A stretch of 34,972 nucleotides of DNA from Candidatus Gemmiger avistercoris (GTDB lineage: Bacteria; Bacillota; Clostridia; Oscillospirales; Ruminococcaceae), in assembly GCA_019116705.1 (NCBI GenBank), contig DXBF01000021.1, positions 1-34,972 on the forward strand, read 5' to 3'. The number at the start of each line of letters is the position of its first letter. Position 1 is the first letter of the stretch. The notes under the pieces were generated by a model that saw nothing but the letters and a program-made list of their open reading frames with translations, was not told the origin of the DNA and did no database searches. Positions 1 through 34,972 of the stretch are shown here, one piece after another. Position numbers and translations under genes: made by a program.

Positions 1-122
1 CCTGCAATTCGACTTATTTCAGTATGATTTTTCGGTTTGGAAAAGGATGAAAAAATCAGACTGAAAACCTCAAAACCCTTGATCCTACGGGGCTTTTCCG
101 GTTTGTCGTAATTATACCGTAA

Positions 123-317
123 GGGCACTCCTGCGCCAGCCTGCTGCTGAAGCAGGGCGTACCCATGAAGCAGATCCAGGAATGGCTGGGCCACAGCGAC
201 ATTTCCACCACAGCCAACATCTACGCCCACCTGGATTCCCAGTCCAAGCAGCTGAGTGCCGCCACGATGGAGCAGGCATTGCCACTGCCGGAAGAACTGC
301 CGGAAAACCGGTGGTAA
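123..317 (+). pseudogene. Tyrosine recombinase (integrase), C-terminal remnant
   Basis: This open stretch of 64 codons encodes only the C-terminal end of a phage/ICE-type tyrosine recombinase. Visible are the helix after the HxxR box (HSCASLLLKQG), the motif EWLGHSDISTT that carries the late catalytic histidine, and NIYAHL with the tyrosine nucleophile. Homology stops exactly at the residue that should follow the HxxR arginine, and a TAA lies directly upstream at 120-122. The N-terminal DNA-binding domains, the first catalytic arginine and the HxxR box are therefore missing. It cannot be an active recombinase and is best read as the scar of an integrated element near the tRNA-Ser gene. Nothing else coding is seen in bases 1-122. 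The family call is firm; the element type is unknown. Confidence 0.85.
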
Positions 318-329
318 TCCTACACTGGT

Positions 330-890
330 TCAGAGCGCGAGCTCCCGACGCAGGTCGGTGAGCCAGACAGGCGGCGTATCGGTGGCGGGCAGCAGTTCCC
401 CGTTGCGATAGAAAGCCACCACCCGGAAGCCATTGTCGTTGTCATAGAAGGTTGCTTCGTTGCACAGCGGCAGCAGCTTGCCCAGGTCCCGGAAACGCCG
501 GGCAAACCGGCGCTCCACGTCCTGGGTCGGGATGTCGTGGCCGCCGCGGGCAACCCGGTTGGCGATTCGCCGGACCGATTCCTCGGCAGTATCCAGGCCC
601 ACATAGTACAGCCGCACGGTGTAGCCCTTGTCCCGGGCCGCGCGGGCCATTTTGCGGGAGAAGCTGCCCGAAAGGGTGCTTTCCTCGGTGAAGTCAATGC
701 CCTGGGCCAGGCAGTCCTGCAGTTTGGCAACGGCAGCCTGGCCCCCGGCATACTCATCGCCGCCGTGCTGGGCGGTCAGTCTGTCGGGGTCCACGATAAC
801 GCCCAAGTCGTCCAAACAATCCTTCAGAACACCGGACAGGCTGCTCTTGCCTGCCCCGTTGACCCCGCCCACGATGGTAAATGTCGGCAT
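330..890 (-). CDS. Zeta-toxin-like P-loop kinase
   Basis: A 186-residue P-loop protein of the zeta toxin/UDP-N-acetylglucosamine kinase-like family. The N-terminus runs into a Walker A motif (GGVNGAGKSS, about residues 8-17). It is followed by DPDR, by an ESTLSG segment that fits the family's substrate-binding region, and by an arginine-rich stretch (RRFARRFRDL) typical of the lid. An upstream in-frame ATG at 905 exists, but GGAGGA sits between the two and is correctly spaced for the ATG at 890, so 890 is chosen. A small hairpin (906-926) lies just before the ribosome binding site. No epsilon-like antitoxin gene is adjacent, so it may be an orphan kinase or the leftover of a toxin-antitoxin module carried by the same element as the integrase remnant. 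It converges on that remnant with only 12 bp between stop codons. Confidence 0.8.
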   Translation of the reverse strand: MPTFTIVGGVNGAGKSSLSGVLKDCLDDLGVIVDPDRLTAQHGGDEYAGGQAAVAKLQDCLAQGIDFTEESTLSGSFSRKMARAARDKGYTVRLYYVGLDTAEESVRRIANRVARGGHDIPTQDVERRFARRFRDLGKLLPLCNEATFYDNDNGFRVVAFYRNGELLPATDTPPVWLTDLRRELAL

Positions 891-930
891 AGCGCTTCCT
901 CCCAAACGGCAAGGGGTTCTTGCCGTGAAA

Positions 931-963
931 ATACAAAAATACCCTCAGGAAGATTCCTGAGGG
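931..963 (-). terminator. Rho-independent terminator of tRNA-Ser
   Basis: A perfect 10-bp stem (942-951 with 954-963) is followed on the minus strand by ATTTTTGTATTTT. It begins only a few bases after the tRNA CCA end and should end the tRNA transcript before the kinase gene. Confidence 0.85.
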
Positions 964-966
964 ATT

Positions 967-1058
967 TGGCGGAGATGGTGGGAGTCGAACCCACGCGCCT
1001 CTCTCGAGACCTAAAGCATTTCGAGTGCTCCCTCTTACGACCTCTTGAGTACATCTCC
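967..1058 (-). tRNA. tRNA-Ser (anticodon CGA)
   Basis: The minus strand reads as a complete class II tRNA. The acceptor stem GGAGATG (1052-1058) pairs with CATCTCC (971-977). There is a D arm with CTCAAGAGGTC, an anticodon loop CTCGAAA (anticodon CGA, codon UCG), a long variable arm, a T loop GTTCGACT in a GTGGG/CCCAC stem, discriminator G and an encoded CCA. The long variable arm and the anticodon agree on serine. It is followed by a strong terminator and preceded by tandem copies of its own 5' half and a consensus promoter about 430 bp upstream. Confidence 0.93.
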
Positions 1059-1440
1059 ATATTAAGTTTTTCCAGCACCGCCTTGCAAACCTTTCGGAAA
1101 AATGCAAGATTTCGATGCAAGATAAGCGGATAATAACCGGATGCATACCCCGGGAAAATCCCGCCGTCACGCCATTCGCGGCGGACGAATCGGCCAACGG
1201 GCTGCAAACTTTCGAGTGCTCCCTCTTACGACCTCTTGAGTACATCTCCCTATTGAATTGTCCAGCACCGCCTTGCAAACCTTTCGGAAAAATGCAAAAT
1301 TTCGATGCAAGATAAGCGGATACAACCGGAAACCATACCCCGGGAAAATCCCGCCGTCACGCCATTCGCGGCGGACGAACCGGCCAGTGGGTCACGCCCT
1401 TGCGAGTGCGACCTCTTCGACCTCTTGAGCAATGCTCCCT
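1019..1440 (-). repeat. Tandem ~190-bp repeats carrying tRNA-Ser 5' halves
   Basis: Two near-identical units, about 1019-1209 and 1210-1399, each hold a tRNA-Ser 5' half (acceptor strand, D arm, 5' anticodon arm) plus a conserved ~150-bp spacer. A third, diverged half lies at 1401-1438 with acceptor strand GGAGCAT in place of GGAGATG. The shared CGAG of the anticodon arm recurs at 1022, 1213 and 1403. The first half belongs to the intact tRNA. In the second (1210-1249) similarity to the tRNA stops just after the anticodon loop, so no 3' half exists and no cloverleaf can form. The breakpoint at the anticodon loop, a common crossover site for tyrosine recombinases, and the nearby integrase remnant suggest att-type duplications. 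Unequal crossing-over is the alternative. Confidence 0.8.
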
Positions 1441-1481
1441 ATTGCATACCATGCGCCGCCTGTGCTTGCGGCGTGCACTTT

Positions 1482-1510
1482 ATTATAGCAAAACCGGCGC
1501 GCGCTGTCAA
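1482..1510 (-). promoter_or_regulatory. Consensus sigma-A promoter for the tRNA-Ser region
   Basis: On the minus strand TTGACA (1505-1510) and TATAAT (1482-1487) are separated by exactly 17 bp, a perfect match to the vegetative consensus. Transcription would pass through the tRNA-half repeats before reaching the intact tRNA-Ser. Confidence 0.9.
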
Positions 1511-1543
1511 TGCAAAGACGCGCGGCGGGGATCGGGCCCGCGC

Positions 1544-2062
1544 TCAGAACAGGCGCTGCTTGCGGGTGGGCGTGGGGTCGAAGGGGGTGTCCTCGTGGTG
1601 GCGGCGGATGAACACCTGGCGGGTCTTTTCGGTCACGCTGCGGCCGCCGTGGCGGGGCACCGTGTAAAACGTGCGGCTGATGTTGTAATACCCCCGCAGC
1701 CGCTGCACCAGGTACTGGGCCACGGCGGGCAGGCAGTCGGTGTCCTCGATGTTCTCATAGTTATAGTCGGCGTAGCGGAATACCACTTCGTCATTGCCCG
1801 CACAAAGGGTAATGCCTTCCTCGTCCAGCACCACCTCGCGGATCACGCTCTGGTGCAGGCCCGCAGTGCCGCACTCGGCGGCCAGCTTGGCCGCGCGGGG
1901 GCGCTGGGCCAGGGGCACGCTCTGGGGGTCCAGCTTTTCGGTGCCGCGCTGGCCGATCTCCAGCAGGATGTCGCGCATCATACGGCTTTCCAGCAGCGGG
2001 CGGATGCGCTCCTTGGCCCGGGCTTGTTCGGTTTTGTTCTGAATGGCGGCGATCAGACCCAT
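1544..2062 (-). CDS. Conserved-looking protein of unknown function
   Basis: A 172-residue soluble protein that I do not recognise. It begins with a charged helical segment (MGLIAAIQNKTEQARAKERI), has a central part with alternating hydrophobic residues (IREVVLDEEGITLC, DEVVFRYADYNYENIED) that looks like a beta-rich fold, and ends in a basic tail. There is no signal peptide, membrane span or metal motif. Upstream in-frame starts exist, but the ATG at 2062 has AAAGGAG about 10 bases before it and lies downstream of a good promoter, so it is preferred. The gene is monocistronic by position, followed by the tRNA promoter region and separated from the ECF gene by a terminator. Confidence 0.75.
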   Translation of the reverse strand: MGLIAAIQNKTEQARAKERIRPLLESRMMRDILLEIGQRGTEKLDPQSVPLAQRPRAAKLAAECGTAGLHQSVIREVVLDEEGITLCAGNDEVVFRYADYNYENIEDTDCLPAVAQYLVQRLRGYYNISRTFYTVPRHGGRSVTEKTRQVFIRRHHEDTPFDPTPTRKQRLF

Positions 2063-2098
2063 GCGGCGCGCGCTCCTTTCCAAGCATTCCTTTTCTTC

Positions 2099-2128
2099 AG
2101 TATAGCACATCCGCGCAAAGACTGACAA
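2099..2128 (-). promoter_or_regulatory. Promoter of the 1544-2062 gene
   Basis: TTGTCA (2123-2128), 18 bp, TATACT (2099-2104) on the minus strand, with a TG extension before the -10 box. Confidence 0.75.
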
Positions 2129-2141
2129 GCGCGGCAACAAC

Positions 2142-2166
2142 AAAAAGCGCCGCGCTTCTGCGCGGC
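2142..2166 (-). terminator. Terminator after the ECF S component gene
   Basis: A 7-bp GC stem (2149-2155 with 2160-2166) with a four-base loop, followed on the minus strand by GCTTTTTG. It lies 28 bp beyond the ECF gene stop. Confidence 0.8.
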
Positions 2167-2193
2167 CAATTGTGGAAATTGATGGGGTGTTTC

Positions 2194-2745
2194 TCAGGTG
2201 TGGGCCTGCCGGAATTTCAGCACCCCGGTGCGGTCCAGCGCCACCATGACGACGGGGATCAGCACCAGCTGCAGGAGGATGCCCGGCACGGCGGTGAGCA
2301 GCGCGCCCGACAAAAACGCCTGGAAGGTGAAGGCATTGCCGCCCATACCCAGCAGCACGACCTCGGCCACGCCCCAGACCAGGCGGCCGCCGACCATGGC
2401 GGCGAGCAGGCAGCCATAGAGGACCGCGACGTTCCTGCGGGGCGCCCGGGCGTACAGCAGGCCGATGATGAAACCATAGGCCGCCAGTTCAAAGGCCATG
2501 GCGAGGGCTATGGGGTACATGGGGGGCATACCGAACAGCAGCGAGCGCAGCAGCGGGGCCACGAAACCCACGACCAGCCCGCAGGGCCAGCCGCAGATCA
2601 GGCCGCAGAGCAGCACGGGGATGTGCATGGGCAGCAGCATATTGCCGATGGTGGGGATGCCGCCGGTCACCAGCGGCAGCACCAGGCAAAGCGCCAGAAA
2701 CAGCGCCGACAGCACAAGTTTGCGGGTCTTTTCACGAGTATTCAT
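2194..2745 (-). CDS. ECF transporter S component (vitamin-type substrate)
   Basis: A 183-residue integral membrane protein with about five to six hydrophobic segments, the size and pattern of substrate-binding (S) components of energy-coupling-factor vitamin transporters. The stretch around MLLPMHIPVLLCGLICGW, followed by GFVAPLLRSLLFGMPPMYP, is typical of a pantothenate/folate-like S component subfamily, but the substrate cannot be fixed from sequence alone. No EcfA or EcfT gene is adjacent, which fits group II ECF systems where S units share a module encoded elsewhere. The ATG at 2745 has AAGGAG upstream. The gene has its own promoter inside the end of the kinase gene and an ~87-nt leader able to fold. 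Confidence 0.82.
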   Translation of the reverse strand: MNTREKTRKLVLSALFLALCLVLPLVTGGIPTIGNMLLPMHIPVLLCGLICGWPCGLVVGFVAPLLRSLLFGMPPMYPIALAMAFELAAYGFIIGLLYARAPRRNVAVLYGCLLAAMVGGRLVWGVAEVVLLGMGGNAFTFQAFLSGALLTAVPGILLQLVLIPVVMVALDRTGVLKFRQAHT

Positions 2746-2832
2746 TCCAACGATCTCTCCTTATCCAAAAGTGTTCCGGCGCAGCCCTTCTGGGCTGCCA
2801 TTCCGCCTTCCTGGCTTTCTTCAAAGGAACTA
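2746..2832 (-). promoter_or_regulatory. Candidate structured leader of the ECF gene
   Basis: Between the promoter and the start codon the minus-strand transcript can form a closed three-way arrangement. The outer stem is 2826-2830 (GTTCC in the transcript) with 2773-2777 (GGAAC). Inside are a short GCC/GGC hairpin (2805-2815) and a 7-bp hairpin (2781-2787 with 2792-2798, loop AGAA). The ribosome binding site follows directly. Vitamin ECF genes are often riboswitch-controlled, but I could not match this to a known class (THF, preQ1, TPP), so it is only a candidate. Confidence 0.35.
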
Positions 2833-2838
2833 GTAAGT

Positions 2839-2868
2839 ATTATACCACCGCTGCGCCGGTGGTGTCCA
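2839..2868 (-). promoter_or_regulatory. Promoter of the ECF gene inside the kinase 3' end
   Basis: TGGACA (2863-2868), 18 bp, TATAAT (2839-2844) on the minus strand. The -10 box contains the TAA stop of the kinase gene, so the ECF gene can be transcribed independently of the pair upstream. Confidence 0.7.
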
Positions 2869-3436
2869 GCACAATATCGCAGCCCCGTTCGGGGTGTTCC
2901 GCGGCCAGGTAGCCTTCCTCCAGCGGGATCCAGCGCTGCACAAAAGCCGGGTAGCGGCCGCCTTCCCGCTTTTGCAGCCGCGCGCGCTGGCAGGCCGGCG
3001 CGCAGGTCAGGAACACCCGGCAGGCATACGGCACATCCAGCGCCGGGTGCAGGGCGTAGCTGCCCTCCACGATGGTCAGCGGCCGGGGCGGCAGCGCCAC
3101 GGCGGGCAGCAGTTCGCCCCGGCGGCAGGCATAGGCCCGGTATGCGGCCTCCTGCCCGGCCAGCAGCGGGGCCAGCACCTGGGCGCACAGGCGGGCAAAG
3201 TCCATATTCGCGCCGGGATGTTCGGCCCAGTCGGGGCGGCGCCGGTCCATGGGGAGATAAAAATCATCCATGTGCACCAGGTTGCAGGGCAGCTGCTCCG
3301 CCAGCCAGGCTGCCAGCGTGGATTTTCCGCTGCCGCAGCGCCCGTCGATGGCCAGCAGCGCGGGGGCCGCGCCCCCGGCCAGGCGGCGGGCCACCGCCAG
3401 CACGGCTTCCGCCCCGGGAAATACCGCCGCGCTCAC
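2840..3436 (-). CDS. Uridine kinase-like P-loop kinase
   Basis: A 198-residue nucleoside kinase-like protein of the uridine kinase/phosphoribulokinase fold. Walker A lies at about residues 32-40 (GRCGSGKST). It is followed by HMDDFYLPM, the acidic substrate-binding motif of uridine kinases, by EHPGANMDF, by a Walker B-like IVEGSYAL, and by a basic lid segment (RLQKREGGRYPAF). The start is taken as GTG at 3436, which overlaps the TGA of the preceding gene (GTGA), giving translational coupling and a natural N-terminus. It is shorter than classic Udk, and such chromosomal paralogues are often called nucleoside/nucleotide kinase family, so the substrate is uncertain. It forms a two-gene unit with the DUF3842 gene. 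Confidence 0.8.
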   Translation of the reverse strand: MSAAVFPGAEAVLAVARRLAGGAAPALLAIDGRCGSGKSTLAAWLAEQLPCNLVHMDDFYLPMDRRRPDWAEHPGANMDFARLCAQVLAPLLAGQEAAYRAYACRRGELLPAVALPPRPLTIVEGSYALHPALDVPYACRVFLTCAPACQRARLQKREGGRYPAFVQRWIPLEEGYLAAEHPERGCDIVLDTTGAAVV

Positions 3437-3858
3437 GCTTCCAGCGCCCGCAGGGCGAGGGCAACGGCGCTTTGCAGGTATTCCTCCATGCGGCAGTCCT
3501 GGGTGCCGGCCACCTGCACGCTGCAGTGGGAGGAAGGGATCAGGATCTTCTGCCCGGCAGCCCCCGACACCGCGCAGGCCATGCGGGGCGAAACCTCGCC
3601 CAGAATGCCGTTGGCCAGAATGACGCCGATGGGCCCCAGGATGAGGTCGGCGCGCTCGGCGTTGTAGACGACGGCGTTCTCCCCCGTGGCGCCCCGGGAC
3701 GCCCCGGCCTTGATCATGGCGTTGGTGGCCAGCACGTTGGTGCCCACGGCCAGCAGTTCGCAGTCCGCCGGGAGCTGCGGCGCCAGCATGCGGACCAGCT
3801 GGGCCCCCATGCCGCCGCCCTGCGCGTCCAGCACCAGGATCAGGCGTTGTTTTTCCAT
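3433..3858 (-). CDS. DUF3842 family protein
   Basis: A 141-residue protein matching the DUF3842 family of Clostridia. It starts MEKQRLILVLDAQGGGMG, a beta strand plus glycine-rich loop that looks nucleotide-binding, and contains NVLATNAMIKAG and GPIGVILANGILGE. The function is not established. An in-frame TTG lies six codons upstream, but the ATG at 3858 has GGGAGGG nine bases before it and gives the expected family N-terminus. Its stop codon overlaps the GTG start of the kinase downstream, so the two are co-translated. A terminator for the ferredoxin transcript lies just upstream at 3882-3909, and I see no clear promoter between the two, so expression may rely on readthrough. Confidence 0.82.
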   Translation of the reverse strand: MEKQRLILVLDAQGGGMGAQLVRMLAPQLPADCELLAVGTNVLATNAMIKAGASRGATGENAVVYNAERADLILGPIGVILANGILGEVSPRMACAVSGAAGQKILIPSSHCSVQVAGTQDCRMEEYLQSAVALALRALEA

Positions 3859-3881
3859 AGAATGAATCCCTCCCAAAGCAT

Positions 3882-3909
3882 AAAAAAGCGCGGCCGTTGC
3901 AGGCCGCGC
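3882..3909 (-). terminator. Terminator after the ferredoxin gene
   Basis: A perfect 8-bp stem (3888-3895 with 3902-3909) with a 6-base loop, followed on the minus strand by TTTTTT. It separates the ferredoxin gene from the DUF3842-kinase pair. Confidence 0.85.
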
Positions 3910-3927
3910 AGAGTGGCAAATAATTGC

Positions 3928-4095
3928 TTATTCAGCCTGGATCGCGCCGGTGGGGCAAACGCCCTCGCAGGCGCCGCAATCGACGCAGGAAGAGGCGTCG
4001 ACCACAGCCTTATCCTCCATGCTGATCGCGCCGACGGGGCAGGTGTCAACACATGCACCGCAAGCAACGCACTCGCTGGTAACGGTATGAGCCAT
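3928..4095 (-). CDS. 2[4Fe-4S] clostridial-type ferredoxin
   Basis: A 55-residue small ferredoxin. It has two cysteine sets, CVACGACVDTCP and CVDCGACEGVCP, each CxxCxxCxxxCP, the classic pattern for two low-potential [4Fe-4S] clusters. The internal symmetry and length match clostridial ferredoxins, which carry electrons between pyruvate:ferredoxin oxidoreductase, hydrogenase and Nfn-type bifurcating enzymes (an nfnAB pair lies at 20548-22795). The ATG at 4095 has AAGGAG eight bases upstream. It is a single-gene unit with its own promoter, a ~107-nt leader that can form two hairpins, and a strong terminator. Confidence 0.95.
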   Translation of the reverse strand: MAHTVTSECVACGACVDTCPVGAISMEDKAVVDASSCVDCGACEGVCPTGAIQAE

Positions 4096-4202
4096 CGTGA
4101 AACTCCTTATCTCCGTGCTGAATGTTCTTCCCTACCGGCCCTGCACGGCTGCCTCCCGGTAAGGTCGCACAGCGGGTTTGCTCTGCCTACTGCGTTATCT
4201 TT
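4096..4202 (-). promoter_or_regulatory. Candidate structured 5' leader of the ferredoxin gene
   Basis: The minus-strand leader can form two consecutive hairpins: 4180-4186 with 4167-4173 (7 bp, one mismatch, loop AAACCC) and 4156-4164 with 4130-4138 (9 bp including one G-U, 17-nt loop). The ribosome binding site follows. I compared it by eye with SRP RNA and c-di-GMP riboswitch cores and found no match. It may simply be an mRNA-stabilising leader. Confidence 0.35.
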
Positions 4203-4231
4203 AGTGTAACACATCGCACAAAATTGCGCAA
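4203..4231 (-). promoter_or_regulatory. Promoter of the ferredoxin gene
   Basis: TTGCGC (4226-4231), 17 bp, TACACT (4203-4208) on the minus strand, with TG one base before the -10 box. Confidence 0.65.
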
Positions 4232-4287
4232 GTGCCATATCTTGCGTTTTTCGCCATGTAAGCCGCAACTAACCACCGTTTCTTTCG

Positions 4288-5127
4288 TTATTGGTCCGCC
4301 GGATCGGGGGTTTTGGGCACGCGCTTTCCGCCCCGCAGATACACACATTCCTCACGCTTGTAGACGCGGGGGGCCAGGCTCTCCACATGGGAGCGGACTT
4401 TGAGCGTGCCGGCCACCACGTTGACCTCCACCACGGTGCCCTCGCCGTCGGGGGTATGCACGACGCTGCCCGGGGTGGGGGTGATGGAGTTGAGGTACTC
4501 ATAGCTTTTCTGTTCGTAGGCCAGGCAGCACATCAGGCGGCCGCAGGCGCCGCTGATCTTGGCGGGGTTCAGGGAAAGGCCCTGTTCCTTGGCCATCTTG
4601 ATGGACACCGGCTGGAAGTTCTTGAGGAAGCGGCTGCAGCAGAAGGGCTGCCCGCACAGGCCCAGGCCGCCGAGCATCTTGCTCTCGTCCCGCACGCCGA
4701 TCTGGCGCAGTTCGATGCGGGTATGGAACTGGGCGGCCAGGTCCTTGACCAGTTCGCGGAAATCCACCCGGTTGTCGGCGGTGAAATAGAACACCAGCTT
4801 GTTGCGGTCAAGGGTATATTCAGCGTCCACCAGCTTCATTTTCAGGCCGTGGGCCTCGATGCGCTGTTCGCAGACCTCGAACGCCTGCTGCACGTCGGCG
4901 CGGTTCTGGCGCATGCGGCGCACATCCACGGCGTCGGCCATGCGGAGCACGGGCTTGATCTCCCGCTTGTAACCGGGCACTTCATGCGGGCCGCGCACGA
5001 CTTCGCCGCACTCGGTACCGCGGGCCGTGGTGACGACGACGAAATCGCCGGCGCGGATCTCCAGCGTGCCGGGGTCGAAGTAATAAGCCCGGCCGTTTTC
5101 CTTGAATTTGACAGAAATGACTTTCAT
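4288..5127 (-). CDS. ricT: RicT/YaaT-type PSP1 domain protein
   Basis: A 279-residue PSP1-domain protein homologous to Bacillus subtilis RicT (YaaT), a member of the RicAFT (Y-complex) that acts on mRNA maturation with RNase Y and was first noted as a stage 0 sporulation factor. The cysteine motifs of the complex are seen: C158 with CC at 163-164 (CGQPFCC) and C195 with CC at 200-201 (CGRLMCC), linked to [4Fe-4S] binding in RicAFT. The ATG at 5127 follows an AAAAGGA site and gives the standard MKVISVKFKENG start. It is the last gene of darA-holB-ricT, an order conserved across Firmicutes. The 112-bp gap from holB holds no obvious terminator. Confidence 0.93.
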   Translation of the reverse strand: MKVISVKFKENGRAYYFDPGTLEIRAGDFVVVTTARGTECGEVVRGPHEVPGYKREIKPVLRMADAVDVRRMRQNRADVQQAFEVCEQRIEAHGLKMKLVDAEYTLDRNKLVFYFTADNRVDFRELVKDLAAQFHTRIELRQIGVRDESKMLGGLGLCGQPFCCSRFLKNFQPVSIKMAKEQGLSLNPAKISGACGRLMCCLAYEQKSYEYLNSITPTPGSVVHTPDGEGTVVEVNVVAGTLKVRSHVESLAPRVYKREECVYLRGGKRVPKTPDPADQ

Positions 5128-5239
5128 GGTTGCGTATCCTTTTTTAAACCGTCCCCGGCGGCAGGCGCGTTCCGGCAGCCGGGGATCATTGCAGGGGGCG
5201 TGCGCGGCAGGACGCGTCTTGCCCTTTTGGAAGCGGAGC

Positions 5240-6157
5240 CTACGCGATGCGCGCAGCCAGGATGGCGGCGGCCAGGCGCAGGTTGCCGTTGGCGGCCAGG
5301 GTGCGGCGGCACTCGGCCCCGGCGCGCAGGATGACGGCCGCGCGGTCCGGCGTCAGGCCGCCGCAGGCGCGCGCGCCGTAGTCCGGGCGGCGCAGCACCG
5401 CGCTGCACACCTGGTCCAGCTGCCACAGCAGCGCCAGCATGCCTTCCCGGTCCCGCTCGTATTTGGTCAGCAGGGCCAGGGCGCGGTAGGTATCGTTCTG
5501 CGCGGCATAGCCGCAGAGGGTCCTGGCCTGGGCCAGCGCGCTGCGGGCGGCGGCGTCCGTGAAGGCCCGCAGCGCGTTGCCGATATGCCCCGCATAGAGG
5601 AAGGCCAGTTCGGCGGCCTGGGCTTCGGGCAGGCCGCGGCTGCGCAGCAGGGCGGTACACGCGGCGGCGGGCACCGGCGCCACGGTATAGGCCGCGCAGC
5701 GGCTGCGGATGGTGGGCAGCACGCCGGCGGCGCTGGAGGCCGTGAGCAGGAAGAGCACGCCTGCGGGCGGTTCCTCAATGATCTTGAGCATGGCGTTGGC
5801 GGAAGAACCGTTGAGGTCCTGCGCGCCGTAGATGAAAAGCACCCGGCCCGCCGCGTCGGTGGAGAGGGCGGAATGCTGGATGGCCTCCCGCATTTCGCGC
5901 ACCCGCTTGACAGGGATCTGGCCGGAAGCGCCTTCCCCCCGCAGGGTCAGGCACTCGGTGTCCTCCCCCTGGAGGACGGCCTCGGCATGGGGGCCGCCCT
6001 GGGGATAGAGGTAGTCCGCCGCCAGACAGCGGGCCGCAAAGCCCGCGCCGCAGCCGGGTTCCCCGACCAGCAGCACCGCATGCGGCAGCCGGCCGGTGCG
6101 CAGCGCGGCGCCCAGTTCGGCTTTGAGGGCCTCATTCCCGGCCAGACGGTCCAGCAT
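5240..6157 (-). CDS. holB: DNA polymerase III subunit delta'
   Basis: A 305-residue clamp-loader subunit delta'. It has the AAA+ layout: an N-terminal segment LPHAVLLVGEPGCGAGFAA where the P-loop lacks the catalytic lysine (delta' is normally ATPase-dead), QDLNGSSANAMLKIIEEPP (the highly conserved delta'/gamma box) and IRSRCA with the SRC motif. The zinc-binding cysteines common in gamma/DnaX are not visible. The start ATG at 6157 overlaps the darA stop as TGATG, indicating translational coupling. The context darA-holB-ricT supports the assignment. Confidence 0.92.
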   Translation of the reverse strand: MLDRLAGNEALKAELGAALRTGRLPHAVLLVGEPGCGAGFAARCLAADYLYPQGGPHAEAVLQGEDTECLTLRGEGASGQIPVKRVREMREAIQHSALSTDAAGRVLFIYGAQDLNGSSANAMLKIIEEPPAGVLFLLTASSAAGVLPTIRSRCAAYTVAPVPAAACTALLRSRGLPEAQAAELAFLYAGHIGNALRAFTDAAARSALAQARTLCGYAAQNDTYRALALLTKYERDREGMLALLWQLDQVCSAVLRRPDYGARACGGLTPDRAAVILRAGAECRRTLAANGNLRLAAAILAARIA

Positions 6158-6480
6158 CACAGCTTTTCAAAGCGCTCCACGTTGGTGACCATGACGGTGG
6201 CGCCGCCCACGGTGACTTCCATGGGCATGGCGCTCTCGAACCCGAAGCCCAGGGTGGCGGTGCCGGGCACGATCTCGGTGCGCTGCTTGCAGAACTGGGA
6301 GATGATGCCGATGCATGCATCCACCCGCTCGTCCTCGGTGCAGATGAGCAGCGTCATGTTGCCCGCCATCAGGAAGCCGCCGGTGGTGGCCAGCCGGGTG
6401 ACGTAGAACTTGTTTTTCACCAGTTCGTTGCATACGACGCGGGAATCTTCTTTATTGACGATGGCAGTGATCAGTTTCAT
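6157..6480 (-). CDS. darA: Cyclic-di-AMP receptor, PII-like (DarA/PstA)
   Basis: A 107-residue PII-like signal protein of the DarA/PstA family, which forms trimers that bind cyclic di-AMP. The start MKLITAIVNKEDS, the loop TRLATTGGFLMAGNMTLL and the C-terminal GGATVMVTNVERFEKL are characteristic. Its cellular target is unknown in most species. The ATG at 6480 has AAAGGAGG eight bases upstream; a longer reading to 6696 would run through a repeat element and is rejected. In many Firmicutes tmk precedes this gene. Here the upstream neighbour is a rhomboid-like gene plus a structured repeat ending 64 bp before the start. Confidence 0.93.
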   Translation of the reverse strand: MKLITAIVNKEDSRVVCNELVKNKFYVTRLATTGGFLMAGNMTLLICTEDERVDACIGIISQFCKQRTEIVPGTATLGFGFESAMPMEVTVGGATVMVTNVERFEKL

Positions 6481-6544
6481 AGAGAATTCCTCCTTTGATA
6501 CTGCAAAATTACAGACCATATAGTATAGGGGCGGAATTAAAACC

Positions 6545-6724
6545 GTCTCCATCGGCGGACATGTGCCGACGATGGAGACACCGCCAGGGAAATTTAGTCC
6601 AAAATTGTGTGCGAGGCCCTGCGGGCCGAGTGCGCGATTTTGGGCTAAATTTTGTCGAAGGGGATTCCAAAGAGGGGAAACAGGAGCCTTAGGCAATTGC
6701 CGTAGGCGACTGTTGCCCCTTTTG
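6545..6724 (-). repeat. Structured interspersed repeat, copy A
   Basis: A 180-bp element with a second copy at 26620-26911 on the opposite strand. Read on the minus strand it contains three stem-loops. The first is AAAAGGGG-AACAG...CTGTT-CCCC around an inner GCCT...AGGC stem. The second is a long A/T-G/C hairpin (6637-6652 with 6590-6605, 15 of 16 pairs) capped by GGCCC/GGGCC. The third is a terminal 14-bp hairpin (6566-6579 with 6545-6558, one mismatch, loop holding ACATGT) followed by GGTTTT. Several stems differ from copy B by compensating changes. It begins within a few bases of the rhomboid-like gene stop and precedes darA. I do not recognise the family. Confidence 0.85.
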
Positions 6725-6729
6725 ATGGT

Positions 6730-7377
6730 TCAGCGGCGGTTGCGGTTTTCCCAGTCGCGGCGGCGCTTGTAGCCCGTCACGGTGTCCCTGCACCAGTCAA
6801 AGACTTCCCGCCCGAAGAAGGCCAGGAAGCCCGCCAGACCCAGGATCATGCTCAGGCGGGTCATATTGCTGGCCGTGATGAAATTCCATGCCCAGACAGC
6901 CAGCTCGAACCAGCCCAGGTACTTCATCTTGAAGGGGATGATGCCGAACAGCAGCACGCCCTGGTCGGGCCACAGCCAGGTGTAGGCGAACAGCATGCTG
7001 AGGAAGATGGCGCTGGCCGTGGCCCCGCCGGTGAGGAAGCAGCTGACCCAGGCCCCCAGCATGCCAAGGGCCAGGAAAAGGGTCATGCGGAAGTCGCCCC
7101 AGACGCGGGTGAGGGCGTTGCCGATCCAGAAATAGAACACCAGATTGAGAATGCCCAGGAAACCGCCCAGCCAGATGGGCTGGAACAGGAAGGTGACGAG
7201 CCGCCAGATCTGGCCGTGAAGCACCTCGTACCGGGTAAGGCCCAGGTACAGGCTGACGCGCCAGTCCACGATGAGGATGAACAGCCCTACCGCCAGCTGG
7301 CCGATCATCAGGGCGTTGACAAGGTTGGGGATGCCGTAGCGGCCCCAGCGGCGTTCGAGTTTATCGATCCAATCCAT
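6730..7377 (-). CDS. Rhomboid/Derlin-like membrane protein, probably non-catalytic
   Basis: A 215-residue multi-pass membrane protein with about six hydrophobic segments. RYEVLHGQIWRLVTFLF near the N-terminal third and the segment layout resemble rhomboid-like proteins. The catalytic GxSG motif is not seen where it would be expected (GGATASAIF there instead), nor a matching active-site histidine, so it looks like a Derlin/iRhom-type pseudoprotease. The ATG at 7377 has GGAGGA ten bases upstream and gives MDWIDKLERRWGRYGIPN. It has its own promoter and is probably co-transcribed with the repeat element and darA-holB-ricT. Its role is unknown. Confidence 0.78.
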   Translation of the reverse strand: MDWIDKLERRWGRYGIPNLVNALMIGQLAVGLFILIVDWRVSLYLGLTRYEVLHGQIWRLVTFLFQPIWLGGFLGILNLVFYFWIGNALTRVWGDFRMTLFLALGMLGAWVSCFLTGGATASAIFLSMLFAYTWLWPDQGVLLFGIIPFKMKYLGWFELAVWAWNFITASNMTRLSMILGLAGFLAFFGREVFDWCRDTVTGYKRRRDWENRNRR

Positions 7378-7418
7378 GGGAGTGGTCCTCCGAATTTTTG
7401 TAAGGGGTATACGAGTCC

Positions 7419-7447
7419 ATTGTAGCATTTTTGGACGGCTTGTGCAA
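7419..7447 (-). promoter_or_regulatory. Promoter of the rhomboid-like/darA unit
   Basis: TTGCAC (7442-7447), 17 bp, TACAAT (7419-7424) on the minus strand, with a TG extension. Confidence 0.75.
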
Positions 7448-7474
7448 CCGTTCCCCGTCGAAAGCGGGCGGCCG

Positions 7475-8872
7475 CTATGCCAGCACGGCCAGCGCGCCCG
7501 CGCCGCCCCCGGCGCTGTGGCGCAGCGCCGTGCCCATAGCCTGCAGGTTGGCGGCGGCCTCCGCAAAGGCCGGGGTCACCTGCTCCCCGGGGGCCAGCAG
7601 CGGCACCCCGGGCGGGTAGGCCCAGACGTATTCGGCGGCGGTGCGGCCCACAGCCTGCGCCAGCGGCACGATCTGCCGGGGGCGCAGCAGCGCCGGACCG
7701 ATGGGCAGTTCCAGCGGACCGGGCGGCGGCAGGATAGCCGCGGCGGCAGGCAGACAGGGCGCGGCGGCGTCCCAGGCGGCGAGGGCGCCTGCCAGACGGT
7801 CCAGCGCGCGTTCCGCATCGCAGGGGCTGGTCATGGCCAGCACGTTGGGGCCGCAGACCATCTCCGGCTCAAAGCCTGCGGCGCGCAGGGCGGCCGCCCC
7901 CGCCGGACCGATGCGCAGAAGCAGTTTGCCGTCGTCGTACCCGAAGCAGGCGGCCCGGTCGGGGCTGACCCCCAGCAGCGGGATGTTCCGCCAGCCGCGG
8001 GCCGCGGCATAAAAGCGGTCCAGGCGCGCCCGCCAGGCCGCGAAGGCGGCGGGGCCGCGTTCCGCCAGCCACGCCGTGCAGCCGTCGAGGCTGGCCAGCA
8101 GCGGGTAGCTGGGGGAGCTGGTCTCGAACACGTCCAGTTCCCGCTCCACGGCGGCGGGGTCCGCCAGGGGGCCGTTGAGGTGCATCCAGGCGGTCTGGGT
8201 CAGGCTGGGCAGCGTTTTGTGGGCGCTCTGCACCACCAGGTCCGCCCCGGCCGCCACCGCGCCCCCCTGCCAGCCGCAGGCTTCGGCCAGCGGCAGGTAG
8301 TGCGCGCCGTGGGCCTCGTCCACCAGCAGCGGCACGCCGCGGGCGTGGCAGATGCGGGCGATGGAGCGCAGGTCGCTCTGTACGCCCTCGTAGGTCGGGC
8401 TGGTAAGGATGACGCAGCGCACCGCCGGGTGCGCGTCCAGCGCGGCGGCCACGGCGGCGGGGGCGACGCTGCCGTAGACCCCGAACCCCGGCAGCACCGG
8501 CGGGATCAGGTAGCGGGCCGTAAGGTGGCCCAGTTCCAGCGCATGGTAGACGGCTTTATGGCAGTTGCGGGCCACAAGCACCTCGCTGCCGAAAGGGGCC
8601 AGCGCCCGGATGCCCGCCAGCAGCCCCACGGTACTGCCGCCCACGAGGTACCGGCAGCGGGCCGAGCCGTAGAGGGCCGCCGTGCGCGCCATCGCTGCGG
8701 CCAGGATGCCGCGGGCGTCGTGCAGGTCGTCGGCGCCGTCGATCTCGGTCAGGTCGAAGGCATAGCAGGAAAGACCGGGCGCAGGCGGCACCCGGCGTTT
8801 GTGCCCCGGCATGTGCAGCGGGTACCGCGCCCCGGCCAGCCGTTCGCATTGGTTTTGCAGCAGTGAGGACAT
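7475..8872 (-). CDS. Orn/Lys/Arg decarboxylase family protein (YaaO-like)
   Basis: A 465-residue fold-type I PLP enzyme of the Orn/Lys/Arg decarboxylase family, short form like B. subtilis YaaO. Visible are MPGHK (residues 21-25), GGSTVG (cofactor phosphate region), DEAHGAH (about 185-191) and the Schiff-base lysine in SAHKTLPSLTQ (K219). The C-terminal decarboxylase domain ends with AYPPGVPLLAPGE, the family's substrate-pocket signature. The substrate (Lys, Arg or Orn) cannot be told. The start ATG at 8872 has AAGGAA upstream; a TTG eight codons earlier is less likely. YaaO-like genes precede tmk-darA-holB in many Firmicutes, matching the order here apart from the missing tmk. Confidence 0.88.
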   Translation of the reverse strand: MSSLLQNQCERLAGARYPLHMPGHKRRVPPAPGLSCYAFDLTEIDGADDLHDARGILAAAMARTAALYGSARCRYLVGGSTVGLLAGIRALAPFGSEVLVARNCHKAVYHALELGHLTARYLIPPVLPGFGVYGSVAPAAVAAALDAHPAVRCVILTSPTYEGVQSDLRSIARICHARGVPLLVDEAHGAHYLPLAEACGWQGGAVAAGADLVVQSAHKTLPSLTQTAWMHLNGPLADPAAVERELDVFETSSPSYPLLASLDGCTAWLAERGPAAFAAWRARLDRFYAAARGWRNIPLLGVSPDRAACFGYDDGKLLLRIGPAGAAALRAAGFEPEMVCGPNVLAMTSPCDAERALDRLAGALAAWDAAAPCLPAAAAILPPPGPLELPIGPALLRPRQIVPLAQAVGRTAAEYVWAYPPGVPLLAPGEQVTPAFAEAAANLQAMGTALRHSAGGGAGALAVLA

Positions 8873-8918
8873 AGGCTTTTTGTTCCTTGTTTGCAAAAAA
8901 GGGGCCGGAAAATTTCCG

Positions 8919-11414
8919 TTATTCCAGCAGGATCTCGGCCTTGCTGCCCGCGCGGGTCTTGGTCACCCGCACCTGGCGGGTCAGGCGGGCCTGCAGCGCC
9001 TCCACGTGGGAGATCACGCCGATCAGCTTGTCGGCCCCGGCAAGGCCGGCCAGGGTATCCACGGCTTTTTCCAGGCTGTCGGCGTCCAGCGAGCCGAACC
9101 CCTCGTCGATGAACAGCGTCTCGATGGCGACGCCCCCGGCGTTCTGCTGGATCGTATCGCTGATGCCCAGCGCCAGGCAGAGGGCCGCCATGAAGCTCTC
9201 GCCGCCCGAAAGGCTGCCCACCGGGCGGGTCTTGCCGGTGTAGGCGTCGAACACGTCCAGGTCCAGCGCGGTCTTGCCCGCCAGGGCCTCGCTTTTGCGG
9301 CGCAGCAGCCGGTACTGGCCGTCGGTCATGCGGCTGAAGCGCAGGTTGGCGGCCTCCACCACGCCGTCGAAGTAGAACGCCTGCACGTACTGCTCGAACG
9401 GCAGCTTGACCTTGCCCGCCAGGTTGCCGTTGATGGTCTTGGAGAGGTTGTCCCACATGGCGTTTTTCTCCCGCGCGGCGGCCAGCTGGCGCATGGTCTT
9501 CTGCAGGCCGTCCAGCGCGGCGCGGTTGGTGTGCAGCCGGTGTACGGCGGCGTCCCGGGCGGCGGTGGCGGCAGCGCGGTCGGCGCGCAGCTTCTGCAGG
9601 GCCTGCCGGAGTTTTTCCAGCACGCCGTCGTCCCGCTCTTCGGGCAGGCTCTGCCGCATCTGCTGCAGCCGGGCGGCGGCCGCGGCGTGCCCCGCCTTGG
9701 CGTTGGCCGCCTTGCGGGCGGCGGCAAAGGACTGTTTTTCCAGCGCGGCTTTCTGCTCGTTCAGGTTGTCGATGCGGGTGCCCAGCGCGCGCACCTGCTC
9801 GCTCTGCCGCCGGAAGGCGGCGTACTGTTCGCGCAGGCCGGCCAGACCGTCGGTCAGGCTCGCCTGCTGCTCTTCCAGGGCCGCGCGCAGGGCGGCGGGG
9901 TCCAGTTCCTCCGCCGGGGCGCCCGTGTAGCGCCCGCCGCGGCGGGCAAAGAACTTGCCTGCGTCCCGCACCAGCGCGGCGCGCAGTTCCCGGGCATGCA
10001 CCACGGCGTCCCCCGCGGTGCGGCTGCTGGCGGCGGTGTCCCGCCGCCGGACCGTCAGCGCCTGTTCGCGTTCCTCCAGTTCCTGCTCGGTCACATGGTT
10101 TTCCGGCAGGCTGGCCGGATGGGGATGTTCCAATGCGCCGCACACCGGGCAGGGCTGCCCGTCCTGCAGGTCCCGGGCCAGCAGTCCGGCGCGGTTGGCG
10201 TTGAGCTGACGCTGCAGGGCCGCGTACCGGCTCTCGGCTTCGTCCAGGGCGGCCTGCGCCGCGGCGTATTCCTTCTGGCGGGCTTCGGCGGCGCGTCCGG
10301 CTTCCCCGGCGGCGTCGCTCTGGGCCAGCAGGGCTTTGCAGGTGGCGGCCAGTTCCTCCGCCAGTTCGATCTGGTGTTCCAGCCGCACCTGCTCGGCGCC
10401 GGTCTGGCCCAGGGCGTCCCGCGCGGCGGTGGTATCGGCGATGGTCTTGACCAGCGCCTCGCTGCGGGCCTGCAGTTCGGCCTGCTGGGCCTCTGCCTGG
10501 CGCTGTACTTCGGCGGTGCGGGCCTCCTCGGCCGCCAGCCCGGCGAGCTGGCGGCGGCGGCCCGCCGTCTCTTCCGCCAGCCTGGCGGCGGCGTCCCCCC
10601 GCGCGATCTTTTCGTCCAGGGCGGCCAGGGCGGCGGTCTGGGCGGCCTCGGTGGCCTCGTCCCCTTCCAGCAGCCTGCGGGCCAGTTCGGCGGCAGCCGC
10701 CCCTGCAAAGGGGTCCCGGGCCTCCTGCAGCGCCTGCAGCTGCGCGTCCAGTTCGCCGCCGTCGCCGGGGCCCAGCAGGCTGCCCAGGTAGAGCAGCAGC
10801 GTTTCCTCCAGACGGCGGCAGGTCTCGCCCGCTTCCCGGGCGTGCTGCACGGCGGCCTGACCCAGCCGCTGGTGGTCGGCGGTGTCAAAGATCTGGCGCA
10901 GGATGGCCGCCCGGTCGGCGGAGGGCGCGTTGAGCAGCCGGGTGAAGTCGTTCTGGGCCAGCATGGACACCTGGGCGAACTGTTTGGCGTCGATGCCCAG
11001 CAGCGCCGTGACCGCCTGGGTGACGGCGTGGGCGCCGCTGACGGGTTCCTCGGGTTCTCGCACCAGTTCGGCCCGGGGCGGGCTTTTGACGATGCCGCTG
11101 CCCCGCTTGGCGGCGCGCTGCTGTTCGGGCCAGCGGCGCGCCACATAGGTGCGGCCCCGGTGGCTGAAAGTCAGTTCCACAAACGTCTCGGCCTCGGGCG
11201 CGGCAAAGTCGCTGCGCAGCATGGTGGTCTTGCGGTTTTCGCCGGTGGTCTCGCCGTACAGGGCGAAGGTGATCGCGTCGAACAGCGCGGTCTTGCCCGC
11301 GCCGGTATCGCCGCCGATCAAAAACAGCCCGCTGCCGCCGAAGCGGGAAAAGTCCAGTTCGGTGCGCCCCGCATAGGGGCCGAAGGCCGACAGGGTCAGA
11401 TAGAGCGGTTTCAT
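8919..11414 (-). CDS. sbcC: Exonuclease SbcC subunit
   Basis: An 831-residue SMC-like ATPase of the SbcCD (Mre11-Rad50 type) nuclease, which opens hairpins and processes DNA ends. It has Walker A GGDTGAGKT (34-42), an N-terminal lobe with a Q-loop region (AQNDFTRLL), long alanine/glutamate-rich coiled coils, a zinc hook CPVC at about 422-425, then a second coil and a C-terminal lobe with LSGGESFMAAL and Walker B ETLFIDEGFGSLD. It is shorter than E. coli SbcC (about 1050), so the coiled coils are short. Its ATG overlaps the sbcD stop by 4 bp (ATGA). Downstream, 46 bp separate it from the decarboxylase gene, with a weak palindrome and T-run between. Confidence 0.95.
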   Translation of the reverse strand: MKPLYLTLSAFGPYAGRTELDFSRFGGSGLFLIGGDTGAGKTALFDAITFALYGETTGENRKTTMLRSDFAAPEAETFVELTFSHRGRTYVARRWPEQQRAAKRGSGIVKSPPRAELVREPEEPVSGAHAVTQAVTALLGIDAKQFAQVSMLAQNDFTRLLNAPSADRAAILRQIFDTADHQRLGQAAVQHAREAGETCRRLEETLLLYLGSLLGPGDGGELDAQLQALQEARDPFAGAAAAELARRLLEGDEATEAAQTAALAALDEKIARGDAAARLAEETAGRRRQLAGLAAEEARTAEVQRQAEAQQAELQARSEALVKTIADTTAARDALGQTGAEQVRLEHQIELAEELAATCKALLAQSDAAGEAGRAAEARQKEYAAAQAALDEAESRYAALQRQLNANRAGLLARDLQDGQPCPVCGALEHPHPASLPENHVTEQELEEREQALTVRRRDTAASSRTAGDAVVHARELRAALVRDAGKFFARRGGRYTGAPAEELDPAALRAALEEQQASLTDGLAGLREQYAAFRRQSEQVRALGTRIDNLNEQKAALEKQSFAAARKAANAKAGHAAAAARLQQMRQSLPEERDDGVLEKLRQALQKLRADRAAATAARDAAVHRLHTNRAALDGLQKTMRQLAAAREKNAMWDNLSKTINGNLAGKVKLPFEQYVQAFYFDGVVEAANLRFSRMTDGQYRLLRRKSEALAGKTALDLDVFDAYTGKTRPVGSLSGGESFMAALCLALGISDTIQQNAGGVAIETLFIDEGFGSLDADSLEKAVDTLAGLAGADKLIGVISHVEALQARLTRQVRVTKTRAGSKAEILLE

Positions 11415-12541
11415 CCTTTGGCGGCCTCCTCCCGCAGTGCTTTGACGGCCCGGGCTTCCTCCACGGTCAGCGGGCGGCCGTTCATCTGGGTGAAAAAGTC
11501 CTGGAACAGTTCGGCAAAGGGCTTGCCGCGCACGGCCCGGGCGGCGCCCCCGGCGGCCTCCTGCACGCCGCGGGGCTGGTAGTCCAGCCGCATGGCGTTG
11601 GGGTAGGCGGCCCGCAGGGCGGCCATGGCGTCGGGCAGCGGCGTGGGGTCGGTGAGGGTGGCCCAGATATAGTCCCCCGTGTCGGTAGGGTGTTCCACCA
11701 GCTTGGCCAGCGGCCCGGTCAGGTGGCGCATGGCGCGGCGCGGGGTCAGGGGCAGCGCGTCGATATGCTCCACCCCCCGGCGGCCCAGTTTGACCAGCGT
11801 GGCGGATTTTTCAGCCCCGCATTCGTCCAGGTGGTAGCACAGCGGCGCGCCCGCGTAGCGCACGGTCTCCAGCCCCACGCGCTGGGCGCGGTGGATATGC
11901 CCCAGCGCCGTGTAGGCAAAGCCCAGGAAGCGGGAAGCGTCCACCGAATCCACCGTGCCCACGGTCAGGGGCGCGGTCTCGCTGCCCGCCAGCTGGGGCG
12001 GGCAGATACCGGCCACCACCATCTGGTGGGCCACCAGCACCCGCCGGGGCGCGGCGGGCTGGCAGGCCGCCAGGGCCGCGGCCACGGCGCTGTCGTAATC
12101 GGGCAGGTCGGCCTCGGGCATGTAGTGGCGCACGGTGGCCGCCCGCACAAAGGGCAGCAGCGTGAATTCCACGGGGCCGAAACGGTCGTTGAGGACCACC
12201 TGCCGCGGCGCGCCGTTGAAACGTCCGGCCAGGTGCACCCCCTGCTCCGCCAGCAGGCCGGAGGCAAAGTCCAGCCGTTCGGCGCTGTCGTGGTTGCCGG
12301 AGACCGCCAGCACCGGGATCTTGCGGGCGGCCAGCCGGGTCAGGAACCAGTCCAGCAGCGTGCAGGCCGCGGCGGGGGGCACGGCGGCGTCGTAGATATC
12401 GCCGGCCAGCACCACCGCCTCCACGCCGTGCCGGTCGCAGAGGGCCAGGATCTCTTCCAGGATATAGCGCTGGTCCTCCAGCAAGTCGAACCCGTTGACC
12501 CGTTTGCCCAGGTGCAGGTCCGCCAGATGCAAGAATTTCAT
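11411..12541 (-). CDS. sbcD: Exonuclease SbcD subunit
   Basis: A 376-residue calcineurin-type metallophosphoesterase, the nuclease subunit of SbcCD. The metal-binding motifs are visible in order: ADLHLGK near the N-terminus, GDIYD, GNHDS, and a C-terminal GHIH (in ALGHIHRAQ). The start MKFLHLADLHLGKRVNG is typical. It lies 4 bp after the GNAT gene, with GGAGAT as the ribosome binding site, and overlaps sbcC by 4 bp. It belongs to the rnz-led transcription unit. Confidence 0.95.
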   Translation of the reverse strand: MKFLHLADLHLGKRVNGFDLLEDQRYILEEILALCDRHGVEAVVLAGDIYDAAVPPAAACTLLDWFLTRLAARKIPVLAVSGNHDSAERLDFASGLLAEQGVHLAGRFNGAPRQVVLNDRFGPVEFTLLPFVRAATVRHYMPEADLPDYDSAVAAALAACQPAAPRRVLVAHQMVVAGICPPQLAGSETAPLTVGTVDSVDASRFLGFAYTALGHIHRAQRVGLETVRYAGAPLCYHLDECGAEKSATLVKLGRRGVEHIDALPLTPRRAMRHLTGPLAKLVEHPTDTGDYIWATLTDPTPLPDAMAALRAAYPNAMRLDYQPRGVQEAAGGAARAVRGKPFAELFQDFFTQMNGRPLTVEEARAVKALREEAAKG

Positions 12542-12545
12542 GGGG

Positions 12546-13046
12546 TCATCTCCAGAGTTTTTCCCAGGTGGTCAGGTCCAGCATGACGCCGGGCAAAACC
12601 TCGGTGGGGACGGTCTCCGCCTTGCGGAACCGGCATTTTTTGCAGAAGGCTTCGGCTTTCAGGTCCTTGGCCCAGACTTTCAGGTACAGGCGGCTGCGGC
12701 CGTCGCCCTCGGCCAGTTTCTGGGCGTAGGCCGCCACGCTGCGGCCGATGCCCTGCCCGCGGGCCTTTTCCAGCAGGAAGAGCCGCCGCAGGCACAGCGC
12801 CCCCGCCGGCCCCAGGTCGAGGGCGAAATAGCCCACGGGTTCGCTGCCCAGGTAGACGAGGAAGTAGTTGATGACGCCGCTGTGGATCTCCTCGTCGGTG
12901 ACGAGATCGCTCTGGTAGCGCTCCGCCAGGGCGGCGGCCACCTTGGGCGTCAGTTTGGTGTAATGCTGCACGAAGATCTGCTGCGCCAGTTCGCTGACGA
13001 GCTGCACATAGCGGGTCTTGGTGACTTGCTTGAAGGTGGGTTTCAT
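12546..13046 (-). CDS. GNAT family N-acetyltransferase
   Basis: A 166-residue GNAT acetyltransferase. The acetyl-CoA binding motif A appears as LFLLEKARGQGIGRSV (R/QxxGxG/A type) near residues 88-103. It is preceded by the GYFALD beta strand and followed by LYLKVWAKDLKAEAFCKKCRF, the motif B region in which an asparagine is usual. The acceptor substrate is unknown. The ATG at 13046 has AGGAGC eight bases upstream, overlapping the stop of the preceding gene. It sits inside the rnz-sbcDC unit with very short spacers. Confidence 0.85.
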   Translation of the reverse strand: MKPTFKQVTKTRYVQLVSELAQQIFVQHYTKLTPKVAAALAERYQSDLVTDEEIHSGVINYFLVYLGSEPVGYFALDLGPAGALCLRRLFLLEKARGQGIGRSVAAYAQKLAEGDGRSRLYLKVWAKDLKAEAFCKKCRFRKAETVPTEVLPGVMLDLTTWEKLWR

Positions 13047-13056
13047 AGATTCGCTC

Positions 13057-13404
13057 CTAAGGGGTGGTTTCTATTGTCAGGGTAGCCTTCGCAGGCAGGC
13101 ATGCGGCCCAGTCCCCCGCCTGCCGCAGCGTGCCGAAGCCCTCGCAGGTGTGGTCGGGGCAGGGGCTTTCCACAAAGGCGACGCCCCCGTCCGCCACCTG
13201 CAGGTGGATGGTATACTCCCCGGTATCGACGTCATAGCGCGCGTCCCGGTCCAGCGGGATGACCCGCTCGGTCTGGGGGTCGCCGTAACGCAGCACGGCC
13301 ACCGTGCCGGGGCCGCCGCGGGTCAGCGCGAACAGCGCCGCCGCCAGCGCCAGCAGCGCGGCGGTGAACAGCAGGTCGCGGCGGTGCTTTTGCAAAAATG
13401 TCAC
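13057..13404 (-). CDS. NusG domain II-containing membrane-anchored protein
   Basis: A 115-residue protein with a single N-terminal transmembrane segment (about residues 11-27, LLFTAALLALAAALFALT) and an outside domain matching the NusG domain II family. Its conserved CPDHTC segment (with SPCPDHTCEGFG) and GDWAACLPAKATLTI are hallmarks. Such genes often neighbour electron-transfer (Rnf/ApbE) or prenyl-synthase genes in Clostridia. No such partner is seen here, and the function is not known. The gene starts 3 bp after the rnz stop. Confidence 0.85.
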   Translation of the reverse strand: MTFLQKHRRDLLFTAALLALAAALFALTRGGPGTVAVLRYGDPQTERVIPLDRDARYDVDTGEYTIHLQVADGGVAFVESPCPDHTCEGFGTLRQAGDWAACLPAKATLTIETTP

Positions 13405-13407
13405 GGG

Positions 13408-14301
13408 TCAGTCCTCTTGGTCAAAATCCAGTTCCAGCCGCAGGCCGTCGGCGCCCGCCACGGCGGCGGGGTACGCCGCCCGGGCGGCGGTCAGGCCGGG
13501 GGCCGGGTCGGTCACGGCGGCGCTGTAATGGGTCAGCCACAGACGGCGCGCGCGGGCGGCGGCGGCCAGCGCCCCCGCTTCCCGGCAGGTCGAATGGCCG
13601 TAGAGCCGCGCCTTGGGGGCGTCGGCGTCGTCGGCGTACGTTGCGTCCATACACAGCAGGTCGGCGTCCCGGGCGGCGGCCTCCAGCGCCGGGCAGGGGC
13701 GGGTATCGGTGGCATAGACCACCCGCAGCCCCCGCCGGGGCGGCCCCAGCACCTGGTCCGGCGTAAAGCCGTCCACCGCCTCGCCTTTCTGCAGGCGGTT
13801 CCAGAGGGCCAGCGGCACCCCCGCCGCCCGCGCGCGCTGCGGGTCGAAGCGCCCTGCCCGGGGCAGGGCCAGCGCATAGCCGCAGCAGGGCACCCGGTGT
13901 TCCAGCGGGAAGGGCTCCACGCGCAGCACCCCCGCCGTGAAGGGCGCGGCGGGCCGCCACTGCACCGGGAAGGGCAGGCCCCCGGCCAGCGCCATGACGG
14001 CGGCGGCGGTCTGCGCCTGCCCCGGCGCGGGCCCGGCGACGGTCAGGGGCGCGGTGCGGCCCAGGCTGGCCAGCGTTTGCAGCAGCCCCGGCAGGCCCAG
14101 GATATGGTCCCCGTGGTAATGGGTCAGCAGCACGGCGTCCAGCCGGTAAGCGCTGACGCCCCAGCGGCGCAGGGCGGTCTGGGTGCCCTCGCCGCAGTCC
14201 AGCAGCACGCCGCGTCCGGCGGCGAACACCGTCATAACGGCCAGCGCGCGGCCGGGCAGCGGCTGGGTGCCGCCGGTCCCCGGCAGTGTGACGGTCAGCA
14301 T
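13408..14301 (-). CDS. rnz: Ribonuclease Z
   Basis: A 297-residue metallo-beta-lactamase-fold nuclease that trims tRNA 3' ends. The metal-binding box is THYHGDHILGLPG, preceded by DCGEGTQ. Later are EHRVPCCGYAL, VYATDTRPC (aspartate ligand), DATYADD and the C-terminal HSTCREAG and LTHYS. The length and motif set fit RNase Z. The ATG at 14301 follows GGGAAAGGGGG; longer in-frame readings upstream cross the promoter and are rejected. It is the first gene of a run of close or overlapping genes down to the decarboxylase. Confidence 0.93.
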   Translation of the reverse strand: MLTVTLPGTGGTQPLPGRALAVMTVFAAGRGVLLDCGEGTQTALRRWGVSAYRLDAVLLTHYHGDHILGLPGLLQTLASLGRTAPLTVAGPAPGQAQTAAAVMALAGGLPFPVQWRPAAPFTAGVLRVEPFPLEHRVPCCGYALALPRAGRFDPQRARAAGVPLALWNRLQKGEAVDGFTPDQVLGPPRRGLRVVYATDTRPCPALEAAARDADLLCMDATYADDADAPKARLYGHSTCREAGALAAAARARRLWLTHYSAAVTDPAPGLTAARAAYPAAVAGADGLRLELDFDQED

Positions 14302-14343
14302 GGCGCGCCCCCTTTCCCAACAATACCCCAGTGTACGGTTCCC

Positions 14344-14372
14344 ATTATAGCACATTTTGCAAGGGTTGAAAA
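14344..14372 (-). promoter_or_regulatory. Promoter of the rnz-sbcDC unit
   Basis: An extended -10 TGTGCTATAAT (hexamer at 14344-14349) with a weak -35 TTTTCA (14367-14372) at 17 bp spacing on the minus strand. Confidence 0.75.
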
Positions 14373-14452
14373 ATCCCCTGCGCGCCGGGGGTGAAATTTT
14401 ACATTTGCGGGGCCTGTTCTTTGCTTGAAAAGAAGCAAAAGGACTTTCGGCC

Positions 14453-14490
14453 AAAAAAGGCTATGGGGCCGCAGCCCCATAGCCTTTTTT
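14453..14490. terminator. Strong bidirectional terminator
   Basis: An 11-bp perfect stem (14459-14469 with 14474-14484), loop CGCA, with A6 before and T6 after. It works in both directions; in context it ends the ridA transcript on the minus strand. Confidence 0.9.
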
Positions 14491-14563
14491 GATGTTTTGT
14501 GAAGCAGGGGGATCACAAAGCCGTCGGGCGCGGGCGCCGCGTCCGAACCTGCCTGTTGAAGCC

Positions 14564-14935
14564 TCACCGCACGGCGATGCACTCGATCTCCACCAGCGCG
14601 CCCTTGGGCAGCGCGGCGGCCTGCACGCAGCTGCGGGCGGGGACCGTGCCGCCGAACGCCTCGGCGTAGACCTGGTTGACGGTGCCGAAATCGGCCAGAT
14701 CCTGCACAAAGACCGTGGTTTTGACCACATCGGCCAGGGTCAGCCCTGCCTCGGCCAGCACGGCGCTCAGGTTGGCCAGCGACTGCCGGGTCTGGGCGGC
14801 CACGCCCTCCGGCAGCGTGTTGGTGACGGGGTCCATGCCCAGCTGGCCGCTGCAATACACGGCGCTGCCGGTATCCACGGCCTGCACATAGGGCCCCAGC
14901 GCGGCGGGGGCCTTGTCGGTAACGATACGTTTCAA
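14564..14935 (-). CDS. ridA: RidA family enamine/imine deaminase
   Basis: A 123-residue RidA (YjgF/UK114) protein that hydrolyses reactive enamine/imine intermediates from PLP enzymes. The family pattern is complete: APAALGPYVQAV, VYCSGQLGMDP, QTRQSLANLSAVLAEAG, VVKTTVFVQDL and the C-terminal PARSCVQAAALPKGALVEIECIAV with the substrate-binding arginine. A TTG start at 14935 is chosen because AAAGGAAG lies eight bases upstream and this gives the exact family length. The PLP enzymes at 7475 and 33748 are possible generators of its substrates, but this is only inference. Confidence 0.92.
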   Translation of the reverse strand: MKRIVTDKAPAALGPYVQAVDTGSAVYCSGQLGMDPVTNTLPEGVAAQTRQSLANLSAVLAEAGLTLADVVKTTVFVQDLADFGTVNQVYAEAFGGTVPARSCVQAAALPKGALVEIECIAVR

Positions 14936-15030
14936 ATGCGACACTTCCTTTCTATCGGCTACCTGCATTGTACCGCATCCCGGCGCAAAATGCCAGCGCC
15001 GCGGCAAAATTTCCGCGCGGCGGGGTACGC

Positions 15031-15063
15031 AAAAAGGGCCGCCCCCGCACGGGGACGGCCCTT
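15031..15063 (-). terminator. Terminator of the large surface protein gene
   Basis: A long GC stem (15034-15041 with 15056-15063 plus inner CCCC/GGGG with one bulge) followed on the minus strand by TTTTT. It lies 35 bp after the stop codon. Confidence 0.8.
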
Positions 15064-15097
15064 CTGCCATGGGATTTTGGTTTTGTGCCGTGTCAGC

Positions 15098-18000
15098 TTA
15101 CTTCTGACGGCGCTTGCGCACCACCAGCAGGCCAACCAGAGCCGCAGCAGCCGCCACCGCAGCAGCGGTCAGCGCGCCGATGGGCATATCGTCGCTGGTC
15201 TGGGGCACGGACACCGCCGCGGGCGCAGCCGCCGGGGCGGCCGCCTGGTTGGCGACGTTCACCGTCGTGGTCTGATTGTTGGTGTTGGTGTTATTGTTGT
15301 TGTTATCGTTGTTGCCGTCGTCGCCGCCGGAGGGCTTATCCTCCCCGCCGGAAGGCTGGGTGGTATCCTGCACCAGCACGAAGGGCGAGAAGCTGGAGGT
15401 CGTGAAGGTGAAGCCATCATCCAGTCTGGTGATTGGCACCTCATCAGCATCCGTATTGTTGATTTCAGCCATCACATCGCCGGTCGCCATGTCACGGTCC
15501 AGACCTTCGAAGTGGTAGAGCTTAATCGTTCCGGTGTCCTTAGTGACACCTGCGGGGTACGGCCAGAAGACCGTGACTTCGCCTTCCGGGGTCAGCCAGG
15601 CATTGCCGTTTTCAGCGTCCACCAGATCCAGGTACTGGCCCCATACGCCACTGCTTTTGAATCCTGCGGCCGTAACAGCCTTACTATACAGTTCGTTCGT
15701 GTAGGCGTAGTCCTCACCGCCAACAAGGCTGTCCACCAAGAGGGAAACATCCTCAGCCGTCACATCGACGCCATCTTCGTTGGCACTCTTCTCATTGATG
15801 TAGAATTTCTGGTTGCTGCCCGCAACTTGCACATAGTAGCTATCAGGGTTTGCTTCAATTTTGGCTTGCAGTTCCGCATCCGACTGGGCCGCCGGAGTCG
15901 TCGGCGCGTCAGGCGTCGTGGTGTAGCGCACAGTCAGGGTGCCTTTCTGGCTATTCTTCGCATCATAGCCGCAGTGGAAAATCTCACCCTTAATATTGAA
16001 GGTCAGCGAAATGGTCTCCACATCAACACCGGCAGTGTTCAGGCTCATGAGGTAGGTTTCGGACAGGCTGTCGGTCAGCGTGAAGGTGTCTTCCTGAACC
16101 AGGGTGCCGTCCTCTTTGGTGAAGTTCACACTGATTGCGGGCTGATTTTCGCCGGGAACAATGCGGTAGACAAAGTGTTTCTGGTTATTGATCCAGGCAG
16201 TAGAGGCGCTATCGCCGTACATCTGCATGGTCCAGCTGCGCGTCTGTCCATCCGCCGTAGTCGCCGTAACTCCCGTGATGATTTTAGACAAATCGGCTGC
16301 CGCGCCGTCCTCCAAACCCAGCTCCGTCTTCAGCGCATTTTCTACATCAGCAGGCAGCGTGATGTAGAAGCCGGGTTCCGGCAGAGAACTGGAATCGCCA
16401 CCTGCAGCCCCTGCGTAACCGTCTTCACCGCCCATGTAGATGGTGATGTCGGCGGGCTGCAGGGTGATGTCGCCGTCGTTGGTGACTTCGTGCTCGTCCT
16501 TATCTTCCGGCGGATTCTCCGGGTCGAGTTCATCGCCGGTCACGGCTGCGGTATTGGTCAGGTTCTTGCCCGCATCCGCCTGATTGACGATGTAGGTGTA
16601 GGTGTAGGTTTCAATTTCTCCCACATCAGGCGAAATGTTCTCAATCTTAAGAGTCCACAGCCCTGTGGTCGTGTCCTTCTCCCATTCGTTGGTCAACTCC
16701 ACGTTGGCGACTTTGTCTTTCACCTTGCTCGGCGCGAAGTGGCCGTTGAAGGTATCGGTAAGGGTCAGACCATTCAGCTTTACATTGCCGATATTCTTGA
16801 CCTCGATCTCATAGGTGAGTTCATCGCCGACTTCGAGTTCTTCAGGGATCGTTCCCTTTTCGGCAAGGAAGATTTCTTCCCCGCGCTTGACCTGAACAAG
16901 GTTCTTCTCTACGCCGACCGCAGGGTTTTCTACCTCAGTTTCGGTCTCATCCTCGTCGGTCGGGTCATCCCCATCACCATTAACAGTTGCCGCGTTGGTA
17001 ATGGTGTTCCCCTTATCCGCATCGACTACGGTGTAGGTGTAAGTAAGCGTATTGCTTTTCCCTGGAGCGAGCGTTACGTCAGACGTCCAAGTGAAGCCGT
17101 TGTCGTTCATCTTGATACTGCCGTTACCGACAATACCAAAGGAGAGACCGCCTGCACCGTTGAAAGTATCGGTCACAGTCACATTGCTCAGGTTCGTATC
17201 GCCATCGTTGGTAACCTTGATCTGATAGGTCACCACGTCGCCGACTTTGAGCATATCGCCATCGTTGAACACGATTCCCTTGCCGTCACGTTCGACGCTC
17301 AGGATGGTCTTCTCCAAAGCAACAGACTCATTTGCGGTATCTTTGCAAGTCACTTCAACTGTTGCGGTGCTGTCAGCCGTATCGACCGTCCATTGTTTAG
17401 CGTTCTCGTCATAGTAGACTTTGATCTCATCGTCAGAAATTTGGCTCGCAGTATGCTGCGGTTTGCCGTGTACGGTATTATACGCTTCCACATACTTATC
17501 CGCACTGTTAATCGTGATGGTGGCCGTCTTTCTGTCTGCGCCATAGGCGACACTGTAGTCTGTAATCAAATCACCGAGGATCGCGGATTTCATTTCCGGG
17601 TGACTCGTCGCCGTGTTGGTGCACTTGATGGTAACGACCTCATCCCCCAATTCATCCACATCCACATCCGGGATTTTGCTATCTTCGCAGGTGACACTGA
17701 AGGTTACGGGAGTTTCAGTCTGTACCTTCCATTTGCCCGCCACATACTCAAACACTATCTCTTGTGTAGCCGGAGTAGCGTCGCTGTGGTCTGAATATTT
17801 CGATTTGTAGTCCTCCACGTAGGCATCCGGCTTGACCGTGATGGTGTAGGTGTAGTTGTCCACCGAATTGCCGCCCATCTGGCTGGCTTTTTCGTAGCTA
17901 TCGCTCTTAAGGGCGTACTGCTCAGCGAAATGTTCCTCCGGTTTAGTAGTGCAGCTTACCTTCACAGCCGCATCGCCCAGCAGATTTTGCATCTCATCAT

Positions 18001-19972
18001 CGCTGGGAGGGACAATTTCCTTCACACCTTCGATATAGAGCTGCAACTGGTCATCGGAAGTTCCGTACTCAGTGAACCAGACCGTATTTCCATATGCACG
18101 CAAAGGGGAAACATTTGACCCGTTATTCCCCTGCTCACCAATAAATTCCAAATCCGTGCCATCACGGTCTGCGCGCCAGGTAGTTGCCTCATAATACGGT
18201 ACGCAATCCGCCGTGACTGTCACCTCGCGGCCATAGGGAATAATTTGGGGCTGACCGGCAGCGAACGAAGTAGCCGGGTAAGTGTACAGTTTTTCTTCGC
18301 CGGTCTCGGGGTCCCGCGCCATGTAGGAAATCGTATAACCCTCGACATAGTCATCTGTACCATTGACCCGCGTCACGTCCAAGGTCATATAACGGTCAAA
18401 CGTGTACAGATAAATGCGGAGTTTATATTCCTTGTCATACACGAGTGTGATATTGCCAGTTCCAGGCGTCCAAGAAGAACCATCGGCCACTTGGGAAACA
18501 TACTGCCACTCATCGTCCGCATTATCACGCACAAGAATATCATAACTGTTGACGGTAGCCGCCTGCGAATGGAAGTAGTACCCTTTGGTATCATTCGTGT
18601 CAAAAGACAGTCCACCAACGACAGAACCCGAAACCGTCAGTGCCTCAGAAGTTTCATATTCTTTTTGGCCATTTACATAAATCTCTACTTCCAAAGACCG
18701 CTTAACTGCGCCCAGGGCATCGGGATCATAACTAATCGTACCATAAGGCGTGGAGATTTCGTTTTCGCCCTGACCCGGGTTACATTCCGGTTTGGTGCAT
18801 CCAAGTTCACAGTCACACCCGCCGGGGCACTGGCAGTTGGGTTGGCCGCAGGCGCATTTAGTGGTAAGGTATACTTTTACCGTTTTGTTCAGAACCGTGT
18901 CCAAACTCCTGGGCTCCACGGTAACGTTACTGGTATATTGCGCCAGGTTCGCTTCAAACCAAAAACTCGCCGACCCTTCTGTCAGCAACTCAGGCGTTTC
19001 GATAGTTGTCGTATATACCAACTCATCGTCGACGTAAACTTCCAGTGGACGTTTATAATCGCTTTTTGAGGCGGTCCCTTTCGCCCAGAAGAATGTACCG
19101 TAGTAAGTACCTCCATTCTCAATGCGAATGGCGTCGTTGTCCTTGAGGGTGGGGGTGGTCAAATTGATTACAACCGTGTAAGCATCTGCGTCACCCGTAG
19201 TATCAGTATAACTATTGTTACTAATATTGTAGCAATCTTCAGCATCGTTCCACGTACACTCAACAAGTACGTTGTTGCCCTCTTTCTCAGCAGAAATGTC
19301 GTATTGAGGGGCGTTGATTCTCAGTTGCGCCTGGCTTCTATTAACACCACGCACCTCAATCTCTGTTTCCTTTTGTCCATCAACGTTAAGGATAAAAGTG
19401 ACATTCTGACGGTCGCTAATATTAGTACCACCACTGACGCTCAGCCAAACCATATTATCCGGGTCAGCATAAAAGTTTTCCGCAGTGCCGTCCACAGCCT
19501 CAACGATGGTTTTGCCGTTCTCATCCGCCTGCAGCGCCGGGGCACTTGCCATCAGAACTTTTTCCGGCTGCTGCACAGGCTCCGGGCTTTCTACGGGTTC
19601 CTCACTGGGCACAGTGGTGCTGTCCGTAGTCTCCGTGCCTTCCTCACCGGGCACAGTGGTGCTGTCCGTGGTCTCCGTGGTCTCCCCACTGGGCGCAGTG
19701 GTATCGTCCGGGGTCACGGTGGGCTCCTCACTGGGCGCAGAGGTGCTGCCCGTGCCCGTGCCGGGCGCAGGCGTGGTCACAGCCGCATCGGTGCTTACCG
19801 GGCTTTCGCTCGGTTCCGGCGTCGGGGCCGTTTCGACGACCGGGGTCGGTTCCGGCGTCGGGGTGGGTTCCGGCTCCGTCGCAAAGGCGGCGGTGGGCAT
19901 CATGCTGGCGGCGAGCGCCACAGAACATACCATCGCAGCCACACGTTGGAGTCGTTTCTTCCAAAATCGCAT
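15098..19972 (-). CDS. Large sortase-type cell-surface protein with DUF11-like repeats
   Basis: A 1624-residue exported wall protein, probably an adhesin-like molecule. A signal peptide spans about 1-31 (KKRLQR, hydrophobic core, AFA). A Pro/Thr/Glu-rich stalk follows (about 32-135) with a 14-residue repeat. Beta-sandwich-like regions come next, interrupted near 372-400 by a cysteine-rich island (CACGQPNCQC, CDCELGC). Around 885-1150 are two DUF11-like modules (YQIKVTNDGDTNLSNVTVTD and YEIEVKNIGNVKLNGLTLTD). The C-terminus has a low-complexity Asn/Thr linker, VPQTSDD (from residue 1589), a hydrophobic span and RKRRQK, a non-canonical LPxTG-type sorting signal. The middle is clearly more A/T-rich than neighbouring genes. 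The ATG at 19972 has AAGGAGG nine bases upstream. The ligand is unknown. Confidence 0.9.
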   Translation of the reverse strand: MRFWKKRLQRVAAMVCSVALAASMMPTAAFATEPEPTPTPEPTPVVETAPTPEPSESPVSTDAAVTTPAPGTGTGSTSAPSEEPTVTPDDTTAPSGETTETTDSTTVPGEEGTETTDSTTVPSEEPVESPEPVQQPEKVLMASAPALQADENGKTIVEAVDGTAENFYADPDNMVWLSVSGGTNISDRQNVTFILNVDGQKETEIEVRGVNRSQAQLRINAPQYDISAEKEGNNVLVECTWNDAEDCYNISNNSYTDTTGDADAYTVVINLTTPTLKDNDAIRIENGGTYYGTFFWAKGTASKSDYKRPLEVYVDDELVYTTTIETPELLTEGSASFWFEANLAQYTSNVTVEPRSLDTVLNKTVKVYLTTKCACGQPNCQCPGGCDCELGCTKPECNPGQGENEISTPYGTISYDPDALGAVKRSLEVEIYVNGQKEYETSEALTVSGSVVGGLSFDTNDTKGYYFHSQAATVNSYDILVRDNADDEWQYVSQVADGSSWTPGTGNITLVYDKEYKLRIYLYTFDRYMTLDVTRVNGTDDYVEGYTISYMARDPETGEEKLYTYPATSFAAGQPQIIPYGREVTVTADCVPYYEATTWRADRDGTDLEFIGEQGNNGSNVSPLRAYGNTVWFTEYGTSDDQLQLYIEGVKEIVPPSDDEMQNLLGDAAVKVSCTTKPEEHFAEQYALKSDSYEKASQMGGNSVDNYTYTITVKPDAYVEDYKSKYSDHSDATPATQEIVFEYVAGKWKVQTETPVTFSVTCEDSKIPDVDVDELGDEVVTIKCTNTATSHPEMKSAILGDLITDYSVAYGADRKTATITINSADKYVEAYNTVHGKPQHTASQISDDEIKVYYDENAKQWTVDTADSTATVEVTCKDTANESVALEKTILSVERDGKGIVFNDGDMLKVGDVVTYQIKVTNDGDTNLSNVTVTDTFNGAGGLSFGIVGNGSIKMNDNGFTWTSDVTLAPGKSNTLTYTYTVVDADKGNTITNAATVNGDGDDPTDEDETETEVENPAVGVEKNLVQVKRGEEIFLAEKGTIPEELEVGDELTYEIEVKNIGNVKLNGLTLTDTFNGHFAPSKVKDKVANVELTNEWEKDTTTGLWTLKIENISPDVGEIETYTYTYIVNQADAGKNLTNTAAVTGDELDPENPPEDKDEHEVTNDGDITLQPADITIYMGGEDGYAGAAGGDSSSLPEPGFYITLPADVENALKTELGLEDGAAADLSKIITGVTATTADGQTRSWTMQMYGDSASTAWINNQKHFVYRIVPGENQPAISVNFTKEDGTLVQEDTFTLTDSLSETYLMSLNTAGVDVETISLTFNIKGEIFHCGYDAKNSQKGTLTVRYTTTPDAPTTPAAQSDAELQAKIEANPDSYYVQVAGSNQKFYINEKSANEDGVDVTAEDVSLLVDSLVGGEDYAYTNELYSKAVTAAGFKSSGVWGQYLDLVDAENGNAWLTPEGEVTVFWPYPAGVTKDTGTIKLYHFEGLDRDMATGDVMAEINNTDADEVPITRLDDGFTFTTSSFSPFVLVQDTTQPSGGEDKPSGGDDGNNDNNNNNTNTNNQTTTVNVANQAAAPAAAPAAVSVPQTSDDMPIGALTAAAVAAAAALVGLLVVRKRRQK
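19601..19760 (-). repeat. 42-bp period coding repeat in the surface protein stalk
   Basis: The word GGCACAGTGGT and close variants recur at 19608, 19650 and 19692 (period 42 bp), with a related unit at 19742. The repeat encodes a 14-residue TETTDSTTVP-type unit, so copy number could change without shifting the reading frame. Confidence 0.75.
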
Positions 19973-20259
19973 GGTGTAAATTCCTCCTTACCATTGGATC
20001 TTCTGACGTATATGAGCCCAGACAACCCGTTGGGGCGGCCTGCGCAGCCTGAAAGGAGCACGGGCCTGCAGCGGGCTTTCGCCCGGCAGGCGGTCTTGGC
20101 AGAGGGCGCGGTTATTTTTATGCAACGAAACTTATATTCTGTTGCCATGCGGGCCGCAAAGTCCGCCGGCTGATCGGTTCCCATTCTCGTTGCCTGGATA
20201 AGGCCGGATGCGCCCAGTCCACCGAAAGTATAATGATACATATAAAAAGTTACGTGACT
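19973..20259 (-). promoter_or_regulatory. Long 5' leader of the surface protein gene
   Basis: About 280 nt lie between the promoter and the start codon. The leader holds several GC-rich inverted segments (for example around 20061-20095), but I could not match it to the c-di-GMP-I riboswitch core or another known class. An out-of-frame open reading frame crosses it with no family signature. It holds no recognised gene. Confidence 0.4.
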
Positions 20260-20288
20260 ATAATAGCACAAGCCTCCTTTCAAATCAA
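20260..20288 (-). promoter_or_regulatory. Promoter of the surface protein gene
   Basis: TTGATT (20283-20288), 17 bp, TATTAT (20260-20265) on the minus strand, with a TG one base before the -10 box. Confidence 0.65.
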
Positions 20289-20501
20289 GCGCTCCTGCGT
20301 CGATTTGACAGTTTCCACAAAAAGAAAGCGCAAAAATAGGCGGCCCGCCCCGTCCCCCGGCGCGCCGCCCGCCCCCGTTTTATTCATATTCCCGCGCCAC
20401 GGCTCTTATAAAAGTACGCCCGTTCGGATCTTTTGACACCGTGTACATGGAGTTTTGCAACATAACTATTTTTTCGTTATTTTGGCCCCTGTATACGCAA
20501 A
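20289..20501. other. Intergenic stretch with no recognised gene
   Basis: I see no coding signature. It holds a GC-rich inverted block around 20341-20385 that reads on the minus strand as a hairpin followed by TATTTTTG, possibly a stray terminator. Confidence 0.4.
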
Positions 20502-20529
20502 ATCCCCCGCGCCGGAAGGCGCGGGGGAT
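20502..20529 (-). terminator. Terminator of the nfnAB unit
   Basis: A perfect 12-bp stem (20502-20513 with 20518-20529), four-base loop, followed on the minus strand by TTTTGC, 18 bp after the stop codon. Confidence 0.88.
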
Positions 20530-20547
20530 GCAAAACTGCAAAGCCGG

Positions 20548-21951
20548 TCAGGCTTCGCCGTATTTTTCTTTGATGGCCCGGTCGATGGCGGCGGCGGCTT
20601 CCTTACCGGCGCCCATGGCCAGAATGACGGTGGCCGCGCCGGTAACGGCGTCGCCGCCCGCGTAGACGAAGGGACGGCTGGTCAGGCCGTCGGGGCCGTT
20701 TGTGATCAGGCAGCCGTGACGGTCGGCGTCCAGACCCGGGGTGGTGGAACGGATCAGCGGGTTGGGGCTGGTGCCCAGGGCCATGATCATGGTATCCACA
20801 TCCAGGGTGAACTCGCTGCCTTCCTTCACGATGGGACGGCGGCGGCCGGATTCATCGGGCTCGCCCAGTTCCATTTCCACGCAGGTCATACCCTTGACCC
20901 AGCCGTTCTCATCGCCCAGCACTTCCACGGGGTTGGTCAGCGTCTTGAAGATGATGCCTTCCTCCTCGGCGTGCTCCACCTCCTCCTTACGGGCAGGCAG
21001 TTCGGCCATGCCGCGGCGGTAGACGATGTAGACGGTCTCGGCGCCCAGGCGCTTGGCGCAGCGGGCGGCGTCCATGGCCACGTTGCCGCCGCCCACGACC
21101 GCCACCGACTTGGAGTGCTGGATGGGCGTGCGGGAACCGGGCTGATAGGCCTTCATCAGGTTCACGCGGGTCAGGTACTCGTTGGCGGAGTAGACGCCGT
21201 TGAGGCTCTCGCCGGGGATGCCCATGAAGCGGGGCAGGCCCGCGCCGGAAGCGACGTAGACCGCGTCGTAGCCGTATTCGCCCAGCAGTTCATCGACGGT
21301 GAGCACCTTGCCGATGACCATGTTGCACTCGATGTCCACGCCCAGTTCCTTCAGGCCCTCCACCTCGTGCTGGACGATGTCTTTGGGCAGGCGGAACTCG
21401 GGGATGCCGTACATCAGCACGCCGCCCGCCACATGCAGGGCCTCGTAGACGGTGACTTTATAGCCCAGCTTGGCCAGGTCGCCCGCGGCGGTCAGGCCGG
21501 AGGGGCCGGCGCCGATGACGGCCACTTTATGCCCGTTGGAGGCCGGTTTTTCCGGTTTGGCATGTACGTTTTCGCGGTACCAGTCGGCCACGAAGCGCTC
21601 CAGGCGGCCGATGCCCACCGGCTCGCCCTTGATGCCGCGGATGCACTTGCCCTCGCACTGGTTCTCCTGCGGGCAGACGCGGCCGCAGACCGCGGGCAGC
21701 GCGCTGGACTGCGCGATGACCTTGTAGGCTTCCTCAAATTCGCCTTTGGCGACGTGGGCGATAAAGCCGGGGATGTCGATGTCCACCGGGCAGCCGGAAC
21801 GGCAGGGGTGGTTCTTGCACTGCAGGCAGCGCTGGGCCTCCTGCACGGCCATCTCGACCGTATAGCCCAGGGCCACTTCCTGGAAGTTTTTGTTGCGGAC
21901 GTCAGGCTCCTGGCTGGGCATGGGGCACTTTTTCGGGTCCATGTTCGGCAT
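20548..21951 (-). CDS. nfnB: NfnB / glutamate synthase small subunit-type flavoprotein
   Basis: A 467-residue FAD and iron-sulfur oxidoreductase. The N-terminal [4Fe-4S] cysteines are CLQC..C...CP (C42, C45, C50, C54) followed by CGRVCPQENQCEGKC. Then come an FAD dinucleotide fold (AVIGAGPSGLTAAGDLAKLG), a second NAD(P) fold (VAVVGGGNVAMDAARCAKRLG) and a C-terminal GDAVTGAATVILAMGAGK FAD motif. It could be annotated gltD/gltA-like, but pairing with the upstream nfnA-type gene and the absence of a glutamate synthase large subunit favour NfnAB, the electron-bifurcating NADH-dependent ferredoxin:NADP+ oxidoreductase. The start ATG is 1 bp after the nfnA stop, with AGGAGGT upstream. Confidence 0.9.
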   Translation of the reverse strand: MPNMDPKKCPMPSQEPDVRNKNFQEVALGYTVEMAVQEAQRCLQCKNHPCRSGCPVDIDIPGFIAHVAKGEFEEAYKVIAQSSALPAVCGRVCPQENQCEGKCIRGIKGEPVGIGRLERFVADWYRENVHAKPEKPASNGHKVAVIGAGPSGLTAAGDLAKLGYKVTVYEALHVAGGVLMYGIPEFRLPKDIVQHEVEGLKELGVDIECNMVIGKVLTVDELLGEYGYDAVYVASGAGLPRFMGIPGESLNGVYSANEYLTRVNLMKAYQPGSRTPIQHSKSVAVVGGGNVAMDAARCAKRLGAETVYIVYRRGMAELPARKEEVEHAEEEGIIFKTLTNPVEVLGDENGWVKGMTCVEMELGEPDESGRRRPIVKEGSEFTLDVDTMIMALGTSPNPLIRSTTPGLDADRHGCLITNGPDGLTSRPFVYAGGDAVTGAATVILAMGAGKEAAAAIDRAIKEKYGEA

Positions 21952-21952
21952 G

Positions 21953-22795
21953 TTACTGCACCTCCTGTTTGAGCAGATTGCACTCGGCGTCCCGGGCGTG
22001 AGCCTCAAAGGGCTTGTACATGGTGCCGCGGTGCATGGCTTCGTCGAAGTCCACTTCAAATCCGTCAAAGTCGGGGCCGTCCACGCAGGCGAACTTGGTC
22101 TTGCCGCCCACGGTCAGGCGGCAGCCGCCGCACATGCCGGTGCCGTCCACCATGATGGGGTTCATGGAAACGACGGTCTTGATGTTGTGGGGTTTGGTGG
22201 TCCTGACCACGAATTTCATCATGACCAGGGGGCCGATGGCGATGACTTCGTCAAAGTTCGCGCCCGCCTGGATCTTTTCCTCCAGCGGGGCGGTGACGAC
22301 GCCCTTCTGCCCGTAGGAACCGTCGTCGGTGACGATGATGAAGTCGTCGCAGCAGGCGCGGAACTCATCCTCCAGGATGACGAGGTCCTTGCTGCGGAAG
22401 CCCACGATGCCGGTGACGCGGGTGCCCTGGGCGTGCAGCGCCTGGGCCACGGGCAGGGCGATGGCGCAGCCCACGCCGCCGCCCACCACGCAGGCGTTCT
22501 TGAGGCCCTCGATCTCGGTCGCTTTGCCCAGGGGCCCGACGAAATCATGGACGGCGTCGCCTTCCCGGAGGGTGTTGAGTTCCATCGTGCCTGCGCCGAC
22601 GACCTGGAAGATGATGGACACCGTCCCGGCCTCGGGGTCAAAGCCCGCGATGGTCAGGGGGATGCGCTCGGAATCTTCTTTGGCGCGGACGATGACGAAC
22701 TGGCCGGCCTTCGCCTTTTTGGCGATGAGCGGCGCATGGACCCAGAATTCTGTGACGGTGGGGTTCAGTTCCCGCCGCTTCATGATTGTGAACAA
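21953..22795 (-). CDS. nfnA: NfnA-type ferredoxin-NADP reductase subunit
   Basis: A 280-residue flavoprotein subunit of the ferredoxin:NADP oxidoreductase family (also like dihydroorotate dehydrogenase electron-transfer subunits). FAD-binding RIPLTIAGFD, an NAD-binding GGGVGCAIALPVAQAL and a C-terminal [2Fe-2S] site (MCGGCRLTV followed by FACVDGPDFDG) are seen. The start is TTG at 22795, eight bases after AAGGAG, giving the typical N-terminus (MFTIMKRRELNPTVTEFWVHAP); the next ATG would cut the family start. With NfnB it should couple NADH and reduced ferredoxin to NADPH formation in the cytoplasm. Confidence 0.9.
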   Translation of the reverse strand: MFTIMKRRELNPTVTEFWVHAPLIAKKAKAGQFVIVRAKEDSERIPLTIAGFDPEAGTVSIIFQVVGAGTMELNTLREGDAVHDFVGPLGKATEIEGLKNACVVGGGVGCAIALPVAQALHAQGTRVTGIVGFRSKDLVILEDEFRACCDDFIIVTDDGSYGQKGVVTAPLEEKIQAGANFDEVIAIGPLVMMKFVVRTTKPHNIKTVVSMNPIMVDGTGMCGGCRLTVGGKTKFACVDGPDFDGFEVDFDEAMHRGTMYKPFEAHARDAECNLLKQEVQ

Positions 22796-22838
22796 GGCGA
22801 TCTCTCCTTCTCTCTGTTTTTGGTGTTGCGGTGTTATC

Positions 22839-22867
22839 ATTGTAACGGATTTTCGTCTTTTTGTAAA
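22839..22867 (-). promoter_or_regulatory. Promoter of nfnAB
   Basis: TTTACA (22862-22867), 17 bp, TACAAT (22839-22844) on the minus strand, about 45 bp before the start codon. Confidence 0.75.
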
Positions 22868-22934
22868 GAATGGCGGGGCCGTTTGCGCCTTGCAAAGATT
22901 GGCGCATTTTTTGCATTCCTTGCCCCGGCGCGCC

Positions 22935-24728
22935 TCAGCCCGCCTGCGCCGGGTCCGCAAAAAGCACCCGTTCGCGGCAGGGGTTATGCCACAGCGTATA
23001 GCCCGCCGGGCAGGGGGCGTCCATGGGTTCCAGGGCGGCGGTATCCAGCGGCACGCCGTCGGCGGCCAGCACCCAGTCGGCCCCGGTCAGGTCCCGGTAG
23101 GGGCGGCCGGGGTACTCGGGGCCGGGGGCTTCGGCGGTCAGGTCCAGCACGCCGTCGTCCAGCAGGCCCCAGGCGCAGAGCGTTTCATATTCACAGAGGT
23201 AAACGTCCCGGTCGATGTAGGTGTCGATGAGCTGGCTGTCCCGCCCGCGCACGCCGTTGGGGATGAACAGCACGGCGCCCTCCAGCGTTTTGAGAGATTC
23301 GTTCAGGCTGCTGGCCGCCTGCACGGCGGCGGCGTCCACACCGTAGGTCCAGCGGTTGATGCGCCACTCCCCGGCGTAGCAGAGCGCGCAGAGCGCCAGC
23401 GCCGCCAGGGCCAGGGGCCTGCGGGCTTTGCGCCGCACCAGCAGCACGCCCAGCAGCGCGGCCCCCGCCACGACGGCGCACCGCCACGCCAGCAGCCAGC
23501 CGCCGGCCCCCAGCAGGGGCAGGCGGTCCAGGCGGTCGGCCACGAAATCATACCATTGCAGGAAGGTGTTGTCCCCCGCGCCGGGGCCGATGTCGCGGCA
23601 GAGCAGCAGGAACCCCGCCCCCCACAGCGCCGTGAGGGCGGCCAGCAGGCGGCGGCGCGCCGGGGTCAGCGCGCCGTCCAGCGCGTCCAGCGTGACCAGC
23701 AGCAGCGGCACCAGCAGCGGTTCCAGGTAGCGCATGTGCTGGCGGGGCGAGGGCGAGCCCAGGTCCTCCCGCACGGTGATGCTCCAGGCCACCACCCCCA
23801 CGCCGGCGCCCAGCGCCAGCAGAAGCAGCAGCGGCAGCTGGGTGCGGCGGGGGTCCGAACCGGGGCGCGGGCGGCGCAGCGCGCACAGCGGCGCCAGCAC
23901 CGGGAACACCCCGAAGGCCAGCACCGTGAACAGCACGTCGCAGGCCACGGCAAAGGGCAGGAAGGCCCACTGTGCGGCGTTGAGCCAGCCGGTCTGGTTG
24001 TAGGAGTTGCCCAGCCCCGCGAACAGGGTCAGCTTGCCCGCCAGGAAGCAGGCGGCGAAGGCCCCCAGCAGGGCGGCGGTCCCGGCCAGTTCGGCGCGCC
24101 AGACGCGGCGGTCGTTCCAGACCACCCACAGGCGCAGCAGCACCCAGGCGATGAGGTAGTAGAGGGCGACTTCCTTATTAAGATAGAGCAGGTAGCACCA
24201 CGCCCCCGCCACGGCGCACCAGCCCGCCCGGGCGCGGGGCGAAGCGGCGGCCATGGCCCGCCAGAGGAAGTACACCTGCCACAGAGAGAGCGGCAGGAAC
24301 ACGGTCTCGCTCATGAAGGTGGCGCAGGCTGCCATGGTGGGCAGCAGCGCCGTGACCCCCACCAGGAAGGCCGTGCGGCGGCGGCTCTGGCCGGTGGCGC
24401 GGGCCAGGGCGCAGGCCGGGAACACCGCGCTGGAGGCCCAGGCCGCGTTGAGCCAGCCCACGGCCGTGATCTGGGCCGCGGTGGTCCTGAAGGCCAGGGC
24501 GGGCAGGATGCACAGCGGGTAGAGGATCTTCTGGTAGTCGCTGGGCATGTTGCGCACCCGCAGCCCCCGGCCCTGGAACAAGCTGCGGGCGATGTCCAGG
24601 TAGCGGACCTCGTCGCTGTAGACCGCCAGTTCCCGCGGGTAGGTGCTGAGCAGGCCGTACACCACCGTGCACGCCGCGAACAGCAGCACAAGGTATAGCC
24701 AGCTTTTTCGCCTTTGGGCTGTTTTCAT
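22935..24728 (-). CDS. GT-C-type membrane glycosyltransferase-like protein
   Basis: A 597-residue polytopic membrane protein with about ten hydrophobic spans and a C-terminal soluble domain. The first outside loop holds YSDEVRYLDIARSL, the acidic DE-type motif expected for the catalytic base/metal site of GT-C glycosyltransferases (PMT/ArnT relatives), and a later loop holds NEKDxx-like LNKEVALYY. The C-terminal 150 residues form a soluble domain. The donor would be a polyprenyl-phosphate sugar and the acceptor an outside glycan, lipid or protein; neither can be named. The gene is very GC-rich like its neighbours. It is divergent from the 24939 gene, with a promoter of its own. Confidence 0.75.
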   Translation of the reverse strand: MKTAQRRKSWLYLVLLFAACTVVYGLLSTYPRELAVYSDEVRYLDIARSLFQGRGLRVRNMPSDYQKILYPLCILPALAFRTTAAQITAVGWLNAAWASSAVFPACALARATGQSRRRTAFLVGVTALLPTMAACATFMSETVFLPLSLWQVYFLWRAMAAASPRARAGWCAVAGAWCYLLYLNKEVALYYLIAWVLLRLWVVWNDRRVWRAELAGTAALLGAFAACFLAGKLTLFAGLGNSYNQTGWLNAAQWAFLPFAVACDVLFTVLAFGVFPVLAPLCALRRPRPGSDPRRTQLPLLLLLALGAGVGVVAWSITVREDLGSPSPRQHMRYLEPLLVPLLLVTLDALDGALTPARRRLLAALTALWGAGFLLLCRDIGPGAGDNTFLQWYDFVADRLDRLPLLGAGGWLLAWRCAVVAGAALLGVLLVRRKARRPLALAALALCALCYAGEWRINRWTYGVDAAAVQAASSLNESLKTLEGAVLFIPNGVRGRDSQLIDTYIDRDVYLCEYETLCAWGLLDDGVLDLTAEAPGPEYPGRPYRDLTGADWVLAADGVPLDTAALEPMDAPCPAGYTLWHNPCRERVLFADPAQAG

Positions 24729-24760
24729 CCTTCGTCCGCCCTCCCGTTTTTTCTGGGTCC

Positions 24761-24790
24761 ATTATACGGCAAAAGGCGGCGGGAAGTAAA
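24761..24790 (-). promoter_or_regulatory. Promoter of the GT-C gene
   Basis: TTTACT (24785-24790), 18 bp, TATAAT (24761-24766) on the minus strand. Confidence 0.65.
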
Positions 24791-24829
24791 GGGGCGCGGG
24801 GCGCGGGCGCGGATTTCACAAAAAAATCC

Positions 24830-24859
24830 GTGACAAACGACGCCCCGGTATGGTATACT
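24830..24859 (+). promoter_or_regulatory. Promoter of the 24939 gene
   Basis: GTGACA (24830-24835), 18 bp, TATACT (24854-24859), with TG one base before the -10 box. It is divergent from the GT-C promoter 40 bp away. Confidence 0.65.
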
Positions 24860-24938
24860 GTAAAGGTTACAAAACAGAAACAACACGGCGCCCCGCCGCC
24901 GAGCAAAAGCGACTTTTTTCTGATATTTTTGGAGGTGC

Positions 24939-26117
24939 TTGAACACGGACTCCCACATGACCCGTCTGCCCCGGCTGCTCTGGCTGCTGGGGTTTGTATT
25001 GGCCCTGTGCTTCTGGGCCGCGCCGCGCGCCGCGGCGGCAGAGTATGACGACACGCTGGACCGCCTGGGCCGCCTGCAGGACCTGGCCGAAAGCTACGCC
25101 GCCGAACACGAGGGCGACCCCATCCTGCTGACGCTTTCCTACACCCGCACCGGCAGCTACAACACCGCCATCTGGCAGCTGACCGCCGGGGCCCGCGATT
25201 CGGAGTTTGAAGCCTACGTGAACGAGAACGACGCCGACCTGGCCGCGCTGCAGGGCATGACCACCCTGACGCTGCCCACCGGGGAGACCACCGACTTCGG
25301 CCATATGCTGGCTTCGATGAACCTGGTGTACAACGGCCTGCCCATCACCGGCAGCTGGGGCGGCGACTGCATGGAACTGGCCAAGTCCTTCCACGGCCAG
25401 GCGGACGACGCGGCGGGCTACGCGGGGCTGATGCAGTCCGCCTTCAACACGGGGGACAGTTCCTCCAGCGTATTCAGCGCCGAGGACCTGCGCGCCGACC
25501 TAGACTCGGTGGTCGTGGGGTCCCAGCTGACCCGGGACAGCGACATCGCCGACACGCTGCGCAGCTATTACGACGGCCTGACCGAGTACGACCGCGCCTA
25601 CCAGTTCATCGCGCTGAGTTTCGGCACCGTGAACACCTCCGACAGCGGCTTTTCCGACGTGGTGTACAACGCCATCGTGCAGGACACCGGCATGCAGCTG
25701 CTGTTCTACATGAACGATATGTGGACCGGCAGCGGCTGGACCATCGACGAAAGCTACGCCCCCGCCGTGCGCGGCGCCACCGACCTGCTGGCCGGGTACC
25801 TGGCCGGGGCCGTGAACGGCGACCGGGTCAAGAGCGAGAGCAACAACCGCCTGGTGGCCATGGGCAGCCAGGCCCTGGCCGACGCACTGAACGCCCTGGG
25901 CGACAGCGAAGCCGCCTCTGCGGCGCTGGCCGCGGCGCAGACCGGCGCGTCCAGTACCGTCAGCAGCACCGAGGCCGTGCTCTCGGAGGCGACGCAGACG
26001 CTGCAGAGCAGCTTTAACGTCAAGATCTTCGAGTTGTTTTTGCTGATCGTGGCGGCCATCGCGGTGTTCTTCCTCATCATGAGCTGCGCGCTGTTCGTCA
26101 GCCACCGGCGCAAATAA
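24939..26117 (+). CDS. Exported membrane-anchored protein of unknown function
   Basis: A 392-residue protein with an N-terminal signal peptide (RLPRLLWLLGFVLALCFW... cleaved near AAAAE), an outside domain of about 310 residues and a C-terminal transmembrane segment (about 362-384) ending in SHRRK. The outside domain is acidic and helical. It contains TTDFGHMLASMNL and SWGGDCMELAKSF, a His/Trp-Gly-Gly-Asp pattern that looks conserved but that I cannot assign to a family. The start is uncertain: TTG at 24939 is only 3 bases after GGAGG, while ATG at 24957 is 21 bases away from it. TTG is listed. It may act on or sense the cell envelope, given its location and the divergent glycosyltransferase. 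Confidence 0.72.
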   Translation: MNTDSHMTRLPRLLWLLGFVLALCFWAAPRAAAAEYDDTLDRLGRLQDLAESYAAEHEGDPILLTLSYTRTGSYNTAIWQLTAGARDSEFEAYVNENDADLAALQGMTTLTLPTGETTDFGHMLASMNLVYNGLPITGSWGGDCMELAKSFHGQADDAAGYAGLMQSAFNTGDSSSSVFSAEDLRADLDSVVVGSQLTRDSDIADTLRSYYDGLTEYDRAYQFIALSFGTVNTSDSGFSDVVYNAIVQDTGMQLLFYMNDMWTGSGWTIDESYAPAVRGATDLLAGYLAGAVNGDRVKSESNNRLVAMGSQALADALNALGDSEAASAALAAAQTGASSTVSSTEAVLSEATQTLQSSFNVKIFELFLLIVAAIAVFFLIMSCALFVSHRRK

Positions 26118-26122
26118 TCCCT

Positions 26123-26152
26123 TCCCCGGCCTGCGGTCCGGGGGATTTTTTT
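26123..26152 (+). terminator. Terminator after the 24939 gene
   Basis: A GC stem (CCCCGG/CCGGGG with an inner CC/GG and one bulge) followed by ATTTTTTT, immediately after the stop codon. Confidence 0.85.
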
Positions 26153-26189
26153 GCGCCGCCCCTTTCACAGTTCGTATATTTTTCCCCCG

Positions 26190-26339
26190 TTATCCGCCGC
26201 GTAAAACGGTTCTCCACGTTGAAATTGTGGAAAACCCGGTGGAAACCGTGGAAAACCCGCCCCATTTCCACGCTGAAACGGGCAATTCCCGCCGGGAAAC
26301 GCGGCGCGCCCCCGGGGCGGGGCCCGCAGGTTTTCCACC
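26190..26339. promoter_or_regulatory. Cluster of DnaA-box-like 9-mers before scfA
   Basis: Seven 9-mers related to TTATCCACA, on both strands: 26190, 26210, 26226 (TGTGGAAAA, 8 of 9), 26238, 26247 (CGTGGAAAA), 26264 and 26331 (TTTTCCACC). They sit in 150 bp just upstream of the scfA promoter. They may be DnaA sites, sites for another regulator with a TTTCCAC core, or chance in a low-complexity tract. Confidence 0.4.
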
Positions 26340-26343
26340 GTGC

Positions 26344-26372
26344 TTGACAAGGGGGCCGGACCTGTGTACAAT
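26344..26372 (+). promoter_or_regulatory. Promoter of scfA
   Basis: TTGACA (26344-26349), 17 bp, TACAAT (26367-26372), with a TG extension; a near-consensus promoter about 40 bp before the start codon. Confidence 0.85.
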
Positions 26373-26411
26373 AAAGATATTCTAAAAAGTGTGCAAAGGA
26401 GTGACCATTAC

Positions 26412-26558
26412 ATGAAGCACATTCAGACCCTCGAGACCCGCGACATGGCCAAGAGCCTGCGCGACGGCGGCTGCGGCGAGTGCCAGACCTCCTGCCAGAG
26501 CGCCTGCAAGACCAGCTGCGGCATTGCCAACCAGCCCTGCGAGAAAGCGGACAACTGA
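26412..26558 (+). CDS. scfA: SCIFF precursor peptide (ranthipeptide)
   Basis: A 48-residue precursor of the SCIFF family (six cysteines in forty-five residues). The leader MKHIQTLETRDMAKSLRDGG precedes a core with cysteines at 21, 24, 28, 32, 36 and 43, spaced with Ser/Thr residues as expected for sulfur-to-carbon thioether cross-links. SCIFF peptides are near-universal in Clostridia and have been linked to signalling rather than killing. The ATG at 26412 has AAAGGAG upstream. It has its own strong promoter and terminator, and the maturase follows 378 bp later, across a structured repeat, rather than directly. Confidence 0.95.
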   Translation: MKHIQTLETRDMAKSLRDGGCGECQTSCQSACKTSCGIANQPCEKADN

Positions 26559-26581
26559 TTTTTCCACCAACGCTGGCGATC

Positions 26582-26616
26582 GTGCCGGGCGCCTTACGGC
26601 CCCGGCATTTCTTTTG
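26582..26616 (+). terminator. Terminator between scfA and scfB
   Basis: A stem TGCCGGG/CCCGGCA (26583-26589 with 26601-26607) with an inner GCC/GGC, followed by TTTCTTTT. It should let scfA be made in excess over the maturase. Confidence 0.85.
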
Positions 26617-26619
26617 CCT

Positions 26620-26911
26620 CAAAAGGGGCAACAGTCGCGCATGGCTGACGCCTGACGCTCCTGTTTGACGGGTTGCGGTTTCCGCATCCCGCGGCGCGCC
26701 TTGGGGCGGCGCTTGCGTTCTTCGACCGCTGCCCCTGCTCCGCCTTGCTGTATCCGCCGCAGGCGGCGCGCGGCTTCGCAGCCTCTTTGGAATCCCCTTC
26801 GACAAAATTCACCCCAAAACCGCGCACTCGGCGCCTGCGCCTCGCACACAATTTTGGGGTAAATTTCCCTGTATGTGTCCACATCGTCGGCACATGTCCG
26901 CCGATGTGGAC
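26620..26911 (+). repeat. Structured interspersed repeat, copy B
   Basis: The second copy of the element at 6545-6724, on the plus strand. It keeps CAAAAGGGGCAACAGTC at its start, the linker CTCTTTGGAATCCCCTTC, the long hairpin (26805-26819 with 26851-26866) capped by GGCGC/GCGCC, and the terminal 14-bp hairpin (26877-26890 with 26898-26911, loop holding ACATGT) followed by AGATGTTTT. It is about 110 bp longer than copy A because of an extra GC-rich segment (about 26670-26780) replacing the CCCC side of the first stem. It fills the gap between scfA and scfB, ending 25 bp before the scfB start. Confidence 0.85.
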
Positions 26912-26936
26912 AGATGTTTTATTAAAGGAGCTCCCT

Positions 26937-28391
26937 ATGATCCATCAATACAAGCTGGGCGGCTACAACATCGTGCTGGACGTGTTCAGCGGCAGCGTGC
27001 ACGCCGTGGACGAAGTCGCCTACGACGCCATCGCCCTGATCGACGGCGGCAGCACCCGCGCGCAGGCCGCCGCGGCCCTGGCCCAAAAGTACGCGGGCCG
27101 GGACGATGTGACCCCCGCCGACATCGAGGACTGCCTGGACGACATCGACGAACTGACGAAGGAGGGCAAGCTGTTCGCCCCCGACGCTTACGCCGGCCAT
27201 GCCTTCGACTTCAAGAACCGTTCCAATGTGGTCAAGGCCCTGTGCCTGCACGTGGCCCACACCTGCAACCTGAACTGCAGCTACTGCTTTGCGGCCCAGG
27301 GCAAGTTCCACGGCGAGGCCGGGCTGATGAGCTTTGAGACCGGCAAGCAGGCGCTGGATTTCCTGGTGGCGCACTCGGGCACCCGGCGCAACCTGGAGGT
27401 GGACTTCTTCGGCGGCGAACCGCTGATGAACTTCGAGGTCTGCAAGCAGCTGGTGGCCTACGCCCGCAGCATCGAGCAGGCGGCGGGCAAGAATTTCCGC
27501 TTCACGCTGACCACCAACGGCATCGGCATCACCGACGAAGTCATCGAGTGGGCCAACAAGGAATGCCACAACGTGGTGCTCTCGCTGGACGGCCGCAAGG
27601 AGGTCAACGACCGTTTCCGGGTGGATCTGGCGGGCAACGGCAGCTACGACCGCATCGTGCCCAAATTCCAGAAACTGGTCAAGGCCCGGGGCGGCCAGGG
27701 CTACTACATGCGGGGCACCTTCACCCACCACAATGTGGATTTCACCAACGACCTGTTCCACATGGCCGACGACCTGGGCTTCACCGAGCTTTCGATGGAG
27801 CCGGTGGTGGCCCCGCCCGATTCCCCCGAGGCCCTGACCGAAGCCGACCTGCCCAAACTGTTCGACCAGTACGAACTGCTGGCCAACGACATGCTGCGCC
27901 GCCAGAAAGCCGGACGGCCCATCACCTTCTACCACTACATCCTGGACCTGAAACACGGGCCCTGCATCTACAAGCGCATCTCGGGCTGCGGTTCGGGCAC
28001 CGAGTACATGGCCGTGACCCCCTGGGGCGACCTGTACCCCTGCCACCAGTTCGTGGGCGACCCCGACTACAAGCTGGGCAACGTGTGGGACGGCGTGACC
28101 AACACCGCCCTGCGGGACGAGTTCAAGCTGTGCAACGTCTACGCCCGGCCCGACTGCCGGGACTGCTGGGCGCGGCTGTACTGCGCGGGCGGCTGCGCGG
28201 CCAACGCCCTGCACGCCACCGGGGACATCCACGGCACCTACGAGTACGGGTGCAAGATCTTCCGCAAGCGCATGGAGTGCGCGCTGATGATCCAGGTGGC
28301 CCAGCGGCTGGACCCCGAACTGGCCCGCCACGCCGTGCAGTACGAGAGCGACTGCGACGGCTGCGGCGAGACCAGAGAAGGCTGCGAATAA
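26937..28391 (+). CDS. scfB: SCIFF maturase, radical SAM/SPASM thioether synthase
   Basis: A 484-residue radical SAM enzyme that forms thioether bonds in SCIFF. The N-terminal ~95 residues are a RiPP recognition-like domain, followed by the radical SAM site CNLNCSYC (C110, C114, C117), DFFGGEPLMN and TTNGIGI. The C-terminal SPASM/twitch part carries many cysteines (GCGSGTEY, DLYPCHQF, CRDCWARLYCAGGC, then CDGCG) for two auxiliary [4Fe-4S] clusters. The ATG at 26937 has AAAGGAG seven bases upstream; a longer in-frame reading to 26673 only translates the repeat and is rejected. No separate promoter is obvious, so expression may come by readthrough of the scfA terminator or from within the repeat. 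Confidence 0.95.
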   Translation: MIHQYKLGGYNIVLDVFSGSVHAVDEVAYDAIALIDGGSTRAQAAAALAQKYAGRDDVTPADIEDCLDDIDELTKEGKLFAPDAYAGHAFDFKNRSNVVKALCLHVAHTCNLNCSYCFAAQGKFHGEAGLMSFETGKQALDFLVAHSGTRRNLEVDFFGGEPLMNFEVCKQLVAYARSIEQAAGKNFRFTLTTNGIGITDEVIEWANKECHNVVLSLDGRKEVNDRFRVDLAGNGSYDRIVPKFQKLVKARGGQGYYMRGTFTHHNVDFTNDLFHMADDLGFTELSMEPVVAPPDSPEALTEADLPKLFDQYELLANDMLRRQKAGRPITFYHYILDLKHGPCIYKRISGCGSGTEYMAVTPWGDLYPCHQFVGDPDYKLGNVWDGVTNTALRDEFKLCNVYARPDCRDCWARLYCAGGCAANALHATGDIHGTYEYGCKIFRKRMECALMIQVAQRLDPELARHAVQYESDCDGCGETREGCE

Positions 28392-28402
28392 CAGGAAACG
28401 CC

Positions 28403-28440
28403 GGGACCCCCGATCCGAACGGATCGGGGGTCCCGTGGTT
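28403..28440. terminator. Terminator between scfB and the convergent gene
   Basis: A perfect 14-bp stem (28403-28416 with 28421-28434), loop GAAC, followed on the plus strand by GTGGTTTT. It probably serves scfB and the convergent unit. Confidence 0.85.
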
Positions 28441-28461
28441 TTCCGGGGAAACGGCCGGCAC

Positions 28462-28611
28462 TCAGCCGAAATAGGCCGCGATCTCCCGCATGCGGGCCGT
28501 CTGGACCACGCCGAAGGGGCAGCGGCGGTCACAATGGCCGCACTGGACGCAGTCGTCCGCATGGCGGTCCAGGCGGTACGCGGGGGCCCGCCCCTGTTTT
28601 TGGCGTTCCAT
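28462..28611 (-). CDS. Mini iron-sulfur protein (single CxxCxxCxxxCP)
   Basis: A 49-residue basic protein with one ferredoxin-like motif, CVQCGHCDRRCPFGV, enough for one [4Fe-4S] cluster, preceded by RLDRHADDC and followed by a short helix (RMREIAAYFG). It resembles the C-terminal cluster segment found on some aldo/keto reductases and flavoproteins, but here it stands alone. It starts 13 bp after the radical SAM gene stop, with AAAGGGG/GGAGGG just before the ATG, so the two are co-transcribed. It could donate electrons to that enzyme; this is inference from position. Confidence 0.75.
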   Translation of the reverse strand: MERQKQGRAPAYRLDRHADDCVQCGHCDRRCPFGVVQTARMREIAAYFG

Positions 28612-28624
28612 CCCTCCGCCCCTT

Positions 28625-29758
28625 TCACAGCCCCATGCGCCGGGCGCGCTGCTCGGCGGCGGCGATCTGCCGCAGGCGGGGCTCCGCGTGGGCGAAGAAT
28701 TTTTGGAACGCCGCGCAGTAGTAGTTCTGCCGCCCGCCCTGCGCGCCGGTGGTCCAGTCCCGCTTGCAGCCCCCCTGGCACAGAGCCTGCCAGCGGCAGG
28801 CCGCGCAGGGGGCGGGGTGGTCCAGCCCTTCCTGCAGGAATTCCTGCTCCCGCCGTCCGGCGCTGAGGGCGGCCAGCGGCGTCTGGTGGATGTTGCCCAG
28901 CTTCCACTCGTCCAGGGCGAAGAAGTCGCAGGGGTAAACGCTGCCGTCGCCCTCCACCACCGCGTAGGCCCCGCAGCTGCCGCTGGTGGCGCAGGTGCCC
29001 GCGGGCAGGCCCATGGCCAGGTGCACATAATCGTCGAACAGGCGCACGCTGGTGTAGCGTCCGGCGGCCCAGTCCCGGTACCATTCGTCGAACAGGCTGC
29101 ACAGGAACGTGCCGTAATCCTCCGGCGTCAGCGACCAGGGGCGCTGGCCCCGCGGCTCGCCCAGGGGGTCCAGGCAGGGGATGAACTGCAGATAGCGCAC
29201 GCCGGTCTTTTGCAAAGCATGGTAGGTGCGCACGGCGCTTTTGGCGCAGCGGCGGGTGACCACGCAGAGCAGGTTGCACTCCACACCGGCTTTTTGCAGC
29301 AGCCGCAGGTTCTTCTGCACCCGGGTCCAGGTGCCCTTGCCCGCCGCGTCGATGCGGAAGGCGTCGTGCAGGTCCTTGTCGCCGTCCACCGAGATGCCGG
29401 TCAGGAAGCGGCGCCGCGCCAGGAATTCCGCCCATTCCCCGTCCAGCGCGAGGCCGTTGGTCTGCAGGGCGTAGGCCACCGGCAGGCGCGCGGTGTTCTG
29501 CGCCTCCACCATGGCGGTAAAATCCCGGAAAAAGTCCAGCCCCGCCACCGTGGGCTCCCCGCCCTGGAAGGCGAAGCTGACGCTGCCGTCCCACCCGGCG
29601 GCGTCCAGCGCCTGACGGATGAGCAGCGCGGCGGTGTCCCGGCTCATGACGCCCAGGCTGGCCTCGGTACGGTTGGCGGCTTCGTCCTCATAGAAACAAT
29701 AGCGGCAGCGCATATTGCACAGGCTGGAAGCCGGTTTGACGAGCAGATTGACGTGCAT
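28625..29758 (-). CDS. Anaerobic sulfatase-maturase-type radical SAM/SPASM enzyme
   Basis: A 377-residue radical SAM enzyme of the anSME family. It has a radical SAM site CNMRCRYC (C14, C18, C21), FAFQGGEPTVAG, ALQTNGLAL, GISVDGDKDLHDAFR, QFIPCLDPLG (with the aspartate that deprotonates substrate in known anSMEs) and a SPASM region (CATSGSCGAYAVV, YPCDFF, CAACRWQALCQGGCKRD). Known anSMEs oxidise Cys/Ser of type I sulfatases to formylglycine. No sulfatase is present in the window, so a RiPP or other substrate is not excluded. The ATG at 29758 has AAAGGAG ten bases upstream. Convergent with scfB. Confidence 0.88.
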   Translation of the reverse strand: MHVNLLVKPASSLCNMRCRYCFYEDEAANRTEASLGVMSRDTAALLIRQALDAAGWDGSVSFAFQGGEPTVAGLDFFRDFTAMVEAQNTARLPVAYALQTNGLALDGEWAEFLARRRFLTGISVDGDKDLHDAFRIDAAGKGTWTRVQKNLRLLQKAGVECNLLCVVTRRCAKSAVRTYHALQKTGVRYLQFIPCLDPLGEPRGQRPWSLTPEDYGTFLCSLFDEWYRDWAAGRYTSVRLFDDYVHLAMGLPAGTCATSGSCGAYAVVEGDGSVYPCDFFALDEWKLGNIHQTPLAALSAGRREQEFLQEGLDHPAPCAACRWQALCQGGCKRDWTTGAQGGRQNYYCAAFQKFFAHAEPRLRQIAAAEQRARRMGL

Positions 29759-29798
29759 GGGGGACCTCTCCTTTCGGGCGCGGGCGTTTGCTTTCCTT

Positions 29799-29827
29799 AT
29801 TATAGCAAGGCGGCGGGCTGTCTGCAA
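29799..29827 (-). promoter_or_regulatory. Promoter of the anSME-like gene
   Basis: TTGCAG (29822-29827), 17 bp, TATAAT (29799-29804) on the minus strand. Confidence 0.75.
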
Positions 29828-29862
29828 GCCGCGCAGGGGGGTACGGTAATGGAGGTAAGTAC

Positions 29863-29891
29863 TTGTCAGGGACGGCCGCGGGGTTTATAAT
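29863..29891 (+). promoter_or_regulatory. Promoter of the MATE gene
   Basis: TTGTCA (29863-29868), 17 bp, TATAAT (29886-29891) on the plus strand; divergent from the anSME promoter 36 bp away. Confidence 0.8.
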
Positions 29892-29932
29892 AGTCCGGTT
29901 CAGAAAACAAACGAAAGGACGGCAAACACCTT

Positions 29933-31315
29933 ATGACGCAAGCCCCAGCCGCCGCAGCCGCCGGATGGCGAAGCCAGCTGCGCCGCCTGGCAGCGCTGAG
30001 CGTGCCCGCCATTCTGGCGCAGCTGAGCTCAATGGCCATGCAGTACATCGACGCGGCCATGGTGGGCAGCCTGGGGGCGGGCGCGTCGGCTTCCATCGGG
30101 CTGGTGTCCACCTCCACCTGGCTGCTGGGCGGGCTGTGCATATCGGCCGCCACCGGCTTTTCGGTGCAGGTGGCCCACCTGATCGGCGCAGGCCGGGACG
30201 GCGAAGCCCGGGACGTGCTGCGCCAGGCCCTGCTGGCCGCCCTGGCCGTGGGGCTGGCCATGGCCGCCCTGGGCTGCGCCGCCAGCCCCTGGCTGCCCCG
30301 CTGGCTGGGCGGCGACCCGGCCATCTGCGGCGACGCGTCCGCCTACTTCCTGATCTACGCCTGCGCCCTGCCTGCGGTGCAGATGCGCCAGCTGGCGGGC
30401 AGCATGCTGCAGTGCAGCGGCAACATGCGCACCCCCAGCCTGCTGAACGCCATGATGTGCGGGCTGGACGTGGTCTTTAACGGGCTGCTGATCTTCCCCC
30501 GCATCGAACTGTTCGGGCTGACGGTCCCCGGCGCGGGGATGGGCGTGGCCGGGGCCGCGCTGGGCACCGCCCTGGCCGAGTGGGTCACCGCCGCACTGAT
30601 GCTGGCCGCCGTCTGCCTGTATTCCCCGGCGCTGAACCTGCGGCAGAAAGGCCGCTGGCGGCCCTCCGGCGCCTGCCTGCGCAACGCGGCCCGCATCGCG
30701 CTGCCCATGGCCTTTGAGCACACGGTGCTCTGCGGGGCGCAGATCGCCTCCACCCGCATCGTGGCGCCGCTGGGCACGGTGTCCATCGCGGCGAATTCCC
30801 TGGCCGTCACGGCCGAGAGCCTGTGTTACCTGCCGGGGTACGGCGTGTCGGCGGCGGCCACCACGCTGGTGGGCCAGAGCCTGGGCGCCAAACGCCGGGA
30901 CCTGGCCCGGCGCTACGCCCGCATGGCCGTGGCCCTGGGCGCGGCGCTGATGAGCGGCATGGCCGTGCTGATGTACCTGGCCGCCCCGGCAGTGTTCGCG
31001 CTGCTGACGCCGGACCCCGCCGTGCAGGCCCTGGGCGTGCAGGTGCTGCGCATCGAAGCCTTTGCCGAGCCGCTGTACGCGGTGTCCATCGTGGCGGCGG
31101 GAGCCATGCGCGGCGCGGGGGACACCCTGGTGCCCAGCCTGATGAACCTGGTGAGCATGTGGGGCGTGCGCATCACCGCCGCAGCCCTGCTGGCCCCCCG
31201 CCTGGGGCTGGCGGGCGTGTGGCTGGCCATGTGCGGCGAACTCTGCGTGCGCGGGCTGCTCTTTTTGCTCCGCCTGCTGCGGGAACGCTGGCTGCAGCGG
31301 AGCATCGAGGTGTAG
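29933..31315 (+). CDS. MATE family efflux transporter
   Basis: A 460-residue membrane protein with twelve hydrophobic spans in two similar halves, the length and pattern of MATE (MOP superfamily) exporters driven by Na+ or H+. The N-terminal LSVPAILAQLSSMAMQYIDAAMVGSLG and the mid-protein repeat (LPMAFEHTVLCGAQIASTRIVAPLG, then GYGVSAAATTLVGQSLGA) are typical. Substrates may be drugs or metabolites. The ATG at 29933 has AAAGGA about 13 bases upstream. It is transcribed from its own promoter, while a separate promoter precedes the ABC operon downstream. Confidence 0.92.
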   Translation: MTQAPAAAAAGWRSQLRRLAALSVPAILAQLSSMAMQYIDAAMVGSLGAGASASIGLVSTSTWLLGGLCISAATGFSVQVAHLIGAGRDGEARDVLRQALLAALAVGLAMAALGCAASPWLPRWLGGDPAICGDASAYFLIYACALPAVQMRQLAGSMLQCSGNMRTPSLLNAMMCGLDVVFNGLLIFPRIELFGLTVPGAGMGVAGAALGTALAEWVTAALMLAAVCLYSPALNLRQKGRWRPSGACLRNAARIALPMAFEHTVLCGAQIASTRIVAPLGTVSIAANSLAVTAESLCYLPGYGVSAAATTLVGQSLGAKRRDLARRYARMAVALGAALMSGMAVLMYLAAPAVFALLTPDPAVQALGVQVLRIEAFAEPLYAVSIVAAGAMRGAGDTLVPSLMNLVSMWGVRITAAALLAPRLGLAGVWLAMCGELCVRGLLFLLRLLRERWLQRSIEV

Positions 31316-31350
31316 GCGGCCCGCCAAAAACCTACTGTTGCGATAAGGTA

Positions 31351-31379
31351 TTGGCAAGCCCGCCCAAACCGTGTATACT
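31351..31379 (+). promoter_or_regulatory. Promoter of the amino acid ABC operon
   Basis: TTGGCA (31351-31356), 17 bp, TATACT (31374-31379). The leader is only about 40 nt, so there is no room for a T-box or S-box riboswitch. Confidence 0.8.
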
Positions 31380-31422
31380 AGAACCGGCAGGCTTTGCGCC
31401 TGCGGGAAGAAGGGAACAGAAG

Positions 31423-32082
31423 ATGAACTATCTATGCAACCTGTTGGTGGAATCCTTTTGGCAGATCCTGCTCCCGGGCCTGACCATGACCATTCCGCTG
31501 ACTGTGATCTCCTTTGCCATCGCGCTGGTCATTGCGGTGGCCGTGGCGCTGGTGCAGTTCGCCAAAGTGCCGGTGCTGCGCCAGCTGGCCCGCTTTTACA
31601 TCTGGGTGATCCGCGGCACGCCGCTGCTGGTGCAGCTGTTCGTGGTGTTCTACGGCCTGCCCCATGTGGGCATCCTGATCGACGCGTTCCCGGCGGCGAT
31701 CCTTGTGTTTTCCATCAACCAGGGCGCCTACTGCGCCGAGACCATCCGCGCGGCGCTGGAATCGGTGCCGGTGGGCCAGCTGGAAGCCGCCGAGTGCGCG
31801 GGCCTGAGCTGGGCGCAGTCCATCCGGCGCATCGTGCTGCCCCAGGCGCTGCGCACGGCTTTCCCGCCGCTGTCCAACTCGCTGATCGGCATGGTGAAGG
31901 ACACCTCGCTGGCGGCCAACATCACCGTGACCGAGATGTTCATGGCCACCGAGCGCATCGTGGCCCTGACCGCCGAACCGCTGGCGCTGTACATCGAGGT
32001 GGGCCTGATCTACCTGCTGTTCTGCACGGCGCTCACCAAGCTGCAGGCCGTGGGCGAAAAGAAACTAAGCGTTTACGCCTGA
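31423..32082 (+). CDS. Polar amino acid ABC transporter permease
   Basis: A 219-residue permease of the His/Gln/cystine (HisM/GlnP/TcyL) family. It has about five membrane spans and the EAA loop in QLEAAECAGLSWAQSIRRIVLPQALR, which contacts the ATPase. RGTPLLVQLFVVFYGLP is a family signature. The ATG at 31423 follows AAGGGA. One permease type suggests a homodimer in the membrane. It is first of four genes with short spacers (ATPase, binding protein, C-S lyase). Confidence 0.93.
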   Translation: MNYLCNLLVESFWQILLPGLTMTIPLTVISFAIALVIAVAVALVQFAKVPVLRQLARFYIWVIRGTPLLVQLFVVFYGLPHVGILIDAFPAAILVFSINQGAYCAETIRAALESVPVGQLEAAECAGLSWAQSIRRIVLPQALRTAFPPLSNSLIGMVKDTSLAANITVTEMFMATERIVALTAEPLALYIEVGLIYLLFCTALTKLQAVGEKKLSVYA

Positions 32083-32094
32083 GGAGGGACCCCC

Positions 32095-32847
32095 ATGTTA
32101 CTGGAAGCCAAAAACATCCGCAAATCCTTTGACGGGCAGGAAGTGCTCAAGGGCGTGGACCTGCAGGTGGACAAAGGCGACGTGGTGGCCATCCTGGGCC
32201 CCAGCGGCTCCGGCAAGACCACCCTGCTGCGGTGCATCAATTTTCTGGAACGGGCCGACGGCGGCACGCTGACGCTGGACGGCGAGACTTTTGACCTGCC
32301 GGGCATCGGCAAAAAGGACGTGGCCCGGCTGCGCAAAAAGACCGCCTTCGTGTTCCAGAACTACAACCTGTTCCGCAACAGGACCGCTTTGCAGAACGTG
32401 ACCGAGGGGCTGATCGTGGGCCGCCGGATGCCCCGCGCCCGGGCCGTGGCCCTGGGGGAGCAGGCGCTTCAAAAGGTGGGCCTGCTGGACCGCCGGGACG
32501 CCTACCCCAGCCAGCTTTCGGGCGGGCAGCAGCAGCGGGTGGCCATTGCCCGGGCCATCGCCACCAGCCCCGCTATCATCTACTTCGACGAACCCACCTC
32601 GGCGCTGGACCCCGAACTCACCGGCGAAGTGCTGGCCGTCATGCGCACGCTGGCCGACGAGGGCATGACCATGCTGGTCGTTACCCACGAGATGGGCTTC
32701 GCCCGCAACGTGTCCGACAAGGTGGTGTTCATGGAACACGGCGTGGTGGTGGAAAGCGGGCCGTCGGCCGAGTTTTTCGCCCACCCCAAAGAAGAGCGCA
32801 CCCGGGCCTTTTTGCAGACACTCAACGCGGGGCAGGCCAAGGGCTGA
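32095..32847 (+). CDS. Polar amino acid ABC transporter ATP-binding protein
   Basis: A 250-residue ATPase of the GlnQ/TcyN family. It has Walker [10 protein letters not shown], the Q-loop FVFQNYNLF, signature [14 protein letters not shown], Walker [13 protein letters not shown] and the H-loop VVTHEM. It starts 12 bp after the permease stop, with GGAGGG upstream. It powers uptake by the permease at 31423. Confidence 0.95.
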
Positions 32848-32894
32848 CGCCCCCCTGCCCCACACATTCCGAATTTTTTTAAGGAGGGACTACC

Positions 32895-33737
32895 ATGAAA
32901 AACAACAAGACCCTGACCGCCGCCCTGGCGCTGGCCATGTCCGCCGCGCTGCTTGCCGGCTGCAGCGGCACGGCCGCCGGCAGCACCCCTGCCGGGAGCG
33001 CCCCTGCCACGGCGGAGAACGCCGGGGACAGCGACCTGCTGGACAAGATCCAGCAGGCGGGCGTGATGATCGTAGGCACCGAGGGCACCTACTCCCCCAA
33101 CAGCTACCACGACGAGAACGGCGACCTGGTGGGCTTTGACGTGGACGTGGCCCGCGGCGTGGCCGAGCACCTGGGCGTGGAGATCCAGTTCGTGGAGGCG
33201 GAGTGGGATTCCCTGTTTGCCAGCATGGACTCCGGCCGCATCGACCTGGTGGTGAACGAGGTGGAAGCCTCGGAGGAGCGCCGCCAGAAATACGATTTCT
33301 CGGAACCGTACACCTACGTCCACGGCGCGCTGCTGGTGGGCGCCGACAACACCGACATCACCGGCTTTGACGACCTGGCGGGCAAGCGGGCGGCCCAGAA
33401 CATGACCAGCAGCTGGGGCCAGCAGGCCGAAGCCTACGGCGCCGAACTGGTCAGCGTGGACGCCGTGGCCCAGGGCATCGAGCTGATCCTCAGCGGCCGG
33501 GCCGACTGCATGCTCAACGCCGAGACCGCCTTCTACGATTACCTGAACAAGCACCCCGACGCCGCCGTGCAGATCGTGGCCGAGACCGATACCACCACCT
33601 CCTCCTGCATCCCGGTGCCCAAGGGCAACGAGCGGCTGGTGGCCGCCATCAACGAGGCCCTGGACGAGATGCGCGCCTCCGGCGAACTGGCCGCCCTGTC
33701 GGAGCAGTATTTCGGCGCCGACGTGACCAGCGAATAA
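32895..33737 (+). CDS. Polar amino acid ABC transporter substrate-binding lipoprotein
   Basis: A 280-residue family 3 solute-binding protein. A lipoprotein signal peptide ends in LLAGC (Cys23), followed by an Ala/Gly/Ser-rich linker. Mature-domain motifs are GVMIVGTEGTYSPNSYHDENGDLVGFDVDVARGVA (split here by domain), SGRIDLVVNEVEASEERRQKYDFSEPY (the ligand-site region) and a C-terminal ALDEMRASGELAALSEQYFG. The PatB-like lyase next door suggests cystine or a related sulfur amino acid as ligand; this is inference. AAGGAGGG precedes the ATG. Confidence 0.92.
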   Translation: MKNNKTLTAALALAMSAALLAGCSGTAAGSTPAGSAPATAENAGDSDLLDKIQQAGVMIVGTEGTYSPNSYHDENGDLVGFDVDVARGVAEHLGVEIQFVEAEWDSLFASMDSGRIDLVVNEVEASEERRQKYDFSEPYTYVHGALLVGADNTDITGFDDLAGKRAAQNMTSSWGQQAEAYGAELVSVDAVAQGIELILSGRADCMLNAETAFYDYLNKHPDAAVQIVAETDTTTSSCIPVPKGNERLVAAINEALDEMRASGELAALSEQYFGADVTSE

Positions 33738-33747
33738 GGAGCGCGCC

Positions 33748-34929
33748 ATGACCTACGATTTTGACGCCCTGATCGACCGCCGGGGCACCCACTGCACCAA
33801 GTGGGACGTGGCCGACGGCGAACTGCCCATGTGGATCGCTGATATGGACTTTGCCACCGCGCCGGAGATCGCCGCCGCCGTGCAGCGGCGGGCCGCCCAC
33901 CCGGTGTACGGCTACACCGACCTGCCCGACGAATGGTACGACGCCATCACGGGCTGGTGGCGCACCCGCCACGGCTTTGCCCTGCAGCGGGAGTGGCTGA
34001 TCTTTTCCACCGGCGTGGTGCCCACCATCTCCAGCGTGGTGCGCAAACTGACCACCCCGGCCGAGAAGGTACTGGCCCTGACCCCGGTGTACGACATCTT
34101 CTACCATTCCATCGAGAATAACGGCCGCCTGGTGCTGGAATGCCCCCTGACCTATGCGGACGGGGCCTACGGCATCGACTGGACGGACCTGGACGCCAAG
34201 CTGGCGGACCCCCAGACCACCCTGATGATCCTGTGCAACCCCCACAACCCCACGGGCCAGATCTGGGACAAAGAGACGCTGGCGCGCATCGGCGCGCTGG
34301 CCGCGCGGCACCATGTGGTGGTGCTTTCGGACGAGATCCACTGCGACCTGACCGACCCCGGCTGGGACTACACCCCCTTTGCCGCCGCGTCGGCGGAATG
34401 CCGGGCCAACAGCATCACCTGCCTGGCCCCCACCAAGGCGTTCAACCTGGCGGGGCTGCAGACTTCGGCGGTGTCGGTGCCTGACCCGGCGCTGCGCCAC
34501 AAGGTCTGGCGGGCGCTGAACACCGACGAAGTGGCCGAGCCCAACTGCTTTGCCGCCGAGGCCGCCGTGGCCGCCTTCACCAAAGGTGCCCCCTGGCTGG
34601 ACGCCCTGCGGGCCTATCTGGCGGAAAACAAGGCGGTGGCCCGGGACTTTATTTCCCGCGAACTGCCGGCGGTGCGGGCGGTGGTCTCCCACGGGACCTA
34701 CCTGCTGTGGCTGGACTGCAGCGCCCTGACGGCGGACGGCGCCGCGCTGGCCCGCTTCCTGCGCGAGCGCACCGGGCTGCGCCTCTCGGCGGGCGGGGTG
34801 TACCGCGGCAACGGCGGGGCCTTCCTGCGCATGAACCTGGCCTGCCCCCGCGCCCGCCTGCAGGACGGGCTGGAACGGCTCAAGCAGGGCCTGGACGCCT
34901 ATGCCGGGACCGCGCCCTCCGCGCGCTGA
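33748..34929 (+). CDS. PatB/MalY-type cystathionine beta-lyase (PLP)
   Basis: A 393-residue fold-type I PLP enzyme of the MalY/PatB subgroup. WIADMDFATAPEI near the N-terminus, YGYTDLPDEWYDAITGWW, CNPHNPTG (163-170), SDEIHCDL (194-201) and the cofactor lysine in LAPTKAFNLAGLQ (K230) are all present. Such enzymes cleave C-S bonds of cystathionine, cystine or cysteine conjugates to give pyruvate, ammonia and a thiol or H2S. It lies 10 bp after the binding-protein gene, with AAGGAG upstream, so it is the last gene of the operon and should act on the imported amino acid. A plain aminotransferase is less likely given the motifs. Nothing further is seen to the window end. Confidence 0.92.
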   Translation: MTYDFDALIDRRGTHCTKWDVADGELPMWIADMDFATAPEIAAAVQRRAAHPVYGYTDLPDEWYDAITGWWRTRHGFALQREWLIFSTGVVPTISSVVRKLTTPAEKVLALTPVYDIFYHSIENNGRLVLECPLTYADGAYGIDWTDLDAKLADPQTTLMILCNPHNPTGQIWDKETLARIGALAARHHVVVLSDEIHCDLTDPGWDYTPFAAASAECRANSITCLAPTKAFNLAGLQTSAVSVPDPALRHKVWRALNTDEVAEPNCFAAEAAVAAFTKGAPWLDALRAYLAENKAVARDFISRELPAVRAVVSHGTYLLWLDCSALTADGAALARFLRERTGLRLSAGGVYRGNGGAFLRMNLACPRARLQDGLERLKQGLDAYAGTAPSAR

Positions 34930-34972
34930 CAATACGGATACAAACAGCAAACCGCCGGGCCTGCCCCAATAG

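What the first reader, a model, noticed from the sequence alone, without database searches (positions are those of the whole stretch)
6545..6724. Two-copy structured repeat with compensating base changes, no known family
The segments 6545-6724 (minus) and 26620-26911 (plus) share an ordered set of conserved blocks and three stem-loops. Terminal stem: copy A pairs GTCTCCATCG with CGATGGAGAC, copy B pairs GTCCACATCG with CGATGTGGAC, so two positions changed on both sides. Long hairpin: a G-C pair in A is C-G in B. Cap: GGCCC/GGGCC in A, GGCGC/GCGCC in B. First hairpin: inner GCCT/AGGC in A, GCG/CGC in B, inside a conserved AACAG/CTGTT stem. Loops and linkers (ACATGT, TTTGGAATCCCCTTC) are fixed. 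This is the pattern of selection on a folded RNA or DNA, not simple duplication. It is either a structured mobile element (REP/MITE/RNA-guided type) or a regulatory RNA. I do not recognise it.
Basis: seen in the sequence. Interest (0 to 1): 0.82.

Follow-up and report, generated by a model that had tools for sequence, protein, structure and literature searches.

The report
Folded mobile repeat at Gemmiger terminators
The two repeats belong to a family of small, non-coding elements, present in many copies in gut bacteria of the genus Gemmiger, whose folded shape is kept while the letters change; some copies have the ends of a known transposon family and lie between two copies of a transcription-stop hairpin, so the family is at least in part a miniature transposon.

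Summary
The window genome (genus Gemmiger) has 26 strong copies; 29 of 35 genus genomes and 0 of 26 other relatives have a match. Compensating changes far exceed controls.

Two forms exist. Form 1 (about 230 bp, 32 of 93 classified copies) has ends matching those of IS1182-family insertion sequences; 17 of 31 testable copies lie between two copies of an intrinsic-terminator hairpin. One orthologous empty site holds a single hairpin (25 nt duplicated). Autonomous IS1182 relatives show the same in 7 of 14 loci. Form 1 is therefore best read as a MITE that targets terminators.

Form 2 (61 of 93, both window copies) lacks the left end. In 41 of 60 it starts 0-20 nt behind a stop codon, in the gene's orientation; copies at apparently orthologous junctions differ largely by compensated changes. 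I infer descent from form 1 by loss of the left end. Its function is unknown. Rfam has no match. Verdict: new variant of a known kind.

The parts
6543..6724 (+). A form-2 copy: no left hairpin, no IS1182-type end found
6545..6579 (+).
   Evidence: R1 positions 3-37; pair counts
6589..6653 (+). Copy A, long stem with the invariant run of U-G pairs
   Evidence: R1 positions 47-111; pair counts
6669..6724 (+).
6730..7566 (-). Upstream gene of copy A; its stop codon (6730-6732) is 5 nt before the core; no NCBIfam match
6157..6480 (-). Gene behind copy A: cyclic di-AMP receptor DarA-like (116.4 bits, below the model's cut-off of 140)
26620..26913 (-). Copy B, whole element including Y; minus is the strand that folds better. 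Form 2
26877..26911 (-). Copy B, first hairpin of the folded strand
   Evidence: R1 positions 3-37
26804..26867 (-). Copy B, long stem
   Evidence: R1 positions 47-111
26620..26666 (-). Copy B, inner part of hairpin 1, split from its outer arm by Y
26668..26783 (-). Domain Y nested in copy B
26412..26558 (+). Gene before copy B: six-cysteine ranthipeptide SCIFF (TIGR03973)
26937..28391 (+). Gene behind copy B: SCIFF peptide maturase (TIGR03974)

Best explanation
A family, found in this genus, of non-autonomous mobile elements with a conserved folded core. Shown: form 1 is 224-232 bp from end to end (342-344 with Y), its two ends match those of IS1182-family insertion sequences, and in 17 of 31 testable copies the same hairpin sequence, or part of it, lies on both sides. 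Inferred: an IS1182-family transposase acting in trans joins the element's ends to the two 5' feet of an extruded terminator hairpin and repair duplicates the hairpin. Shown: the core is three hairpins whose pairing is kept by compensated changes, with a wobble bias pointing to the strand that is co-directional with the transposase gene of the autonomous relatives. Inferred: the fold of that strand, as RNA or single-stranded DNA, is under selection. Shown: form 2, including both window copies, lacks the left end, mostly starts 5-9 nt behind a stop codon, and occurs at the same junctions in several species. Inferred: form 2 comes from form 1 by deletion of the left end, the left terminator copy and the spacer, and then stays as a 3'-UTR hairpin element of little or unknown effect.
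For: Shared left and right flanks of 12 nt or more in 18 of 96 copies against mean 0.48, maximum 2 when flanks are exchanged; 17 of these are among the 31 form-1 copies with both flanks, the 18th (L064) has a variant left hairpin. Empty site of L098 in G030 holds one hairpin, overlap 25 nt = whole hairpin. Autonomous IS1182 loci with the same end motif and a hairpin repeated at both ends: 7 of 14 examined; protein of L317 is IS1182 family, E 1.5e-118. End consensus against L320: 16 of 17 and 15 of 16; against four other IS ends 15-16 of 17 and 10-14 of 15-16. G-U against A-C on the folded strand over 94 copies: 23:5, 139:8 (48:8 without the base pair), 417:0, in both forms. Form 2: stop codon 0-20 nt before the core in 41 of 60, against 0 of 31 in form 1; in 7 of 60 the gene's frame runs into the core, as expected if deletions reached the gene end. 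Remnants from deletions in G034/G026.
Against: 14 of 31 form-1 copies with both flanks do not show the duplication; for L074 it covers 20 nt, only the 3' half of the hairpin, and seven other empty-site pairs show no measurable overlap. 7 of 14 autonomous loci show no duplication; several of these have different hairpins at their two ends. IS1182-type transposase (PF13751) is in only 6 of 35 genus genomes and not in this one, and three of those six have no R1 match, so the supplier is not where copies abound. 11 of 32 form-1 copies show no recognisable 5' end. Only 2 of 60 form-2 copies keep the right-end motif, so derivation of form 2 from form 1 lacks intermediates. In the own-genome set the first hairpin has no strand bias (4 to 5).
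Confidence: 0.6

Rival explanations
1. The core is an independent element with its own way of inserting just behind stop codons; form 1 is that core captured between IS1182-type ends.
For: Tight spacing of 5-9 nt behind stop codons in 28 of 60 form-2 copies, absent from form 1; form 2 is the commoner form (61 of 93) and 22 of 26 strong own-genome copies are form 2; empty sites of form 2 such as L255 and L248 show no terminator hairpin.
Against: No enzyme, end motif or target duplication was found for form 2; frames that run into the core (7 of 60) suggest deletion.
Confidence: 0.25
2. The element acts in the host as a regulatory hairpin cassette (attenuator, processing site or antisense RNA) and is kept for that.
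For: Same-orientation position behind stop codons; presence at the same junctions in several species with compensated changes; one promoter-like site, 10 of 12, ahead of copy A on the folded strand.
Against: Patchy: at the darA junction 2 of 30 fetched loci carry the core and one a divergent relative. Flanks beyond about 12 nt are not conserved among copies, so no shared promoter is seen. The better fold is antisense to the host transcript.
Confidence: 0.25
3. Compensated changes come from template switching that perfects palindromes in DNA (quasi-palindrome correction, recalled), or from gene conversion among copies, without selection on the fold.
For: Perfect stems are common around these genes; copies are numerous; 24 of 27 double changes between copies at the same junction are compensated.
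Against: Neither process favours G-U over A-C on one strand, yet the excess is strong; the U-G run is nearly invariant and is not a perfected palindrome.
Confidence: 0.15

Closest known systems
IS1182 family, in particular IS1272 (Wan et al. 2017, PMC5678879; abstract and passages read)
   Same: End motif shared with IS1182-family relatives found here; targets are inverted repeats; [quoted passage not shown]
   Different: IS1272 is autonomous and was seen to replace its target hairpin without duplication; form 1 has no transposase gene and the hairpin is duplicated.
Bacterial MITEs such as QMITE2 (review PMC10969869; passages read)
   Same: Short, non-autonomous, ends of an IS, many copies; QMITE2 too has end-less truncated copies said to resemble REPs.
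   Different: Here the core fold covaries with strand bias, and the duplicated target is a terminator hairpin.
BOX, RUP and SPRITE of pneumococcus (PMC3049150; passages read)
   Same: Modular folded repeats, extra modules present or absent, repeats inserted into one another, mobilisation by an IS proposed from shared ends.
   Different: No sequence relation was tested or seen; other host, ends and target.
REP elements of enterobacteria (recalled)
   Same: Palindromes close behind stop codons in many copies.
   Different: Three-hairpin core and IS1182-type ends in form 1; REP-type transposase was not searched for.

Membership tests
MITE (form 1) | Terminal inverted repeats shared with an autonomous IS | tested here: met
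   End consensus matches IS1182 relatives, best L320 at 16/17 and 15/16; 11 of 32 copies lack a recognisable 5' end
MITE (form 1) | Target-site duplication | tested here: met
   17 of 31 form-1 copies with both flanks; one clear empty site (L098, 25 nt) and one of 20 nt
MITE (form 1) | Small size | tested here: met
   224-232 bp in 18 copies, 342-344 in 3
MITE (form 1) | Transposition in trans by that IS | not testable with these tools
   needs an assay; supplier absent from most genomes with copies
MITE (form 2, the window copies) | Terminal inverted repeats and target duplication | tested here: not met
   no left hairpin by definition; right-end motif in 2 of 60; only L064 of that group shares flanks
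IS1182 family (the autonomous relatives) | IS1182-family transposase | tested here: met
   L317 protein, NF033551, 396.8 bits, cut-off 270; the other loci were found by tblastn with the G011 protein
Rfam RNA family | Match at gathering score | tested here: not met
   window; lax scan of five loci
REP / RAYT | Associated REP-type Y1 transposase | not tested
   no search for the Y1 domain was run
BOX element | boxA, boxB and boxC sequence modules | not tested
   compared by description only

The most novel reading that the evidence does not exclude
The core is a functional structured RNA (or folded single strand) that an IS1182-type MITE carries in the place of the transposase gene and on its sense strand, and that takes part in its own mobility, for example by binding the transposase or helping to choose terminator and stop-codon sites; form 2 would be a second, stop-codon-directed way of inserting.
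Probability: 0.12. Interest if true: 0.85.

Novelty: new variant of a known kind. Interest (0 to 1): 0.55.

Why it matters
It gives natural evidence for an outcome that the IS1272 paper proposes as an alternative pathway: duplication of the whole target stem-loop. It shows a miniature transposon whose fold, more than its sequence, is conserved at fixed places in operons, and a form that sits a few bases behind stop codons. If the folded strand proves to be an active RNA, it would be a structured RNA tied to a DDE-transposase element.

Tried and rejected
Reverse copying of the gene end at insertion (snap-back, target-primed): suspected because some copies have, between stop codon and core, the reverse complement of the gene end. 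Over 61 form-2 copies 15 have a hairpin score of 12 or more, against a dinucleotide-shuffle mean of 2.9 (maximum 8 of 200 rounds) and 2-8 at shifted positions, but most copies have none. Kept as unexplained.

A cDNA, SINE-like origin from the folded strand: considered because that strand ends in CCCCTTTTG; set aside when IS1182-type ends and hairpin duplication appeared. It was not tested on its own.

Transposase supply: PF13751 does not track copy number. The core inside autonomous IS: R1 gives one match, E 0.5, in 25 loci. Phages, plasmids, viral contigs as carriers: no match (one exact pattern). Paper searches that gave nothing on the point: (only the IS1272 paper).

Rows dropped before counts: of 82 R1 hits on named loci 69 were taken, of 24 in G034/G026 14; with 26 own copies that is 109, of which 98 had a usable and distinct left side. 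Five doubtful left sides were left out, six in the stop-codon count. The 66 form-2 copies in the first line still include those six; one search repeats it without them. One search kept 94. Hairpin 1 mean energies are spoilt by empty left sides and are not used. The count of TAA/TGA in hairpin 1 (78 of 98) rests on a loose pattern.

Full report
Observation. The two window copies are present as described. The window is contig C55 of a 1.95 Mb draft genome, 83% complete. The window genome gives 45 blastn hits and 26 covariance-model hits above 100 bits. 29 of 35 genomes of the genus, own included, and 0 of 26 outside it have a match at E<=0.001, under strict filters.

Fold and strand. 17 pairs have changes on both sides; 100 such cells against 27.9 in shuffles and 9-17 with slid partners. 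On 67 distinct sequences outside the training set: 95.7%, 21 pairs, 244 cells against 57.3, and 20-57 with slid partners (alignment fitted to the model). Over 94 copies, cells that are G-U on the complement outnumber those that are A-C: 23 to 5 in the first hairpin, 139 to 8 in the lower long stem (48 to 8 without its base pair), 417 to 0 in the U-G run. Both forms show this in the long stem (16 to 2 and 32 to 6). In the smaller own-genome set the first hairpin shows none (4 to 5). About half of the copies have tandem G-A cells in the apical stem where others have standard pairs. Cells are not independent, since copies are related, and G-T and tandem G-A pairs also form in DNA, so the bias does not by itself say RNA.

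Form 1. 32 of 93 classified copies, four of them in the own genome, have a left hairpin of the type CAGCGTGTCGAG-NNN-CTCGACACGCTG directly before the core. Most have a right-end motif close to TTTTTCGACAGTCTG: mean best match 12.0 of 15 over 31 copies against 8.1 in shuffles. Outside these ends the same hairpin sequence often stands on both sides: 18 of 96 copies share 12 nt or more, against mean 0.48 and maximum 2 when flanks are exchanged; 17 of the 18 are among the 31 form-1 copies with both flanks, and 14 of the 31 do not show it. For L098 the orthologous site in G030 has one hairpin, with its A and T runs, and the overlap is the 25-nt hairpin itself. For L074 the overlap is 20 nt, the 3' half of the hairpin. 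Seven further pairs, for L068 and L019, have one hairpin of diverged sequence by my reading and no measurable overlap.

Autonomous relatives. PF13751 occurs in 6 of 35 genus genomes. Two copies in G011 end in CAGACTGTCGAGAAAC at the foot of a hairpin. Their transposase has relatives in 10 of 100 genomes and 8 viral-collection loci. Of 14 loci examined, L317, L319, L320, L322, L330 and L331 have 22-39 bases repeated directly at both ends, hairpins by my reading, and L327 has the same palindrome at both ends with an internal difference. In the other seven no such repeat was found; L318, L329, L333 and L335 have different hairpins at the two ends by my reading. L317 encodes an IS1182-family transposase. 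MITE end consensuses match L320 at 16 of 17 and 15 of 16, other IS ends less well. In this orientation the folded strand of the core is co-directional with the transposase gene. Wan et al. (PMC5678879, abstract and passages) report that IS1272, of this family, takes inverted repeats as targets and replaces them; [quoted passage not shown] My searches showed no report of this for a MITE, but the library holds only part of the literature.

Form 2. The other 61 copies, both window copies among them, lack the left hairpin. In 41 of 60 a same-strand reading frame ends 0-20 nt before the core, 28 of these at 5-9 nt; in 7 of 60 the frame runs into the core, five of them ending 35 nt inside. Form 1 has 0 of 31 within 0-20 nt; a gene on the other strand ends within 0-20 nt of the far end in 6 of 59. 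Copies at the same junction in several species are counted singly here. Copy B is an exception, 61 nt behind the scfA stop codon. G034 and G026, whose flanks are 96-99% identical, share seven sites and differ at others, with clean empty sites at L265, L248 and L255, remnants at L250 and L263, and unclear cases at L249 and L247. At the darA junction the core is in 2 of 30 fetched loci, one has a divergent relative, one could not be read, and the others lack it within the stretch shown. Over 12 comparisons of copies at the same junction, not all independent and matched by eye, changed pairs were 24 double and compensated, 3 double and not, 15 single and still paired, 12 single and broken. Gene conversion among copies, or independent insertion at the same place, could give part of this.

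Nested parts. Y (116 nt) has 24 hits in the own genome, 17 of them nearly complete; in the 14 that lie beside an R1 hit it has the same orientation relative to the core. G034 lacks it where its near-identical relative G026 has it. Z (79-nt query, 10 hits) sits in hairpin 1 or at the centre of the ACATGT loop, there in both orientations.

Conclusion. Form 1 is well explained as an IS1182-type MITE with terminators as target. How form 2 came to lie behind stop codons, and whether the fold acts as RNA, stay open.

Noticed in passing
26668-26783: Domain Y, a 116-nt G+C-rich repeat nested in copy B; 24 hits in the own genome, also outside the element; inserted at AGGGG stretches of the folded strand.
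   Followed up: partly
L248, L263, L022: Domain Z inserted at the centre of the palindromic loop ACATGT in either orientation, without visible duplication.
   Followed up: partly
L235, L258, L264, L265: A divergent relative of the element with different stems but the same layout and loop; G011, G017 and G028 hold 20-46 R1 matches of low score.
   Followed up: no
L255, L018, L083, L008, L011: Between gene end and core, short perfect hairpins that in some copies enclose the stop codon; enriched over shuffles but in a minority of copies.
   Followed up: partly
6495-6524: Promoter-like site (10 of 12) on the plus strand ahead of copy A's folded strand; a consensus match only.
   Followed up: no
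26412-28391: Copy B separates the SCIFF peptide gene from its maturase gene.
   Followed up: no
L234: The darA junction of G032 carries another family of direct repeats (CCTCCCCTGTGGCAGCGG...) instead.
   Followed up: no
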